Shown here: piece by piece, positions 1-64,000 of the stretch
How positions within the stretch are numbered: the stretch's first letter is position 1
Layout: the number at the start of each line of letters is the position of its first letter
Assembly (NCBI GenBank): GCA_002402045.2
Contig: NVUX02000060.1
Span: 1 to 64,000, forward strand
Direction: 5' to 3'
Length of the DNA stretch: 64,000 nucleotides
DNA from: Paracoccaceae bacterium
Lineage (GTDB): Bacteria > Pseudomonadota > Alphaproteobacteria > Rhodobacterales > Rhodobacteraceae
Program-made: the position numbers and the translations under genes
The notes under the pieces: model-generated
Database searches by the model: none
The model's input: only the letters and a program-made list of their open reading frames with translations
Told to the model about the DNA's origin: nothing

Positions 1-247
1 GCACCGTGCGCGGGTTGGTTGGCAGGCCATCACTGTTCAGCCGCTCGGCCACAAAATCAGCTAATTCATTCTCTGATTTTACGCTCGGAAACAGCCGCCA
101 CAGCAGCCCGGCAAACCATTGCCGCGATATTTCTTTCGGCAATGTGCATTTTTGGCAAAGTTTTTCCACGGGTCCACTCCTATAAGGGTTCTGCAAAGCG
201 CCCTTTTGAGTGAAACCATTTGAAACAGGAGTTGAGATAGACATCAT
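1..247 (-). CDS. Hypothetical phage protein, 3' end cut by window edge
   Basis: An open frame of 82 codons runs leftward off the window from an ATG at 247 (a second in-frame ATG follows at once). Its start overlaps the stop of the upstream Cro-like gene (ATGA type), so the two are translationally coupled. The visible part holds a CxxC pair (KLCQKC, about residues 35-40) and a segment ending LNSDGLPTNPRTV that could be the start of a helix-turn-helix. I do not recognise the family. Position directly behind a Cro-like gene suggests a phage replication or regulatory protein, which is inference. Confidence 0.6.
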   Translation of the reverse strand, partial: MMSISTPVSNGFTQKGALQNPYRSGPVEKLCQKCTLPKEISRQWFAGLLWRLFPSVKSENELADFVAERLNSDGLPTNPRTV

Positions 248-456
248 ACCGCCTCCCCGTCTTGCGCTTTCGCGCGGGGTGGGTTGGCGGTCATGAAGGT
301 TCGGATGCGATCAGCGGTGCGCATCGAGCAGCTACCACCATTTTGCCACCGCTTCCAAACATTACCCCCGCCCGCCCCAGCGTTCTGCACCACGGTAGAT
401 GGGCTTAACCCTATAATTGAGGCGTATGCCTCTACCTCTTTGATAAATTTGTCCAT
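244..456 (-). CDS. Small Cro-like helix-turn-helix protein
   Basis: This 70-residue protein reads leftward, divergent from the XRE repressor at 543-902. The sequence fits one small helix-turn-helix: a helical N-terminus (MDKFIKEVEAYASIIGLSPS), then a turn and a recognition-like helix around KRWQNGGSCSMRTADRIR. Short proteins of this layout beside a repressor are usually Cro-type regulators that favour the lytic programme. Its promoter (-35 TTGACA at 493-488, -10 CTATTA at 470-465) is covered by two operators, so it should be off while the repressor is bound. No homology search was possible, so the DNA-binding role is inferred from size, context and predicted fold. Confidence 0.65.
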   Translation of the reverse strand: MDKFIKEVEAYASIIGLSPSTVVQNAGAGGGNVWKRWQNGGSCSMRTADRIRTFMTANPPRAKAQDGEAV

Positions 457-464
457 AAATCGGT

Positions 465-506
465 TAATAGTTCATATGTTCTACTCATGTCAAGAACATA
501 TGTTCT
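465..506 (-). promoter_or_regulatory. Leftward early promoter with two repressor operators
   Basis: On the minus strand a -35 TTGACA (493-488) and a -10 CTATTA (470-465) are exactly 17 bp apart. Two operator-like palindromes cover it: AGTTCATATGTTCT at 469-482 and the perfect 14-bp palindrome AGAACATATGTTCT at 493-506. One lies over the spacer and -10, the other touches the -35. This is the arrangement expected for a lambda-like switch. The likely ligands are the XRE protein at 543-902 and the Cro-like protein at 244-456. Confidence 0.75.
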
Positions 507-542
507 ATCGCACAAAAATACGACACCTGCTAAAATGAGCCT

Positions 543-902
543 ATGAACCAACCAGAGCTAAAAAATCAATTCCTGCGCCGCCTTAAGGCACACATAGACG
601 CAGATGAAAATCTGAACGTGTCTAAGCTGGCTGTTGATGCGGACCTCAGCAATAGCGCAATCCGACTTATGTTCAGCCGCAACGCCGAAAGCGTCCGCCT
701 TTCCACCGCTGATGCAATATGCAAAGCCCTCGGCACCACCTATAAAGACTTCATGGAAGGTGCTGCGACTCCAGAAGAGCAAGAGATCGTGCGGCTAGTA
801 TCTCAGCTATCCGCCAAGGAGCGTGAGTTGCTGTTAACTTTTGGAAAAGGTCTTGTCGCCGCTCAAGATCAGTCTCAGCCAAAATCCGGCGAAGATGGAT
901 AA
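543..902 (+). CDS. XRE-family phage repressor
   Basis: A 119-residue protein with an N-terminal helix-turn-helix of the XRE type: residues about 22-60 run from LNVSKLAVDADLSNSAIR through RLSTADAICKALG, the usual five-helix repressor pattern. The short C-terminus (KERELLLTFGKGL) is helical and could mediate dimerisation. No LexA/CI-type protease domain is present, so induction by RecA-stimulated self-cleavage is unlikely. The gene is divergent from the Cro-like gene. The same operator motif sits in the shared intergenic region and again ahead of the big rightward operon, so this protein is the best candidate for the lysogeny repressor. The regulatory role is inferred. Confidence 0.8.
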   Translation: MNQPELKNQFLRRLKAHIDADENLNVSKLAVDADLSNSAIRLMFSRNAESVRLSTADAICKALGTTYKDFMEGAATPEEQEIVRLVSQLSAKERELLLTFGKGLVAAQDQSQPKSGEDG

Positions 903-929
903 CAATCTCTGCGTCTGTCACACTCATAA

Positions 930-954
930 TATGTTCTCCTAATGTGAGAACATA
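930..954. promoter_or_regulatory. Inverted repeat related to the repressor operators
   Basis: TATGTTCTC and GAGAACATA form a 9-bp inverted repeat with a 7-bp gap, just downstream of the repressor gene. Each arm contains the TATGTTCT / AGAACATA half-site seen in the operators at 469-506 and 1611-1653, but the spacing differs. It could be a third, weaker repressor site or a small hairpin. There is no T-run, so a terminator is unlikely. Confidence 0.45.
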
Positions 955-1078
955 ATAGGAACACTTACCGCAAAGCATAGCCCCCTAATATCGCGGTGAA
1001 GCGGCAAAGCCCCACTACATTTCGCGCCTAACCATTGTTAACCTCTAGAATCACCTCAAAGTAACCATGAAAAATAAC

Positions 1079-1104
1079 AAAAAAACGGCGGTCAACGACC
1101 GCCG
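1079..1104 (-). terminator. Rho-independent terminator of the lipoprotein gene
   Basis: Read on the minus strand, an 8-bp GC-rich stem (CGGCGGTC / GACCGCCG) with a 3-base loop is followed by seven T. It lies 22 bp beyond the stop of the lipoprotein gene at 1127-1462, which makes that gene a self-contained transcription unit. Confidence 0.85.
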
Positions 1105-1126
1105 CTCTCAACACAACTATTCAGAA

Positions 1127-1462
1127 TTAGATAGCACGGCAGCCCTTTGTTTGCATTTGCAAGGTGATAGCTTGCTGCTTACCTCGCGCCAGTGCAATTT
1201 CAGTCTCCTTGTCATTGCCAGACATTGAGGACATAGGCAAACCAAGCAAAAACACACCCATTGCATCGCCATCCACAGCCCGTTGCTGCTGCGCTACAAG
1301 GGTCGTCAGCTCAGCGGTCAGGTTTGCATTTTCCTGCGCGAGTTGCTGGCATGATCGCCCAGCATATAAATCAGGGCTAATCGCAGCAGGGGCAATCGCA
1401 TCTGGCGCTGCCGCACAGGCAGCCAAAAATGCCAAAGCCAATAGGGATAAAGATTTTTTCAT
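1127..1462 (-). CDS. Small prophage-borne lipoprotein
   Basis: This 111-residue protein starts at the ATG at 1462, behind AAGGAC, rather than at an upstream ATG that gives an unlikely 29-residue extension. The N-terminus MKKSLSLLALAFLAAC is a textbook lipoprotein signal with lipobox LAAC, so the mature protein is predicted to be lipidated at Cys16. The rest has a second Cys (RSCQQLAQENAN), a coiled-coil-like helix, a short hydrophobic stretch (VFLLGLP) and a C-terminal Cys. Similar small lipoproteins with a CQQL-like motif occur in Rhodobacterales. It stands alone on the strand opposite the phage operon and has its own terminator, which suggests expression from the lysogen. A role in blocking superinfection is speculative. 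Confidence 0.75.
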   Translation of the reverse strand: MKKSLSLLALAFLAACAAAPDAIAPAAISPDLYAGRSCQQLAQENANLTAELTTLVAQQQRAVDGDAMGVFLLGLPMSSMSGNDKETEIALARGKQQAITLQMQTKGCRAI

Positions 1463-1610
1463 CGTTACAGTCCTTAAGTTGAGTTTCCAGCGTAACTTTA
1501 GCCATTGCATGCACCCGCTTTCAAGTTGATTATTTGGGATTATTTTCAATTCCGCCTCACTTTGGCCACACCCGCCTTATTGGTGCGTGATTTTGATTCT
1601 ACTACTCAAT

Positions 1611-1661
1611 AGTTCATATGCACTATTTGTTGTTGACATAGTTCATATGTTCTACTACACC
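1611..1661 (+). promoter_or_regulatory. Promoter and twin operators of the rightward phage operon
   Basis: Two operators, AGTTCATATGCACT (1611-1624) and AGTTCATATGTTCT (1640-1653), lie ahead of the operon starting at 1694. Eighteen bases here (TAGTTCATATGTTCTACT, 1639-1656) are identical to 468-485 in the repressor/cro region. A -35 TTGACA at 1633-1638 is followed 17 bp later by only a weak -10 (TACACC), so the downstream operator would fill the promoter spacer. The shared motif implies joint control by the same repressor. Confidence 0.7.
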
Positions 1662-1693
1662 CCTCCCTATCGTATTCCCGATGGAGGTGTCAA

Positions 1694-1843
1694 ATGCAGC
1701 CCAAAATCACAAACCTTGCCCACGCCCGAGAGGCCCGCCAAATCCTGCGCAATCCGCAGAACCACGGCGCATCCCTCTGCGCCCTCGCCCGCTATGTGCT
1801 CGGCCTATCCGCTAGCAATCCATACGCAGGGGCAGAAGCGTGA
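1694..1843 (+). CDS. 49-residue phage protein, first gene of the early operon
   Basis: The ATG at 1694 follows GGAGGTG by 5 bases. The protein is 49 residues, starting MQPKITNLAHAREARQ, and looks helical with a basic N-terminal half. It is the first gene behind the operator-controlled promoter. Its stop overlaps the GTG start of the next gene (GTGA), which indicates coupled translation. I do not recognise a family. Its length, good ribosome site and overlap are the evidence that it is real. Confidence 0.6.
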   Translation: MQPKITNLAHAREARQILRNPQNHGASLCALARYVLGLSASNPYAGAEA

Positions 1844-2001
1844 CCCCGCGCCGCCTTTACCTAACTGACCAAGACGCGCGGCGGATTGATGCCGTGCTAA
1901 CCATCCGAACAGCGCAGCGTGACCGCGCCTTTTTAGCCTGCGGCCTCCTTGGCGCTGCCGTAGTTGTTCTTTTGGCAATTTTAGGGGCGGCGATCTTATG
2001 A
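1840..2001 (+). CDS. 53-residue single-span membrane protein
   Basis: GTG start at 1840 overlapping the previous stop; the stop at 1999-2001 overlaps the next ATG (ATGA). The N-terminal half is charged (TDQDARRIDAVLTIRTAQRD) and the C-terminal third is one strongly hydrophobic segment (ACGLLGAAVVVLLAILGAAI), so an inner-membrane anchor with a cytoplasmic N-terminus is likely. No family recognised. Two consecutive genes of this kind (this and 1998-2192) could encode partner membrane proteins. Confidence 0.55.
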   Translation: MTPRRLYLTDQDARRIDAVLTIRTAQRDRAFLACGLLGAAVVVLLAILGAAIL

Positions 2002-2192
2002 GACCCAGCAACGAAAGCCTCGAAATGCAGCGCCAGCGCCTGCGCGATGAAGAACGCACCCTAGAGCGTAATCGCTTCATTGCCTCAACAGCATTCGCCC
2101 TTGTCGGTGCCATCGCCTTCGGCGCGATCTTTTACTGGCTCCTCAATTACACCAACATTTTGTCAAACCTGATAGAGAAAGCCGCCCCATGA
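1998..2192 (+). CDS. 64-residue single-span membrane protein
   Basis: The 64-residue protein begins in a 4-base overlap with the previous gene and ends in a 4-base overlap with the next. Residues 1-25 are highly charged and helical (SLEMQRQRLRDEERTLERN). Residues about 30-50 form one membrane segment (STAFALVGAIAFGAIFYWLL). The layout, a charged helix then a span, resembles small phage inner-membrane proteins. The function is unknown. Confidence 0.6.
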   Translation: MRPSNESLEMQRQRLRDEERTLERNRFIASTAFALVGAIAFGAIFYWLLNYTNILSNLIEKAAP

Positions 2193-2428
2193 ACAACCTT
2201 TTCAACCCAGCCACCCGCACCGCCGAGCTGCTGCAAAAGCGCAGCCGCGAAGGCCAGCTTGAAATGCTCGATACCGCTTTAGACGAGGGCTATGCCACAA
2301 CTTCGCGTGTGGGCCGCGTAACCATCCAAATAGAATGGCACGGCATTAACGCCGTTGGCACAAGTGCTCTGGAAGCCATCGACAACTGGATAATCCTTGC
2401 CCTGCGCGCAGCAGGAGAGGACGCGTGA
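2189..2428 (+). CDS. 79-residue phage hypothetical protein
   Basis: The protein begins in an ATGA overlap with its upstream neighbour. Its sequence (RTAELLQKRSREGQLEML, then VGRVTIQIEWHGIN) predicts an N-terminal helix followed by beta strands. No motif or family is recognised. The stop at 2426-2428 overlaps an ATG at 2428 that looks like the original start of the next gene (see that entry), in keeping with the tight packing of the operon. Confidence 0.6.
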   Translation: MNNLFNPATRTAELLQKRSREGQLEMLDTALDEGYATTSRVGRVTIQIEWHGINAVGTSALEAIDNWIILALRAAGEDA

Positions 2429-2485
2429 TGGGGTGCCGCTAAACCATGCCTTGGCTATAAATCTCGCACCGCAGCCGCGCTGGCA

Positions 2486-2767
2486 ATGCAGTCTCAGGGG
2501 CTGAACTACAAGCAGATCGCCAACCAAATAGGCATCGAGCCATGTGCCGCGTCTGCGCTTATCAGCTCGGCAAAACGTAAGCGGCAGCCGGTCGAGCTTC
2601 AGAGCACAATATGCGTAGATATCGACGTGCTGGATGCGCTGCGCCCTGCCGCAATTGCGCGCGGAATCAGCGTAAACAAGCTTTGCCGCAACATGCTCAG
2701 CTGCATCGCTAACGATGATATCGCCGATGCCATTCTTGATGATGCGCTAAAGGAGCTCGGCAAATGA
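2486..2767 (+). CDS. Phage helix-turn-helix protein, N-terminus probably lost to a frameshift
   Basis: The open frame from 2486 gives 93 residues, with a helix-turn-helix at the start (GLNYKQIANQIGIEPCAASA) followed by a basic linker and a second helical domain. The same frame stays open upstream to 2429 and encodes AKPCLGYKSRTAAALA, which reads as a natural N-terminus for such proteins. It has no start codon there. An ATG at 2428, overlapping the previous stop, would be in frame if the GGGG run at 2430-2433 had one G fewer. The likely intact start is therefore 2428, with a one-base insertion that is either real or a sequence error. As given, translation could begin only at 2486. Confidence 0.65.
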   Translation: MQSQGLNYKQIANQIGIEPCAASALISSAKRKRQPVELQSTICVDIDVLDALRPAAIARGISVNKLCRNMLSCIANDDIADAILDDALKELGK

Positions 2768-3039
2768 GACACCACAACCGCCAGCCATTTGCCGACCTTC
2801 CACTGCCCCAGCAAGCGGGCATCTTATGCAACGATCCACGCTTTCAGAAATACGCCGCCATCCGTTGCGGCATGAATGGGCAAGAATTCAACGTCAGCGC
2901 CGCCGCACAATATCTGCGCGATGTCTGCCAGATAGAAAGTCGCCGCGAACTGGCCAGCAGCCCAAAAGCCGCCGAAACATTCCAACGCCTACGCACCGAA
3001 TTCGACGCATGTCGCGGCAAAATCCCAACACCACGTTAA
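2764..3039 (+). CDS. 91-residue phage hypothetical protein
   Basis: Begins with an ATGA overlap. The protein contains PFADLPLPQQAGILCNDPRF and a C-terminal half rich in Arg and Glu (SRRELASSPKAAETFQRLRT). Proteins with a similar PLxQQAGILCNDPRF opening occur in phages and prophages of alphaproteobacteria. No catalytic motif is visible. It sits between a helix-turn-helix protein and the DUF2303 pair, so an accessory role in replication or recombination is possible but unproven. Confidence 0.65.
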   Translation: MRHHNRQPFADLPLPQQAGILCNDPRFQKYAAIRCGMNGQEFNVSAAAQYLRDVCQIESRRELASSPKAAETFQRLRTEFDACRGKIPTPR

Positions 3040-3055
3040 AAGGAACACTCCCGTG

Positions 3056-3475
3056 ATGACTAACAAGAAACCAATCGCAAGCAAAGCGCAGCGCCCTGAC
3101 CGCGACCCATACAAAATGCGCTCGATCGAGCAAATCTTGGCCCTGTTTGATGGTGGTGATTTTCTCACTGAAGTAATGGACGGCCATAAAGACCTGCAAA
3201 AGGACTTGCTGGAACATATGGACCTGCACGGCGCAAAAGGATGCCAGGGCAGCATGACCATTACGATCAACTATGCACTGGGGAAATCCCACGATGTGGG
3301 AATGGGCGCGACTGTCGGCTTTAAGTCACCCAAAAAGCCCACCTCCAGCGCAGCCGCCTATATCGGCGACGATGGCGAGCTAACGCTCTATTCCCCGTTC
3401 ATGCGCCAAATGCACGAACCCCCACGCGATGTAACCGATTTTGACCCAGAAACCGGCGAAATTAAAGACGCCTAA
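3056..3475 (+). CDS. Phage hypothetical protein upstream of the DUF2303 gene
   Basis: A 139-residue protein; start taken at ATG 3056 (a GTG precedes it). There is a helical region (MRSIEQILALFDGGDFLTEV), a HMDLHGAKG stretch, then beta-rich sequence with repeated small residues (GSMTITINYALGKSHDVGMG). The C-terminus reads DFDPETGEIKDA, a common ending for phage proteins of this kind. No domain is recognised with confidence. It is probably a partner of the DUF2303 protein that follows 23 bp later. Confidence 0.6.
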   Translation: MTNKKPIASKAQRPDRDPYKMRSIEQILALFDGGDFLTEVMDGHKDLQKDLLEHMDLHGAKGCQGSMTITINYALGKSHDVGMGATVGFKSPKKPTSSAAAYIGDDGELTLYSPFMRQMHEPPRDVTDFDPETGEIKDA

Positions 3476-3498
3476 TCCCCTCCCTGAAAGGAAAAACA

Positions 3499-4506
3499 AT
3501 GAATAACGAACCCGAAAACTATGGCGGCAAGATCGTCAAAAAAATAGAAGCGCTCGGCATAGCCACCGAAATATTTGCACAGGTTGAATCTATCATTCCC
3601 GAGCGCGATTCCGATGTTGAGGCGCTCGAAGCCACCCATCTTGTGAGCGTTCCTGCGGGCCGAAAAGTGCAGAACATCACGAAAGAGGTGCGCGAGGCGT
3701 CTGAATACCTCAAGCCGCATCGCCGCGCAGGTGTAGCAAAGATGGATGATCTGCAAAGCCTCATTCGGTGGGCAGATCGCTTCAAGGGTGAAAGCTCTGT
3801 GCTCTACGCAAAGCCGGATATCTCAGACCCGTCGCTGACCTGCATCGCAGACTATCACCTGAGCGGCCCTTCAGTAATCAATCATCAAACAGGAGAGCCA
3901 ACCGCCCGCCATTGCGAGCATCGCGCCGTTTACAAGTTCCCGCTTTCAGACGAGTGGAAAGCTTGGATGGAAGCTTCGGGTAATCCGATGGAAAAGGATG
4001 AACTTGGGGAGTTTATTGAGGTCAATGCCAAGGATATCATGGACCCAACCCCCGCGATCTTGAGCGGCAAAGTAAACGATAAAAACGCTGATTGGGAAAA
4101 CCGTCTTATCACAACCGCCGCGCAGATCGAGGGGCGCTATGGCCAGCTGACACAGCTTCTTGCCATGTCAAAAATGTTTCAGGTTTTTGAAACCAGCGAT
4201 CTAACAGTGCAAACAAATCGCGACACCGGAGAGAGCCAAATTCAGTTCTTGAACGAGCATAAAGGGGCTGATGGCCAGCCGCTGAATATTCCCAACCTGA
4301 TCATCATCGCTATCCCTGTGTATCAAGGCGGCGCACTCTACCGCATGCCGGTGCGTTTTCGTTACCGCAAGCGTGGCAGCAGCGTGAAATTCATCCTGTC
4401 AGCCTACAACCCGGAAAAAGCCTTCAAGGCCGCGCTCAATGAAGCCGTGGACCTCGCAGCCGAAGCGACAGGATTGGAAACCTTCATGGGCACCCCCGAA
4501 ACCTGA
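3499..4506 (+). CDS. DUF2303 (YfdQ-like) phage protein
   Basis: 335 residues; start behind AAAGGA. The sequence matches my knowledge of the DUF2303 family found in many prophages (E. coli YfdQ): an N-terminal segment with THLVSVPAGRKVQNI, a central region with ARHCEHRAVYKFPLSDEWKA, and a C-terminal beta-rich part with PNLIIIAIPVYQGGALYRMP and RFRYRKR. Length is typical. The biochemical role is not established. The gene is commonly found in early phage regions next to recombination or modification genes, as here where a methyltransferase follows. Confidence 0.85.
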   Translation: MNNEPENYGGKIVKKIEALGIATEIFAQVESIIPERDSDVEALEATHLVSVPAGRKVQNITKEVREASEYLKPHRRAGVAKMDDLQSLIRWADRFKGESSVLYAKPDISDPSLTCIADYHLSGPSVINHQTGEPTARHCEHRAVYKFPLSDEWKAWMEASGNPMEKDELGEFIEVNAKDIMDPTPAILSGKVNDKNADWENRLITTAAQIEGRYGQLTQLLAMSKMFQVFETSDLTVQTNRDTGESQIQFLNEHKGADGQPLNIPNLIIIAIPVYQGGALYRMPVRFRYRKRGSSVKFILSAYNPEKAFKAALNEAVDLAAEATGLETFMGTPET

Positions 4507-4568
4507 TCTCTTTGTCTGGCCCCGCCCACGCGGGGCCAGTGATGGATATCAAAGGAGGACAAAATGAC

Positions 4569-5966
4569 ATGGTGCTACCACCCCGCAATGGCCTCTCCCT
4601 CTGCGCAGGAGGCGGAGGTTTGGATATGGGCATCATGCTTGCCCAGACAGACTTTCACACGCGCTGCTATGTTGAATGGGAGGAATATCCACGATCAACC
4701 ATTATCGCCGGAATGGATGCGGGATATTTTGCGCCAGCCCCGATCTGGACTGACGTTACCAGCTTTGACGGCAAGCCCTACAAAAACGCCATTGATACAA
4801 TATTGGCCGGATATCCATGCCAGCCGTTTAGCCAAGCGGGGAAGCGCAAGGGCGCAAATGATGAGCGGCACTTGTGGCCTGACATTGCGCGGATCATCCG
4901 AGAGGTGCAGCCGCCATGGGTTATCCTTGAAAATGTTGCCGGTCATGTCACCCTCGGCGCAGAAACCGTGCAGAGAGAGCTACAAGATATGGGTTTCGAG
5001 GTTGCGGCTGGGCTCTTCACAGCGGCAGAAACACGCGCGCCGCACAAAAGGGAGCGCTGGCTCTGCGTGGCCTACAGCAAGAGCAACGCGCGGCGGCTAT
5101 ACGCGCGATCGAGGTCAGGCGGGCAGCGAGAGGCCGACCTTGGAAGGGCTGGCAGAGAATTGGACAACACCGAGCGCGACAGACGGCCAACGGGGCGGAC
5201 GGGGAATAACCGCCGGCATGTCGGGGAGCAGCCTAACGCAGCTGGTTGCGCAATGGCCAACGCCCAAGGTTTTGTCAGGAGGGGCAAACAGCAACAGAGC
5301 TGCGAGGGGCGCGGGCGGGCCGGATTTACAGGAAGCGGCGCAGAATTGGCCTACTCCCACTTTGAGAGACCACAAAGGCGAGAGCGGGGCGGGGAGGCAA
5401 GAACGCCGGGCCCACCCGACAGACAACCTTCCGAATGCTGCGGCACAATGGCCGACACCATCGGCCATGCAGGATACCAAAGGCGACACAGCGAAGGTTT
5501 CGGAGCGAATGGCCAGCGGAAAGCAGATAGCTTTAGCTCATATCGCCCGCGCCTTCACCCTCCAGGGCCCACCCGATCAGTCGATTGGGAAAATGTCCTT
5601 CGCACAGCGCCGCACCTTGCACCGGCTCTTAGCCGATCTGGGATTGTTCAAGCATCCCAAGAAATTGCTGCACGCCTATATGCCACCCACGCGCCGATCT
5701 ATGCCCAATCCACTGGCGCAGGCATACCGGGTCAAACGGCGGCGGGAGCACTGGCTGAAGCGGCGCAACGCATATTGGAAAACAGCGCGGCTGAATCCGC
5801 AATTTGTAGAATGGTTGATGGGCTGGCCAAGCGGTCACGCGCTCTCAAGCTGCTCGGAAACGGAGTTCATCCGCTGGAAGCTGGATATGCAATCCGCACT
5901 CTACTCGACGCCCACGGCTGCCGGCGCATGGATGTGGAAGCCGCCTGTAGCGGTGGTGAAGATTGA
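4569..5966 (+). CDS. Phage C5 cytosine-specific DNA methyltransferase
   Basis: The frame encodes the family motifs in order: SLCAGGGGLDMG (motif I, SAM binding, about residues 9-20), GYPCQPFSQAGKRKG (motif IV, catalytic PC), ENVAGH (motif VI), the HKRERWLCVAY segment (motif VIII region), a long low-complexity variable region, and LLGNGVHPLEAGYAIRTLL near the C-terminus (motif X). It should transfer methyl groups from SAM to C5 of cytosine. The best Shine-Dalgarno (AGGAGG, 4553-4558) points at ATG 4564, which is in another frame. That frame begins MTWCYHP and would join the methyltransferase frame if the CCCC at 4581-4584 had one more C. The start at 4569 is therefore provisional. A second frame over the 3' half also looks coding (next entry). 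Confidence 0.8.
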   Translation: MVLPPRNGLSLCAGGGGLDMGIMLAQTDFHTRCYVEWEEYPRSTIIAGMDAGYFAPAPIWTDVTSFDGKPYKNAIDTILAGYPCQPFSQAGKRKGANDERHLWPDIARIIREVQPPWVILENVAGHVTLGAETVQRELQDMGFEVAAGLFTAAETRAPHKRERWLCVAYSKSNARRLYARSRSGGQREADLGRAGRELDNTERDRRPTGRTGNNRRHVGEQPNAAGCAMANAQGFVRRGKQQQSCEGRGRAGFTGSGAELAYSHFERPQRRERGGEARTPGPPDRQPSECCGTMADTIGHAGYQRRHSEGFGANGQRKADSFSSYRPRLHPPGPTRSVDWENVLRTAPHLAPALSRSGIVQASQEIAARLYATHAPIYAQSTGAGIPGQTAAGALAEAAQRILENSAAESAICRMVDGLAKRSRALKLLGNGVHPLEAGYAIRTLLDAHGCRRMDVEAACSGGED

Positions 5967-5985
5967 ACAAATGGAGATGTTTTGA
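5065..5985 (+). other. Alternative-frame tail overlapping the methyltransferase (WPTP-repeat type)
   Basis: In the +1 frame relative to the methyltransferase the DNA stays open and encodes repeated W-[PT]-T-P elements (NWTTPSATD, QWPTPKVLS, NWPTPTLRD, QWPTPSAMQD), then LNPQFVEWLMGWPSGHALSS, and ends QMEMF. I know these features as the C-terminal part of many phage proteins annotated as DNA methyltransferases. The opposite frame over the same bases encodes MAN/MAD elements and motif X, also a real family feature. Both frames therefore carry recognisable protein sequence. A ribosomal frameshift after about codon 165 would yield a second C-terminus. Whether it is made is unknown. Confidence 0.5.
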
Positions 5986-6021
5986 AATGGAATTTTTGAT
6001 GAAACAAAGGGAGGTGGCGTG

Positions 6022-6234
6022 ATGGCTGTTGAGATTTATGAAGATGGCCCCCTGAAAGGCATGGCTAGCGTAACGGTTCTTATCGAGGCGAACAATGTTG
6101 CGTATTTGAAGCATGCAACTATCCAAACTGGATATTCTATTGAAGAACTGGCCGAGATTTCGGTAAACGAAGCCGCGCTTGACCACGCTAGAAGGCACCA
6201 GCTTTTTAAACGGGGTGACAGTGATGGAGGTTGA
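6022..6234 (+). CDS. 70-residue phage hypothetical protein
   Basis: Start at ATG 6022 (GTG at 6019 also possible) behind GGGAGGT. The protein has an N-terminal beta-rich part (SVTVLIEANNVAYL) and a C-terminal helix (YSIEELAEISVNEAALDHAR). No family recognised. It overlaps the next gene by 11 bases if that starts at 6224. An 11-codon ORF (5987-6022) lies between it and the methyltransferase and could be a spacer or leader. Confidence 0.55.
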   Translation: MAVEIYEDGPLKGMASVTVLIEANNVAYLKHATIQTGYSIEELAEISVNEAALDHARRHQLFKRGDSDGG

Positions 6235-6457
6235 GACAAGCCTAATCGCCGCGAAGCCCAGCGAAGAGTGCGGCTGCCCAGAGGAATTGTGGTTGATGGG
6301 TAACATCGAGGTGACCATCCATCTTGAGGATGATGGCTCGGGACACATTATCGCAGATTCCGGAGATTGGGAGCATGACTTCTTTGTCGAGTGCTCAAGC
6401 ATGGTCGACCTTCGGCAACAAGCTGTTGCTTACATCAATTCACTGCCAACCGAATAG
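6224..6457 (+). CDS. 77-residue phage hypothetical protein
   Basis: ATG at 6224 is chosen over an upstream in-frame start at 6179, which would overlap the preceding gene by 56 bases. The protein has a CGCPEELW motif (two Cys) and a beta-rich centre (NIEVTIHLEDDGSGHIIA), and ends SLPTE. No domain recognised. Nine bases separate it from the next gene, whose ribosome site (AGGAG) lies just past its stop codon. Confidence 0.5.
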   Translation: MEVETSLIAAKPSEECGCPEELWLMGNIEVTIHLEDDGSGHIIADSGDWEHDFFVECSSMVDLRQQAVAYINSLPTE

Positions 6458-6466
6458 GAGCGCCAA

Positions 6467-6850
6467 ATGCCTAAAACCAAAATCGTGACCCTATGCGGTT
6501 CATCCAAGTACACCGACATCATGGCAGTTTGTGCGTGGCTGATCGAGAAAAACGAAAACGCTATCGCCATGGGCCTGCACCTGCTGCCCATCTGGTATCC
6601 AGATTGCCCACCAGATCACCTCGCCGAGCATGAGGGTGTAGCGGATCAAATGGACGCGCTGCACATGCGCAAAATTGATATTTCCGATGAGGTGTTTGTC
6701 GTGAATTTTAAAGGCTACATCGGCGATTCCACCCGCAACGAAATCGCTTATGCAGTCAGTATTGGCAAACCCGTCCGCTACTTTACCGATGACCCAATCG
6801 GCATTGAGGTGCAGGAAATGCTAACCGCATGGCTGGAAAAAACCCAATGA
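6467..6850 (+). CDS. Nucleoside 2-deoxyribosyltransferase-like phage protein
   Basis: 127 residues. It opens with KIVTLCGSSKYTD and has MRKIDISDEVFVVNFKGYIG followed by DSTRNEIAYAVSIGKPVRYF. This is the signature of the nucleoside 2-deoxyribosyltransferase-like/SLOG-type Rossmann fold, where the first strand ends in a CGS/CGST loop and the acidic residue near STRNEIAYA is functionally important. Members cleave N-glycosidic bonds of deoxynucleosides or bind nucleotide derivatives. Closest relatives I recall are short phage and bacterial proteins of unknown substrate. It overlaps the next gene by 4 bases, so the two products probably work together. Confidence 0.7.
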   Translation: MPKTKIVTLCGSSKYTDIMAVCAWLIEKNENAIAMGLHLLPIWYPDCPPDHLAEHEGVADQMDALHMRKIDISDEVFVVNFKGYIGDSTRNEIAYAVSIGKPVRYFTDDPIGIEVQEMLTAWLEKTQ

Positions 6851-7968
6851 CAAAAATACAATGGACCGAGCAAACTTGGAATTCAATCGTGGGCTGCACC
6901 ATTACCTCGCCGGGCTGCACCAATTGCTATGCCATGAAGATAGCTAGTCGGCTGGGGTCGATGCCCAATATGCCGCAATACCACGGCCTCACCAAAAAGG
7001 TGAACGGCAACGCGGTGTGGACAGGCAAGATGAACCTTGTGGAAAGCGTGCTGTTGCAGCCGCTCAAGCGCAAAAAGCCGACCATGTATTTTGTGAATAG
7101 CATGGGCGACCTGTTTCACGAGAGCGTGCCTGACGAATGGATTGACCGCGTGTTTGCGGTTATGGCGCTTTGCCCGCAGCACACGTTTCAGGTGCTCACC
7201 AAGCGCGCGGACCGGATGCGGGATTATATGCGCGGGAACAGCTTCGATCGAATAGTCATGGAAATGATGCAGCTGCGGGAAAGTGGTGGATGGCCAACAA
7301 TAAATGAGCAATGCAAGCGGCATGGGATTCCCCACGCCAAGCCAGCATCGCGCGACGATTGGTGGCCCCTCCCCAACGTCTGGCTTGGCGTATCCGTAGA
7401 AGACCAAACCCGCGCAGATGAGCGCATTCCGCTGTTGCTGGATACACCGGCAGCGGTGCGGTTTGTGAGTGCCGAACCGTTGCTGGGGCCGGTGGATTTG
7501 TCCGCATGGGTTCACAACCCCGTTTGCCGTGCCTTTGATCCAACCCAATGCACCTGCGACCCTGACGATGTTTACGCTGAACTTGACTGGGTAATCGTCG
7601 GCGGTGAATCCGGCCCCAAAGCCCGCCCGATACATCCTGATTGGGCGCGTAGCCTGCGCGATCAATGCGTGGAGGCTGGGGTTCCATATTTCTTTAAGCA
7701 GTGGGGGGAGTGGCTTCCCATTGGTCAAAACGGGTTCAATCATTGGTCAGCCGTCACCCCAAGAGACCGCAAGGGAATTTGGCGTGGAAACGCGCGTTTT
7801 AATGACAGCATGGGCGGGCCAGAAACCAATATCATCAAGAACAGGCCGACGAAGTACGTTCTAACACCGAAACAATCCAGTGGTTGGCAATGTTGCCGTG
7901 TCGGCACCAAAGCCGCTGGCAACCTGCTCGATGGCAAAGAATGGCAGCAAATGCCGGAGGGGGCGTGA
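6847..7968 (+). CDS. Phage Gp37/Gp68-family (DUF5131) Cys-rich protein
   Basis: 373 residues from ATG 6847, overlapping the previous stop. The N-terminus (KIQWTEQTWNSIVGCTITSP, then GCTNCYA) carries a C-x6-C-x2-C cluster typical of the phage Gp37/Gp68 (DUF5131) family, which is thought to share features with radical-SAM enzymes. Other hallmarks are NSMGDLFHESVPDEWIDRVF, FQVLTKRADRM, WLGVSVEDQTRADERIPLLL, VRFVSAEPLLGPVDL and WVIVGGESGPKARPIHPDWA. A second Cys group (CRAFDPTQCTC) lies near residue 225. The family is widespread in phages; its reaction is not known to me. Neighbouring methyltransferase and deoxyribosyltransferase-like genes make a role in DNA or nucleotide modification worth testing. 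Confidence 0.85.
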   Translation: MTKIQWTEQTWNSIVGCTITSPGCTNCYAMKIASRLGSMPNMPQYHGLTKKVNGNAVWTGKMNLVESVLLQPLKRKKPTMYFVNSMGDLFHESVPDEWIDRVFAVMALCPQHTFQVLTKRADRMRDYMRGNSFDRIVMEMMQLRESGGWPTINEQCKRHGIPHAKPASRDDWWPLPNVWLGVSVEDQTRADERIPLLLDTPAAVRFVSAEPLLGPVDLSAWVHNPVCRAFDPTQCTCDPDDVYAELDWVIVGGESGPKARPIHPDWARSLRDQCVEAGVPYFFKQWGEWLPIGQNGFNHWSAVTPRDRKGIWRGNARFNDSMGGPETNIIKNRPTKYVLTPKQSSGWQCCRVGTKAAGNLLDGKEWQQMPEGA

Positions 7969-8183
7969 TGAATTGGTATCATACGGAAAAGATGCGCTGG
8001 ATGAAGGAAATGCTTGAAATTTATGGCTTCATTAATCGCGCCCACCTCATTCGTAAATTCAAAATATCTAGCGGACAGGCAACCATAGACTTTCGCAAGT
8101 TTGATAAATTGCACGGCGCTCTCTGGCGATATGACAGCCGCAAGAGAGCGTATGTTGCGACCCAAGCACAGAAGTTGATCTGA
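7968..8183 (+). CDS. 71-residue winged-helix-like phage protein
   Basis: Start at ATG 7968, an ATGA overlap with the Gp37/Gp68 gene. The sequence MLEIYGFINRAHLIRKFKIS followed by GQATIDFRKFDKLH reads like a small helix-turn-helix, with an alpha-helical wing and the conserved INRAHLIRKF-type first helix seen in phage DNA-binding proteins. No wider domain is present. It is probably a DNA-binding regulator or accessory factor; the target is unknown. Confidence 0.6.
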   Translation: MNWYHTEKMRWMKEMLEIYGFINRAHLIRKFKISSGQATIDFRKFDKLHGALWRYDSRKRAYVATQAQKLI

Positions 8184-8548
8184 TGGGCTATTTTAAAAAA
8201 ATAAACTCAAAATCTGCCAAGGGCCGTGTCCCGTTTCAGAAGAGAAAGGGTTTTGTGTATTTTACTCCGCGCGAAGGGGTCAATGTTGATTATGGCATCG
8301 CCTTTTACCCAGCCAAGGGCCACCGCATCTTTTTCAACTATACGGATACCCCGCAATTTAAGAACACATGGGGGCCAGATAGCCTACGAAATTACGCAAA
8401 GAGTTTGAACATCACCGCTGATGAACACCGGGTTTGGCGGGCCATATTTCTCCAACAATCCGCCCTTGCTGATGAAATGAACCAGTCTTGGGAAACGGCT
8501 GGACGGCCCGCAAACGGCGTTCCTGAACCAAAAAGGACGATGCAATGA
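8183..8548 (+). CDS. 121-residue phage hypothetical protein
   Basis: Starts one base into the previous stop (TGATG). It is strongly basic at the N-terminus (KKINSKSAKGRVPFQKRKG), beta-rich in the middle (YGIAFYPAKGHRIFFNYTDT) and helical at the end. I do not recognise the family. The basic start would suit nucleic-acid binding. Its stop overlaps the next start. Confidence 0.5.
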   Translation: MGYFKKINSKSAKGRVPFQKRKGFVYFTPREGVNVDYGIAFYPAKGHRIFFNYTDTPQFKNTWGPDSLRNYAKSLNITADEHRVWRAIFLQQSALADEMNQSWETAGRPANGVPEPKRTMQ

Positions 8549-8928
8549 CTGATGCTCCCGCCTACCCCGACAGCCTATTCCTGCCACCAGAGGCATTTGA
8601 GGGCACCAACAAGTATCTGAATATCTACGGCAAACCGCACGTTTGTGTTGGGGATGATTTCGTTGAGTATATCCGCGCAGATGTATCAACCAAAATCAAA
8701 GCGTTGACGTGGTATGACAAGCCTGAGGGGCAAGAAATACGCATTGGGCGCTGTGGCTCAACCTCTTACGCAGTTTCCTTCCAGTTGGGCCGGTGGGGCT
8801 ACAAGCGAAGGGGAGGCGCAGGCCATACCGTTAGCCGCATGGGTGGCGCCATGTTCGGTGATGAGAAAGATGCCATGAACGGAGCCGATGAGGATCATGA
8901 GATCAGAATAAGGGAGTGCTTAGAATGA
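8545..8928 (+). CDS. 127-residue phage hypothetical protein
   Basis: Begins in an ATGA overlap, with AAAAAGGAC upstream. Visible features: a proline-rich opening (APAYPDSLFLPPEAFEG), a central region with RADVSTKIKALTWYDKPEGQ, and a Gly-rich stretch (GRWGYKRRGGAGH). No motif gives a function. It overlaps the ASCH-like gene by 4 bases. Confidence 0.5.
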   Translation: MTDAPAYPDSLFLPPEAFEGTNKYLNIYGKPHVCVGDDFVEYIRADVSTKIKALTWYDKPEGQEIRIGRCGSTSYAVSFQLGRWGYKRRGGAGHTVSRMGGAMFGDEKDAMNGADEDHEIRIRECLE

Positions 8929-9641
8929 CTGACCACTCGATCCTATTTCAGCACAACATGGTTGAGGCCTTGCAGGCGGGCCGGAAAACGCAGACGCGCC
9001 GGATGTTGAAGCCGCAGCCGAAAACCTTCATCCGCCCCGATAGCGGCAAAGAATGCCTAGTATACCCGCTCAAAGTGGAAGGGCGGAACTATACGAATAT
9101 CGCCATGGGCTTAAAAACGTCAGGAGTTATCACCGAGCAGAAAATCCCCTATCAAACTGGTGACCGGCTCTGGGTGAAAGAGGCCCACTGGGCGCTCGGA
9201 CATTGGCAGGAAACGGGGGAGCTTAAGAAGAATGGAAAGCCAAAGTTGGCCTTTTCGCGGGCGTTCAACGAACCTGTGCGCTTTGCCGAGCCAGATTACA
9301 CCAAGAGCTTTCCGCGCGACACCACCTTCGGATGGTATAAGCGCAACAGCCTATTCCACCCGAAAGCCGACAGCCGCACCACCCTGCTGATCACCGATGT
9401 GCGGGTGCAGCGGTTGCAGGATATTAGATCGTATGATGCGCTGTGGGAGGGGATAGACAGGCTTACGGAACCTGACGGGTTTCGGGATTACTTGAGCGAT
9501 GCCTCAACCGCCCGCCTAGCGATGGTTCCATCGTTCAAATCCCTAATCAACAGCATAAACGGCCCAGACACCTGGGAACAAAACCCGTGGGTGGTGGCTT
9601 ACTCGTTTCAGGTTCAGCATCGGAATGTTGACAAAGTATGA
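8925..9641 (+). CDS. ASCH-like phage protein
   Basis: 238 residues from ATG 8925. The N-terminus has the phage-type ASCH pattern: ALQAGRKTQTRRMLKPQPK, then DRLWVKEAHW. Later come TTLLITDVRVQRLQDI and NGPDTWEQNPWVVAYSFQV. This matches the common prophage family that I know as ASCH-like or morphogenesis-related protein of unknown role. ASCH folds resemble PUA domains and bind RNA or modified bases, so the protein could recognise modified nucleic acid. It sits between hypothetical proteins and the excisionase, in the same transcription unit. Confidence 0.75.
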   Translation: MTDHSILFQHNMVEALQAGRKTQTRRMLKPQPKTFIRPDSGKECLVYPLKVEGRNYTNIAMGLKTSGVITEQKIPYQTGDRLWVKEAHWALGHWQETGELKKNGKPKLAFSRAFNEPVRFAEPDYTKSFPRDTTFGWYKRNSLFHPKADSRTTLLITDVRVQRLQDIRSYDALWEGIDRLTEPDGFRDYLSDASTARLAMVPSFKSLINSINGPDTWEQNPWVVAYSFQVQHRNVDKV

Positions 9642-9874
9642 GCGCCCACACGACATATAACCAATGGCCCAGATGGATGCAGCTGCAAACCGCAGCGGCC
9701 TATTGTGATATGTCGGAGAACTACTTCAAAGAGCTGGTGAAAGACGGGGTGCTGCCGGAAGAAGCATTCAGGCAGCGCCGTACCGCACGTTGGGATCGCG
9801 CCCAAATTGACGAAAAGCTTGACGCGATGCTGCAAGCCAGCGCATCTTCAGGAAGGTTTGCACAGCGGATATGA
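9638..9874 (+). CDS. AlpA-like excisionase
   Basis: A 78-residue protein with a winged-helix motif: WMQLQTAAAYCDMSENYFKE followed by LVKDGVLP and a basic strand (RQRRTARWDRAQID). This is the pattern of AlpA/Xis-type recombination directionality factors. It overlaps both the upstream ASCH-like gene and the downstream integrase by 4 bases each, so excisionase and integrase are made together from the early operon. Confidence 0.75.
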   Translation: MSAHTTYNQWPRWMQLQTAAAYCDMSENYFKELVKDGVLPEEAFRQRRTARWDRAQIDEKLDAMLQASASSGRFAQRI

Positions 9875-10965
9875 GCGATTTGGTCAAAATCAAAAACTTG
9901 GTGAGCGATAAAGACCGGCACGGAAACGTGAGGTTTTACATTCGTGTGCGCGGATGCCCCAAGATCAGAATCAAAGAAAAGCCCGGCAGCGCCGCCTTTC
10001 ACATGGCCTGCTCGAAAGCGCTTGTAGAAGCAAAACCCACTAAGGTGCAGGCAAAACACCCAAAGAACTCGCTGAGTTGGTTGATTGATCAATACCAGTG
10101 CAGCCCCGAATATGAGCGCCTCGCGCCAAATACGTTGAAAGAGCGCAACAACATTCTCGGGCGGTTGAATCGCGCCATTGGTGAATATGATTATGCCTCG
10201 ATCACAAAACGGGATGTCATCGATCTTCGAAACGCTAATGCCGACCGCCCCGCAGCTTCCAACAAATTCGTGAAGATCCTACGTTATGTATACGGCTGGG
10301 CAAATGAAAACTGCCTGCACGATGGCAATCCAGTTACCGGAGTTAAGTTGCTCAAATCCAAGGGGCCAGGCTTTGTGGCGTGGACCATCGAGGATATGCA
10401 AGCATACCTCGCACACCATCCACATGGCACCACGGCTCGGCTCGCGTTTCTCTTGTTTTTATTTACAGGCCAGCGACGATCAGATGTAGTTAGCATGGGC
10501 TGGCCACATGTAAAAACCTCCAATGGCCGTCAAAAGCTTCACTTCACGCAGCAAAAAGGCAGCACCCAAAAGCCCGTGGTCATCACAATGCCTATTGGTA
10601 AAATTTTAGCCGACGCCATTAACAATTCCACCACTGGCGAAGTTACATTCCTTATAACCAAGGCTGGAAAACCATTTTCAAATGCAGGATTTGGCGCTCG
10701 CTTCAAATCATGGTGTGAAGCGGCTGGAATATACGGAAAAACTGCTCATGGAATCAGAAAGGGCGTCGGAGGGCTTGTGGCCGATGGCGCCGGAACTGAA
10801 AATGAGATCATGGCATTACTTGGCCACTCGACTCATGAGCAAGCATCTCTCTACACCAAAAGCGCTCGAAATGAGCACCTAACAACGGCTGCGCTTCGCA
10901 AATTAGACACCCAAATCAGTGTGCTTTTTCCTGAAAAAAGTCCCACTTTAAAGTCCCACTCTTGA
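9871..10965 (+). CDS. int: Tyrosine recombinase (integrase)
   Basis: 364 residues, complete. The catalytic set of the tyrosine recombinase family is visible: Arg in FTGQRRSDVV, Lys around HFTQQKGSTQ, H-x-x-R in HGIRKGV, His in LLGHSTHEQ, and the nucleophilic Tyr in ASLYTKSA. An N-terminal core-binding (SAM-like) region precedes it (SWLIDQYQCSPEYERLAP). The gene ends 58 bp from the 3' end of the CAT-anticodon tRNA gene, the usual place for a tRNA-targeting integrase. The 4-base overlap with the excisionase gene puts it under the repressor-controlled promoter unless a local promoter exists. Confidence 0.93.
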   Translation: MSDLVKIKNLVSDKDRHGNVRFYIRVRGCPKIRIKEKPGSAAFHMACSKALVEAKPTKVQAKHPKNSLSWLIDQYQCSPEYERLAPNTLKERNNILGRLNRAIGEYDYASITKRDVIDLRNANADRPAASNKFVKILRYVYGWANENCLHDGNPVTGVKLLKSKGPGFVAWTIEDMQAYLAHHPHGTTARLAFLLFLFTGQRRSDVVSMGWPHVKTSNGRQKLHFTQQKGSTQKPVVITMPIGKILADAINNSTTGEVTFLITKAGKPFSNAGFGARFKSWCEAAGIYGKTAHGIRKGVGGLVADGAGTENEIMALLGHSTHEQASLYTKSARNEHLTTAALRKLDTQISVLFPEKSPTLKSHS

Positions 10966-11022
10966 TGGTGGGACACTTTAAAGCCCGTAAGTAATTGTTA
11001 TTATTTAATAATAAATGTTAAC

Positions 11023-11060
11023 TGGTAGGCCCGGTAGGACTTGAACCTACGACAAAAGCG
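11023..11060. other. Probable attachment site (tRNA 3' half)
   Basis: The tRNA 3' half faces the integrase gene, as for elements that insert into tRNA 3' ends and restore the gene from their own copy. The exact crossover cannot be drawn because the second copy would be outside the window. No repeat of this segment was found elsewhere in the window. Confidence 0.5.
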
Positions 11061-11099
11061 TTATGAGCGCTCTGCTCTAACCAACTGAGCTACAGGCCC
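11023..11099 (-). tRNA. tRNA with CAT anticodon (Met elongator or Ile2)
   Basis: Read on the minus strand: acceptor GGGCCTG at 11099-11093, D-arm AGCTCAGTTGGTTAGAGC, anticodon loop CTCATAA (anticodon at 11065-11063), T-arm with GGTTCAAGTCC, and an encoded CCA at 11025-11023. The first base pair is not the C-A mismatch of initiator tRNA, so it is not fMet. CAT may read Met, or Ile after lysidine modification by TilS. The sequence alone does not settle which. It is the probable integration target of the adjacent element. Confidence 0.93.
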
Positions 11100-11109
11100 G
11101 CCTGTGACG

Positions 11110-11138
11110 TATGTATATTGACAAAAAGCGATGGTCAA
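11110..11138 (-). promoter_or_regulatory. Promoter of the CAT-anticodon tRNA
   Basis: On the minus strand TTGACC (11138-11133) and TACATA (11115-11110) are 17 bp apart, placing the start of transcription just ahead of the tRNA 5' end at 11099. Confidence 0.6.
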
Positions 11139-11160
11139 CCACCCTTTGGGTGGTTTTCTT
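11137..11160 (+). terminator. Rho-independent terminator between the tRNA and purM
   Basis: AACCACCC / GGGTGGTT form an 8-bp stem with a TTT loop, followed by TTCTTTT. It reads on the plus strand and would stop transcripts coming from the integrated element before purM. Its left arm overlaps the -35 of the divergent tRNA promoter by two bases. Confidence 0.7.
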
Positions 11161-11213
11161 TTGTATAAATGTAAGGTAAAGCAGCCTTATCGTTCGTAGC
11201 AAAGGGCAACCCC

Positions 11214-12260
11214 ATGACGCACCCCGAAAACAGCCTAACTTATGCAGATGCAGGTGTGGATATCGAGGCAGGAAATGCCTTGGTAGACAAAATAAAACCC
11301 GTCGCCGCCGCCACCAAACGGCCCGGCGTTATGGATGGCCTCGGCGGCTTTGGCGCTATGTTTGACCTTAAGGCGGCTGGATATAGTGACCCAATTCTTG
11401 TCGCAGCCACAGATGGCGTGGGCACCAAGCTTCGCATCGCGATTGATACCGGAATTTTGGATACCGTTGGCATTGATCTTGTGGCTATGTGCGTCAATGA
11501 TCTGGTGTGTCAGGGGGCTGAGCCGTTGTTCTTCCTTGATTATTTTGCCACCGGAAAACTGGATGTTGATGAGGCGGCTGCGGTTGTGGCTGGCATCGCC
11601 GATGGTTGCAAGAAAAGCAATTCAGCACTGGTTGGTGGTGAAACCGCCGAAATGCCGGGCATGTATGCCAAGGGAGATTTTGACCTCGCGGGCTTTAGTG
11701 TTGGGGCGATGGAGCGGGGCAACAGCTTGCCAAGTGGCGTAGCCGAGGGGGATGTGTTGCTCGGGCTGGCGTCTAGCGGCGTTCATTCCAACGGATATTC
11801 TCTGGTGCGCAAAATTGTCGAGCAATCAGGGCTGGGCTGGGACGCCCCCTCCCCTTTTAGCGAGGGCACATTGGGCCGCACGCTTTTGGAGCCCACCAAG
11901 CTATATGTTCGCTCTGGCCTTGCGGCACACCGCGCTGGCGGGCTGCACGCGCTGGCGCATATCACCGGTGGCGGGGTAACCGAAAACCTCCCTCGCGCCT
12001 TGCCTGAGGGGCTTGGCGCCGAGGTGAACCTTTCGGCATGGGCACTGCCGCCTGTCATCAAGTGGCTTTCAGAGCAGGCTGGGCTTGGCCAAGCCGAGAT
12101 GCTCAAAACATTCAACTGTGGTGTTGGTATGGTTGCGATTGTTGCCGCAGCAGAGGCCGACGCGCTGACCGCCATTTTTGAGGAACACGGCGAGACCGTT
12201 TCACGGATTGGCACCGTCATCCAAGGCGAAGGCGTAAGATACTCCGGCGCCTTGGCATGA
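11214..12260 (+). CDS. purM: Phosphoribosylformylglycinamidine cyclo-ligase
   Basis: PurM (AIR synthetase), 348 residues, the usual length. It closes the imidazole ring in purine synthesis, turning FGAM into AIR with ATP. Family landmarks: an N-terminal Gly-rich loop ([15 protein letters not shown]), [34 protein letters not shown] and [18 protein letters not shown]. It overlaps purN by 4 bases, the standard purMN arrangement. It lies immediately beyond the integration site and behind a terminator, so it needs its own promoter between about 11160 and 11213; I see no clear one. Confidence 0.97.
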
Positions 12261-12856
12261 AAAAACGGGTGGCGATTCTGATCTCGGGCGGCGGCTCCAA
12301 TATGGAGGCGCTGGTGCGGGATATGGACGAAAGCCACCCAGCCGAGCCGGTTTTAGTGCTGGCCAATAATCCAAATGCTGGCGGGCTGGCCAAAGCTGAG
12401 GCGCGTGGCATCCCGACCGCCTGTATTGACCACCGCCTTTATAAGGGAGATCGCCCTGCCTTTGAGGCCGCCCTGCACAGCGCGCTGGAAAAAGCGGCGC
12501 CCGATATTATCTGCCTTGCGGGATTTATGCGCATTCTTACCCCCGCGTTCACTTCGCGCTGGCAGGGTAAAATGCTCAATATCCACCCTTCGATATTGCC
12601 GCTATTTCGCGGGTTGCACACCCATCAGCGCGCGCTAGAAGCCGGTATGGCCGTGCATGGTTGCACCGTGCATGAAGTGACGGGCGAGCTGGATGGCGGC
12701 CCGATTTTGGGGCAAGCGGTGATTGGGGTGCGCGCAGGAGATACGCCAGACGACCTTGCCGCACGGATTTTGCCGATGGAACACCGGCTTTATCCGGCGG
12801 TGCTCAAACGCTTTGCATTGGGTGAGCGCGGAAAGCTGGCGCATTTGGGCGGGTAA
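12257..12856 (+). CDS. purN: Phosphoribosylglycinamide formyltransferase
   Basis: PurN, 199 residues, uses 10-formyl-THF to formylate GAR. Motifs: [14 protein letters not shown] (phosphate loop), [18 protein letters not shown] (catalytic Asn and His), and [18 protein letters not shown] (catalytic Asp). It starts in an ATGA overlap with purM, so production of the two purine enzymes is coupled. It ends 9 bp before the convergent SQR-like gene. Confidence 0.97.
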
Positions 12857-12864
12857 AACCCGAC

Positions 12865-13998
12865 CTACTTGCGATATGCCCGCAAATACATCCCCTCAAA
12901 TAGCCGTTTGGCCCAATGGCCGAGCTTAGAAGTTGGCAAGAAAAATGAGCGCTTTTCGCTACGATACACCACAATGCCCGTGTCCAATGTATCCACAATG
13001 CAAATCAGCTCGGCCTTAAAATTGTGGCTCGGGGCTTCGCCTTTTATCTCGCCTATGATGTTCGCCACGGCTGCCTCGGCCTGCAAATCTGCCTGATGCG
13101 CCTGCTTGGCCAGCCATTCCGGCCCCGGAAACGAGCCAGTATCTCCCACAACATAGGTTTGATCCCAGCCCACCACGCGGCATTTTTCGTCACCCTGCAC
13201 AAAGCCACCAGAGGAGCGCGGCAGCTCGGTATTATCCAGCCAAAGTGGACCCGTAAGACCGGGCATCATCAACACCAAATCTGCCGGAATTTCCTCGCGC
13301 TCGGTCACCACCTTATCGGCTTCAATCCGAATGGGTTTGGCCCCTAAATGGGTCGCAATCCCGCGTTTTTTCATTTGGGCAAGCAGGCCTTTTACGGCCT
13401 TTTCACCTAGGCGAATGCCCGGCTTTTCGGAGCCGTTAAAAAACACGAGTTTAAATTTATCGCGCCGCCCCTGCTTTCGAAGCATGGTTTCTATGTTAAA
13501 CAGGAATTCGAACATTGGCCCGCCGCGCACAGCTTTTGGTTCTTTGGGGTTGGTGCCAAAGCCGACAGCGATGGTGCCGCCCTCCATCGCGTTAATTCGA
13601 TCATGGATTTTCTGTCCGAAATCAGGGCCTTGGCACGGAATAATCGCGTGTTCCTTAATGCCGGGCAGCTTTTGGATATAGCGCCCGCCGGTGGCAATGA
13701 TCAGGTAATCGCTGATCAGCGTGCCGGTATCTGTCTCAACCGTGCGGCCCCCATCCGTGACATTTATCACCGAGCCTTGGTGCCAAACCACGCTCTTGCG
13801 CGCAAAAAATTTCTCCAAATTCACATCAATATCAGCCCTGTTACGCAGGCCAGATGGCATCCAGATAAGGCTTGGCAAATACGTAAGATGATTATGGGGC
13901 GAAACCACGGTAATTTGCGCTTCAACGCCAGATTTGCGGATCTGCTTCACGGCGGTTAGCGCGCCAAAGCCGCTGCCAAGAATGATAATATGGGTCAT
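12865..13998 (-). CDS. FAD-dependent oxidoreductase of the sulfide:quinone reductase type
   Basis: 377 residues. The N-terminal Rossmann motif (IIILGSGFGALTAVKQIR), IATGGRYIQKLPGI and the C-terminal FAD site (TYVVGDTGSFPGPEWLAKQA) place it in the SQR/NDH-2 family. It carries Cys near 122 (PCQGPDF), another in EKCRVVG, and one in ELICIVDT, the last in the position of the C-terminal catalytic Cys of SQR. The third Cys of classical SQR, expected near residue 156, is not present, so true sulfide oxidation is uncertain. It could be an SQR-like enzyme with another sulfur or quinone substrate. Monocistronic; convergent with purN. Confidence 0.75.
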   Translation of the reverse strand: MTHIIILGSGFGALTAVKQIRKSGVEAQITVVSPHNHLTYLPSLIWMPSGLRNRADIDVNLEKFFARKSVVWHQGSVINVTDGGRTVETDTGTLISDYLIIATGGRYIQKLPGIKEHAIIPCQGPDFGQKIHDRINAMEGGTIAVGFGTNPKEPKAVRGGPMFEFLFNIETMLRKQGRRDKFKLVFFNGSEKPGIRLGEKAVKGLLAQMKKRGIATHLGAKPIRIEADKVVTEREEIPADLVLMMPGLTGPLWLDNTELPRSSGGFVQGDEKCRVVGWDQTYVVGDTGSFPGPEWLAKQAHQADLQAEAAVANIIGEIKGEAPSHNFKAELICIVDTLDTGIVVYRSEKRSFFLPTSKLGHWAKRLFEGMYLRAYRK

Positions 13999-14152
13999 GC
14001 TCTCTCCAAATAGCCAAACAGGCCGGAATTTATTTTGCTATAATTAAGCCATGCCGCCGGTTTTTAACCGTGGCACGTTGCCCCATCAGGCGTTGCACAA
14101 TGCGGGGTGCGGTGCGTACCATAGCACAAATTGAGCAAACAGGAATCATCCC

Positions 14153-15187
14153 ATGAAAATCATTCTTCGTTCCGAAGCCCGCCCCACAGAGCGCCGCACC
14201 CCCTTAACGCCAAAAAATGCAAAAGCGCTGCTTGATGCCGGATTCGATCTTTCGGTTGAGCATAGCGACCGCCGCGTATTTCCCGACGAGGCGTATGCCG
14301 CGGCAGGCTGTAAGATTATTGCAGAAGGCAGCTGGACAACTGCGCCCGCTGACACCACCATTTTGGGTCTAAAAGAACTGCCCGATGCGCCGGCCTCCTT
14401 GCCCAATCCGTTCATCCACTTTGCCCACCTTTATAAAGAGCAATCTGGCTGGGAAGCTGAAATTGCGCGCTTCACCCGAGGTGGTGGCTGGCTTTATGAC
14501 ATTGAGTACCTCACCGTAAACCGCCGCCGCGTGGCCGCTTTTGGCTACTGGGCAGGCTGGATGGGGGCCGCGCTGGCCGCATGGCGGCAGCTGGTCGCGG
14601 CACAAGGAAAAGCAGGCCCGGAGGGGGGTGTTTCCAGCTTTGAAAGCCGCGCCGAGGTGGAGGATATTTTGCAAGAACTGGCCGTAAACAATAGCAAAAA
14701 TGCAATTGTGATCGGGGCCAAAGGCCGCTCGGGCCAAGGGGCCACCGAGGCGCTTAAGCTTGCAGGCTATACCGTTTCGGAATGGGACATTGAGGAAACC
14801 CGCTCCCTCGATCGCACCGCCCTGCTCACCCATGATCTGCTGGTGAATTGTGTTTTGATGACAGGCCCCGGCCTGCTGTTGCTCCGCCCTGAAGACCTTG
14901 GCCAAGGCAAGCTCCGCATGATTTCCGATGTATCCTGCGACCCGTTTTCCGATTTCAACCCGCTGCCGATTTATAGCGCCCCCAGCACTTGGGACGCCCC
15001 TTTTGAAGCGCTGGCTGGCGGTGTGGAAATCACCTCGATTGATAACCTGCCCTCGCTTTTGCCGCGGGAAGCCTCGGAAGATTTCTCGGACCTGATCCTC
15101 CCTACTTTGCTTGCTTATCCTTCTGGCGAAGCATGGCAGGCGGCCCGCGCCAGCTTTGATGATGCGGTCAAGCGCGCTGATGGCTGA
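14153..15187 (+). CDS. Saccharopine dehydrogenase (lysine-type)
   Basis: 344 residues. The N-terminus (RSEARPTERRTPLTPKNAKA) is the alanine dehydrogenase/saccharopine dehydrogenase signature. HFAHLYKEQSGW, YDIEYLTVNRRRVAAFGYWA and a Gly-rich nucleotide loop (VIGAKGRSGQGATEALKLAG) fit the NAD-linked lysine-forming LYS1-like group found in Rhodobacterales. The enzyme interconverts saccharopine with lysine and 2-oxoglutarate. In bacteria it more likely serves lysine degradation or osmotic adaptation than synthesis. It overlaps the TfoX-C gene by 8 bases. Confidence 0.85.
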   Translation: MKIILRSEARPTERRTPLTPKNAKALLDAGFDLSVEHSDRRVFPDEAYAAAGCKIIAEGSWTTAPADTTILGLKELPDAPASLPNPFIHFAHLYKEQSGWEAEIARFTRGGGWLYDIEYLTVNRRRVAAFGYWAGWMGAALAAWRQLVAAQGKAGPEGGVSSFESRAEVEDILQELAVNNSKNAIVIGAKGRSGQGATEALKLAGYTVSEWDIEETRSLDRTALLTHDLLVNCVLMTGPGLLLLRPEDLGQGKLRMISDVSCDPFSDFNPLPIYSAPSTWDAPFEALAGGVEITSIDNLPSLLPREASEDFSDLILPTLLAYPSGEAWQAARASFDDAVKRADG

Positions 15188-15509
15188 CCCGGTTTCCAGC
15201 ATTCGCAATCTTGGTCCGGCGTCTGATAAAAACTTTGCGCGGGCCGGGATAAAAGGCGCAGAAGCGTTGCGAGAGCTGGGCGCAGATGCGGCCTATGCCA
15301 AATTGCTAAACGCTGGAACCCAGCCCCATTTTATAGGTTATTACGCCTTGGTAATGGGGCTGCAAGGGCGACCTTGGAATGATTGCCAAGGAGCCGAAAA
15401 GGTGGCACTGCGCGTAAAATTTGATAAAATCAAAGCCAAAAACACAAAAAAAGACCGCTCCGAAATCGAAGCGGCCCTAGATTTTTTAGGTGTCAGAGCG
15501 GCGGATTAG
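15180..15509 (+). CDS. TfoX C-terminal domain protein
   Basis: 109 residues from ATG 15180, inside the end of the saccharopine dehydrogenase gene. The sequence [20 protein letters not shown], then [19 protein letters not shown], is the TfoX C-terminal domain (a helix-hairpin-helix-like fold). TfoX/Sxy proteins control competence in some bacteria, but stand-alone C-terminal domains are common in alphaproteobacteria and have no proven role. The C-terminus is Lys-rich. Its stop overlaps the convergent ndk stop. Confidence 0.85.
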
Positions 15510-15928
15510 CCAACCAGCTCAAGGCCGGAAAAGAAGAAAGCAATTTCTTCGGCAGCCGTTTCAGGAGCATCGGAGCCGTGCACCGAGTTTTCGCCGATTG
15601 AAAGCGCGAATTCTTTGCGGATGGTGCCCGCATCGGCATCTGCCGGATTAGTTGCGCCCATCACTTCACGGTTTTTGGCAATCGCGTCTTCGCCCTCAAG
15701 TACCTGCACAACAATCGGCTCGGAAACCATAAATTCGCAAAGCTCGCCAAAGAAAGGCCGCTCGGAATGCACGCCGTAAAACTGCTGTGCTTGCGCCAGT
15801 GAAAGCTGAATGCGCTTGGAGGCCACAACCCGCAGGCCGGCTTCTTCAAATTTGGCAACAATCGCGCCGGTTAGGTTGCGCTTGGTGGCGTCAGGCTTGA
15901 TGATAGAAAATGTGCGTTGGATAGCCAT
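15506..15928 (-). CDS. ndk: Nucleoside diphosphate kinase
   Basis: 140 residues, normal length for the hexameric or tetrameric bacterial enzyme. It starts [20 protein letters not shown] and carries the active-site motif [10 protein letters not shown] with the phospho-accepting His. It exchanges phosphates between NTPs and NDPs to balance nucleotide pools. Start behind AAAAGGACC. It is monocistronic and converges with the TfoX-C gene, with a 4-base overlap of the two stops. Confidence 0.97.
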
Positions 15929-16089
15929 GGTGTTGGTCCTTTTAAATGGGCCAATCCGGCCCCGCTATATGCTGTCGCGCATCTAACACGAGCGCTTCAA
16001 ATTGAAAACCCCTGTTGGGCCATCTCTGCCACGCAGCAAGTGGTTGCCCATTGCTTTTCAATTCTTCTTTCCTGTGCTAGCCTCCATTC

Positions 16090-16692
16090 ATGACCATAGA
16101 ATTCCTGATAACGTCGATGATCGTGATCCTGCTGCCCGGCACAGGCGTGATTTACACCATGGCCATTGGGCTGGCGCGCGGCTTTCGAATGAGCATTGCA
16201 GCGGCATTGGGCTGCACTATGGGCATTCTTCCGGCCGCCACCGCCGGCATAATCGGGCTGGCCGCCCTGCTCCACACCAGCGCCACGGCCTTTATGGTCA
16301 TCAAGTATCTCGGCGTGGCCTACCTGTTTTATATGGCATGGAACATCGCTCGTGAAGGCGGCGCGCTTGATTTGAATTCAGAAGCCACACCTCGCTCGGC
16401 CCGCCGCATTGCCGTATCTGGCATGTTGCTCAACGTGCTCAACCCCAAGCTTTCGCTGTTTTTCCTTGCATTTCTGCCACAATTTGTGCCTGCAAGCGCC
16501 GGGGCCTCAGCCTTAATCACCCTTGCCGCCACCTTCATGGGCCTTACCTTCATTGTGTTTGTTGGCTATGGGGCCTTCGCCGCATACATCCGCGAATACA
16601 TCATTACCCGCCCTTCCGTGCTTGCTTGGGTCCGCCGCGCCTTTGGGGGCCTATTCGGCCTGCTCGGGGCCAAGCTGGCCTTAACAGACTAG
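16090..16692 (+). CDS. LysE/RhtB-family amino-acid exporter
   Basis: 200 residues with about six hydrophobic segments. LPGTGVIYTMAIGLARGFRM matches the conserved first loop of the LysE superfamily (PGP/PGT...G...G). IKYLGVAYLFYMAWN and NVLNPKLSLFFLAFLPQFV (the NPK motif) confirm it. It should be an inner-membrane exporter of an amino acid or related metabolite. The substrate cannot be told from the sequence. It precedes the ABC-F gene by 38 bp. Confidence 0.9.
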   Translation: MTIEFLITSMIVILLPGTGVIYTMAIGLARGFRMSIAAALGCTMGILPAATAGIIGLAALLHTSATAFMVIKYLGVAYLFYMAWNIAREGGALDLNSEATPRSARRIAVSGMLLNVLNPKLSLFFLAFLPQFVPASAGASALITLAATFMGLTFIVFVGYGAFAAYIREYIITRPSVLAWVRRAFGGLFGLLGAKLALTD

Positions 16693-16730
16693 CGTTGACA
16701 CCCCCCTGCCCATAAGGCAAAAGCCCCCCC

Positions 16731-18584
16731 ATGTTAGCAATCAAAAATATTACGTTCCGGCTGGAAGGCCGCGTGCTGCTGGATAACACCACGGCAATGA
16801 TCCCCTCTGGCCATAAGGTTGGTATTGTCGGCCGCAATGGCACCGGCAAAACCACGCTTTTCAAGCTCATCCGCGGCGAGTGGGCGCTGGATGACGGCGA
16901 GATCAGCATTCCGCGCGGCACCCGCATTGGCGGCGTGGCCCAAGAGGCCCCCGCCAGCGATATTTCGCTGCTGGAAACCGTGCTAGAAGCCGACATTGAG
17001 CGCCATGCGCTGCTGCAAGAGGCCGAAACCGCCACTAACGAAATGCGGATTGCCGAAATCCACACCCGCTTGGCGGATATCGAAAGCCACTCGGCCGAAT
17101 CGCGCGCCGCGGCTATTTTGAACGGCCTTGGCTTTAATGCCGTAGCCCAAGCCCGCCCCTGCAAAGATTTCTCGGGCGGTTGGCGCATGCGGGTGGCCTT
17201 GGCTGCCGTGCTGTTTGCCAAGCCTGACTTTTTGCTGCTCGACGAGCCGACGAACTATTTGGATCTTGAAGGCACCATTTGGCTTGAAAACTTCTTGGTT
17301 AAATACCCCTACACCGTGCTGATCGTAAGCCACGATAAAGACCTGCTGAACCGGTCTGTGAATGCCATTCTGCACCTCGACCAGCAAAAACTGACGCTGT
17401 ATCAGGGCAATTACGATAATTTTGACAACCAGCGCCGCACCAAAATCGAGCAACAAATTTCGGCGAAAAAGAAGCAGGACCGTGAGCGCGAGCACATGCA
17501 AAGCTTTGTGGACCGCTTTAAGGCCAAGGCCTCCAAAGCCAAACAGGCGCAATCTCGTGTGAAAGCGCTGGAGCGCATGAAGCCGATTGCCGCGATTGTG
17601 GGCGATGCCGTTGCCAGCTTTAACTTCCCGACCCCCGAAGCGCTTTCTCCGCCGATTGTGCGAATGGAAAATGCCAGCGTGGGTTACGATGGCAAGATCA
17701 TTCTGGAAGGCCTAGACCTGCGGATTGACCAAGATGACCGCATCGCGCTTTTGGGGGCCAACGGGCAGGGTAAATCTACGCTCTCAAAGCTGATCGCCGG
17801 ACGCTTGGAAACCATGGCTGGCAAAATGATCACCTCCACCAAGCTGCGCATCGGCTATTTTGCCCAGCATCAGGTGGATGAGCTGTTTCTTGATGAAACC
17901 CCTATTCAGCACGTTATGCGCGAGCGGCCCACGGAAACGCCGGCGAAAATTCGTGGGCGTTTGGCGGCGGGTGGCTTGGGGGCCGAAGCGGTGGAAACCG
18001 TGGTTGCCAAGCTTTCAGGCGGGCAAAAGGCGCGGCTATCAATGCTGCTGGCAACTATTGACGCCCCGCATCTTATCATCCTCGACGAGCCGACCAACCA
18101 CCTTGATATTCAGTCCCGCGAGGCCCTTGTGCAGGCGCTTACCGCTTATAACGGCGCGGTTATCCTCGTGAGCCACGACTCAAGCCTTGTTGAGCTGGTC
18201 GCTGACCGCCTGTGGCTGGTTAAAGACGGCGAGGTGAAACCATACCATGACGATATGGACGCCTATCGCCGGATGCTTTTGAGTGAGCGCGGTGGTGCGG
18301 TGAAGGACGTGGTGAAGAAAAAGCCTAAGCCTGTAAAATCAGCCCCCAAGCCAAAACCCGGTGCCGCGCTGCGGGCCGAGGCCGCCAAATGCGAAATGCG
18401 GGTCAACAAGCTGGAAGAGATGCGCGATAACATCGACCGCCGCTTGGGCAACAAAGCGCTTTATGAGCGCGGCGACCACGAGGAAATTGAGAAGTGGACC
18501 AAAAAGCGCAAAGAGGTCATGAAAGGTCTTGAGCGCGCCGAAAGCCTGTGGATGAAAGCGCTAGAGCAGGTTGAAAGGGGCTAA
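16731..18584 (+). CDS. ABC-F family ATPase (Uup/YheS-like)
   Basis: 617 residues with two ABC ATPase domains and no membrane segments. Domain 1: Walker A GRNGTGKTTLFKL, signature FSGGWRMRVALA, Walker B FLLLDEPTNYLDL. The linker (KKKQDREREHMQSFVDRFKA) is the basic ABC-F linker. Domain 2: Walker A GANGQGKSTLSKL, signature LSGGQKARLSML, Walker B LIILDEPTNHLDI. The C-terminus is a Lys-rich coiled coil (EMRVNKLEEMRDNIDRR). ABC-F proteins act on the ribosome. The C-terminal coiled coil fits the Uup/YheS-like subgroup rather than EttA. Confidence 0.93.
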   Translation: MLAIKNITFRLEGRVLLDNTTAMIPSGHKVGIVGRNGTGKTTLFKLIRGEWALDDGEISIPRGTRIGGVAQEAPASDISLLETVLEADIERHALLQEAETATNEMRIAEIHTRLADIESHSAESRAAAILNGLGFNAVAQARPCKDFSGGWRMRVALAAVLFAKPDFLLLDEPTNYLDLEGTIWLENFLVKYPYTVLIVSHDKDLLNRSVNAILHLDQQKLTLYQGNYDNFDNQRRTKIEQQISAKKKQDREREHMQSFVDRFKAKASKAKQAQSRVKALERMKPIAAIVGDAVASFNFPTPEALSPPIVRMENASVGYDGKIILEGLDLRIDQDDRIALLGANGQGKSTLSKLIAGRLETMAGKMITSTKLRIGYFAQHQVDELFLDETPIQHVMRERPTETPAKIRGRLAAGGLGAEAVETVVAKLSGGQKARLSMLLATIDAPHLIILDEPTNHLDIQSREALVQALTAYNGAVILVSHDSSLVELVADRLWLVKDGEVKPYHDDMDAYRRMLLSERGGAVKDVVKKKPKPVKSAPKPKPGAALRAEAAKCEMRVNKLEEMRDNIDRRLGNKALYERGDHEEIEKWTKKRKEVMKGLERAESLWMKALEQVERG

Positions 18585-18830
18585 TCAACGCCCAACTCAA
18601 CATGCGAAATGGCACGCTGCCCCCCTCTCTCGGTGGGCAGCGGTTAAGCTTTTTCCGCCGGCAATGAGCGTGTTTTTTAAGTAAAAAGGCCACTGTTATC
18701 GCCACCTCATGGCTAGAGATAAGCCGGGCGCGCGGCAAATATTTGCACATTCGAATATCCATGGCTTGCATCATGGCGCAAAAAACGCCTAAATCACAAA
18801 AAACCAGCTTCGCAAAATAGAGGGGTATTT

Positions 18831-19442
18831 ATGGAACTTGATCTCGCCATCACGGCGTTTGTATCGCTGTTTGTGATCATCGACCCTATCGGCCTGGCCC
18901 CTCTTTTTGTGGCCGTTACCAAAAACAATACCAAGGCCGAGCGTCGCGGCATTGCCATTCGCGCCTGCCTGACCGGCATTGTAATACTGGCAATTTTTGG
19001 TGTGGCGGGAGAAATCGTGCTTTCCGGTATCGGCATCGGCATGCCCGCCTTCCGAATTTCCGGTGGCTTGCTTCTGTTCCTCACCGCCATCGAAATGCTA
19101 TTTGAAAAGCGCACAGAGCGGCGCGAAAACCAAGCCGAGCCCGCGCCCGACCCCTCCGTCTTCCCCCTTGCCATGCCGCTTATTGCTGGCCCCGGCGCAA
19201 TGACAACCATGATCCTGCTTACGGGCCAACAAACTGATGTTGTTGGCCAAGCCATGGTTTTTGGCGTAATGGTATCCGTTATTTTGCTGGTATTTGTCCT
19301 GTTTATGCTCAGTGGCGTGCTCAAGCGCCTGCTCGGCCAAACCGGTATTAACCTCGTCAGCCGGCTACTTGGCATGTTTTTGGCTGCCCTTTCCGTACAA
19401 TTTGTGATAGACGGTATTCGAGATATCGGATTAGGGATTTAA
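18831..19442 (+). CDS. MarC-family integral membrane protein
   Basis: 203 residues with six predicted membrane spans. FVIIDPIGLAPLFVAVT is the MarC signature. PLAMPLIAGPGAMTTMILLT is the family's second conserved region. MarC proteins look like transporters but their substrate is unknown, and the old link to antibiotic resistance has not held up. Start behind GAGGGG. The next gene follows immediately (1 bp), so the two are co-transcribed. The 246 bp upstream (18585-18830) hold no gene that I can see. Confidence 0.9.
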   Translation: MELDLAITAFVSLFVIIDPIGLAPLFVAVTKNNTKAERRGIAIRACLTGIVILAIFGVAGEIVLSGIGIGMPAFRISGGLLLFLTAIEMLFEKRTERRENQAEPAPDPSVFPLAMPLIAGPGAMTTMILLTGQQTDVVGQAMVFGVMVSVILLVFVLFMLSGVLKRLLGQTGINLVSRLLGMFLAALSVQFVIDGIRDIGLGI

Positions 19443-20033
19443 ATGCGCGACCTGAACAGTGATGACCACGCGGTATTGGTTTACCTAATTTTGATCCTGC
19501 TCGTCGTGGGCGGATCGATGGTTATTTCCAGCCGTGGGCAGCTTAACAAAACGCTACAGCAGGCCGCCATTTGGGGGCTTATTTTTGTGGGCGCCATCGG
19601 GGCTTATAGCCTACGAGACCGGATAGAAGCCTCGCTCTACCCCGAGCGCGCCCTGATTTCAGAGCGCGGCACTGCCAGCTTTAGTCGCGCCCGCGACGGG
19701 CACTTTTATGCCGAGCTTGAAGTGAACGGAAAAAAGCTGGAATTTGTAATAGATACAGGCGCAACCGACATTGTTCTTTCGGAAAAAGATGCTGAATATC
19801 TAGGATACCCCGTTGGAGATTTAATCTATTCTGGCCGTGCCAACACCGCCAACGGTGTAGTGCCCATGGCCCGCATTACGCTAGACAGCATCATCCTAGG
19901 CCGATTTACAGACCGAAACATCCGCGCCACAGTCAATGGCGGAGACCTCGATACCTCGCTCCTTGGCATGCGATACCTTGAGCGTTTTCGGAAAATAGAA
20001 ATCGTCGGATCTCGCTTAACGCTCACACGCTGA
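19443..20033 (+). CDS. Membrane-anchored retropepsin-like aspartic protease
   Basis: 196 residues. Two N-terminal hydrophobic segments (YLILILLVVGGSMVI and AAIWGLIFVGAIGAYSL) are followed by a single-domain protease fold: GHFYAELEVNGKKLEFVIDT then GATDIVLS. The DTGA is the catalytic motif of clan AA proteases. The second conserved element (DTSLLGMRYLERFRKIEI) also fits the bacterial TIGR02281-type family. As in retropepsins, one motif per chain implies a homodimer. The domain probably faces the periplasm. Substrates are unknown. Confidence 0.88.
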   Translation: MRDLNSDDHAVLVYLILILLVVGGSMVISSRGQLNKTLQQAAIWGLIFVGAIGAYSLRDRIEASLYPERALISERGTASFSRARDGHFYAELEVNGKKLEFVIDTGATDIVLSEKDAEYLGYPVGDLIYSGRANTANGVVPMARITLDSIILGRFTDRNIRATVNGGDLDTSLLGMRYLERFRKIEIVGSRLTLTR

Positions 20034-20103
20034 CATAAATCAATGCGCGCCATGAGCGCCTGTCCTAAGATAAAGCCATAGGCAACCTATGGAGGACAGA
20101 ACC

Positions 20104-20922
20104 ATGACCATCAAAAATATTCTCGTTTCTTTTAACGGCGGTGCCCCGGCAAAAAGCGCACTTGAAATGGCGATAAAGCTGGCGGCGCGCAGCGATGCCC
20201 ACATAACCGGCGTGCTGGCGCACGGGTTGCCAAATATGCTCTATGCCTACGGCGGCCACATTCCTCAAGCGGCAATGGACCAGCTTGAAGATGCCGATAA
20301 ACAGCACCGCGAAGAGGTGCGCAAAGATTTTGCAGCCATGACAGCAGCGCTCCCCAGCGCACGGGTCCACTTTCTTGATGTCTACGGCGAAGCCAATGAA
20401 AGGCTTATGGAAATCGCGCTGGGATATGACATGGTTGTGATGGGACCACCCGAAAAAAACTCGAATTTCCCGCATATGGAAGCGCATGCAGATGTGGTGG
20501 CCCGCAATAGCGGCAAGCCGGTTTTGGTGGTGCCAAAAGGCTATGACACGGCGCAATTCAATAACACAGTGCTGTTGGCTTGGGACGGAAAACGCGCCGC
20601 GTCGCGCGCCATGGCCGATGTGGTTAAGCTTCTGGAGACCAGCACCAAAATCACCGTACTAAGCTTGGGTGAAACAGAGGCGGCAACCAAAAGGGCGCAG
20701 CCAGCAATTGACCATCTGAAACGGCACGGCTTTGAGGCTGAAATTATCAGCAAAAAAACACGAAAAATTGCCAAAACCATTCTCGCAACCGCCAGCGAAA
20801 CTAACGTAGGGATACTCGCAATGGGCGCTTATGAGCATGCGAAACTGGCAGAAGACCTATTTGGCGGTGTCACAAATACGGTGCTAAAAAAGGCCAAAGT
20901 GCCGGTGCTTTTGTCCCATTAA
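20104..20922 (+). CDS. Tandem-domain universal stress protein
   Basis: 272 residues from ATG 20104, behind GGAGG. Two UspA-like domains: the first opens KNILVSFNGGAPAKSALEMA; the second opens TVLLAWDGKRAASRAMADVV and ends GILAMGAYEHAKLAEDLFGG, where the G-x2-G/[ST]-type nucleotide loop is expected. Double-domain universal stress proteins are often induced by starvation or low oxygen. The gene is alone, followed by a palindromic intergenic repeat. Confidence 0.9.
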   Translation: MTIKNILVSFNGGAPAKSALEMAIKLAARSDAHITGVLAHGLPNMLYAYGGHIPQAAMDQLEDADKQHREEVRKDFAAMTAALPSARVHFLDVYGEANERLMEIALGYDMVVMGPPEKNSNFPHMEAHADVVARNSGKPVLVVPKGYDTAQFNNTVLLAWDGKRAASRAMADVVKLLETSTKITVLSLGETEAATKRAQPAIDHLKRHGFEAEIISKKTRKIAKTILATASETNVGILAMGAYEHAKLAEDLFGGVTNTVLKKAKVPVLLSH

Positions 20923-20957
20923 CAGCTCAAAGCATGCCGCGTTTTGGTTGGAGACAA

Positions 20958-21095
20958 CGCCCCTCAGGGGGGAGCGCGCTTGCGCGAGGGGGCGTGTCGC
21001 CCCCACCCGAGGCGTAGCCGAGGCCACGCCCAACTGCCGGTGTCGTTTGCGTAGCAAACGGCGTCCGGCAGGCGGGAGCGCACACTTGCGGCCAA
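20958..21095. repeat. Palindrome-rich intergenic repeat, divergent member of the GCCGAGCG family
   Basis: The gap between the universal stress gene and holC is filled with GC-rich inverted repeats (GCGCGCTTGCGCG, CGTTTGCGTAGCAAACG, TGCCGG/CCGGCA). It contains GGCGTAGCCGAGGCCACGCC, a variant of the conserved end of the family at 29.6, 40.7, 46.0 and 54.9-55.1 kb. The CGTTTGCGTAGCAAACG hairpin resembles TATTTGCGTAGCAAAT in the copy at 40.7 kb. It could also act as a bidirectional terminator between convergent genes. Confidence 0.6.
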
Positions 21096-21099
21096 GAAC

Positions 21100-21558
21100 C
21101 TACCCCTCAGATTTGGCTTTTTGCACCCAGCCGCCATTTTCCTGCGCCCAATAAACAGCGGGCAAACCCGCATCGGTCACGGCTTTCCAGCCTTCCCGCG
21201 CCTTTGCTACCGCACCTTGGTCGGCCCCGTTAAAAAACACGGTTACAAGGTCATAGTCCCCCATACGCTCCGGCGTCGCCCGCGCGCCGTCTATCAGCAT
21301 AAGCACCCCGGCCTTATTGGGATTGGCCTCCGAGGCCGTCAGCCAAATCGGTTGCGCGGCCCCCTCGCCTTCCAGAGCGTGAGGCAAAAAGCTATCATCG
21401 GCATATGTCCAAAAATGAGCATCCAAAAACTTCAGCCGCGCGTCATCGCCCCCCTGCACAATCACCCGCCAGCCGCGCTCAAGCGATTTGGCGAGCAGCC
21501 CGGGCAGCGTGTGCTCCAAGGGTGATTGCGTGAGGTGATAAAAACGGACTTCGGTCAC
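21100..21558 (-). CDS. holC: DNA polymerase III chi subunit
   Basis: 152 residues. EVRFYHLTQSPLEHTLPGLL, followed by AKSLERGWRVIVQGGD, is typical of HolC, which links the clamp loader to single-strand binding protein. The C-terminal half has WLTASEANPNKAGVLMLIDG and LVTVFFNGAD. Length is normal. It directly follows pepA on the same strand (its ATG begins at the base next to the pepA stop), a gene pair conserved in many proteobacteria. Confidence 0.93.
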   Translation of the reverse strand: MTEVRFYHLTQSPLEHTLPGLLAKSLERGWRVIVQGGDDARLKFLDAHFWTYADDSFLPHALEGEGAAQPIWLTASEANPNKAGVLMLIDGARATPERMGDYDLVTVFFNGADQGAVAKAREGWKAVTDAGLPAVYWAQENGGWVQKAKSEG

Positions 21559-23022
21559 TTAAGCCTCGTAATTATCGGCGATCAGCCGGTTAAGCGCCTG
21601 CACACCCCAGCCCGTCGCCCCTTTGGGCGCCAAATCTGTTGGCCCCGGCGAGGCAACGCCAGCGATATCCAGATGGATCCACGGCATGTCATCCTTCACG
21701 AACCGCTGCAAAAATTGCGCGGCGGTAATAGAGCCAGCCATCCGGCCACCGGTGTTTTTCATATCCGCCATGCGGGTATCTATCAGCTTGTCGTAAGCCT
21801 TGCCCAACGGCATACGCCACGCGCCCTCGCCCTCGGCTTCGGCCGCTTTCAGGAAGGCACTGCACAGCGCATCATCATTGGAAAACACGCCCGCCTTTTC
21901 ATGGCCAAGTGCCACCAAAATCGCGCCCGTTAGCGTCGCGAGGTTAATCATCCCCTTGGGCGCAAACCGCTCTTGGGTATACCAAAGTATGTCAGCCAGC
22001 ACCAAGCGCCCCTCGGCGTCGGTGTTAATCACCTCAATCGTGTCGCCCTTCATCGAGGTCACCACATCCCCAGGCCGCGTGGCTTTGCCGTCAGGCATGT
22101 TTTCCACCAGCCCAACCACGCCCACAACATTGGCCTTGGCTTTGCGGGTTGCAAGCGCGTGCATCACCCCCGAAACCACACCGGCCCCGCCCATGTCCAT
22201 GGTCATATTCTCCATGCCAGCCGCAGGCTTAAGCGAAATCCCGCCCGTGTCAAAAACCACGCCTTTGCCGACCAGAGCGAAGGGGGCTTCATCACCGCCG
22301 CCCTGCCACTGCATCACCACCACTTTTGAGGGGCTCTCGGAGCCAAAGCCAACACATAGCAAACTGCCCATGCCAAGCTTTTCTAGCTCCGGTTCGTCCA
22401 ACACTTCCACCTTAACGCCGAGCTTTTCCAGCGCCACAAGGCGGTTGGCAAATTCGGTGGTGGTCAGCACATTCGCTGGCTCATTTACGAGGTCGCGGGT
22501 GAAATGCACGCCCTCGGCCACCGCCGCCAGCGGGGCAAATTTGGTCTTTAGGGCATCAATCCCGTTGGCCATAACAGCCGCCTTGCGTACCACTTCCTTT
22601 GGCTCAGATTTATGCCGATCAAAGCTATACATCCGCAAAACAAGGCCGTTGAGCAGCTCCTCAGCCCGCGCTTGCGCCGCCAGCAATAGCGTCACGGCTT
22701 CTTTGCCAGCAAATTTCGCGGCTTCAGCCCCAAGTTTGCGCGCCAGCTTAACACTCGGGCTACGCGGGGCTTTCAACACCAATAATGCCGATGCCTCCAT
22801 CCGGTCTGGCACATTAATCACCACGCCCTTGCCCTCGCTCAGCTTTTCCCAAGCCTCGCCCTCACTCAGCCGCTTTAGCGCACCGCGCATCAGCGTATTG
22901 GCTTTGCGAGTGAGCGCATTCATGCTGCCATCGGCCCCCATCACAACGGCAATTTTGCCGCTGATTTCGGCAATCGCATTGGCGTCGGTTTCGATGAAAG
23001 TGATATCCATGGACTGGCTCAT
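21559..23022 (-). CDS. pepA: Leucyl aminopeptidase (M17)
   Basis: 487 residues. The C-terminal catalytic domain carries [20 protein letters not shown] (metal and Lys ligands) and [16 protein letters not shown], the M17 signature. The N-terminal domain is the usual macro-like one. It removes N-terminal residues from peptides in the cytoplasm using two divalent metals. It is first in a pepA-holC operon. A long open frame on the opposite strand (21800-23065) is its shadow. Confidence 0.95.
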
Positions 23023-23117
23023 ATTATCCTCGCAGGTGGTTAGAATCTGTTGGCCCCGACCCTAGCGCCTCGGGCCTCCCTTGACCAGTTCAGTGATAGC
23101 CAATAGGCAGGGGCGAT

Positions 23118-24230
23118 ATGCTAAACCGACTCAACAGATATTTCCTCGCCCAGCTCATCGGGCCTTTCGGGTTTTTCTCGCTGGTTATTGCGGGGATATT
23201 GTGGCTGGCACAAGCACTGCCACTCATTGATAAAGTCATCGAAAGCGGGCAATCCGCTTTGGTTTTCCTTGAAATCACGTCCTATCTCATCCCGCGCGTT
23301 CTTATGGTATCCTTACCGATTGCGGCGCTGGCGGCCTCGCTTTATGCGCTCAATAAGCTTTACACCGAAAGCGAGCTGGTGGTGATGATGACGTCTGGCC
23401 TTTCCCCCATGGCGCTGGCGCGGCCCGTGGCTATTTTTGGCGGCTTGGTTATGGTGCTAATGGCGATCGTTACCCTCTATCTTGTGCCCGCCGCACAATC
23501 TCGACTGGCGCAAAGATTGACCGATTTTCAGTCAGATTTCGCCAAGACGTTGATAAAAGAAGGGCAATTCATTCACCCTACAAACGGGGTTACGCTTTTC
23601 ATCAATGACACCTCAAAAGCCGGAGAAATGGCCGGGCTGTTTTTGAGTGACCGGCGCGATGCCGACAATCCGGTGATTTACACCGCGCAAAAAGCACTTT
23701 TATTACAAGATGAAGGCGGTATTCGGATTGTGATGGTTGATGGCAATATCCAGTACCTGCCCGCCGGCACCACCCAGCTTTCCACCGTGCATTTTGAACA
23801 GTTCTCCTATGATCTGGGCGCGTTGCTGTCCGCCCCCGCAGAGAATATACGCTCGCCGTTTCAACGGTTTTTGCCCGAGCTGCTTTGGCCGACAGACGCC
23901 ATGAAAGCCAGCGGCCTGTGGGACAGGGGTGACTATCTGGCAGAAGCCAACCATAAACTGGCCATGCCGCTAAGCGCCTTGGTGCTGCCGCTCATTTCGC
24001 TTGGGGCTATTTTGGCGGGCGGGTTTCGGCGCGGCGGCTTTATGGGGCGGGTTGTGGCGGCGGTTGTTTTGGGGCTGTTTTTGCAGGCAGGGCTTGGAAT
24101 TTCCAAAACCTTCGTGCAATCCAACCCCGATATTTACCTGATCATGTATCTGCCTGCCCTTATCGGCCTTGCCGTTGCGCTGGCGCTATTATGGCGCGCG
24201 GGGCGCGTGCGAAAGCGGGGGTTGGCATGA
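23118..24230 (+). CDS. lptF: LPS export ABC transporter permease LptF
   Basis: 370 residues. It has six predicted membrane spans in the YjgP/YjgQ pattern: FLAQLIGPFGFFSLVIAGIL at the N-terminus, LYTESELVVMMTSGLSPMAL in the conserved cytoplasmic loop, a periplasmic beta-jellyroll (about residues 130-260), and three spans at the end. With LptG and the LptB ATPase (not in this window) it extracts lipopolysaccharide from the inner membrane. It overlaps lptG by 4 bases. Confidence 0.94.
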   Translation: MLNRLNRYFLAQLIGPFGFFSLVIAGILWLAQALPLIDKVIESGQSALVFLEITSYLIPRVLMVSLPIAALAASLYALNKLYTESELVVMMTSGLSPMALARPVAIFGGLVMVLMAIVTLYLVPAAQSRLAQRLTDFQSDFAKTLIKEGQFIHPTNGVTLFINDTSKAGEMAGLFLSDRRDADNPVIYTAQKALLLQDEGGIRIVMVDGNIQYLPAGTTQLSTVHFEQFSYDLGALLSAPAENIRSPFQRFLPELLWPTDAMKASGLWDRGDYLAEANHKLAMPLSALVLPLISLGAILAGGFRRGGFMGRVVAAVVLGLFLQAGLGISKTFVQSNPDIYLIMYLPALIGLAVALALLWRAGRVRKRGLA

Positions 24231-25327
24231 GAATGGCGCGATATATCCTTGTGCGGTTTTTAATGAACCTGCTTAAGGTTCAGCTGGCATTTTTAATGCT
24301 GGTTTTTGTCATCGACGGGGTTGAGCAAGCGCAGGTTCTTTCGCCCTATAATTTGGGTGGGTTTGAGGTGTTGCATCTGGTGGCTTTACGTATGCCACAA
24401 TTCTTGATGAAAATTTTCCCCCTGGTGCTGATGCTCGCCTCGCTCTCTACTTTTGTTGGCCTTTCACGCAGCTCAGAGCTGGTCGTCATGCGGGCCTCTG
24501 GGCAATCGGCGCTCAAAATTCTGATGGTGCCTGTTATGGCTACGCTGGTTATCGGCATTTTGGCAACCACGGTCATTAACCCGATTGTCGCGGCATCCCT
24601 ACGCCGGACAGATGCGCTTTTGGCAGAGTATAATGTGGGCGGGCAATCGCTGGTTTCGCTCGGGGCCAAAGGGATTTGGCTGCGGCAAGGCGGCGCCGAT
24701 AGCCAGTTTGTCATTCAGGCAGACCGCACCAGTTTTAATGGCTCGATTCTGTTTAAGGTTAACCTCTATGAATTTTCACCAAACGGCTCGCTGACCCGCC
24801 GGATACAGGCCGACAGTGCGCGGCTGGATGATGGCGCATGGCTATTGCGAAACGGCACGGAATGGCAGTTTGATTATCTCGGCGCAGATACCAAAACTAC
24901 ACAGCAAAGCTTTGATGAACTGCCCCTGGCCACCACGCTAACCAGCCAAGAAATTCTGGAAAAATTTGCCTCGCCGCAAGCGGTTCCGATATGGGATTTG
25001 CCGGCCCTTATTCAGCGCTTAACCGATGCAGGGTTTGCCTCTCAGCGGCAAAAACTGTTTTTGCAATCAGAGCTGGCGCGGCCACTGCTTTTGGTAGCCA
25101 TGGTGCTCATTGGGGCCGGGTTTTCTATGCGTCACGCCCGCTTTGGCCAAACAGGGCTTATGGTGCTTATCGCCGTATTTTCAGCCTTTTTACTCTACGC
25201 GCTCAAATCTATCGCCGAGGCGCTTGGCACAGCCAACGAGATTCCGATTGAACTGGCCGCTTGGGGGCCACCCGTTGCCGGAATATTGCTAACCATGGGC
25301 TTGCTGCTCCACCTCGAAGACGGCTAA
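24227..25327 (+). CDS. lptG: LPS export ABC transporter permease LptG
   Basis: 366 residues from ATG 24227 (MRMARYILVRFLMNLLKVQL), an ATGA overlap with lptF; a longer in-frame start at 24191 lies inside lptF and is unlikely. Six membrane spans flank a periplasmic domain. LSRSSELVVMRASGQSALKI is the conserved coupling loop. It partners LptF in the LPS extractor. The next gene, lptD, supplies the outer-membrane end of the same pathway. Confidence 0.94.
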   Translation: MRMARYILVRFLMNLLKVQLAFLMLVFVIDGVEQAQVLSPYNLGGFEVLHLVALRMPQFLMKIFPLVLMLASLSTFVGLSRSSELVVMRASGQSALKILMVPVMATLVIGILATTVINPIVAASLRRTDALLAEYNVGGQSLVSLGAKGIWLRQGGADSQFVIQADRTSFNGSILFKVNLYEFSPNGSLTRRIQADSARLDDGAWLLRNGTEWQFDYLGADTKTTQQSFDELPLATTLTSQEILEKFASPQAVPIWDLPALIQRLTDAGFASQRQKLFLQSELARPLLLVAMVLIGAGFSMRHARFGQTGLMVLIAVFSAFLLYALKSIAEALGTANEIPIELAAWGPPVAGILLTMGLLLHLEDG

Positions 25328-25354
25328 TATGGCACACTATTTCCGGAGTCCCGC

Positions 25355-27490
25355 TTGCCAAATTTCGCCCGCCTTTTAGCCCTTTCCCTGTTTCTGCCAT
25401 TGTTTTGGTCGCTGCCATCGCGCGCGCAGATTATCGGCTATTCCACCATGACAGCCGATAATGTGTCCTATAATGCAGCCACGGGGCTTCTCATTGCTTC
25501 GGGCCAAGTGGTTGTAATTTATAATCAAACGAGGATGGAAGCGGAGAGCATTAGCTATAATCGCACCACCGGAACAATTGAAGCCATTGGCCCGCTTCGC
25601 ATTACCGACCCGAGCGGCGCGGTATTTACAGCCTCGATGGCCACGCTTAGCGCAGACCTCAGCGCGGGAATCATCCAGGAAGCGCGGCTGCTTTTGTCGA
25701 ACAGATTCCAGATTGCAGCGGCAGAAATTCGCCGAAGCTCTGACCGGTTCAATATCCTTTATCGAACCGTTGGCTCCACCTGCACCGTCAGCGCCAGCGC
25801 CCCCGTGCCCATTTGGCAAATTCGCTCGGAGCGGATCATCCATGATACCGAGGCCAAGCGGCTTTATTTTGAGGATGCGCGGTTAGAAGTGCTTGGCGTG
25901 CCCGTTGCCTTTATTCCCAATTTGCGACTGCCAGACCCCTCTGTACAACGCGCCACAGGGCTGCTTTACCCGCAAATCATCTCATCTGAAATCTATGGCT
26001 ACGGATTGAAAATCCCCTATTTCCTAACGTTTGGAGATAATGCCGACGCTACGTTCACGCCTTTTGCCACCACCAGTGGCGCATTTTTATTCGAAGCGGA
26101 GTATCGACGGCGTTTCCACAATGGCGCCATAAATATCCACGGGGGTTTTGCCGTGCGCGGGAGCGCAAATGATAGCGGAGATTCTTTTTTAAAGTCCGAT
26201 GTGACGTTTACGCTCGCCAATAATTTTGAAGCGTTCCTGGACCTTTCCCTCACCAGCGATGACGCCTTCATGCGCCGCTATGGCTATGATGATGCCGACC
26301 GACTGGTGAGCCAAATTGGCCTGCGCCGCTTTGAGCCCAACAAGTTTCTTGAGGTCAGCGCCATCTTTTTCCAAAGCTTACGAGATGACGAGGTGGATGC
26401 CGAGGTGCCCTTCGCCCTGCCCTCGATCAGCTACCGCCGCACATGGGAAGAGGCGTTGACCGGCGGTCGGATGGGAATAAATGCCTCCACCCTCGGGCTA
26501 ATTCGCGCCTCTGGCCGCGATGTGGCGCGGCTCAGCGCTTCAGTTGACTGGCGCAAAGACTGGTCCGCGCCACTGGGCATTCGGGCTACAACATTTGCAA
26601 AAACACAGGGTGACATTTATCGCGTGTGGGACGATATGAGCTTTGGTGATGAGCTTCTATACCGGCTCACCCCGTCCATTGGCGCCGATTTTAGCCTGCC
26701 GCTTTCAAAATCCGCCAAATCTGGCGCTTTGCTGGTGCTTTCTCCCATTGCGCAGTTTATTTATACGCCAGAGCTGGCCTTTAATGACACCGTTCCAAAT
26801 GAAGACAGTTTGCAGGTGGAATTTGACGAAACCAATCTTTTTGGCCTTAGTCGCTTTCCGGGCGAAGACCAGATAGAAACCGGCTTTCGCGCCAATGTCG
26901 GCCTCAGCTATCGCCGCTATGACCCGTCAGGCTGGACTGTCGGCGTGGATGTAGGCCAGATATTTCGAGCCAATACCAACACCCAGTTTTCAACGGGCTC
27001 GGGGCTTTCCGGAAAAAATTCGGACATTCTGGCCGCGATCAGTTTCGAGCTTCCGCCAAAATACCGCCTTATTAGCCGCCTATTGGTGGCCCCCAACATA
27101 GGCATTCGGCGGGCCGAAACCGAAATTGCGCTGGATTTGGATAGGTTGGACCTAGAGGCAACTTTTGTGTTTCTGGCTGCCGATGTTGTAGCAGATTCAC
27201 CGGTGGACCGCTCGGAAGCCAACATTGCCATTGGCTATCGAATTTCGGAAAGCTGGTCCACCTCGGCCTCTTTACGCCGCGATTTGCTGGGAAACGAGAA
27301 CATTTATGGCGAAATTGGACTGGTCTATGCCAATGAATGCGTCGAGGTGGCGGTTTCCCTCTCGCGCCGCTTTACCACGTCGAATAATGTTCCCCCCGAT
27401 ACCAATTTTGATGTATCAGTTAAATTGGCCGGATTCGGCGGCGGAACACAGCTTCGCGAAAGAGCAGGCACCTGCATGAAAATGCAATAA
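25355..27490 (+). CDS. lptD: LPS-assembly outer-membrane protein LptD
   Basis: 711 residues from a TTG start at 25355 placed behind CCGGAG; no ATG fits better. A signal peptide (ALSLFLPLFWSLPSRAQ) is followed by an LptA-like jellyroll (MTADNVSYNAATGLLIASGQ), a short segment with Cys (GSTCTVSASAPVPIWQIRS), and a large C-terminal beta-barrel with alternating hydrophobic strands. It inserts LPS into the outer leaflet with LptE. Cys residues in the N-terminal part and near the C-terminus (NECVEV, GTCMKM) could form inter-domain disulfides. It is a little shorter than gammaproteobacterial LptD. Confidence 0.92.
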   Translation: MPNFARLLALSLFLPLFWSLPSRAQIIGYSTMTADNVSYNAATGLLIASGQVVVIYNQTRMEAESISYNRTTGTIEAIGPLRITDPSGAVFTASMATLSADLSAGIIQEARLLLSNRFQIAAAEIRRSSDRFNILYRTVGSTCTVSASAPVPIWQIRSERIIHDTEAKRLYFEDARLEVLGVPVAFIPNLRLPDPSVQRATGLLYPQIISSEIYGYGLKIPYFLTFGDNADATFTPFATTSGAFLFEAEYRRRFHNGAINIHGGFAVRGSANDSGDSFLKSDVTFTLANNFEAFLDLSLTSDDAFMRRYGYDDADRLVSQIGLRRFEPNKFLEVSAIFFQSLRDDEVDAEVPFALPSISYRRTWEEALTGGRMGINASTLGLIRASGRDVARLSASVDWRKDWSAPLGIRATTFAKTQGDIYRVWDDMSFGDELLYRLTPSIGADFSLPLSKSAKSGALLVLSPIAQFIYTPELAFNDTVPNEDSLQVEFDETNLFGLSRFPGEDQIETGFRANVGLSYRRYDPSGWTVGVDVGQIFRANTNTQFSTGSGLSGKNSDILAAISFELPPKYRLISRLLVAPNIGIRRAETEIALDLDRLDLEATFVFLAADVVADSPVDRSEANIAIGYRISESWSTSASLRRDLLGNENIYGEIGLVYANECVEVAVSLSRRFTTSNNVPPDTNFDVSVKLAGFGGGTQLRERAGTCMKMQ

Positions 27491-27504
27491 TAAAGGGCAA
27501 GGGT

Positions 27505-28728
27505 ATGGTTTTGTTGGGTAAACGTTTAATGCTCCTTGGGGCGCTCATTATGGGTCTGGCCTTGCCAGCCTCCGCGCAGGGCGCCTTTTCAATCGCGTAT
27601 CGTGTAAACGAGGCCGTGATCACCCATTACGACATTGACCAGCGCGTTAGGCTGATGCGCGCGCTGGGGGCCAATGGCTCTAATATGCGCCAAGCGGCGA
27701 TTGATGCCCTAATCGACGACCGCTTAAAACAAGAGGCCGCAGCCTCATTTGGGGCAAGCCTTGAACGCGCTGCCCTCGATACGGCCATCGAAAATTATGC
27801 TAACCAGCGTAATTTAACCACGCAAAGCCTGTTGGCCAAGCTGCGCCGCGCAGGCGTACAGCCCGAAAGCTTTGACGAGTTTTTGAGCGTTTCGGTCATT
27901 TGGCGCAATATTTTGCGCTCGCGTTTTGGCCAACAAGCCAACCCGTCAGAAATAGAGCTAAACGCGCAGCTCAATACCTATGCCATTTCCAGTTCCAGCA
28001 CCATTCAGCTCGGAGAAATTGTGCTGCCCTATCTGGAGCGCGGACAGAACGCCACGGTAGCACTCGCAACCGATATTGTAGCGCAGCTGCGGGGCGGCGC
28101 CAATTTTTCCGATCTGGCCAAGCAATATTCGCGCGCCCGCACCGCTGATCGCGGCGGCGTTATTGGCTGGGTTTCCCCAAATCGGCTGCCCGCACAAATT
28201 GGTGCCGCCATTCGCGGGCTGGGGCGCGGGCGCGTAGCAGACCCGATTTTCATTCCTTCAGGTGTCGTCATTATCAAGGTTCTGGATGCGCGCACAGTTT
28301 CGCGGCAAATCCAAGTGCCTGTCAACGTGAATCTGACCTATGCCGAGCTAGTTATCCCCTACACCCCTGGTGGCGAGAACGAAGCCGGCCGCCTTGCCAA
28401 TAGGGTGCAGCGCTCGCTTGATGGCTGCCGGGGCCTCGTGGCCCAAGCGGCAGATTTTGGCACGGGAAGCGGCGTTTTTGGCCCCGTTTCCCTCAACAGT
28501 ATAGACACCGATGTTGGCTTGGCATTAGCGCGGCTTGACCCGAGAGACAGCACAATCATGCAAGGTAGCAATGCTTTGCGTGTGCTGGTGCTATGTGATC
28601 GCGTTTCAGAAATGAGCCCCGAGGGGCGCGCGACATTGCGCAATCAGTTGGCCTCCCAAAACCTCGGCGCACTGTCTGAAGGCTACTTGCTGGAGCTGCG
28701 GCGCAACTCGATAATTGAGCGCAAATGA
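27505..28728 (+). CDS. surA: SurA-type periplasmic chaperone / peptidyl-prolyl isomerase
   Basis: 407 residues. Signal peptide: [18 protein letters not shown]. The SurA N-terminal domain follows ([20 protein letters not shown]), then a parvulin-type isomerase domain ([40 protein letters not shown]). A C-terminal part resembles a degenerate second domain. It assists folding of outer-membrane proteins such as LptD, whose gene lies 14 bp upstream. It overlaps rsmA by 4 bases. The pdxA gene that often sits between surA and rsmA is missing. Confidence 0.9.
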
Positions 28729-29576
28729 GCCTGGAAAACCTGCCGCCGCTACGTGAGGTTATTGCGACACACGGGCTAGCGCCGCGAAAATCCCTTGGGC
28801 AAAACTTTTTGCTAGATCTTAACCTCACCGGAAAAATCGCACGGCAAGCTGGCGATTTGAGCGGGTATGATGTGTTGGAAATTGGCCCCGGTCCGGGCGG
28901 ATTAACGCGGGCATTGCTCGCGGAGGGCGCTCGTAAAGTGGTTGCAATCGAGACCGACACGCGCTGCCTGCCCGCGCTGGCCGAAATAGGCGCGGCTGCA
29001 AATGGTCGGCTGCACGTTCTGAGCGGCGACGCCTTGAAACTTGACCCACTGCCCCACCTGCAAGGGCCGGTCAAGGTTGTCGCAAACCTGCCCTACAATG
29101 TAGGCACCGAGCTGCTGGTGCGCTGGCTTACCCCAAGCACTTGGCCCCCCTTCTGGGAGAGCCTCACCCTGATGTTTCAGCGCGAGGTAGCAGAGCGGAT
29201 CGTGGCAAAACCCGGCAGCAAAGCCTATGGTCGCCTTGCGGTACTCTCGCAATTCCGTGCAGATCCTAATATTTGTTTTGAGCTGTCACCGCAGGCCTTT
29301 AGCCCGCCGCCCAAAGTCACCTCGGCAGTGGTGCATATAAAGGCCCTCGCAGCTCCGCGCTTTCAAGCCGAGCCAAAGCTGCTTTCCGAAGTTGTGGCCC
29401 GTGCCTTTAATCAACGCCGAAAAATGCTGCGGGCAAGCCTGAAAGGGGTGGTGCCAGAGATTCAAGCGGTGTTGGAAAATGTAGAGATTGACCCTCAACG
29501 GCGAGCCGAAACCTTAAGCCTTGAAGAATTTTGCAAACTTAGTGAAGCCGTACGTGTGGCGCGGCGTCAAGGCTAG
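28725..29576 (+). CDS. rsmA: 16S rRNA dimethyladenosine transferase
   Basis: RsmA (KsgA), 283 residues. It dimethylates two adjacent adenines near the 3' end of 16S rRNA late in 30S assembly. Motifs: [23 protein letters not shown] site [14 protein letters not shown], catalytic NLPYN, and [14 protein letters not shown]. Start at ATG 28725 in a 4-base overlap with surA. Its stop abuts a 170-bp intergenic repeat. Confidence 0.96.
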
Positions 29577-29580
29577 GGCC

Positions 29581-29750
29581 GCCGAGCGAAGCGAGGCTAC
29601 GGCCAGCGGCAGCCATTTTTTAGCAAGCTAAAAAATGTGCTTTTTCGACGGGGGGCTTGCCCACCAAGGAGAAAAAGCAAGCGCGGAGCTGCCGGACAGT
29701 CCCGAGTGCGCGCCTCCTCGGGGAGCTAAAGCCCCCCTCGTCGGCGCGGG
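29581..29750. repeat. Dispersed repeat, 170-bp copy
   Basis: Begins GCCGAGCGAAGCGAGGCTAC right after rsmA. It contains a hairpin (ATTTTTTAGC / GCTAAAAAAT), a CTTTTTC / GAAAAAG pair, and ends CCCCCCTCGTCGGCGCGGG. Read in reverse, 45861-46031 follows the same order of blocks at about the same length. It fills most of the gap between rsmA and the DUF4167 gene. Function unknown; the strong hairpins could terminate both convergent genes. Confidence 0.8.
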
Positions 29751-29772
29751 CGGTGCAAGCACAGCCGGTCAT

Positions 29773-30318
29773 TTATTCAGCCACTGAAGAAGGAGCCTCT
29801 TCGGCGCTCACAGCTGGCTTTCGGGTCCGCGGCCGTGATTTACGCTTGGGGGCCGGATTGTTTTCCGGGGTCTCAACAACCTGGGCCAGAACCACTTCTG
29901 GCTGCGGCGCATCAACCGGATCGGGGTCTTGCTCAACAGTGTTTTGCTGTTGCTGTTGGGCACGCTGCTCGTTGCGCTGGCGCTGTTGCTCAGCTTGGCG
30001 CTCGGCCTGTTCGGCTTGGCGTGCCGCGTGCTCTGCTTGCTTTTCGGCCTGCTCACGCTGTGCTACGGCCAGCATCCGCGAATAATGCTCCGAATGCTGC
30101 ATAAAGCTCTCAGCAGCCACGCGATCACCAGAAAGCTGCGCGTCGCGTGCGAGTTGCGAGTACTTTTCCACGATCTGTTGTGGCGTGCCGCGCACTTTGC
30201 CTTCCGGCCCAGCGGAATCAAATACTCGATTCACAATATTGGCGTTGCTATTACTATTGTTATTCTGGCGGCGATTGCCACCTTTGTTACGCGAGCGCGA
30301 TTTATTCGAAGGTCTCAT
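29773..30318 (-). CDS. DUF4167 protein (putative RNA-binding)
   Basis: 181 residues. The N-terminus is basic and Asn-rich (NKSRSRNKGGNRRQNNNSNS). The core VNRVFDSAGPEGKVRGTPQQ with AESFMQHSEHYSRMLA is the DUF4167 domain typical of alphaproteobacteria. The middle is a long Gln/Glu/Ala/Arg coiled coil (about residues 88-128), and the tail is Pro/Arg-rich. In this class it commonly follows prfA and prmC, as here, which suggests a role linked to translation. This is inference. Confidence 0.88.
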   Translation of the reverse strand: MRPSNKSRSRNKGGNRRQNNNSNSNANIVNRVFDSAGPEGKVRGTPQQIVEKYSQLARDAQLSGDRVAAESFMQHSEHYSRMLAVAQREQAEKQAEHAARQAEQAERQAEQQRQRNEQRAQQQQQNTVEQDPDPVDAPQPEVVLAQVVETPENNPAPKRKSRPRTRKPAVSAEEAPSSVAE

Positions 30319-30511
30319 GCTTTGGTTTCTATCCTTATCGGAGCCATCAAGCCCAGTGGCTTGGAATTTGGTTATTAGCCGCCCGATTTTCGATTTACAT
30401 ATCTGCGTTTAACTGGAGAGCCCTAGGTTCAATCCGTGCAGGTGCGCTATACTAAGCGGAAATACATATTAAAAACAAGCTCTATCTTGAATTTTATTGA
30501 TTATTTCCGGC

Positions 30512-31348
30512 TTATTCCGCGTTAAGCGCAATCACACGGTCATGGCCGGAAAGGTCTTGCAACACTTGCAGTTGAGCAAACCCCGCATTGGTAAAAATAT
30601 CCTTAACATCAACGGCTTGGCGGCAACCAATCTCAAAATACGCCCGGCCGTTCTGGGCGAGGGCAGCCTTCAGCCCGAGCGCAATATGGCGATAGGCTTC
30701 AAGCCCGTCTTTACCGGGCGTAAGCGCCAGATGCGGCTCCCAATCCCGAACATCGGGTCCGAGGTCGGCCATCTCGGATTCGGAAATATACGGGGGGTTG
30801 CTGACGATCAGATCAAACTGACCCGAAACGCCTTCAAACCAATTTGCCTCGCAAAACTCAACACGGTCTGCAACCCCGATGCGGCCCGCATTCCGGCGCG
30901 CCACATCCAGAGCTTTGGCGCTTATATCAGTTGCAACGCCCATGGCTTGGGGCCGCTCGGCCAACAAGCTAAGGATGATCGCACCACTTCCGGTGCCAAG
31001 ATCCAAAACACTATCAAACGGCTGCTCCAGCGCTGCCGCAACAAGGGTTTCTGTATCAGGTCGCGGGTCCAGCACATCTGAATTGACCAAAAACTCATGG
31101 TTCCAAAAATCGCGTTTGCCGGTGATATGCGAAACCGGTTGGTGGAGGCTGCGCACAGCGATCACGCGGTCCATGCCATAAAGCGCCGATTGTGGGAGCG
31201 TGTCGTTCATGCGGGCTGTCAGGCTGGTTTGGTCTATGTCTAACACATGGGCAAGCAGCACGCGGGCATCACGCTCAGCGCCCTCAATTCCAGCTGCCGC
31301 CAGCATCAAGCTGGCGCGTATCAGCGTGTCAGCAACGGTTTCGCTCAC
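30512..31348 (-). CDS. prmC: Release-factor glutamine methyltransferase
   Basis: PrmC, 278 residues. It methylates the Gln of the GGQ motif in release factors. SAM-binding motif [17 protein letters not shown] and catalytic [11 protein letters not shown] are clear, as is the N-terminal helical domain ([15 protein letters not shown]). It overlaps prfA by 4 bases, placing the modifying enzyme directly behind its substrate gene. A gap of 193 bp separates it from the DUF4167 gene. Confidence 0.95.
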
Positions 31349-32400
31349 ATCGATAGCTCAGCGAGCTTATCGGCTTGGTCCGCGGCGGTAAGGCCGTTGA
31401 TGATCTCATCCAAATCCCCCTGCAAAACCTGATCAAGCTTATAAAGCGTCAGGTTTATTCGGTGGTCGGTCAGGCGTCCCTGTGGGAAATTATAGGTGCG
31501 GATGCGCTCAGAACGGTCCCCCGTGCCCACTTGGCCTTTGCGTGCCGAAGAGCGCTCGTCATCCAGTTTTTGCCGCTCAAGATCATAAAGCTTGGTGCGT
31601 AACACCTGCATCGCTTTAGCGCGGTTACGGTGCTGGGATTTTTCAGAACTCGTCACCACAATGCCCGTAGGCAAGTGGGTGATCCGCACAGCCGAATCCG
31701 TAGTATTTACATGCTGGCCACCCGCGCCGCTGGACCGCATGGTATCAATACGAATATCCTTGGTTGGGATGTCAATATCGACCTCCTCTGCCTCGGGCAG
31801 CACTGCCACCGTAGCGGCAGAGGTATGCACCCTGCCCCCGCTTTCAGTGGCCGGAACCCGCTGCACACGATGCACGCCGCTTTCAAATTTCAGCCGCGCA
31901 TACACGTCTTTTCCGGTTACATTGGCGATCACTTCTTTATAGCCACCAATCTCGGTTTTTGACTCTTCCACGATCTCCAGCTTCCAGCCGTTATTCTCGG
32001 CAAAGCGCTGATACATACGCAGCAAATCAGCCACAAACAACGCGGCTTCATCGCCGCCTGTGCCCGCCCGCAATTCCATAATTGCGGGCTTTGCGTCGGC
32101 CTTATCTTTGGGCAGCAGCGACAGCATCACCTTATGCTCAGCTTCAGGCAAAGCTTTGCGTAGGCTCTCAAGCTCTTCCTCGCCAAGCTCTTTCATCTCG
32201 GGGTCGCTCAGCATTTCCTCGGCCTCGGCCTTATCCTCCAGCATCTGGCGATAAACGTCGATCTGCTCAACCACCGATTTCAGGTCGGAATACTCTTTTG
32301 AAAGGCTTGCAAGCTCAGACACAGCTGCGCCCTCATTAAGCTTGGCTTCCACAAAGGCAAAGCGCCGGCGGATTTGCTCCAGTTTCTCGTCAGGTATCAT
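31345..32400 (-). CDS. prfA: Peptide chain release factor 1
   Basis: RF1, 351 residues. It recognises UAG and UAA and triggers peptide release. The GGQ loop appears as [19 protein letters not shown]. The codon-recognition region is upstream ([20 protein letters not shown]). The Gln in GGQ is the target of PrmC, encoded next in the operon. It starts 3 bp after the DUF1499 gene ends. Confidence 0.97.
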
Positions 32401-32403
32401 AGT

Positions 32404-32892
32404 TCACTCTTCAAACGAAGCTAAGGATTGCAGCCAAAGATCAACCCGCGCCTTATTGACCCCCAGATCGCCATAACCAAAGCGAGAGCGGGAATAAATT
32501 GCGATGGTGGATTTTCCACCCTCAAGATCGATGAATTTGACAGTGATATAGTCAGGCATTTTAAGGGCGGGCGTGCGCTGCACAAAGGTCAGCCAAAGCG
32601 TCTCCGCATGCCCTTCAACGATGAGAGCATTGGGCTGCGTAACCACATAATCGTTAAATGCCCGAGCCATAATAGCCGCTGGCACAGCGTAAATAGGGGC
32701 TTCAAGATCCACCCGATCTTCTACCAAGCTTTGCGGGGCTACGTAATATGTGTTGGGTGAGGCCGGACGCTCAACCGTGAGCGGGTCGATGTGCCATTCT
32801 GCCGGATCATGGCTAGCGGTCACTGCACGCACATAAAAAGCGCCGATCACCAGAAAGACAGCCAATATCATATAGAGCGCCATTCTCTGCAT
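32404..32892 (-). CDS. DUF1499 membrane-anchored protein
   Basis: 162 residues. One N-terminal membrane segment (YMILAVFLVIGAFYVRAV) is followed by an extracytoplasmic domain with VDLEAPIYAVPAAIMARAFN, VQRTPALKMPDYITVKFIDL and KSTIAIYSRSRFGYGDLGVN. This matches DUF1499, a widespread family of unknown role. It begins at the base next to the ispG stop, so ispG, this gene, prfA, prmC and probably DUF4167 form one minus-strand operon. Confidence 0.85.
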   Translation of the reverse strand: MQRMALYMILAVFLVIGAFYVRAVTASHDPAEWHIDPLTVERPASPNTYYVAPQSLVEDRVDLEAPIYAVPAAIMARAFNDYVVTQPNALIVEGHAETLWLTFVQRTPALKMPDYITVKFIDLEGGKSTIAIYSRSRFGYGDLGVNKARVDLWLQSLASFEE

Positions 32893-34002
32893 CTATTTTC
32901 CTTCCTCGATCAGCGCGGCCCGCGCTTCTACCAGATCAACAATATGGTCAATCATCGACTCATTACTTAACTTGTGGTCTTGCTTACCAGCCACATAAAC
33001 CATGCCCGAGCCGGCACCACCACCGGTAAAGCCAACATCGGTCATCAAAGCCTCGCCCGGGCCATTAACAACACAGCCGATAATACTGAGGCTAATAGGC
33101 GTGCGAATATGCTCCAGCCGCACTTCGAGTGCTTCGACGGTTTTGATCACGTCAAACCCTTGCCGCGCACAAGAAGGGCAGGAAATGATATTAACGCCGC
33201 GATGGCGCAGCCCGAGTGATTTGAGAATTTCAAATCCGGCTTTCACCTCGCGCACAGGATCAGCCGAAAGCGAAACCCTTATGGTATCGCCAATGCCCGC
33301 CCACAATATCGAGCCAAGGCCGATGGCGCTTTTAACCGTGCCGGAAACCAGCCCGCCCGCCTCGGTAATCCCGAGGTGGATAGGCGCATCGGTGGCCTCG
33401 GCCAAGCCATGATACGCCGCAGCAGACATAAACACATCAGAGGCCTTAACGCTGATTTTGAAATTATCGAAATTATTGTCGAGCAATATGCGGATATGGT
33501 CCAACCCGCTTTCGATCATCGCATCGGGGCACGGTTCGCCATATTTCTCCAGCAGGCGCCGCTCTAAGCTGCCGGCATTTACACCAATACGAATAGAACA
33601 GCCGTTATCTTTGGCAGCAGCAATAACCTCACGCACACGATCAGCCGAGCCGATATTGCCGGGGTTAATCCGCAAGCAGGCCGCGCCCGCCTCGGCGGCT
33701 TCAATGCCGCGCTTATAGTGAAAGTGGATATCCGCCACCAGCGGCACCGGGCTTTCCGCCACGATATCCTTGAAAGCCTTGGTCGACGCCTCATCAGGGC
33801 AAGAAATCCGCACAATATCAGCGCCAGCCTCAGCACATTCCTGCACTTGCGCCACCGTTGCTGCCACATCAGAGGTGATGGTGTTGGTCATGGTTTGCAC
33901 CGTGATCGGGGCATCACCGCCAACGGGTACATTTCCAACCATAATTTGGCGGCTTTTGCGGCGTTCGATGTCGCGCCATGGGCGAATGGGATTATGAGTC
34001 AT
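32893..34002 (-). CDS. ispG: 4-hydroxy-3-methylbut-2-enyl diphosphate synthase
   Basis: IspG (GcpE), 369 residues. It makes HMBPP in the methylerythritol phosphate route to isoprenoids. [20 protein letters not shown] is the family N-terminus. The 4Fe-4S ligands are visible: [13 protein letters not shown] and [30 protein letters not shown] lies in the TIM barrel. Rhodobacterales use this pathway. It follows the rodZ-like gene by 90 bp. Confidence 0.96.
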
Positions 34003-34092
34003 ATGGGGGCCGTGCCGCTGTTCAAAATATACTTTAAGGGTAGAGCTGTAACGTGTCTGGCGACACTTGTCACCACCGATAAGGGAGGTGCG

Positions 34093-35286
34093 CTAGTATT
34101 CGTCGCTTAGGGTCGCAGCGCGCGTAAGCTCTTCAGATACCGTGCGCATTTCGGCGGTTAGTGTGCCAAGCGGTGCATAGCTTGCGATAATATCGGCAGC
34201 CGCAAGAGATACGCCGCGCGCCACGCCATTTGTGCCATTCACCGGCCCAAAGACCTGCCCGTCAACCATCAAGAACAGATAGCCCGCATTGCCAGCCCGC
34301 AAGCTGGAAACTTCGGCGCGAGCGGGCAGCGTATATTCCTCACCTGCGGCCAAAACCTTCTCGAACAAAATAGAGCCATCAGCAGCACTTACGCGCACCC
34401 AGGCTTCTTGCTGGGCAAACAAGCTAATAAGCGGGGCCTTTTCAGCTATAGTAACTTGTGGGCTGCCAATTTCCGCAAGGGTTTCCACCGCGGCAACAAT
34501 TGCCGCTTGTGAGGCCCCATCCGGCGCAGATATGCTTGCGATTTGCGGGTTAATCGCGCCAATCGGGCCATCACGCGGCGTCACCACAGGCACGCTTAAA
34601 GCGCGGTTGGAATAGAGCCGGTTTAGGTCCATCGCTTGCTCAGATGTGCGGTCAAGCAGATCGGTATTTGCGGCATCTGCAAATCCGGCAAACTCGACAG
34701 TGTCAAGCACCACAGGAGATTGCTCCACAGGGGCAATATCAACCCGCTGAATATCTTTCAGCAGCGTCCAGCCCCCAAAAACAAGCCCAGCGATGAGGAG
34801 AACAATAACCAAAAGCGGGCCCATAGCCGAGAAATCAGCCAGGCGGAAACCACTTGTGGCGGCGCGCCCGAAGATCGGATTAATGTCATTTACGGCAGAG
34901 GCGCTGATCGCTGAAACCCGCGTATTACTGCCGCCCTCACGGCGGCGGCCAAGATCGGGATGAGCACCCTTAAAGTTAGCCTCAACGCAAAAACGGGCAT
35001 ATGTAACTTCAGGATCCAGCTCCAGATAGCGCGCATAAGAGCGCACATAACCGGCTAAAAACCCTGTGTTTTCAAAAACCGAGAGGTCGCAATTTTCAAT
35101 CGCGGCAATATAGGAAGCTTTGATCCGCAGATCGCGCTGCACATCAAGCAAAGACTTGCCGAGCGTGGCGCGTTCGCCGCGCAGCTCATCGCCAAGGCGC
35201 AACTCAAACGAGTCAAAGCCCTGCAATTTTGCTGTATCTACATCAGTGGGATTCACTGTACTGCCCTTGTGCTCGCATTGCGCCAA
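34093..35286 (-). CDS. RodZ-like helix-turn-helix membrane protein
   Basis: 397 residues. Residues about 25-110 form an XRE-type helix-turn-helix of the RodZ type (LGDELRGERATLGKSLLDVQ, IKASYIAAIENCDLSVFENT, AGYVRSYARYLELDPE). One membrane segment (LLVIVLLIAGLVFGGWTLL) lies near residue 160. The C-terminal 90 residues resemble the DUF4115 domain (EAWVRVSAADGSILFEKVLA). RodZ links MreB filaments to the cell-wall machinery and so sets cell shape. In alphaproteobacteria it often precedes ispG, as here. The start at 35286 is the longest; shorter ones are possible. Confidence 0.85.
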   Translation of the reverse strand: MAQCEHKGSTVNPTDVDTAKLQGFDSFELRLGDELRGERATLGKSLLDVQRDLRIKASYIAAIENCDLSVFENTGFLAGYVRSYARYLELDPEVTYARFCVEANFKGAHPDLGRRREGGSNTRVSAISASAVNDINPIFGRAATSGFRLADFSAMGPLLVIVLLIAGLVFGGWTLLKDIQRVDIAPVEQSPVVLDTVEFAGFADAANTDLLDRTSEQAMDLNRLYSNRALSVPVVTPRDGPIGAINPQIASISAPDGASQAAIVAAVETLAEIGSPQVTIAEKAPLISLFAQQEAWVRVSAADGSILFEKVLAAGEEYTLPARAEVSSLRAGNAGYLFLMVDGQVFGPVNGTNGVARGVSLAAADIIASYAPLGTLTAEMRTVSEELTRAATLSDEY

Positions 35287-35306
35287 CTCATAAAACGAAT
35301 CACTTC

Positions 35307-35354
35307 CTTACCGAAGTCTTTCATCGCTAGCTTACCGAAGTCTTTCATCGCTAG
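35307..35354. repeat. Perfect 24-bp tandem duplication
   Basis: CTTACCGAAGTCTTTCATCG plus CTAG occurs twice in direct succession (35307-35330 and 35331-35354), between the 5' end of the rodZ-like gene and the 3' end of hemA. It lies 20 bp upstream of the rodZ-like start, so it may alter that promoter or leader. Confidence 0.9.
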
Positions 35355-35427
35355 TAACACTTTATTCACTGTTTTTAGGTGTTTTTTTACTGGCTGTCCA
35401 GTGGCTTAAGCGGGTTTACGCCCACAC

Positions 35428-36651
35428 CTAACAAGCGATCGGCTTACGGGCGAGTTCGCACCGCTGCCATAAGCTATCAAGTGCATGAACCAGCTCATCC
35501 ATCATCGGGCCATCATGCACCGGAGAGGGGGTAAACCGCAGCCGCTCGGTGCCCCGTGGCACAGTAGGATAGTTGATCGGCTGCACATAAATACCAAAGT
35601 CATTCAGCAACGCATCCGACAGCATTTTGCACTTGGCGGGGTTACCCACATGCACCGGAACAATATGGCTCGGGCTATCCATAACAGGCAAGCCCATGGC
35701 TTTAAGACGCAATTTCAATATCTTGGCGGCTTCTTGCTGCTGGTCGCGCAACTCCTGATGCTCTTTCACATAGCGGATAGACGCCGTGGCCCCGGCCAAA
35801 ACAGCCGGCGGCAAAGACGTGGTGAAGATAAACCCGGGCGCATAAGAACGCACAGCGTCAATCATTTTGCGCGAGGCCGCGATATAGCCACCCATCACGC
35901 CATAAGCCTTGCCCAGTGTGCCATTAATAATATCAATCCGGCCCGTCAGCCCCAGCTGCTCAGACAGCCCACCACCGCGCGGGCCATACATGCCCACCGC
36001 GTGCACCTCATCCAGATAGGTCAGCGCGCCAAATTCCTCGGCAAGCTCAACCACCTCTTGCAGAGGCCCAAAATCGCCATCCATCGAATAAACCGACTCA
36101 AACGCGATGAGCTTGGGCGCAGCAGGATCGGCGGCCTCAAGCAGCTCACGCAAATGGGCCACATCATTATGCCGCCAAATATGCTTTTGGCCTTTACTAC
36201 GGCGCAGGCCTTCAATCATCGAAGCATGGTTTAGCTCGTCCGAAAAAATAATCATGCCGGGAAACAGCTTGGGCAATGTACTAAGCGTGGCATCATTCGC
36301 GATATAGGCTGAAGTAAACACCAGCGCGTCTTCTTTTTGGTGCAGGTCCGAAATTTCGGCCTCCAGCGCGGTGTGATAAGCCGTGGTGCCAGAAATATTG
36401 CGCGTGCCGCCAGAGCCAGCCCCTGCCGTCTCGATGGCTTCGTGCATCGCCTTCAGCACCAGGTCATTTTGCCCCATGCCGAGGTAATCATTACCGCACC
36501 ACACAGCGATATCCTGCACTTTACCGTCTGGCCGGCTCCACTTGGCACGCGGAAACTGGCCTTTTTGGCGCACAATATCCATAAACACACGATAGCGATC
36601 TTCCGCATGTAACGCATCAAGCGCTATATCCAAATGTGCGTTATAATCCAT
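35428..36651 (-). CDS. hemA: 5-aminolevulinate synthase
   Basis: 407 residues, a PLP enzyme that condenses glycine with succinyl-CoA in the first step of tetrapyrrole synthesis. This C4 pathway marks alphaproteobacteria. Visible: [45 protein letters not shown], and the PLP lysine in [14 protein letters not shown]. The 212 bp upstream (36652-36863), shared with divergent tsaE, must hold its promoter; I see no clear regulator site. Confidence 0.97.
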
Positions 36652-36863
36652 GGGACGGTCTCCGACTCAACAAGTTCGGCTTTCTTAGACGGGATGTGAT
36701 TAAAAATCACCCTGCAAAATGCCGCATCAAGCCTTGATAACGGATTTATAGCAATAATCCACCTGCCAATATTGTGAATCATGCATTTTTTGCAAATTAT
36801 CTGGATATTGACTGGCAGCGAGGGGTGTGAAAAGACAGGCGAAACCCAAGCGCGCAGGCCACA

Positions 36864-37352
36864 ATGACCAAAACCACCCCCCTCCCCCCGTTGCGCCTAG
36901 ACTCTGAGGCGGATACGGCAAGGCTGGCAGCCGCATTTGCCCACCATATGCGCTTAGGCGATGTGGTTTTGCTAAATGGGGGCTTGGCCGCCGGAAAAAC
37001 CTATTTTGTGCGCGCGGCGGTGGCGGCTCTTGGCTCATTGGATGCGGTGAGCAGCCCCACATACACACTAGCCAATATCTATGCCAGCCCCAAGGGGCCA
37101 GTGGTGCATATGGATGCTTACCGGCTGGAAACTATAGCCGACTTTTATGATTTGGCCCTGGAAGACGAATTTTTGCAAGGGGTGTCGTTTATAGAGTGGG
37201 GCGGCAAGCTGGCGGGTGAGTTTGACAATTATGTCAGCCTTGAACTGGCGCAAGACCCAGCCGCCGAGCAGGCCCGCCTTGCCAATTTGGCCCCGTATGG
37301 CCCGCGCGGCGCAGAGCTTCTGGCGCTGGTGCTAAAGGAATTTGCCGCATGA
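36864..37352 (+). CDS. tsaE: tRNA t6A ATPase TsaE
   Basis: 162 residues. Walker A appears as NGGLAAGKTYFVRA. The central SSPTYTLANIYASPKGPVVH, HMDAYRLETIADFYDLALED and FIEWGGKLAGEF are standard TsaE motifs (the SPT, HxDxYR and EW boxes). TsaE hydrolyses ATP to reset the TsaB-TsaD complex during synthesis of N6-threonylcarbamoyladenosine at tRNA position 37. It is first in a tsaE-tsaB-tsaC-tsaD operon and overlaps tsaB by 4 bases. Confidence 0.94.
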   Translation: MTKTTPLPPLRLDSEADTARLAAAFAHHMRLGDVVLLNGGLAAGKTYFVRAAVAALGSLDAVSSPTYTLANIYASPKGPVVHMDAYRLETIADFYDLALEDEFLQGVSFIEWGGKLAGEFDNYVSLELAQDPAAEQARLANLAPYGPRGAELLALVLKEFAA

Positions 37353-37957
37353 AACTGTTTTTGCAAACATCGTCTGGCCAGCCTTCCCTCGTGCTCTGGG
37401 AAAACCGCGTGCTCTATGAGGTGACTTACGACAAAATGCAGCGGCTTGATTATGGCACAGAACTTCAGGCCGCGCTAAAAGCCGCAGGGCGGGCCTTACC
37501 CGACATCACCGAGGTTATCGTTGATATCGGCCCCGGGCGGCTTGGCTCTACGCGCACGGCGGTGGCCTTTGCCAATGGCTTGGCTTATGCCCGAAAAATT
37601 AGCATTTGCCCGCTAAATTCCTTTATAATGCTGGGCGTATATGCCGAAAAGATACACGCCAAACCCTGCCTTATATTGCGCAGCGCCGCGCGGCAGCAGT
37701 ATCATTGGGGGCTGGTGCAGCATGGCAAAATCATCGAAGCGGGTTTTGCTGAGGATGCGGTAATTTCCCCTAAATACAAAGGCCAAATTGTGGTGGCAGG
37801 AGACGCAACCCCTGAGCGCGCGGACGTGCAAAACGCCCAATGGGTGGAGTTAAACGCCGTGCCGGGAACCGCGCTGACGGCGCTAGAGCCACACTTAAAA
37901 CCGGCCCATGGCCCCGTAGTGCCGCTAACAGATACAAATGGCTTAGCCCATGGATAA
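37349..37957 (+). CDS. tsaB: tRNA t6A protein TsaB
   Basis: 202 residues, an ASKHA-fold pseudo-enzyme that scaffolds TsaD. The N-terminus MKLFLQTSSGQPSLVLWENR replaces the usual D-TS motif. VDIGPGRLGSTRTAVAFANG corresponds to the GPGSFTGLR region of the family. The C-terminal half is short, as in other alphaproteobacterial TsaB. It overlaps tsaC by 8 bases. The match to family motifs is looser than for the neighbours, but context makes the call firm. Confidence 0.88.
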   Translation: MKLFLQTSSGQPSLVLWENRVLYEVTYDKMQRLDYGTELQAALKAAGRALPDITEVIVDIGPGRLGSTRTAVAFANGLAYARKISICPLNSFIMLGVYAEKIHAKPCLILRSAARQQYHWGLVQHGKIIEAGFAEDAVISPKYKGQIVVAGDATPERADVQNAQWVELNAVPGTALTALEPHLKPAHGPVVPLTDTNGLAHG

Positions 37958-38528
37958 GGTTGCAAAAATCCTGCAATCCGGTGGTGTTGCCCTGCTGCCT
38001 ACAGATACGGTTTACGGGTTGGTTGCCAGCCCGCTGCACCCAAAAGCAATTGCCAAAGTATTTAGCCTTAAGGGGCGGCCCACCAGCAAAAACCTGCCGG
38101 TGCTCGCCGCCAATGCCGCCCAGATTTCGGCCCTTGGCGTACAACATACGCCCCGCAGCAAATCTTTGCTGGCCTCGCGCTTTTCCCCCGGCGCATTGAC
38201 CATGGTTTTACCACTGGCCAATGCGCCAGACTGGCTGGCTGGCCGCCATGAACTCGCCCTCCGTATTCCAGATGACCCCGCCCTGCTCGCCCTGCTGCGC
38301 ATAACCGGCCCATTGCTGGCCACCAGCGCCAATGCCAGCGGGCAAGAAACGGCAAAAACCGTGCCAGAGATACTGGCCCAACTTAGCGGCACGCCCGATA
38401 TTGTGGTGGATGACGGCCCCCGCGATGCCGAGGCCTCTACCCTGATTGACTGCCAAACCACCCCTTTTACCGTGCTACGCCGTGGCGCGCTTTCAGGTGC
38501 TGACCTCAAGGAGCTATGTGCATTATGA
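37950..38528 (+). CDS. tsaC: Threonylcarbamoyl-AMP synthase TsaC (YrdC/Sua5 domain)
   Basis: 192 residues with the YrdC fold. GGVALLPTDTVYGLVASPLH is the N-terminal signature, FSLKGRPTSKNLPVLA has the KxR active-site motif, SRFSPGALTMVLP and LLATSANASGQE (SxN motif) follow. It makes threonylcarbamoyl-AMP from threonine, bicarbonate and ATP, the donor for t6A. It is short-form TsaC without the Sua5 C-terminal domain. The stop overlaps the tsaD start (ATGA). Confidence 0.93.
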   Translation: MDKVAKILQSGGVALLPTDTVYGLVASPLHPKAIAKVFSLKGRPTSKNLPVLAANAAQISALGVQHTPRSKSLLASRFSPGALTMVLPLANAPDWLAGRHELALRIPDDPALLALLRITGPLLATSANASGQETAKTVPEILAQLSGTPDIVVDDGPRDAEASTLIDCQTTPFTVLRRGALSGADLKELCAL

Positions 38529-39507
38529 CCCTGATTCTAGGGATAGAAACCTCCTGTGATGACACTTCGATCGCCGTGGTCGATGAACGCGGCCATGTGC
38601 TAGCCTGCAAAACCGCCTCGCAAGTTGAGGTGCATGAAGGCTATGGCGGCATCTACCCCGAATTTGCCAGCCGCGCCCATGTGGCCGCTATTATTCCAAC
38701 ACTTGAGGCCACGCTAAAGGCCGCAAATGTTACACCAGATCAGCTCAGCGCTATTGGTGTTACCCGAGGCCCCGGCCTCATTGGCTCGCTGCTGGTGGGG
38801 CTTCACACCGCCAGCGGGCTGGGGGCGGGATGGGGGCTGCCGACTTACGGCATTAACCATCTACGCGGCCACCTGCGCTCGGCCCTGCTGGGGGGGGGAA
38901 GGTGAATTACCCCGCCATCGTCCTGCTGGCCTCGGGCGGGCATACCCTGCTCGCTTACATGAAAGACGCGGCAAGCATGGAGCTCGTCGGCACCACACGG
39001 GACGACTCGGTGGGCGAAGCCTATGACAAGGTGGCGCGGATGCTTAGCCTCGGCTTCCCCGGCGGGCCGATCATTGATCAGGTCGCCAAAACTGGCAAGG
39101 CGACCACCCGCTTTCCTCGCCCAATGCTGGGCAAAGGCTTCGAGTTTTCGTTTTCCGGCCTCAAATCATCGGTGCGCCGCCATTTAGAGCAAAACCCTGA
39201 AGCGCATGTGCCCGATGTTGCCGCCTCGTTTGTGGCGGCCTGTATGGATGTTCTGCTTGGCAAATGCAAAGCAGCGATAGAGAAATACCGCCCTGAGAGC
39301 TTGATCGTAGTTGGTGGGGTTTCCGCCAGCCCGCAGCTGCGCGCAGGCATGGCAGAGCTATCTAAGGCAACGGGGGTCCACCTCGCCCTGCCTCCACAAC
39401 AATGGTCTACCGATAACGGTGCCATGATCGCGATGGCAACATTTGATTACCTCGGCACAGCGCCTGATATGGAGGTAAACCCGAACCTGCCAATTGGCAC
39501 GCTTTAA
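38525..39507 (+). CDS. tsaD: tRNA t6A threonylcarbamoyltransferase TsaD, interrupted by a frameshift
   Basis: Two abutting frames together encode one TsaD. 38525-38905 (126 residues) carries LGIETSCDDTSIAVVDERGH and GPGLIGSLLVGLHTASGL. 38902-39507 (201 residues) carries LLASGGHTLLAYM, DDSVGEAYDKVARMLSLGFP, FSFSGLKSSVRR, VVGGVSASPQLRAGM and STDNGAMIAMATFDY. They meet at a run of nine G (38890-38898); one more G would restore a single reading frame whose length fits the E. coli protein across this stretch. As given, the first stop and a GTG start overlap (GTGA), so two coupled peptides are possible. TsaD is essential in most bacteria, so a sequence error, transcriptional slippage or a functional split are all more likely than loss. 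Confidence 0.85.
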
Positions 39508-39530
39508 GCGCTAGCGCGGAACCGCCACAT

Positions 39531-40273
39531 TGAATAGCCCCTAGTTTCGTAGACGCCTTGCTGCTGCCACTTTTGCTGTTTTTCGAACTCTACCATTGCC
39601 GGCAGGTGATTGCATGCAATCACTGAGAGGGGGCGACAGCATCCCGTTTCTAGCGTGTTTACGTTTCGGATTATAGAACATTTGATATAATCGAATACAT
39701 CCCGCCTAGCGTCTTCTCTGGTTTGTATGTTCGTCGCCAGATGCGCTCCCGCTTCAACAGGTTGGAGAAACTCTCGGCCACCGCGTTATCGTGGCCATTT
39801 CCCCGTCGGCTCATATATTACCTGACAGGCTATGCAGCGAGGGATTTTCAGCCATGCATAAATCCATTGGGGTGAATGCGCAGACACCAGCACATCGCAC
39901 GGCCTAAAATCGTGGGTGATACTCGGCAACAAAGGCATACCTCACCTGCCGCTCGGCGTACCATGGCCTTTTTTAGGATGTCGCGTTCCTCCGCAACCCA
40001 TACCAGCTCCGTTTTTAGTCGTCGTATCTCGCGGCTTTGCCCGTATCAATCCTTGCACCCTTGGCGGACTTAGGAAACCGCGCCCTCCATGTATAAAACA
40101 ATTTTGTGCTGATCCTTAACCGCTCAGCACTCTCGTTGACCGCATGCGCACGATCAACCTACCTGTGCGACGGCATCGCGCTTAAACCTATCTGTAAATC
40201 TGTTCATGGACATCTTGCCCTGTTTGCTTCCAAAATCACCAAGCAAGATGTCTACAAATCTAGGGGCTATTTG
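39531..40273 (-). mobile_element. Decayed IS3-family insertion sequence
   Basis: Ends carry inverted repeats: TGAATAGCCCCTAGTTTCGT at 39531 and its partner GTCTACAAATCTAGGGGCTA at 40250-40269; by eye 20 of 24 bases pair. CAT flanks both sides, a possible 3-bp target duplication. On the minus strand orfA starts near 40213 (MNRFTDRFKRDAVAQVG, then a stop) and continues in other frames (STKLFYTWRARFPKS, EERDILKKAM). The orfB C-terminus is present (MSRRGNGHDNAVAESFSNLL), then in shifted frames MFYNPKRKHARNGMLSP and EFEKQQKWQQQGVYETRGYS. The DDE glutamate region is there, but most of orfB is deleted. It is non-functional. Confidence 0.88.
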
Positions 40274-40549
40274 CATATGCCCCACCCGCGATATATAAAA
40301 CCCGCTCATCTTCCGTTGGGCAAGCGCCGAAGAAATACGCCGCAGCAGCCGCGCCGCCATTGCATATCCACGAAAACCATGCCGACGGCTGTGAGGATGA
40401 GAGCCTCATAATGAAGTGGCGAGGGCCGGGATACATCTACAAAATGTGTTAGGCATGAGAGATAAAACACCAGCCTTAAGGCTATTATTCCGATGATATC
40501 CTGAATTACCTTGCTTAATAGGATGTACGCAGACCGCAGTGCCTTAAGC

Positions 40550-40732
40550 CCCTCGCTGCCGCAAACACAACGGCCTCCGCGCGGCGCGGGTGCAATGCTG
40601 CCAAGCAAAGCAATGTGCGCGCGCCGCCACCGCCAGCGTTTCCCCCTCGGCTCGCGATCATTTGCTACGCAAATAACCCCTCGCCTTTGGGCCGTGGCCT
40701 CGCTGCGCTCGGCGGCGCTTGCCTCAGCCAAT
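40550..40732. repeat. Dispersed repeat copy beside the Lrp-type gene
   Basis: On the reverse strand the end reads GCCGAGCGCAGCGAGGCCAC plus GGCC (40713-40690), followed by CCAAA and the hairpin ATTTGCGTAGCAAAT. The distal part has GCGCGGCGCGGGTGCAATGC, similar to 50273-50292. It runs 9 bases into the 3' end of the Lrp-type gene at 40724. The stretch 40274-40549 between it and the IS remnant holds no gene that I can support. Confidence 0.7.
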
Positions 40733-41164
40733 CTCTGAAAGCATCACATTGCTCTCTATTTCCCCCACCCCGGGCAGGGTCATAATCCTTCGTCGCAGGA
40801 TGCGCTCAAAATCACTAAGATCACGTGCAACCACTTTTAGCCGATAATCATATATCCCCAAGACATGCTGCACCAACTGCACTTCAGGAACGGCACACAC
40901 CGCCCGTTCAAAATCCTCAAGGCTTACCCGACCCTTTACGGCAAGCTTCACCCCCAGATACACCACCACATCAAAGCCCAGCGCTGCTTTGTTCAGCCGC
41001 ACCCGCCGCCCCAAAATCACGCCGCCGTCCTCCAATCGTTTGATCCGCCGCCATGCCGATGACTGCGTCAGCCCAACAGCTTTGCCAACCTCACCCGCAT
41101 TCAGGCTGCCATCACGTTTGAGCGCACTCAATATCTTATGGTCTTTTTCATCCAGCTCAATCAT
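40724..41164 (-). CDS. Lrp/AsnC-family transcriptional regulator (second of pair)
   Basis: 146 residues. N-terminal AsnC-type helix-turn-helix: LDEKDHKILSALKRDGSLNA, VGLTQSSAWRRIKRLEDGGV. C-terminal RAM ligand domain: VPEVQLVQHVLGIYDYRLKV ... LPGVGEIESNVML. Such proteins form octamers or dimers and sense amino acids. It overlaps the upstream Lrp-type gene by 4 bases, so both are made from one transcript leading away from ilvC. Its own targets are unknown. Confidence 0.92.
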   Translation of the reverse strand: MIELDEKDHKILSALKRDGSLNAGEVGKAVGLTQSSAWRRIKRLEDGGVILGRRVRLNKAALGFDVVVYLGVKLAVKGRVSLEDFERAVCAVPEVQLVQHVLGIYDYRLKVVARDLSDFERILRRRIMTLPGVGEIESNVMLSEIG

Positions 41165-41619
41165 ATCGGCAGCGCCTCAGAGTTTTTCACTTCAGAAATC
41201 AGCATTAGGGCTTCCACATCATTAATGTGCGGCAATGCCAAAATCCGTCCCTTATATATCTCCTGATAATGCGCCAAATCCCGCGCCCGCACATCCATGC
41301 GGATATCGACCCGCCCAAGCAGGGTTTGAATGCCGCCAACTTCCGGAATTTCCCGCACGGCCTTTGTGAACTCATCAAAGGCGTTGCTTTGGGTTTTATC
41401 CAGCGTGATACGCAAAAAAACCTCAACAGCATACCCCATGGCGCGGTAGTCAAGCACCACTTCGCGCCCTTCAATTACCCCCGAGGCTTCCAGCTTTTCC
41501 ACTCGCCGCCAACACGCACCTGCGCTTAGCCCTGCCCGCTCGGCAAGTTCGGCCATGGTCTGGCTACCATCCTCTTGTAGGTGCCGCAGCAAGCGGCGGT
41601 CCGTATCGTCTACGCGCAT
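41161..41619 (-). CDS. Lrp/AsnC-family transcriptional regulator (first of pair, next to ilvC)
   Basis: 152 residues from ATG 41619 (MRVDDTDRRLLRHLQEDGSQ); a longer in-frame start at 41709 adds 30 residues with no family likeness. HTH: ELAERAGLSAGACWRRVEKL. RAM domain: VREIPEVGGIQTLLGRVDIR. It is divergent from ilvC, 130 bp away, across an AT-rich region with the palindrome TATATGCATATA, the kind of DNA that Lrp proteins prefer. It is likely to control ilvC and itself in response to branched-chain amino acids (inference). Confidence 0.92.
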   Translation of the reverse strand: MRVDDTDRRLLRHLQEDGSQTMAELAERAGLSAGACWRRVEKLEASGVIEGREVVLDYRAMGYAVEVFLRITLDKTQSNAFDEFTKAVREIPEVGGIQTLLGRVDIRMDVRARDLAHYQEIYKGRILALPHINDVEALMLISEVKNSEALPI

Positions 41620-41635
41620 GAATTTTCCAGTTTTA

Positions 41636-41662
41636 CTAATATATATGCATATAATATTCCAA
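41636..41662. promoter_or_regulatory. AT-rich palindromic region between the Lrp pair and ilvC
   Basis: CTAATATATATGCATATAAT contains the perfect palindrome TATATGCATATA in an otherwise GC-richer genome. It is placed just upstream of the Lrp-type start and about 100 bp before ilvC. This is a plausible Lrp-type binding site and promoter region. I infer this from position and composition only. Confidence 0.4.
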
Positions 41663-41692
41663 ATACCGTCATTTACAGTGGTTTTCAAATAG

Positions 41693-42772
<1,080 letters not shown>

Positions 42773-42810
42773 GCTTCTTTTCTACCTAAATACGCATCAA
42801 ACCAATTTTC

Positions 42811-42842
42811 AGCGTGCCCCGAGCTTTCTGGGCGCGCTTTTT
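42811..42842 (+). terminator. Rho-independent terminator of ilvC
   Basis: AGCGTGCCC / GGGCGCGCT form a 9-bp stem (one G-T pair) with a 10-base loop, followed by TTTTCTT. It lies 39 bp beyond the ilvC stop. Confidence 0.9.
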
Positions 42843-42869
42843 CTTGCTAAAAGCCCTGATGCACATTCT

Positions 42870-43242
42870 CCCCCCCTCTCAGCAAAGCCGACCTCCCCGA
42901 AGTCCTTAAATTCGAACACCGCAATCGCGGCTATTTCGAACACAGGATACCAAAATCATTGGGCACATTAACCTCACGCAGTTTCTCACTCCAAGTCCTG
43001 GCTACCGAATTTCAAAAACGCATACAGGCTAAGGGCTGGCGAAAGCGGCTGTCCGTGATTTTTGCGCTATTGCAAAAAACATCCACGGCGTGTCTGAGGT
43101 GACAGCCCAAGTGGCACGCAATAATCCGGCGTCTCAACACGTGTTAAGGCGTAATGGTTTCTCGCTGATGCAGGGCAAGGTACAAAGCGTAGAGCTAAAC
43201 GGAGAACCCCTATGGCTCGATAGCTTTCAAAAGCACCTCTGA
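42870..43242 (+). pseudogene. Decayed GNAT acetyltransferase (RimJ/RimL type)
   Basis: No single frame is open, but pieces of an acetyltransferase can be read in different frames: SKADLPEVLKFEHRNRGYFE early, and GVSEVTAQVARNNPASQHVL then RRNGF late. The last is the acetyl-CoA-binding and C-terminal motif of RimJ/RimL-like proteins. At least two frameshifts and probable deletions separate the pieces. The end at TGA 43240-43242 fits a normal C-terminus. The rest of the 660-bp gap between ilvC and 43433 holds the ilvC terminator and a short repeat. Confidence 0.7.
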
Positions 43243-43265
43243 CGCCGCCACACGCACCGCCGCCA

Positions 43266-43317
43266 CAGCGCGGCGCGCGCGAAACCTCACCAAAATCGCT
43301 ATGGCTGCCGCGCCGCT
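43266..43317. repeat. 52-bp element with conserved ends (copy 1)
   Basis: It begins CAGCGCGGCGCG and ends GGCTGCCGCGCCGCT, exactly 52 bp, the same ends and length as 50271-50322. The interior differs. The GC-rich ends can partly pair with each other, so a small hairpin-type repeat is likely. Confidence 0.6.
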
Positions 43318-43432
43318 TCAGAACTTCAGGCAAGCACTCACATATATGCAACAGCCCTAAATCAACCCTTTTCCCTTGATTTTCGCCCACAAAACCCCGA
43401 TTTAGAGTTAACCAACCAAAACGAGGGCCAAA

Positions 43433-43852
43433 ATGCTAAAAAAAATGCTGATCCGCTGGGCCGCTGCCCTCATTCTGGTATTCACCACCTATAACCCCAC
43501 CAGCCTGAACTATGTCCGCTGGGCGCTGGAGAGTTATACGACCAACCTTTCCGTGGTCATCCTGCTCGGCCTCATCTTGTTTGTGGCCTACGTGGTTTTT
43601 GTCCGCGCCACGCTGCAATCAATCGGCAGAATCGGCATTGGCCTTGTGCTGACCGTCATCGCTGTGCTCCTTTGGGTGCTCTATGACAAGGGCCTGCTTG
43701 ACCCCGCCAATGGCACCATAATGACATGGATCGGCCTCATTGCATTGTCCTTCATCCTTGGCCTCGGCCTAAGCTGGAGCATCATCCGCCGCCGTATTTC
43801 CGGCCAGCTTGATGTGCGCGATTCTGATGATCATGACGATGTTGACCACTAG
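43433..43852 (+). CDS. DUF6524 small membrane protein
   Basis: 139 residues with four predicted membrane spans. The N-terminus RWAAALILVFTTYNPTSLNY and the later WIGLIALSFILGLGLSWSII match my memory of DUF6524, a Rhodobacterales family of unknown role. The acidic tail (DVRDSDDHDDVDH) is cytoplasmic or periplasmic depending on topology. It is monocistronic, 75 bp ahead of secG. Confidence 0.75.
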   Translation: MLKKMLIRWAAALILVFTTYNPTSLNYVRWALESYTTNLSVVILLGLILFVAYVVFVRATLQSIGRIGIGLVLTVIAVLLWVLYDKGLLDPANGTIMTWIGLIALSFILGLGLSWSIIRRRISGQLDVRDSDDHDDVDH

Positions 43853-43927
43853 GCTTGATTTCCGTTCGACATCCCCCAAATTAGGCGTTAGATAGCCCCG
43901 ACCCTTTAAAGACCGAAAGACCGTATA

Positions 43928-44341
43928 ATGGAAAACATCGTTCTCACCATCCACCTGATTCTGGCCCTCGGCCTCATCGGGTCTGTGCTCCTCCAACGCT
44001 CTGAGGGCGGGGGCTTGGGCATTGGTGGCGGCGGTGGTGGCGCTATGAGCGGCCGCTCGGCAGCGACAGCGATGGCAAAAGTCACATGGATACTTGCCAT
44101 CGGATTTTTGATCACTTCCCTAACACTCACGGTTATTGCCGCCAAAAATGCGGGCGGCTCCTCGGTGCTAGACCTTCAAGGTAGCGCAACCAGCACCCCT
44201 GTTGAGGATATACCCTTGGCAGACCCAAATGCGATTCTGATACCAGACTTGGGGAACTTAACCATCGGCGGAACGGATGCAGAAGCGGCTGCACCCGTAA
44301 ACACACAAGGCGCACCAGCGACCCCACCCGCCTCAGAATAA
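43928..44341 (+). CDS. secG: Protein translocase subunit SecG
   Basis: 137 residues. Two membrane segments (IVLTIHLILALGLIGSVLLQ and WILAIGFLITSLTLTVIAAK) flank a loop with RSEGGGLGIGGGGGGAMSGR, the SecG hallmark. The C-terminal tail is Pro/Ala-rich and typical of alphaproteobacterial SecG. SecG helps SecYE during Sec export. In this group secG often lies just before pyrG; here a GST and a WYL regulator intervene. Confidence 0.93.
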   Translation: MENIVLTIHLILALGLIGSVLLQRSEGGGLGIGGGGGGAMSGRSAATAMAKVTWILAIGFLITSLTLTVIAAKNAGGSSVLDLQGSATSTPVEDIPLADPNAILIPDLGNLTIGGTDAEAAAPVNTQGAPATPPASE

Positions 44342-44359
44342 CTTTGGGGCGCTGTGCCT

Positions 44360-45058
44360 TTAAGGGTAAAGCGCCTTATTTACCCTATCGAGATATGCCA
44401 TCAGGGGCGCATCATTGTTGATGCGTTTGCTAAGTCGCGTTTCGGTAGGGGAGCCGGCCATAGCGGCCAGCATTGGCACCGCAGACGCATCGGCAGCCGT
44501 TGGCACATCTCCAAAAAGAAACGGCTTATCCCCGACCAAAGCCATAATTGCGCTCATATCCAAATCTGCCCGCACCAATCGCTCTTCAACCGAGTGCCGC
44601 CCCATCCCTTGCGCATGCATACTCCTCCGCACCTGCTGCCGGATCTTTTTGGTCACGAACCCGCGCACCAGCTTGGGGATCATGCCAAAGAATTCCGCTC
44701 GGACAACCTCCCAATTTGCATCATTTAGCCAGCGATCACAGACCAACGCAAAGTAGAGATGCTCGTCACACATCCGAATAACCGCCCGAGATGTGGCGCG
44801 CTGCTCGGGGCTGAGGCCCTCATCAAAATCTACGCTGAATTTTTGCTCCAAATAGGCCCGAATATCTTCGCTATCGGAGATTTTCATATCGCCATCCACC
44901 AGCAATGGCAGCTTCCCCTTCGGGGTTTTGCGCGGGTCAGCATTGCTGCTCATCTCCCACTCTGCCCCCGCCATTTTCAAAAAACACATAGCCTTTACCC
45001 CAAAAGGGCTGGCCGAAGGCGCGCCAAAGGCCGCCGGATAAGTGATAAGTTTTAACAT
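44360..45058 (-). CDS. Glutathione S-transferase family protein
   Basis: 232 residues. An N-terminal thioredoxin-like domain (SASPFGVKAMCFLKMAGAEW, then KGKLPLLVDGDMKISDSEDI with the cis-Pro and the glutathione-binding SD/SE region) is followed by an all-helical domain. The usual Ser/Cys at the N-terminal active site is SASPFG. GST-like proteins of this type conjugate or reduce with glutathione. The substrate is not known. It is divergent from the WYL regulator 84 bp away, which may control it. Confidence 0.85.
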   Translation of the reverse strand: MLKLITYPAAFGAPSASPFGVKAMCFLKMAGAEWEMSSNADPRKTPKGKLPLLVDGDMKISDSEDIRAYLEQKFSVDFDEGLSPEQRATSRAVIRMCDEHLYFALVCDRWLNDANWEVVRAEFFGMIPKLVRGFVTKKIRQQVRRSMHAQGMGRHSVEERLVRADLDMSAIMALVGDKPFLFGDVPTAADASAVPMLAAMAGSPTETRLSKRINNDAPLMAYLDRVNKALYP

Positions 45059-45142
45059 GTTTGTTCTCCTGTGAATCTCATTTGGCTGTGATACAATGAG
45101 CTGCTGTCACTTTTTGTCAGCAATGGCAATTATGGTTCAGAT

Positions 45143-45886
45143 ATGTCTCGCAGTCACCGCCTTATGCAGTTGATGCAACTTTTTCGAACGCTCCCCACCC
45201 CCGTGCGGGCGCAGGCGCTTGCCGATGAAACAGGTATTTCCTTGCGCTCGGTCTACCGAGATATAGAGGCCCTGCGGGGTATGGGCGCTGTGATAGACGG
45301 CGCGGCAGGCTATGGCTACACGCTGATAGATGACCCCGCCCTGCCTCCGATGAGTTTTTCGCAAGACGAAATTGAAGCATTGGTGCTTGGGCTGCGCGAA
45401 GTGCAAGCGGTGGCCGACTCGGTGCTCGCCGCCGCAGCAATGAGCGCACTTGGCAAGCTGCGCGCCAGTCTGCCTGTGTCTAAGCGCCAGCAATTGGAGC
45501 ATGCCAGCCTGCACGCTAAGCGGTTTCACTCCCGGCCCGAAATCGGGATAGATGTAGCAAAACTGCGTGAAGCCGTGCGCGCTGAAAGGGTGATTCATAT
45601 TGTGTATGTTGATAATAAGAACGCCAAAAGCGAACGAAATATCTATCCGCTTGGCATTGTGTTTTTGGAAAGCACGTTGGTGTTGGCGAGTTGGTGTTTG
45701 CTTCGGCAAAGTTTCCGCACATTTCGGCTGGACCGGATCAAGCATTTTGCTGAAACCGGCCAGAGCTTCCGGCCAAAACGCGTGCCGCTATTGCGCGAGA
45801 TTGTCGCAAAATTCAAAGCTGAATCCGATGCTGCAAGCTTGACCGGTCGTGTTTACACGACCCGCGCTGACGAGGGGGGCCTTTAG
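45143..45886 (+). CDS. WYL-domain (YafY-type) transcriptional regulator
   Basis: 247 residues. Winged helix at the start (RLMQLMQLFRTLPTPVRAQA, ETGISLRSVYRDIEALRGMG). The WYL domain includes IHIVYVDNKNAKSERNIYPL and LVLASWCLLRQSFRTFRLDR. A short WCX-like end follows. WYL regulators sense small ligands or nucleic acids. It is divergent from the GST gene, its likely target. The last seven residues (RADEGGL) and the stop are encoded inside a dispersed repeat that starts at 45861, so its C-terminus was probably replaced by repeat DNA. Confidence 0.88.
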   Translation: MSRSHRLMQLMQLFRTLPTPVRAQALADETGISLRSVYRDIEALRGMGAVIDGAAGYGYTLIDDPALPPMSFSQDEIEALVLGLREVQAVADSVLAAAAMSALGKLRASLPVSKRQQLEHASLHAKRFHSRPEIGIDVAKLREAVRAERVIHIVYVDNKNAKSERNIYPLGIVFLESTLVLASWCLLRQSFRTFRLDRIKHFAETGQSFRPKRVPLLREIVAKFKAESDAASLTGRVYTTRADEGGL

Positions 45887-46031
45887 GCTCCTCGAGGAGG
45901 CGCGCGCTCGGGACTGCCTGACAGCGCCGCGCTTGCTTTTGTCTCTGGGGGGGTAAACCCCCACTCGACAAAAGCACATTTTTGGCAAGCAAAAAATGCC
46001 TGCCGCTGGCCATGGCCTCGCTACGCTCGGC
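45861..46031. repeat. Dispersed repeat, 171-bp copy overlapping the WYL gene end
   Basis: In reverse orientation this matches 29581-29750 block by block: GCCGAGCGTAGCGAGGCCAT, GGCCAGCGGCAG, a poly-T hairpin (ATTTTTTGCTTGCCAAAAAT), TGTGCTTTT, AAAAGCAAGCGCGG, CAGTCCCGAG, GCGCGCCTCCTCG and CCCCCCTCGTCAGCGCGGG. It begins 26 bp before the WYL stop codon and ends about 170 bp before pyrG. Confidence 0.82.
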
Positions 46032-46200
46032 GGTGTTCACCGCAAGGTTTACGAAATTACCTGAGGTTATCCACAAGATATTGCCGCTGGCCCCCTTGCC
46101 CGCGCCCCCTTTCCCCTGTAAGAATCAAACCCCGTGATAGAGCGAAAAACCGCACAAGCGCGCTCACCTTTTAAACGATTCTCACGGGGACCAATCCGGC

Positions 46201-47844
46201 ATGGCACGATACATTTTTATTACTGGCGGCGTAGTTTCCTCCCTTGGCAAAGGGCTGGCTTCCGCCGCGCTTGGTGCGCTTTTACAAGCCCGCGGCTATT
46301 CGGTGCGCCTTCGCAAGCTGGACCCCTATCTCAATGTTGACCCCGGCACGATGTCTCCCTTTGAGCATGGCGAGGTGTTTGTGACCGATGACGGTGCAGA
46401 AACCGATCTCGACCTTGGCCATTATGAGCGCTTCACTGGCGTTTCTGCCCGCAAAACAGATTCGGTGTCTTCGGGGCGCATTTATTCCACCGTGCTGGAA
46501 AAAGAGCAGCGGGGGGATTACCTCGGCAAAACCATTCAGGTTATTCCGCACGTCACCAACGAAATTAAAGATTTCATCGCCATTGGTGATGACGAAGTGG
46601 ACTTTATGCTTTGTGAAATCGGCGGCACGGTTGGCGATATCGAAGCCCTGCCCTTTTTTGAAGCCATCCGACAGTTCTCCCAAGAGCGCTTTGGCGAGTG
46701 CGTTTTTATGCACCTCACGCTGGTGCCTTACATCGCCGCTGCAGGCGAGCTTAAAACCAAGCCAACCCAGCACTCAGTAAAAGAACTTCGCTCCATCGGT
46801 ATTGCGCCAGATATCCTGATGTGCCGCGCTGATCGGCCTATTCCGGAAAAAGAGCGCGCCAAGCTGGCGCTGTTTTGCAACGTGCGGCCCGAGGCCGTCA
46901 TTCCGGCACTGGACCTCAAATCAATTTATGAAGCTCCGCATGCGTATCACCGCGATGGCATGGACCGCGCCGTTTTGGAAGCCTTCCACATTACCGATGC
47001 GCCCGAGCCTGACATGGCGAAATGGGACGAGGTAATGGACGCCGTTAAGCTGCCCGAGGGCGAAGTTAAAATTGCGATTGTTGGCAAATATACCCAGCTT
47101 GGGGACGCGTATAAAAGCATCGCTGAGGCCCTGACCCATGGCGGCATTAAAAACCACGTAAAGGTTAAGGCCGAGTGGATTGACTCGGAGCTTTTTGAGA
47201 ACGAGGACGATGTAACGCCCCACCTTGAGGGATTTGACGCCATTCTTGTGCCCGGCGGTTTTGGCGAGCGCGGCACTGAAGGTATGATAAATGCCGCCAC
47301 CTATGCCCGCACCCATAATGTGCCCTATTTCGGCATTTGCCTTGGCATGCAGATGGCCGTAACGGAAGCGGCGCGCAACCTTGCGGGCATTAAAGATGCT
47401 GGCTCGGAAGAGTTTGACAGTGAGGCCGGAGAAAAACGGTTTACGCCGATCGTGTATCACCTCAAGGAGTGGATGGAAGGCAACCGGACCATTCAACGCA
47501 AAGAAGGCGATGACAAGGGCGGCACTATGCGGCTCGGGGCCTATGATGCGACCCTCACCGAGGGCTCCAAAATTGCTGAAATTTACGGCTGCACCAAGAT
47601 TTCGGAGCGCCACCGCCACCGCTATGAGGTGGATATGAGCTATCGCGACAAGCTGGAAGCTGCTGGGATGATGTTTTCGGGCATTTCGCCCGATGGTAAG
47701 CTACCAGAAACTATCGAGATTAAAGACCACCCTTGGTATATCGGTGTGCAATTTCACCCCGAGCTGAAATCTCGCCCGTTTGAGCCGCACCCGCTATTTG
47801 CCAGCTTTATCGAGGCGGCCGTTAAGCAAAGCCGGTTTGTTTAA
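46201..47844 (+). CDS. pyrG: CTP synthase
   Basis: 547 residues, normal length. It aminates UTP to CTP using glutamine. The N-terminal ligase domain starts [20 protein letters not shown]. The C-terminal glutamine amidotransferase has the Cys nucleophile in [12 protein letters not shown] and the His-Glu pair in [29 protein letters not shown] lies in the UTP/Mg site. It starts at 46201 behind CACGGGGA. CTP synthase filaments also affect cell shape in some alphaproteobacteria. Confidence 0.98.
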
Positions 47845-48029
47845 GGCCTCATTTAATTCAAATTTTTCTTGTAGGTTTGGTTGCCACGTTCACCACAGAA
47901 AAAGAGCCGAAGACTGTCAATATTTTCCAGAGTTATCATTACCAAATTAACCGCTAAACAATTTTCCTAAATATTTTCCTAATTTTTATGATAGTAGTAT
48001 GTAAGGCGGCTAAAAGTTGAGGTTCGGAC

Positions 48030-48695
48030 ATGCGTTTTATTCTACTTTCGATAGCCCTTTTCGGCTTGGTTCTTTACATTTCAAATCCTGAAGCCTTTGG
48101 TAAAAAAAGAGAATTTAAGCTTTCAGTGGGTGGGCGCATTGTTCGTGAAGAGCCAAAGGGCGCCACTATCGACTTCGCAAAAATTGGCGATTTCGGGGTG
48201 GAGATGTATGAGAGTTTTTTCGATTCCCCTGATGATTCGGCTTCGAATGATACAATAGTGCTTGCGGGAAATGACCAAACGAGTGCACCAAATGGCCCAG
48301 AAACCCAGATATTAAGTGCGATAAGCGCGCCGGACATAACCACGTATTCGGGGCAAGTTTCGGCAATATCATTTGCAATGCACGCGGACCCAGTGGGTAC
48401 AACCACACAAATGCAAGCGGCAATGAAGGCGTGTTTGCCGCATCAATATCCAGAGCCATTAACCAATTATTTTGTGGGTCTGGTGCAGGTGGTTTCTGAA
48501 ACGGCACAGCTTCCATTGGCCGAGCAAACCGCCAATTTCAGAGAAGAAAGCGCGCCGCTAACACAGGCCTTAAGGGCTTGGCTTCAGTTTTTACCTGAAG
48601 ATCAGCGTGCCGAAAATACTTTGCTATTGCAAGATTGGGCCGCACGACCAAAAGACCTTGTGGCCTGCCATATTAGCTGGCTTAGCACCCCCTGA
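48030..48695 (+). CDS. Signal-anchored protein of unknown function
   Basis: 221 residues. An N-terminal hydrophobic segment (FILLSIALFGLVLYISNPEA) could be a signal peptide or anchor. The rest is acidic and soluble, with a low-complexity region (FFDSPDDSASNDTIVL) and a helical C-terminal half holding two Cys (ACLPHQYPEPLTNYFVGLVQ and LVACHISWLS) that may form a disulfide in the periplasm. No family recognised. It is monocistronic. The 185-bp upstream gap contains the short repeat TTTTCCTAAATATTTTCCTA. Confidence 0.6.
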   Translation: MRFILLSIALFGLVLYISNPEAFGKKREFKLSVGGRIVREEPKGATIDFAKIGDFGVEMYESFFDSPDDSASNDTIVLAGNDQTSAPNGPETQILSAISAPDITTYSGQVSAISFAMHADPVGTTTQMQAAMKACLPHQYPEPLTNYFVGLVQVVSETAQLPLAEQTANFREESAPLTQALRAWLQFLPEDQRAENTLLLQDWAARPKDLVACHISWLSTP

Positions 48696-48825
48696 TAATC
48701 AAGATATCTACCTCCCTATTTTGCTCCACTATAGCAGTATTCCAAGCATCAGCAGCCCACTGATTTCCGCTTGCCTTCAATAAGGTATTCCTTTCAAATA
48801 CCTCCCAATTAGAGGAGACTGCAAA

Positions 48826-49719
48826 ATGCTCAAATATCATGTTCTGGACGTTTTTACAAAATCGCCCTTCACCGGAAATCCGCTGGCTATTGTTCTGGAT
48901 GCGGATGAGCTAAATGACCATCAAATGCAAACCATCACACGGCAGTTTAGCCTCTCAGAAACCATCTTTGTGCAAAGGCCCAAAGATACCTCCCATACCG
49001 CCAAGGTGCGCATATTTTGCCCCGCTTGTGAGCTGCCATTCGCTGGGCATCCCACGGTTGGCTGTGTTATTTTACTGGCAGAAATGGCCCATGAGGGCAA
49101 TTTCGAATGTGAAATCACGCTTGAAGAAGTCGCTGGATTAGTTTGCGTTAACGTGGTGCGCCAAGGACATGACATTACGGCCGAATTCACGGCACCCGTG
49201 CTCCCCGAATTGGCATCAGGCACGCCACCAAACCACAAAGAGGCCGCCGCCGCGCTTGGGCTACGGCCCAATGATATAGGCTTTGAACAGCATACGCCTC
49301 AGCATTGGCAAGGCGGGCCAGATTTTCTCTATATCCCGATTGCCAGCCGCGAAGCCCTCACAAATGCCGCACCTAGCGCCAGTTGGCTGGAGATGACGGC
49401 AAAGGCTAATACCCAGTCGGTATATATATATTGCAAAGAGAATGAGGGCTATGCCGCCCGTATGTTTGCCCCCGAACATGGTATGCCGGAATATCCGGCC
49501 ACAGGCTCGGCCAGCGCCATTTTGGCCGCCCAGCTTTTGGCTGCGGGCGCGTTGCCCGAAGGCACCACACATGTGCCACTTGTACAAGGCGAAGACATGG
49601 GACGCCCCAGCCAAATTAGCCTGTCGGTTGATGTTAAAGATAGCGCTATTCAGAAAATCCGCATAAAAGGTGCTGCGGTGAGGGTGCATCACGGTCATAT
49701 CACGGCCTTGCCCTTGTAA
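48826..49719 (+). CDS. PhzF-family isomerase
   Basis: 297 residues, usual length. Landmarks are VLDVFTKSPFTGNPLAIVLD at the start, CELPFAGHPTVGCVILLAE in the first half (the catalytic Glu region of the PhzF fold), and MPEYPATGSASAILAAQLLA in the second half. Family members such as PhzF isomerise small metabolites by proton shuttling between two pseudo-symmetric domains. Outside phenazine clusters the substrate is unknown, and no phenazine genes are near. It starts behind AGAGGAG. Confidence 0.9.
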   Translation: MLKYHVLDVFTKSPFTGNPLAIVLDADELNDHQMQTITRQFSLSETIFVQRPKDTSHTAKVRIFCPACELPFAGHPTVGCVILLAEMAHEGNFECEITLEEVAGLVCVNVVRQGHDITAEFTAPVLPELASGTPPNHKEAAAALGLRPNDIGFEQHTPQHWQGGPDFLYIPIASREALTNAAPSASWLEMTAKANTQSVYIYCKENEGYAARMFAPEHGMPEYPATGSASAILAAQLLAAGALPEGTTHVPLVQGEDMGRPSQISLSVDVKDSAIQKIRIKGAAVRVHHGHITALPL

Positions 49720-49747
49720 CCGCGCAAAAACGCGTTAAGTTTCTCGC

Positions 49748-50188
49748 ATGTTTGACACACTCTTCAAGCGCCTGCGCGCCGAACCCGCCCCCGACCCGCT
49801 AGAGGCAAACGACGCCCGCTTGGCGCTTGCCGCCCTTTTGGTGCGCCTAGCGCGCACGGATCACGATTATGCCAGCAGTGAAAAAGAGAAAATCGACGAA
49901 ATCTTGTCGCAGCGCTACAAGATGCAGCCGGCTGAGGCCGCAACTTTGCGCGCTGGCGCTGAAGACGTAGAAGCAACCGCCGGAGATACGGTTCACCTGA
50001 CCCGCCTTATAAAAGCCGCTATCCCCTATGATGACCGCATAGCACTCGTCATAGACCTTTGGCGGCTTGTTTTGGCCGATGGCACGCGCGACCACGCCGA
50101 AAACCAGTTCTTACGGTTGGTGGTGAAACTGGTCGGGGTTAATGATGTGGATAGCGGAATGGCGCGGCAACAAGCGGCCAAAAGCTAG
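49748..50188 (+). CDS. TerB-family protein
   Basis: 146 residues, all-helical. The pattern LALAALLVRLARTDHDYASS, then EKEKIDEIL, and later YDDRIALVIDLWRLVLADG followed by TRDHAENQFLRLVVKLVGV matches TerB (tellurite resistance B/DjlA-N fold), where conserved acidic residues bind metal. Stand-alone TerB proteins are common in alphaproteobacteria with no proven link to tellurite. It starts 28 bp after the PhzF-type gene and is probably co-transcribed with it. Confidence 0.85.
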   Translation: MFDTLFKRLRAEPAPDPLEANDARLALAALLVRLARTDHDYASSEKEKIDEILSQRYKMQPAEAATLRAGAEDVEATAGDTVHLTRLIKAAIPYDDRIALVIDLWRLVLADGTRDHAENQFLRLVVKLVGVNDVDSGMARQQAAKS

Positions 50189-50270
50189 GCGGCGCGCAAG
50201 CGTTGTGGCTATTCAGGCCTTCCACCAGCGCCGCGCGGCTACATTTGCATAATGGCAAGCGCATGGTTCG

Positions 50271-50322
50271 CAGCGCGGCGCGTGTGCAATGCTTAACCAA
50301 GTACTAAGGCTGCCGCGCCGCT
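50271..50322. repeat. 52-bp element with conserved ends (copy 2)
   Basis: Same ends (CAGCGCGGCGCG and GGCTGCCGCGCCGCT) and same 52-bp length as 43266-43317. It lies between the convergent TerB and KAS III-like genes and touches the latter's stop codon. A further inverted stretch, GCGCCGCGCGGC, lies at 50229-50240. Confidence 0.6.
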
Positions 50323-51448
50323 AGGGAACCACCCTACGCAACAGCACCGAGCCTACAGAATATCCCGCCCCAAACGAGCAAATCAGCCCAAGCTCGCCAT
50401 TTTTAAAATCATTAGAATACTGCGAAAACGCGATGATCGACCCCGCGGAAGAGGTATTGGCATATTCTTGCAAAATGTTTGGCTGCTCCCCCGCCTCAGG
50501 CACTCGCCCCAGCACCTTTTTGCCAATAAAATCGTTCATCGCTTTATTGGCCTGATGCAACCAGAGCCGCTTCAGGTCATCCGCGCAATGTCCTGCGTCT
50601 TCCAAGTGGCCAAGAATGTGTTTAGATACAATAGGTAGCACCTCCTTAAACACTTTCCGCCCGTTTTGCATAAACTGCATATCGCGGCGGTCCTCCACGC
50701 CATCAGGGCGATTACGGCGTAAAAAACCGTTATTATTGCGGATGTTATTGGAGAATTTCGTCAGGCATTTTGTCGAAACCACCTCAAAATGCGGCCCCGT
50801 CACATCCTCTTTTCGTTCAATCAACGTGGCCGTGCACACATCACCAAAAATGAAGTGGCAATCCCGGTCGCGCCACTCCAGATGGCCAGACGTGATTTCG
50901 GGATTCACCACCAAAATTGCCTTTGCCGAACCAGCGCGGACCATATCACTTGCGGCCTGAATACCGAAAGTTGCCGATGAGCAGGCGACATTCAAATCAA
51001 AGCCAAAGCCTTCGATGCCAAGCAAATCTTGCACCTCGATCGCGATCGCCGGATAGGCCCGCTCCATATTGGAAGCAGCAACGATCACCGCGTCCACATC
51101 GGCGGCTGTCTTCCCTGCCTGTGCCAGCGCTTTATTACAGGCATCCACGGCCATTTCGGCCATAATGCTCGGCTCGTCATCGCGGCGCTGCCGCAATGTC
51201 GGATACATCCGGTCAGGGTCCAGAATGCCGGATTTATTCATCACATGCCGCCGCTCAATGCCGCTGGCCGCAAATATAAACTCGCTGGAGGATTGCGGCT
51301 TCGCGTTAATCTCCCCCGCGGCAATCGCCTCGGCATGCGTGGCATTAAATTTATCGGCATAAGCATTAAAGGCCACCACCAATTCATCATTAGTGATCAC
51401 CTCTTCGGGAGTGAAAACCCCTGTGCCGGAAATAACGGGCTGGTGCAT
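50321..51448 (-). CDS. Beta-ketoacyl-ACP synthase III-like enzyme
   Basis: 375 residues from ATG 51448, behind AGGAG; a longer in-frame extension to 51664 is unsupported. The complete FabH-type triad is visible: Cys in LNVACSSATFGIQAA, His in LWLHQANKAM, Asn in YANTSSAGSI. The protein is longer than typical FabH (about 320), with an N-terminal insert (EVITNDELVVAFNAYADKFN), like the second FabH-type paralogue in many proteobacteria. It should condense an acyl-CoA with malonyl-ACP. Whether it starts fatty-acid synthesis or makes a secondary lipid is open. Confidence 0.87.
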   Translation of the reverse strand: MHQPVISGTGVFTPEEVITNDELVVAFNAYADKFNATHAEAIAAGEINAKPQSSSEFIFAASGIERRHVMNKSGILDPDRMYPTLRQRRDDEPSIMAEMAVDACNKALAQAGKTAADVDAVIVAASNMERAYPAIAIEVQDLLGIEGFGFDLNVACSSATFGIQAASDMVRAGSAKAILVVNPEITSGHLEWRDRDCHFIFGDVCTATLIERKEDVTGPHFEVVSTKCLTKFSNNIRNNNGFLRRNRPDGVEDRRDMQFMQNGRKVFKEVLPIVSKHILGHLEDAGHCADDLKRLWLHQANKAMNDFIGKKVLGRVPEAGEQPNILQEYANTSSAGSIIAFSQYSNDFKNGELGLICSFGAGYSVGSVLLRRVVP

Positions 51449-51626
51449 GGTTGGCTCCTGAACAATTTTAGCCATTTGAACCCGTTTCGGCCCAGTGGTC
51501 AAGCAACCAAGGCGCGCCTTAACTTTAGGGAAAGCGGCTTCTGTCGCACATATTGGGCATAAAGGGGCTAGGAATTGCGGGCAATCCTGCCTAAAAGGGC
51601 GCAATTCCAAAGCGCAGGAGATGTCC

Positions 51627-53819
51627 ATGCCCACCGAGACCGCCGCCGAGCCGGCTATCACCACCGAAGTTATCCGTAAGCACGGGCTGAATCAGGCTGA
51701 ATATCAGCTTATTCAGGAGCTGATTGGCCGAGAGCCAACATGGACCGAGCTGGGTATTTTTAGCGCAATGTGGAATGAGCATTGCTCTTACAAGTCCTCC
51801 AAGCTTTGGCTGAAAACACTGCCTGTGGAAGGCCCGCAGGTTATCTGCGGCCCAGGCGAAAACGCGGGGATCGTGGATATTGGCGATGGCCAATGCTTGG
51901 TTTTCAAGATGGAAAGCCATAATCACCCGAGCTATATCGAGCCATATCAGGGCGCGGCCACCGGTATTGGCGGCATTCTGCGGGATGTGTTCACCATGGG
52001 CGCGCGGCCGATTGCGGCGATGAACGCGCTTAGTTTTGGCGAGCCAAGCCACCCCAAAACCCGCCAGCTGGTGCACGGCGTGGTGGGGGGTATTGGCGGC
52101 TATGGCAACTGTTTTGGCGTGCCAAATATAGGCGGCGAAACCCGCTTTCACAAAAGCTATAATGGCAATTGCCTTGTAAATGCTTTTGCGGCAGGCCTCG
52201 CAAACACCGACGAGATTTTCTATTCCGCAGCTTCGGGCGTTGGTATGCCTGTGGTTTATCTCGGGGCCAAAACCGGCCGCGATGGCGTGGGTGGTGCCAC
52301 GATGGCCAGCGCTGAGTTTGATGACACCATTGAGGAAAAACGCCCCACGGTGCAGGTGGGTGACCCCTTCACCGAAAAGCGTCTGATGGAGGCCACCATT
52401 GAGCTGATGCAAACTGGCGCGGTGATTTCCATTCAGGATATGGGGGCCGCGGGCCTTACATGCTCGGCGGTAGAAATGGGCGATAAAGGCGGCCTTGGCG
52501 TGATTTTGGACCTTGAAAAGGTGCCGTGCCGCGAAGAGGGCATGACCGCTTACGAGATGATGCTGAGCGAGAGCCAAGAACGGATGCTGATGGTTTTACG
52601 GCCTGAAAAAGAAGCCGAAGCCAAGGCTGTGTTTGATAAATGGGACCTCGATTTTGCCATCGTCGGCGAAACCATCGCGGAAGACCGGTTTCTTATTCGC
52701 CTCCACGGCGAAATCAAGGCTGACTTGCCGCTGAAGGCACTGTCTGGCGAGGCCCCCGAATATGACCGCCCATGGGTGGAAACCCCCACGCCTGAACCAT
52801 ATACTGATGTGCCCGATATTTCACCCGCCGAGGCGCTGCTGGCGCTGATCGGCTCGCCAAATCATAGCAGCAAAGCATGGATTTGGGAGCAATATGACCA
52901 CATGGTGCTAGCTGATACCGCCATCCGCCCTGGCTCTGATGCTGGTGTGGTGCGGGTGCATGGCACCGAAAAAGCGCTGGCGTTTACCAGCGACGTAAAC
53001 CCGCGTTTTTGCTTTGCCAACCCTGTAGAGGGCGGCAAGCAGGCGGTGGCCGAGGCTTATAGAAACCTATGCGCTACGGGGGCCAAGCCTTTGGCCACAA
53101 CCGATAATCTGAATTTCGGCAACCCTGAAAAGCCTGAGATTATGGGGCAGCTTGTGGGCTGTATCAAGGGCATAGGCGAGGCCTGCCTCGCGCTGAATAT
53201 GCCGATCGTTTCAGGCAATGTGAGCCTTTATAATGAGACCTTTGGTGCGGGCATTTACCCGACTCCGACCATTGGCGCGGTGGGGCTTCTCAGCAATCTT
53301 GATGAAATTATTCGTATGGTGCCGCAAAGCGGTGAAAAGCTTGTGGTGCTCGGTGAAACCCATGGCCATCTGGGGCAATCTGCGTTGCTGGCCGATGTCT
53401 TCAACCAAGAGCTGGGTGATGCGCCAACAGTGGATTTGAGCGCCGAACTTAAAGCCGGTGAGCTGGTGCGCAGCTTGCATAAATCAGGGCTGATTTCAGC
53501 GGCGCATGATGTTTCTGATGGTGGCATTGCCTTGGCACTGGCCGAAATGTGCCTTGCCGGGAAAACCGGGGCCGAGGCGGCGAACCAAAGCACCCTGCCC
53601 GCCATTCAGTTCTTTTTTGCTGAGGACCAAGCGCGCTATTTGCTCAGCGTACCCGAGGCAAAACTGGACACGCTTCTCGCGGCGGCGAAAACTGTTGGCG
53701 TCCCCGCCCAAGCGCTCGGCCAATTTAGCGGCGATTTTGTAGCGCTAGCCGATGCCTTTATCCCGCTTGACGCGGTGAAAGAAGCTTTTGAAAGCGGGTT
53801 GCCGGAGCTTATGGGCTAA
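51627..53819 (+). CDS. purL: Phosphoribosylformylglycinamidine synthase subunit PurL
   Basis: 730 residues from ATG 51627, 6 bases behind AGGAG; an upstream in-frame start at 51495 would overlap the divergent KAS gene. It is the small type of PurL that needs PurQ and PurS (not in this window). Motifs: [52 protein letters not shown], and [20 protein letters not shown]. It makes FGAM, the substrate of PurM (11214-12260), elsewhere in the window. Confidence 0.97.
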
Positions 53820-53894
53820 AACTGCGCCAATCCGCCTCTTGAACCAAACGGCAAATTGGCTTAATTAACCTACTGAATTAGTAGGAGTATCCCC

Positions 53895-54137
53895 ATGGCG
53901 ATTGAAGCTGAAAAAATCGAAGCCCTCATTAAGGAGGCCTTTCCAACTGCCGAAGTGCGCATTGATGACCTTGCCGGAGACGGCGCGCATTATGCGGCCA
54001 GTGTGGTGGCGGAAGAGTTCAAGGGCTTGAACCGCGTAAAGCAGCACCAGTTGGTTTATAAGGCGCTCAAAGGTAAAATGGACGGGCCATCGGGCGAGCT
54101 TCATGCCCTCGCGCTGACCACTAAAGCCCCGGATTAA
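53895..54137 (+). CDS. bolA: BolA-family protein
   Basis: 80 residues. MAIEAEKIEALIKEAFPTAE and FKGLNRVKQHQLVYKALKGK are the family's class II KH-like fold; the invariant His of the loop is in VKQHQ. It lacks the Cys of BolA2-type loops but has the H-x-A-L-A end (LHALALTTKAPD). BolA proteins pair with monothiol glutaredoxins to carry [2Fe-2S] clusters or sense iron. The partner grxD is two genes on, making this a functional cluster. Confidence 0.93.
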   Translation: MAIEAEKIEALIKEAFPTAEVRIDDLAGDGAHYAASVVAEEFKGLNRVKQHQLVYKALKGKMDGPSGELHALALTTKAPD

Positions 54138-54382
54138 TGCTGGCGCTGCAAATCTTTGGGGGCGTGGCAACAGCCATAGCTATGGCCATATTGCTTGAGC
54201 TTTGGCTCAAACGCGGCAAAGCCCCACGGCCATTGGCCGAACGGATGCGCAGCGGTATGAAAGAAACGGCCGACACCAAAAAGCCGCTTGGCATGGAAGC
54301 CACGGACCTTGAAAGCGTGGAGCGTGCGCAAAGGCTCAGCGAGATTTCCGCGCTTAAAACCAAAAATGTACTATTCAAATAG
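54137..54382 (+). CDS. 81-residue membrane-anchored hypothetical protein
   Basis: It begins one base into the bolA stop codon. An N-terminal span ([20 protein letters not shown]) is followed by a basic, helical cytoplasmic part ([20 protein letters not shown]). No family recognised. Its place between bolA and grxD with minimal spacing suggests a link to iron-sulfur trafficking or just shared transcription; the sequence gives no metal motif. Confidence 0.6.
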
Positions 54383-54402
54383 AACCGAAAAGGAAGATTA
54401 AA

Positions 54403-54765
54403 ATGACCACCCCAGCCGAGCAAATCCAAGCCACAATCACCGATAATGCCGTTGTATTCTTTATGAAAGGTACATCTGATGCCCCGCAATGTGGCTTTTC
54501 CAGCCGCATCGCCGGTGTGCTTAATTTCATGGGTATTGAATATAAGGACGTAAACGTGCTGGCTGATGAAGGCATTCGCCAAGGCATCAAGGATTTTTCC
54601 GACTGGCCAACCATTCCGCAGCTTTATGTAAAGGGCGAATTTGTTGGCGGTTGTGATATCGTTACCGAGATGGTGCTTTCGGGTGAGCTGGATACGCTTT
54701 TGGAAAAAAATGGTATCTCGTTCAGCAAAGAAGCCGCTGACAAGGTGCGCGAAGCTAACGACTAA
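54403..54765 (+). CDS. grxD: Monothiol glutaredoxin (Grx4 type)
   Basis: 120 residues. The CGFS active site is present in [20 protein letters not shown], with [20 protein letters not shown] (TIPQ and GG-D glutathione-binding motifs). It assembles a glutathione-ligated [2Fe-2S] cluster as a dimer or with BolA. The family is standard in alphaproteobacteria. It is followed by a strong terminator that closes the purL-bolA-orf-grxD unit. Confidence 0.96.
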
Positions 54766-54782
54766 GCCACTGTGAATATGCG

Positions 54783-54814
54783 AAAAAGGCCGCGCCATTT
54801 AGGTGCGGCCTTTT
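54783..54814. terminator. Terminator after grxD
   Basis: AAAAAGGCCGC and GCGGCCTTTT form a stem with an 11-base loop, 17 bp beyond the grxD stop. A- and T-rich ends make it potentially bidirectional. Confidence 0.85.
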
Positions 54815-54856
54815 GCAATTGTGGTGTGCGAAATAGGAAGGCTGCGTCAAGCGCCC

Positions 54857-55102
54857 GCCGAGCGTAGCGAGGCCACGGCCCAAACGTCTTTGTTCTGTTG
54901 CAACGCAACAGGGCATCGACGGAGGGTTTTCCGCTGTTTGAGGTATAGCACTTTGGCTGCGGGCTAGGTGCGCCTTTGCTTCGGGGAGGCCACAAACATT
55001 GCGTTTTTGGCAATATCGCCTCTATCCCCCCGCTCAGCAAAGGCGAGTTTTTGTGCAATCAAAAACAATTGCCCTACGGGCCGTGGCCTCGCTTCGCTCG
55101 GT
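54857..55102. repeat. Inverted pair of dispersed repeat ends
   Basis: GCCGAGCGTAGCGAGGCCAC plus GGCC at 54857-54880 is repeated inverted at 55079-55102 (GGCCGTGGCCTCGCTTCGCT plus CGGT). They enclose about 200 bp with further hairpins (CTGTTGCAACGCAACAG). This accounts for most of the 358-bp gap between grxD and zapA, in which I see no gene. The layout suggests a complete composite element bounded by two inverted ends. Confidence 0.75.
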
Positions 55103-55123
55103 GGTGTTTCGCCGAAGTGCAGC

Positions 55124-55531
55124 TTAAGCCGAAGCGTCAATCATCGCTTCAAGCCTGCCCACGCTTTTGCTCAAGCTTTGAGAAATCGCTTCACCGTTGT
55201 TAAACAAATCCTCTTCTGGAGGTTCCGGAGTTTTATTCATTTCAACCGTCATCGCCGCGAGTTTAGCTTCGCTTTCCAGCAAACGGTCTTCCAGCGTTTT
55301 TAGCCGTGTATCACTAAGCTGGCAGGCGGTTTCCATTTCTTTAGTTCGATCCGCCAGCATCAAGCCAGCCATCAGCAGCATCCGGGATTCGGGCACACGG
55401 CCAATGGCATCTTCCAGCCGAAGCGCCTCAACTGCCAACATTTCAGCCGCCTTTTTAAGGCTGGATTCTTCACCAGGGTCGCACACCAGTGTGAAGCTTC
55501 GTCCGCCAATTTCCAGTACAATCTCAGGCAT
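55124..55531 (-). CDS. zapA: Cell division protein ZapA
   Basis: 135 residues. EIVLEIGGRSFTLVCDPGEE, then SSLKKAAEMLAVEAL, is the ZapA N-terminal head, followed by SRMLLMAGLMLADRTKEMET and a long coiled coil. ZapA bundles FtsZ filaments at midcell. The C-terminal 30 residues (after PPEEDLFNNGEAISQ) form a longer tail than in E. coli ZapA. It overlaps the upstream small coiled-coil gene by 8 bases, a pairing usual in alphaproteobacteria. Confidence 0.9.
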   Translation of the reverse strand: MPEIVLEIGGRSFTLVCDPGEESSLKKAAEMLAVEALRLEDAIGRVPESRMLLMAGLMLADRTKEMETACQLSDTRLKTLEDRLLESEAKLAAMTVEMNKTPEPPEEDLFNNGEAISQSLSKSVGRLEAMIDASA

Positions 55532-55727
55532 TTTCTTCCGCCTCCATAAGGGGCTTCAAATGAGCGAGCAGCGTATCCAGCTCAGCTATATCGGCCTTTC
55601 GCTTTTCTTTCAGCATTTCCAGCTCGGCCCGCAAATCGAGAATCTCCCGCGCGTCGGCTTTGCTTTGCGACGCAAGCGTATCCACTGCCGCCTCCAGCCG
55701 CTTTGCCAGTATTTCCAGATCATCCAT
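55524..55727 (-). CDS. Small coiled-coil protein upstream of zapA
   Basis: 67 residues from ATG 55727 (MDDLEILAKRLEAAVDTLAS), behind GAGGGAC; a longer start at 55820 is in frame but less likely. The whole protein is predicted coiled coil with heptads of Leu (LDLRAELEMLKEKRKADIAE), resembling DUF4164-type proteins that accompany ZapA in alphaproteobacteria. It may act together with ZapA. It is divergent from tkt. Confidence 0.7.
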   Translation of the reverse strand: MDDLEILAKRLEAAVDTLASQSKADAREILDLRAELEMLKEKRKADIAELDTLLAHLKPLMEAEENA

Positions 55728-55885
55728 GCGCGCGTCCCTCACCCCGAATCGTATATTCGCACCATAATAGCGCGAAAAATCCGGATTTGCCGCCTTAATT
55801 TGCGAAATACCGGCTGCCAACTGCTTGACGCCCCTCTGCGGCCTGTTAACAAGGCTAAAGCATCAATCAAAATCCGGAGAACCCC

Positions 55886-57904
55886 GTGGAAATAGCTGAC
55901 CTAAAAGCCCGTCACCCCAAGCACTTCGCCAAAGCCACCGCCTTGCGGATGTTGGCCGTTGACGCGGTCCAAGCCGCAAAATCTGGCCACCCAGGCATGC
56001 CCATGGGCATGGCCGACGTTGCCACCGTGCTTTTCAGCAACCATCTGAAATTTGACGCCAGCCAGCCAAACTGGCCAGATCGCGACCGCTTCGTGCTTTC
56101 CGCCGGTCACGGCTCAATGCTTATTTACGGGCTGCTGCACCTTACGGGTTATGAGCAGATGACCATCGACGAAATCCGTAACTTCCGCCAAAAGGGCGCC
56201 CGCACGGCTGGCCACCCGGAATATGGCCATGCAGAGGGTATTGAAACCACCACCGGCCCCTTGGGCGCAGGCTTGGCCACTGCCGTGGGCATGGCCATGG
56301 GTGAGGCCTCTATGCAGGCGCGCTACGGCAAAAAAATCGTAGATCACAACACCTATGTGATCGTTGGTGACGGCTGCTTGATGGAGGGTATTTCCCAAGA
56401 AGCCATTGCACTGGCCGGCATGCAGCGCCTCGGCAATCTGATTGTACTCTGGGATGATAACGGCATCACAATTGATGGCGCGGTTTCCCTTTCTGACACC
56501 ACCGACCAGCTCAGCCGCTTCGAGGCTTCTGGCTGGAGCGTGTTCTCCTGTGACGGCCACGACCCAGACGCCATTGACCGCGCCATCACCCAAGCCAAAC
56601 AGTCTCCCCTGCCCTCCATGATTGACTGCAAAACCCATATCGGTTTTGGCTCGCCCAGCAAGCAAGATACCTCCGCCGCTCACGGTGCCCCCATGGGTGA
56701 AGACGAAATTACAAAAATCCGCGCAGCGTTTAGCTGGCCCCATGCCGCCTTTGAAATCCCCGCTGATGTGCTTTCAGATTGGCGCGAAACCGGCGCGCGC
56801 GGCCAGAAAGATGTGGCCGCATGGACAGAGCGTAAGGCCGCGCTCTCGGCGTCAAAGCAAGTGGAATTTGATCGGGTCATCGCAGGCGATGCCCCCAAAA
56901 AGCTTTCTGCGGCGATCAAGGCGTTCAAAAAGAAAATTTCCGAAGAAGCCCCCAAAATGGCCACCCGTAAATCTTCAGAGGCTGTGCTTGCTGTTATCAA
57001 CAGCGTGATGCCTGAAACCATTGGTGGCTCGGCAGACCTGACGGGCTCCAACAACACCTATACCGAAGGCCTCGGCGTGTTTGACAGTAGCAACCGCAAG
57101 GGCCGCTACATTAACTACGGCATCCGCGAGCACGGCATGGCAGCCGCCATGAATGGGCTTGCATTGCACGGTGGGTGTGCCCCCTACGGCGGCACGTTCA
57201 TGGTGTTCACAGACTACATGCGCGGCGCCATGCGGCTTAGCTCTCTGATGGGCCTGCGGGTTCCATATGTGCTTACGCATGACAGCATCGGCCTTGGCGA
57301 AGACGGCCCAACCCACCAGCCGGTGGAGCACCTCGCGATGATGCGCGCGACGCCAAACCTCAATGTTTTCCGCCCGGCGGACACTGTGGAAACGGCTGAA
57401 GCATGGGAAATTGCCATGACCAGCAAAACCACACCTTCGGCGCTGGCGCTTACCCGCCAAGGGCTGCCAACGGTGCGCCTTGAGCACAAAACCAAAAACC
57501 TGACAGCGCAGGGCGCCTATGTGCTGGCCGATGCCGAGGGCAAGCGGCAGGTTATCCTTATGGCATCTGGTTCTGAGGTGGAAATAGCACTGGCCGCACG
57601 GGATATTTTGCAAGCCAAGGGCATCGGCACCCGCGTGGTTTCTATGCCATGCTGGGAGCTTTTCGAGGCGAAAGACGAGAGCTACCGCCGGCGCGTGCTT
57701 CCGGCTGGCCCTGTGCGGGTTGCCGTAGAAGCCGGCGGACGTATGGGCTGGGACCGTTGGCTTTGCGGCGAGCGTGGCAAGCACAACAAGGCAGCATTTG
57801 TCGGCATGGAGGGCTTTGGTGCCTCTGCCCCCATCGGGGATCTTTACGAAATGTTTGGCATTACCGCTAAAAATGTAGCGGCCCAAGCCGAAGCATTGAT
57901 GTAG
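55886..57904 (+). CDS. tkt: Transketolase
   Basis: 672 residues from a GTG start at 55886 behind CGGAGA. It is a TPP enzyme of the pentose phosphate and Calvin cycles. [18 protein letters not shown] and [18 protein letters not shown] are the start signatures. [13 protein letters not shown] with NGITIDGAV forms the TPP-Mg site. [12 protein letters not shown] and [20 protein letters not shown] follow. A hairpin lies 17 bp after the stop, and pgk comes next after a tiny ORF. Confidence 0.97.
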
Positions 57905-57920
57905 TTTAACGATAAACCTT

Positions 57921-57948
57921 CCCCCGCGCAGCTTGCGCTGCGCGGGGG
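57921..57948 (+). terminator. Strong hairpin after tkt
   Basis: CCCCCGCGCAGC and GCTGCGCGGGGG form a perfect 12-bp stem with a TTGC loop. No T-run follows, so it may be a weak terminator or an mRNA-stabilising hairpin between tkt and pgk. Confidence 0.6.
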
Positions 57949-57988
57949 ATTACATAACTTGGCTACACGCCTAAAAGGGGGGTGCGAC

Positions 57989-58132
57989 ATGAATACACGT
58001 TGGGCACTCGGTATAGTCCTTTTAATTATAGGCTTTTTTGCGCTAGATTATTTCTATCTGGAATGGAACCTGCCTGTAGTTCTGGGAACCCAGCTTGTGC
58101 GCGTCCTTGACTGGATGGCCATCTGGCGATAA
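57989..58132 (+). CDS. 47-residue single-span membrane protein between tkt and pgk
   Basis: The ATG at 57989 follows AAGGGGGG. The product starts [20 protein letters not shown] and continues [13 protein letters not shown] to a short amphipathic end ([12 protein letters not shown]). One membrane span, positive-inside N-terminus. It is 25 bp ahead of pgk. No family recognised, but the ribosome site, hydrophobic pattern and position argue that it is translated. Confidence 0.65.
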
Positions 58133-58157
58133 TCCGCAGGCAAAATGGGAGCATACA

Positions 58158-59348
58158 ATGAGCTGGAAAACTTTGGATGATATGTCGCTAAGCGGCAAAA
58201 TCGTACTGACCCGCGTGGACATCAACGTGCCGGTCGAAAATGGCCGCGTAACCGACACGACGCGCATTGAGCGAATCAAACCCACGATTGACGATATTTT
58301 GGCGGCAGGTGGCAAGCCGGTACTGATGGCCCACTTTGGCCGCCCCGGCGGCAAACCAGTTGTTGAGTTCAGCCTAGAGCAATTGCGCGAGGCCGTTGCC
58401 GAAACCATCGGCCACCCCGTAGTATTTTGCTCTGAAACCGTAGGCGATAAAGCCAAAGCCGCCATTGCCGCCCTGCCCGCTGGTAGTGTTCTCCTGCTGG
58501 AAAACACCCGTTTCAACGCAGGCGAAACAGAAAATGACGCCAGTTTTGCTGCCGACCTTACCGCGCTTGGCGATGTTTATTGCAACGACGCCTTCTCGGC
58601 GGCGCACCGCGCGCATGCCTCAACAGAGGCGCTCGCGCACCTACTGCCCGCCTGCGCAGGCCGCCTAATGCAAGCCGAGCTGAGCGCCCTTGAAGCTGCG
58701 CTTTCAAAGCCCGAGCACCCTGTGGTGGCCGTGGTTGGTGGCGCAAAGGTCTCAACCAAGCTGGACCTGTTAGGCAACCTCATTCCGAAGGTTGACCAGA
58801 TTGTAATTGGCGGCGGTATGGCCAATACATTCCTCGCCGCCCAAGGCATAGACGTAGGTAAATCCCTTTGCGAACATGACCTTGCGGACACGGCGCGCGA
58901 GATTATGGCACGGGCGAAAGCCGCAAATTGCGAGCTGATTTTGCCAGTAGACGTGGTGGTGGCGTGGGAATTTGCGGCCAATACCAAATGTGAAACCGTT
59001 GCCGCAGACGCCTGCCCGGCTGATGCAATGATACTGGATGCTGGCCCCAAATCGGTTGCGGAAGTTGGCAAGGTTTTTGCCGCTGCCAAAACCCTTGTAT
59101 GGAACGGCCCCCTGGGCGCGTTTGAAATTGAACCTTTCAATATGGCCACCGATGCCGCGGCCCTCAAGGCAGCTGAGCTGACCCGCGCTGGTTCCCTAAC
59201 CTCGGTTGCTGGTGGCGGTGATACCGTGGCCGCGCTAAATAATTCTGGTGCCGCCAAAGACTTCACTTATATCTCCACAGCTGGCGGGGCCTTCCTTGAG
59301 TGGCTTGAGGGCAAAACCTTGCCCGGCGTGGCGGCACTTGAAGGCTAA
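58158..59348 (+). CDS. pgk: Phosphoglycerate kinase
   Basis: 396 residues from ATG 58158, behind GGGAG. It transfers phosphate between 1,3-bisphosphoglycerate and [23 protein letters not shown] and [10 protein letters not shown] form the phosphoglycerate site; [23 protein letters not shown] and [13 protein letters not shown] follow, and [11 protein letters not shown] is the C-terminal signature. The usual Asn/Ala variation RADxN is RVDIN here, which is conservative. A gapdh gene often lies near tkt-pgk but is absent from this window. Confidence 0.97.
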
Positions 59349-59488
59349 ATTGCAGGTTTGCCCCCTGCGGGGCGAACCACCCATCGCCAACTATTTACAT
59401 AAAATTGTCGATTTGGGATTCACAAATCGAATCACTTCTGCCATGATTCAGCTTATCCGGCGTTAGATCAGGCTTTTGAGGCAGTGTA

Positions 59489-59791
59489 ATGAATGAACCG
59501 AGCAAATCGAGGCACGTGATCGGCTACCTGACAGCTGTCAGCGTTGTGGCTTTGGTTGCCTATTTCTCTTATTCGGCCATTCAAGGGCCTTACGGCATGC
59601 TAACCCTCTTTAAAATCGAGACAAAAGAGGCGCAGCTGCAATTGCAGCTTGATGTGCTGAAGCAAGAGCATGCCACGGCAAAAAACCGTGCTTACCGGCT
59701 TTCAGACGAATATCTGGACCTCGACCTGCTGGATGAGCAGGCCCGCAAAGTGCTGGGCCTTATGCGCGGTGACGAAATAATCGTTCAGTAG
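59489..59791 (+). CDS. ftsB: FtsB/DivIC-type septum formation protein
   Basis: 100 residues. One N-terminal membrane span (VIGYLTAVSVVALVAYFSYS) and a coiled coil (EAQLQLQLDVLKQEHATAKN) are followed by the conserved DLLDEQARKVLGLMRGDEII end. This is the FtsB/DivIC pattern; it forms a complex with FtsL and FtsQ at the division site. In alphaproteobacteria it stands directly before pdhA, as here. Confidence 0.9.
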   Translation: MNEPSKSRHVIGYLTAVSVVALVAYFSYSAIQGPYGMLTLFKIETKEAQLQLQLDVLKQEHATAKNRAYRLSDEYLDLDLLDEQARKVLGLMRGDEIIVQ

Positions 59792-59908
59792 CCTCGCCCG
59801 ACCCGCAGCTTTATTGCTTTGCGTAGCTCTATGCAAAAAATGCATGTGACAAGCTGTCCGCCTGCTGTATACTGTAGTTTAACGATAAACTACCTTCAGG
59901 AGACCCGC

Positions 59909-60898
59909 ATGGCCAGAGCCAAAAAAGCAAATGTAAATGCCGACGAATTGCTGGAATTTTACCGAGAAATGCTGCTGATCAGGCGTTTTGAGGAAAAGGC
60001 CGGCCAGCTATATGGCATGGGGCTTATTGGCGGATTTTGCCACCTTTATATCGGGCAAGAGGCGATTGTGGTGGGCTTGGAAGCCAGCACCAAAGAGGGC
60101 GATCAACGGATCACCTCTTATCGCGACCACGGCCATATGCTGGCTTGCGGCATGGACCCTAAGGGCGTGATGGCCGAGCTGGCGGGGCGCGAGGGCGGCT
60201 ATTCGCGCGGTAAGGGCGGCTCTATGCATATGTTCTCGAAAGAGAAAAACTTTTATGGCGGCAACGGGATTGTGGGCGCGCAAGTGCCTCTGGGCGCGGG
60301 GCTGGCTTTTGCCAATTGGTACCGTGGAAACGACAACGTGAGCTTTGCTTATTTTGGTGATGGCGCGGCCAACCAAGGGCAGGTTTATGAAACGTTCAAC
60401 ATGGCCAGCCTGTGGAAGCTTCCCTGCATTTTTGTGATTGAAAACAACAAATACGCCATGGGGACAAGTCTTCAGCGGGCGTCTTCAACGCCTGATCTTT
60501 ACACACGCGGCGCGGCCTTTGGCATTCCCGGTGAAAAGGTGGACGGCATGGATGTGCAAGCGGTGAAAGACGCTGGGGCCAAAGCCGTAGCGCATTGCCG
60601 CTCGGGCAAAGGGCCGTATATTTTGGAGATGAATACCTATCGTTATCGCGGGCATTCCATGTCTGACCCAGCCAAATACCGCACCCGTGAAGAGGTGCAA
60701 AAGGTGAAGGAAGAGCGTGACCCGATTGAGAACGTGCGTGATATACTCGTGAGCGGCAAGCATGCCACCGAGGCCGATTTGAAGGCGATTGATAAAGAGA
60801 TCAAGAAGATTGTAATTGCGGCGGCAGATTTTGCCACAGCAAGCCCTGAGCCGGATATTTCCGAGCTTTACACAGACATTTTGGCGGAGGTCGTATAA
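59909..60898 (+). CDS. pdhA: Pyruvate dehydrogenase E1 component, alpha subunit
   Basis: 329 residues from ATG 59909, behind CAGGAGA. The TPP-binding motif [20 protein letters not shown] is complete and the conserved phosphorylation-loop-type region [20 protein letters not shown] is present. With PdhB it decarboxylates pyruvate and loads the acetyl group on lipoamide. It is the first gene of pdhA-pdhB-pdhC and overlaps pdhB by one base (TAATG). Confidence 0.97.
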
Positions 60899-62241
60899 TG
60901 GCTATTAATATTCTCATGCCCGCCCTTTCTCCCACTATGGAAGAAGGCACACTGGCCAAATGGCTGGTAAAAGAAGGCGATACGGTTGAATCTGGCGATA
61001 TCCTTTGCGAGATCGAAACCGATAAAGCCACAATGGAATTTGAGGCGGTTGACGAAGGCGTTATCGGCAAAATTCTGGTGGCTGACGGCACGGAGGGCGT
61101 AAAGGTAAACGCTCCGATTGCAGTACTGCTAGAAGACGGAGAAAGCGCCGACGCGGCGCCGTCCACTGCTGCTCCCGCGCTTGTTTCGGCCCCAGCCCTC
61201 GCCGCTGCGGCCCCCGTGGCCAGCACGCCGGTAGAGCAAGATCTGCCTGCAGGCACCACCTTTAAATCGCAAACCGTGCGGGAAGCCATTCGGGATGCCA
61301 TGAGTGAGGAAATGCGGCGGAACCCCGATGTGTTTTTGATGGGCGAAGAGGTGGCGCAATACCAAGGTGCTTACAAAATCAGCCAAGGAATGCTGGATGA
61401 GTTTGGCCCAAGGCGGGTGATCGATACACCGATTACCGAGCACGGCTTTACAGGCGTTGCCATTGGCGCGGCCTTTGCGGGCCTGAACCCGATTGTGGAA
61501 TTCATGACGTGGAATTTCGCCATGCAGGCAATTGACCAGATCATCAATTCCGCCGCCAAAACCCGCTATATGTCAGGCGGTCAAATGACCTGCCCTATCG
61601 TGTTTCGCGGGGCCAATGGTGCGGCTTCGCGCGTGGGCGCGCAGCACAGCCATGATTATGCGTCTTGGTATGCACAGGTGCCGGGCCTTAAAGTGGTGAT
61701 GCCCTATTCGGCGTCTGACTATAAAGGTTTGATGAAATCAGCCATTCGGGACCCTAATCCTGTGGTTTTTCTGGAAAACGAAATGCTCTATGGCCGCTCG
61801 TTTGATGTGCCTGAAATTGAGGATTACACAGTGCCGATCGGCAAGGCCCGCATTTGGCGCGAAGGCGACGACGTGACGATTGTGAGTTTTGGGATTGGCA
61901 TGCAATATGCGCTTGAGGCGGCAGACAAGCTGGCCGAAGAGGGTATTTCAGCTGAGGTGATTGACCTGCGCACCCTGCGCCCGATGGACACCGATGCCAT
62001 CATCAAATCGGTGAAGAAAACCAACCGCTGCGTGACGGTGGAGGAAGGCTTCCCTGTGGCGTCCATCGGTGGCCATATCTCGGCAACCATCATGCAGGAA
62101 GCGTTTGATTACCTCGACGCGCCGGTGATAAATTGTACCGGTAAAGACGTGCCAATGCCCTACGCTGCCAATCTCGAAAAACTAGCGCTGGTAACCACGG
62201 AAGAAGTGATTGCCGCCGTTAAATCAGTAACTTACCGTTAG
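60898..62241 (+). CDS. pdhB: Pyruvate dehydrogenase E1 beta subunit with N-terminal lipoyl domain
   Basis: 447 residues. Residues 1-82 are a lipoyl domain, with the lipoyl Lys in [14 protein letters not shown]. An Ala/Pro-rich linker (about 83-115) follows. The E1-beta proper begins around [20 protein letters not shown] and includes [20 protein letters not shown] and [21 protein letters not shown] lipoyl domain on E1-beta is typical of alphaproteobacteria. It differs from the E2 lipoyl domain at about eight positions of 82. Confidence 0.96.
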
Positions 62242-62250
62242 GAGCGGATT

Positions 62251-63528
62251 ATGCCAATTAATATTCTCATGCCCGCCCTATCCCCCACAATGGAAGAAGG
62301 CACGCTGGCCAAATGGCTGGTAAAAGAAGGCGATACGGTTGAGTCGGGAGATATCCTCTGCGAGATCGAAACTGACAAAGCCACGATGGAATTTGAAACC
62401 GTGGACGAAGGAGTGATCGGCAAGATCATCGTGGGAGACGGCACCGAGGGCGTAAAAGTTAACGCCCCAATTGCGATATTGCTGGAGGAAGGCGAAAGCG
62501 TTGGTGATATTACGGACGCACCCGCCCCGGCAGCGCCGCAAGCGCCCGTAGCAGAGGTTGCAGCAGCGCCGGTTTCTGCGCCAGTTGCAGCGCCTGCGCC
62601 ATCCATCGCCGCCCCTAAAGGCGATCGCATTTTTGCATCGCCCCTTGCGCGCCGAATTGCCGCGCAAAAGGGCCTAGATCTTGCTTCGCTTAAGGGCTCC
62701 GGCCCCAAAGGCCGTATCGTGAAAGCTGATGTGGAAAATGCGACGGCGCAACCCGCAGCCGCCCCACAAGCTACCGCTCCTACCGCCGCGCCGCAAAGTG
62801 CGGACGCTAACACCGTTATGGCCATGTATGCTGATCGTGAATATGAGGAAGTGCCGCTGAATGGTATGCGCAAAATCATTGCGTCTCGTCTCACCGAAGC
62901 CAAGCAAACCATCCCGCATTTTTACCTCCGCCGCGAGATCCAGCTCGATGCACTGCTGAAGTTCCGCAGTGAGCTCAACAAGAGCCTCGCCGACAAAGGT
63001 ATCAAGCTTTCTCTCAATGATTTCATCATCAAAGCCTGTGCGAATGCCCTGCAAGAAGTGCCAGATTGTAATGCCGTTTGGGCCGGAGACCGCATTCTGA
63101 AGCTTAAGCCATCTGATGTGGCCGTGGCCGTAGCGATTGAAGGCGGGCTGTTTACCCCCGTGCTGCGCGACGCCGAAAACCGCACGCTTTCCAGCCTATC
63201 TGCCGAGATGAAAGATCTCGCCGCCCGAGCCAAAATCCGCAAGCTTGCACCGCATGAATACCAAGGCGGTAGCTTCGCGATTTCGAACCTCGGTATGATG
63301 GGGGTTACCAATTTTGATGCGGTTATCAACCCGCCGCATGGCTCAATTCTTGCCGTGGGCGCAGGGCAAAAAATGCCGGTAGTAAATGCAGAGGGCGAAC
63401 TGGATATCGCGACCGTAATGTCGGTGACGCTATCCGTTGACCACCGCGTGATTGACGGCGCATTGGGCGCGCAATTCCTAACGGCAATCAAGCAAAATCT
63501 GGAAAATCCGATCTCGATGCTGGCTTAA
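62251..63528 (+). CDS. pdhC: Pyruvate dehydrogenase E2 (dihydrolipoyl acetyltransferase)
   Basis: 425 residues. One lipoyl domain (Lys in [14 protein letters not shown]), an Ala/Pro linker, a subunit-binding domain ([20 protein letters not shown]), a second linker, then the catalytic domain ending with [20 protein letters not shown], where DHRVIDGA is the active site. It passes acetyl groups to CoA and forms the core of the complex. The third partner, E3 (lpd), is not in this window. Start behind AGGAG. Confidence 0.96.
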
Positions 63529-63547
63529 GGTGGGGCTTTACCCCACC
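63529..63547. terminator. Small hairpin between pdhC and cysE
   Basis: GGTGGGG and CCCCACC form a 7-bp stem with a 5-base loop, immediately after the pdhC stop and overlapping the convergent cysE end. No T-run is present, so its strength as a terminator is doubtful. Confidence 0.35.
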
Positions 63548-64000
63548 GAATTTCTAAGCGAATGATCCATCTCGTTGGAAGGCTGATCACACCCAGCCTC
63601 TCCAACGACCTTCGCCGGAACCCCCGCCACCGTTTTATTCGGCGGCACATCGCGTAGCACAACAGAGCCAGCCGCCACACGCGAGCAATGTCCAATCTGG
63701 ATATTGCCCAGTACTTTCGCGCCCGCGCCTAGCAGCACGCCATTGCCAATTTTCGGATGCCGGTCTTGGTCTTCCTTGCCCGTTCCGCCCAGCGTAACCG
63801 AATGCAGCATCGAAACATTGTCACCCACCACTGCCGTCTCGCCAATTACGATCGAGTGCGCATGGTCAATCATCAGCCCTTTGCCGATAGTCGCCCCGGG
63901 GTGGATATCTATGCCAAACACTTCTGAGCTGCGCATTTGAGCGAAATAGGCCATATCCTTACGCCCCTGCCCCCAAAGCCAATGGGCCACGCGATGCGCC
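63538..64000 (-). CDS. cysE: Serine O-acetyltransferase, 5' end outside window
   Basis: The 153 visible codons run to the window edge in an open frame. The left-handed beta-helix with hexapeptide repeats is clear: EVFGIDIHPGATIGKGLMID, HAHSIVIGETAVVGDNVSML, and HSVTLGGTGKEDQDRHPKIG. The catalytic His residues lie in DIHPG and DHAHS. The upstream residues (AHRVAHWLWGQGRKD) match the helical-to-helix junction of CysE. It makes O-acetylserine for cysteine synthesis. The missing part is the N-terminal helical domain. Confidence 0.93.
   Translation of the reverse strand, partial: AHRVAHWLWGQGRKDMAYFAQMRSSEVFGIDIHPGATIGKGLMIDHAHSIVIGETAVVGDNVSMLHSVTLGGTGKEDQDRHPKIGNGVLLGAGAKVLGNIQIGHCSRVAAGSVVLRDVPPNKTVAGVPAKVVGEAGCDQPSNEMDHSLRNSVG

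Follow-up and report, generated by a model that had tools for sequence, protein, structure and literature searches.

Closest described systems

In M.EcoHK31I, which recognizes YGGCCR, the small chain is encoded in another reading frame inside the large one. A review describes this enzyme as a two-polypeptide C5 methyltransferase, with motifs I to VIII and X on the large chain and only motif IX on the small one, and places its predicted TRD on the large chain (PMC3404938); a further paper calls it a naturally split methyltransferase (PMC3439449). M.AquI is a split C5 enzyme as well, according to the same review (PMC3404938). Its alpha chain has motifs I to VIII and its beta chain IX and X. A different kind of second frame is the ShiLan element, an out-of-frame HNH endonuclease inside an actinophage methylase (PMC11855218), and out-of-frame HNH homing elements in phage methylases are exemplified further in PMC9957025.

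We analyzed a 64,000-nucleotide stretch of DNA from a Paracoccaceae bacterium (contig NVUX02000060.1; here called the window), which contains a C5 methyltransferase gene that is open in two frames, F0 and F1. Set beside M.EcoHK31I, the locus agrees in having motifs I to VIII and X in one chain (F0) and motif IX in the other (F1). Unlike in M.EcoHK31I, the second frame spans the whole gene from a start beside that of the first and carries arrays of cassettes, and the specificity region that we propose lies on the second chain (beta), whereas the review assigns the predicted TRD to the large chain of M.EcoHK31I. The M.AquI plan is resembled by loci that we call type C (L104 to L107, L252, L256, L265, and L362), with motifs I to VIII in F0 and IX and X in F1; the window differs from M.AquI in having X in F0. 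Single-chain actinophage methylases (prophiT49-1 gp22, L086 to L103, and L108) are alike in cassettes (LLPTP), IX, X, and a homologous catalytic domain but, unlike the window, hold all parts in one frame. The ShiLan element shares with F1 its place in a second frame within a phage methylase gene but is an inserted homing element, neither a part of the methylase nor coextensive with it. Among the matches listed from CC-licensed PMC papers, titles and abstract openings contained no account of an overlap such as this one.

Two open frames over one methyltransferase gene

On the + strand of the window, F0 comprises positions 4569 to 5966 (465 amino acids) and F1 positions 4564 to 5985 in the +1 frame (473 amino acids). 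The two ATGs are five bases apart, that of F1 upstream; 1398 bases are common to both frames, and the whole gene is two-frame. F0 matches PF00145 in Pfam (E=4.5e-33, residues 9-175) and phrog_363 in PHROG (E=5.6e-50, residues 9-451), and it contains in frame motifs VIII and X as well as the segments that we take to be motifs I, IV, and VI. F1 had no match in Pfam or NCBIfam. It does match phrog_27243 and phrog_1008, the latter also upstream of position 5065 (P0003 residues 80-241), which was the first hint that this family is the F1 frame of methyltransferase genes. From 5068 on, F1 shows four to five WPTP-type cassettes, the order of elements being WPTA, WTTP, WPTP three times, LNPQFVEWLMGWP (5791-5829), and the end QMEMF. 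The motif-IX-like LNPxFVEWLMGWP is encoded in F1 and not in the same chain as motifs I to VIII and X, and F0 of the window showed no segment resembling motif IX. The features are the following.

4552..4558, + strand: Shine-Dalgarno-like AAGGAGG (presumed role), with spacers of 5 nt to the F1 ATG and 10 nt to the F0 ATG
4564..5985, + strand: F1 gene, proposed beta subunit, N-terminus MTWCYHP (stop depletion, start peptide, phrog_27243 and phrog_1008 matches)
4569..5966, + strand: F0 gene, proposed alpha subunit, C5 cytosine methyltransferase (PF00145, phrog_363)
4593..4631, + strand: F0 motif I (LSLCAGGGGLDMG), from sequence
4809..4832, + strand: F0 motif IV with PCQ (GYPCQPFS), PCQ invariant in alignment A1 (10 sequences)
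4929..4937, + strand: F0 motif VI (ENV), ENV invariant in alignment A1 (10 sequences)
5037..5063, + strand: F0 motif VIII (APHKRERWL); in the family, selection passes from F0 to F1 within ~30 bases 3' of the motif
5068..5160, + strand: F1 cassette 1 (WPTARATRGGYTRDRG...), cassette family of 10 loci, F1 identity 0.59 versus F0 0.34
5161..5253, + strand: F1 cassette 2 (WTTPSATDGQRGGRGITAGMSGSSLTQLVAQ), family in 36 loci, modal-length members with F1 identity 0.90 versus F0 0.69
5254..5346, + strand: F1 cassette 3 (WPTPKVLSGGANSNRAARGAGGPDLQEAAQN), 14-locus family, F1 identity 0.73 versus F0 0.38
5347..5448, + strand: F1 cassette 4 (WPTPTLRDHKGESG...), assigned by elimination to a loose family (40 loci), F1 identity 0.32 versus F0 0.25
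5449..5540 (end approximate), + strand: partial fifth F1 cassette (WPTPSAMQDTKGDT...), from sequence; absent from the clustered cassettes retained
5550..5633, + strand: F0 segment RLHPPGPTRSVDWENVLRTAPHLAPALS, a pattern seen again in F0 of other loci, with F0-type substitution 150-90 bases before motif X
5791..5838, + strand: F1 motif-IX-like LNPQFVEWLMGWPSGH, FVEWLMGW core invariant in alignment A2, F1-type substitution
5850..5888, + strand: F0 motif X (LLGNGVHPLEAGY), F0-type substitution; overlaps F1 CSETEF

An earlier note on this DNA, made from the sequence alone, had described the two tails correctly: the F0 tail continues the C5 methyltransferase and ends with motif X, F1 has its WPTP-type elements, LNPQFVEWLMGWP, and an end of its own, and (C)SETEF of F1 overlaps LGNGV of F0 at 5851-5868. 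It had also placed the beginning of the two open frames at about 5065, where both are indeed open, but F1 is already open from 4564.

A GC-rich, terminator-like inverted repeat (4518-4537; ggccccgcc...gcggggcc) lies between the methyltransferase gene and a DUF2303 gene (3499-4506; PF10065, 8.3e-55), and a DUF5131 gene (PF07505, 1.1e-97) is found at 6829-7968. DUF2303 and DUF5131 genes are typical prophage genes.

Stop codons are depleted in both frames

We held the amino acids of one frame fixed, permuted synonymous codons within each gene, and counted the stop codons in the other frames. In the window, F1 has no stops in the catalytic part (2.7 expected) or in the tail (2.8 expected), and on the premise that F1 alone codes, 5.3 stops would be expected in the F0 tail, which has none. 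The third frame has 9 stops in the catalytic part and 10 in the tail. Taken alone, these counts are suggestive of protection of two frames.

Across homologues, the signal for both frames is overwhelming. Set 1 was chosen by F1 and derives from 86 sequences (L001 to L085 and the window), 78 of which had an F0 catalytic domain by pattern and blastp; 73 loci were used, after exclusion of L002 (in frame), L056 and L068 (whose frames jump in the tail), and L003 and L004 (no motif VIII by pattern). Their catalytic parts contain 2 F1 stops versus 135 expected (third frame, 290 versus 346), and their tails contain 1 F1 stop versus 91 with F0 fixed and 4 F0 stops versus 279 with F1 fixed, against 509 in the third frame. 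All four F0 tail stops belong to L085. For set 2, 63 of 71 SEN5-type loci were retained (eight were lost by pattern), with 1 F1 stop in the catalytic part versus 86 expected (third frame, 249 versus 259); the tails, counted in 55 loci, have 0 F0 stops versus 239, 1 F1 stop versus 147, and 493 stops in the third frame. Set 3 was picked solely by the F0 catalytic domain, which makes a selection bias from F1 impossible. It consists of the best 80 of 598 relatives, 79 of them usable (L274 is broken in F0), with a GC content of 0.45-0.70. Here, F1 has 0 stops in the catalytic part versus 116 expected (third frame, 330 versus 377), the depletion persists in loci with a GC content of 0.45-0.53, and in the 49 loci that have IX in F1 according to an initial, stricter pattern, the F1 tail count is 0 versus 35. 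As a control, 98 long neighboring genes from the same loci show no depletion, with 966 stops in the F1 frame versus 954 expected. Some near-duplicates occur within sets (L005/L016, which are one contig, and L020/L022), and sets 1 and 3 have contigs in common (L011/L203, L015/L227, and L028/L208).

Exceptions are few. F0 stops between VIII and X occur in L085, L214, and L222, with F1 intact and the X segment still in F0, and F1 stops are found in or just after the catalytic part in L077, L078, and L081, once each in L156 and L170 (set 2), and once each between VIII and X in L263, L266, and L267, which lie outside the tail totals of set 3. The tails of L056 and L068 show a joint jump of both frames, which puts IX in F2 and X in F1 and looks like the effect of a single indel. 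Depletion is weaker among single-chain and type C relatives, with 35 F1 stops versus 76 over 23 of 24 loci (L093 was lost by pattern) and several loci near expectation; among them, L002 and L086 are the same gene, and L104 to L107 are near-identical.

Each segment is conserved mainly for one frame

To locate the selection on each frame, we took mismatch rates at F0 codon positions 1/2/3 from pairwise DNA alignments of 72, 55, and 70 loci for sets 1, 2, and 3, respectively. The catalytic part of set 1 has the pattern of F0 coding (.308/.235/.481), and the cassettes have that of F1 coding (.411/.246/.266), F0 position 1 being F1 position 3. Cassette rates in the SEN5-type set (.426/.200/.163) and in the F0-selected set (.315/.146/.164) agree with set 1. 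In a 30-base profile of set 1, substitution is F0-type to the end of motif VIII (.31/.16/.50), intermediate in the first bin past it (.33/.20/.29), and F1-type in the next (.55/.24/.21). F0-type substitution returns 150-90 bases ahead of motif X; the pattern is then F1-type across motif IX (.35/.09/.08 in the best bin) and F0-type at X (.14/.16/.47), and it is mixed beyond (.28/.16/.27). The relative frame stays constant in the aligned blocks except in about 0.03 to 0.25% of bases. The DNA is shared out between the frames, each segment being conserved mainly for one while the other merely stays open. With this alternation of substitution types and the depletion of stops in homologues, the suggestion of the earlier note that one DNA tract is under selection in two frames is upheld, and for the whole gene.

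Over the catalytic half, F1 residues are barely more conserved than those of the F2 control (1.19 versus 1.12, 1.28 versus 1.22, and 1.49 versus 1.42), and we rejected a strong conservation of F1 residues there given this small excess. In L358, a single-chain locus labeled Actinomycetota, a SWRS...WPRSG segment in frame after motif VIII resembles the catalytic-half region of F1, and part of this stretch may therefore be functional.

F1 has a conserved start of its own

Among 153 window-type loci, SEN5-type loci being left out, 140 had motif I by pattern, and 135 of these have an F1 start codon with a tryptophan within four residues, the W itself being part of the search pattern. The commonest starts are MTWLYLP, MWLYVP, MWLYIP, and MWILPK, often of the form M-x-W-L-Y-[VIL]-P, and the region varies in the F1 manner (e.g., entropies of.67/.63/1.97 at F1 codon 5). 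Such a conserved F1 start beside that of F0 points to separate initiation rather than a frameshift. The overlap is not equally long everywhere: F1 opens later in N15 (candidate start MTNDTSGL), and in L104 it has stop codons early in the catalytic region.

The cassettes vary as F1 protein

From 214 loci we cut 734 cassettes with a median length of 35 residues, and 26 families of at least 6 members cover 493 of them; the family details given here rest on 22 of the 26. In tight families, F1 identity exceeds F0 identity (.90 versus.52,.80 versus.43,.91 versus.61, and.73 versus.38), with changes mostly at F1 third positions. One short family is reversed (F1.75 versus F0.80), and loose clusters are uninformative (.32 versus.25 and.35 versus.28). 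Many families are found at several array positions. One possibility, which we put forward only tentatively, is that WPTP cassettes are interchangeable recognition modules that phages reshuffle to retarget or multitarget the methyltransferase via the beta frame only, the alpha frame over this DNA being just a tolerant linker. In that case, the second frame would amount to an evolvable specificity array concealed within the gene of the catalytic subunit itself.

The arrangement is widespread in phages

Scanning viral contigs with the F1 tail gave 166 relatives, of which 80 were retained (L006 to L085), most of which combine an F0 C5 methyltransferase with cassettes and IX at +1, both frames being open over the gene. 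A scan with SEN5 F1 gave 67 loci, and tblastn gave 213 phage records, among them gene 58 of Escherichia phage N15. At the DNA level, the SEN5 gene is matched in 69 of 5,426 complete E. coli genomes, in two of them over at least 80% of the gene; among plasmids, one record matches F1. Near the window's organism the gene is uncommon (matches in 8 of 61 near relatives), and L113 and L117, bacterial relatives from the window's own family, have the same two-frame plan.

When bacterial genomes were scanned, 80 loci emerged, belonging to alpha-, beta-, gamma-, and deltaproteobacteria or to MAGs labeled Planctomycetota, Chloroflexi, Acidobacteria, Actinomycetota, Hydrogenedentota, and Euryarchaeota, labels that may be wrong for phage contigs. 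By pattern, F1 lies at +1 of the methyltransferase ORF in 65 of the 80 (six of them without X in that ORF) and in the same frame in one; the pattern missed 14. On inspection of 13 of these (all but L342), the F0 methyltransferase proved to be open in nine and interrupted by a gap in L329. L343 and L344 are truncated by the contig edge, and in L362, which is of type C, F0 stops follow motif VIII. In set 3, X is in F0 in 63 of 79 loci, IX in F1 in 67, and both in 60, again by pattern; X is in F1 in 3 and beyond an F0 stop in 2 (L214 and L222), and three contigs are cut short. L238, which a loose pattern had labeled as having an in-frame IX, has IX in F1 on inspection.

Single-chain and type C relatives

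In actinophages (L002, L086 to L103, and L108), a single chain comprises the catalytic domain, LLPTP cassettes, a FSEWMQGWPLGW segment, and motif X, and 571 records of the phage collection match the single-chain tail by tblastn, L002 being the one inspected. F1 tails aligned with these enzymes from the cassettes through the IX-like segment (hhalign probability 98.5, E=2e-15). In the type C loci L104 to L107, F0 stops right after VIII and F1 carries cassettes, IX, and X; X is likewise in F1 in L252, L256, L265, and L362. The three plans together indicate that the catalytic and IX parts can be fused or lie in two frames and that X can go with either. Pfam likewise had no match for the C-terminal halves of single-chain and type C proteins. 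In five single-chain loci (L094, L096, L101, L102, and L108), further LLPTP cassettes, well formed, occur in F1 before the in-frame array, and an F1 stop lies close to the start of that array; these cassettes could be relics or belong to a second product.

An AlphaFold model of the single chain has a pLDDT of 62.8 and a pTM of 0.65, with mostly 80-95 in the catalytic, IX, and X parts, and its residues 2-415 superpose on M.HhaI (Z 20.9, rmsd 3.6, 239 residues aligned). The cassettes reach a pLDDT of only about 24-37, and the model therefore gives no support for folded recognition domains. The AF2 model of the F1 tail was poor (pLDDT 65.8, pTM 0.30), and in comparisons with the PDB the tail had no significant match by fold (best E 0.95) or by sequence.

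A split methyltransferase as the best explanation

As judged from sequence, dual coding of the tract is close to certain. We consider it quite probable that the locus encodes a C5 methyltransferase split into an alpha chain (F0) and a beta chain (F1) that resembles M.EcoHK31I but is almost coextensive and has shuffled cassettes; this reading is well supported by the sequences compared. Alpha would consist of cofactor and catalytic motifs I to VIII, an unconserved but nearly always open linker, and motif X. Beta would be initiated independently at the ATG five bases upstream, behind the same Shine-Dalgarno, and would comprise the conserved start peptide, an open, hardly constrained stretch, the cassette array (about 30-36 residues each, with the WPTP-type motif at the start), and the motif-IX-like segment. 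Together they would form the complete enzyme, to which beta would bring the small-domain side (IX and specificity region) missing from alpha. We infer that F1 is translated, that the chains associate, that both are needed, and that the cassettes set the target sequence. Standing against the split enzyme are the low conservation of F1 in the catalytic half, the poor F1 model, the low pLDDT of the cassettes in the single-chain model, the absence of Pfam matches in F1, the placement of the predicted TRD of M.EcoHK31I on its large chain, the F0 stops in L085, L214, and L222, and the F1 stops in L077, L078, L081, L156, L170, L263, L266, and L267.

A shadow ORF, left open by high GC content and a conserved F0 and called as a gene by software, would fit the hardly conserved F1 amino acids of the catalytic half, which scarcely exceed the level forced by F0, and strong F0 conservation does impose some similarity on F1, whose PHROG families span the catalytic half. 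We nevertheless regard it as extremely improbable, given 0, 2, and 1 F1 stops versus 116, 135, and 86 expected with F0 residues fixed, depletion that persists at a GC content of 0.45-0.53 and is absent from the control genes, and cassette variation that is greatest at F1 third positions. A mis-called frame was rejected given stop depletion in three locus sets against none in 98 control genes. That the F0 tail is the superfluous part, read through after an alpha that functionally ends at VIII so that only F1 matters downstream, is hardly less improbable: the F0 stops in L085, L214, and L222 and the poor conservation of F0 over the cassettes would agree with it, but F0 tails contain only 4 and 0 stops versus 279 and 239 expected if F1 alone were coding, and substitution at motif X is F0-type.

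The earlier note had also offered a repeated frame switch that makes methyltransferases with alternative target-recognition ends. One version of this would be a programmed frameshift that yields one protein, from I to VIII in F0 into the +1 frame for cassettes and IX and possibly back for X, an order of parts that matches the single-chain actinophage enzymes, and a double switch would bypass the F0 stops before X in L085, L214, and L222. We judge it unlikely given the conserved F1 start (135/140) and the openness of F1 upstream of any switch point (0 versus 116); moreover, F0 is open through the cassettes, and the window type would need the double switch. F1 has its own start and is open through the catalytic half, so that the alternative ends are not borne out; target recognition does fit the best reading, but on a separate subunit and not as an alternative C terminus. 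F1 might instead be a real overlapping protein unrelated to methylation, e.g., DNA-binding or anti-restriction, as we know of no F1 activity and its model lacks a PDB match. Overlapping genes often encode unrelated proteins, according to one paper (PMC6195259). This, too, is unlikely, since actinophages and L358 encode cassettes and IX in the frame of the catalytic domain, F1 tails align with the single-chain enzymes at E=2e-15, motif X is in F1 in L104 to L107, L252, L256, L265, and L362, and no motif-IX-like segment was seen in the window's F0.

Annotation and meaning of the overlap

The arrangement recurs in phages of many bacteria, and databases often record only one of the two proteins. 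F0 is the annotated gene in SEN5, N15, and, by frame arithmetic, BcepC6B, and F1 in JC01, SLP-22, and PMG1; both are annotated in Xanthomonas phage PhiXhv-28, and E. coli EC20 has fragments annotated as pseudo. Of 67 F1 tails compared, all 67 matched both PHROG 27243 (unknown function) and PHROG 1008 (DNA methyltransferase), whose entries as returned do not mention an overlap with a second frame. The earlier note had allowed that all WPTP-type entries might come from mis-called frames; these families do match F1 and records vary in frame, but the selection pattern points to F1 as a real protein. Both families probably correspond to the enzyme's missing specificity half, and function prediction or cloning from one frame may therefore mislead.

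A same-strand overlap of ~1.4 kb, nearly complete, has been kept across deep divergence and many hosts. On the sequence level, this is strong evidence that bacterial viruses have large dual-coding genes, with products that here seem to be parts of one enzyme, and it provides a natural case of overlapping genes that share out their DNA between frames. The cassette arrays make a question about modular DNA recognition open to direct testing.
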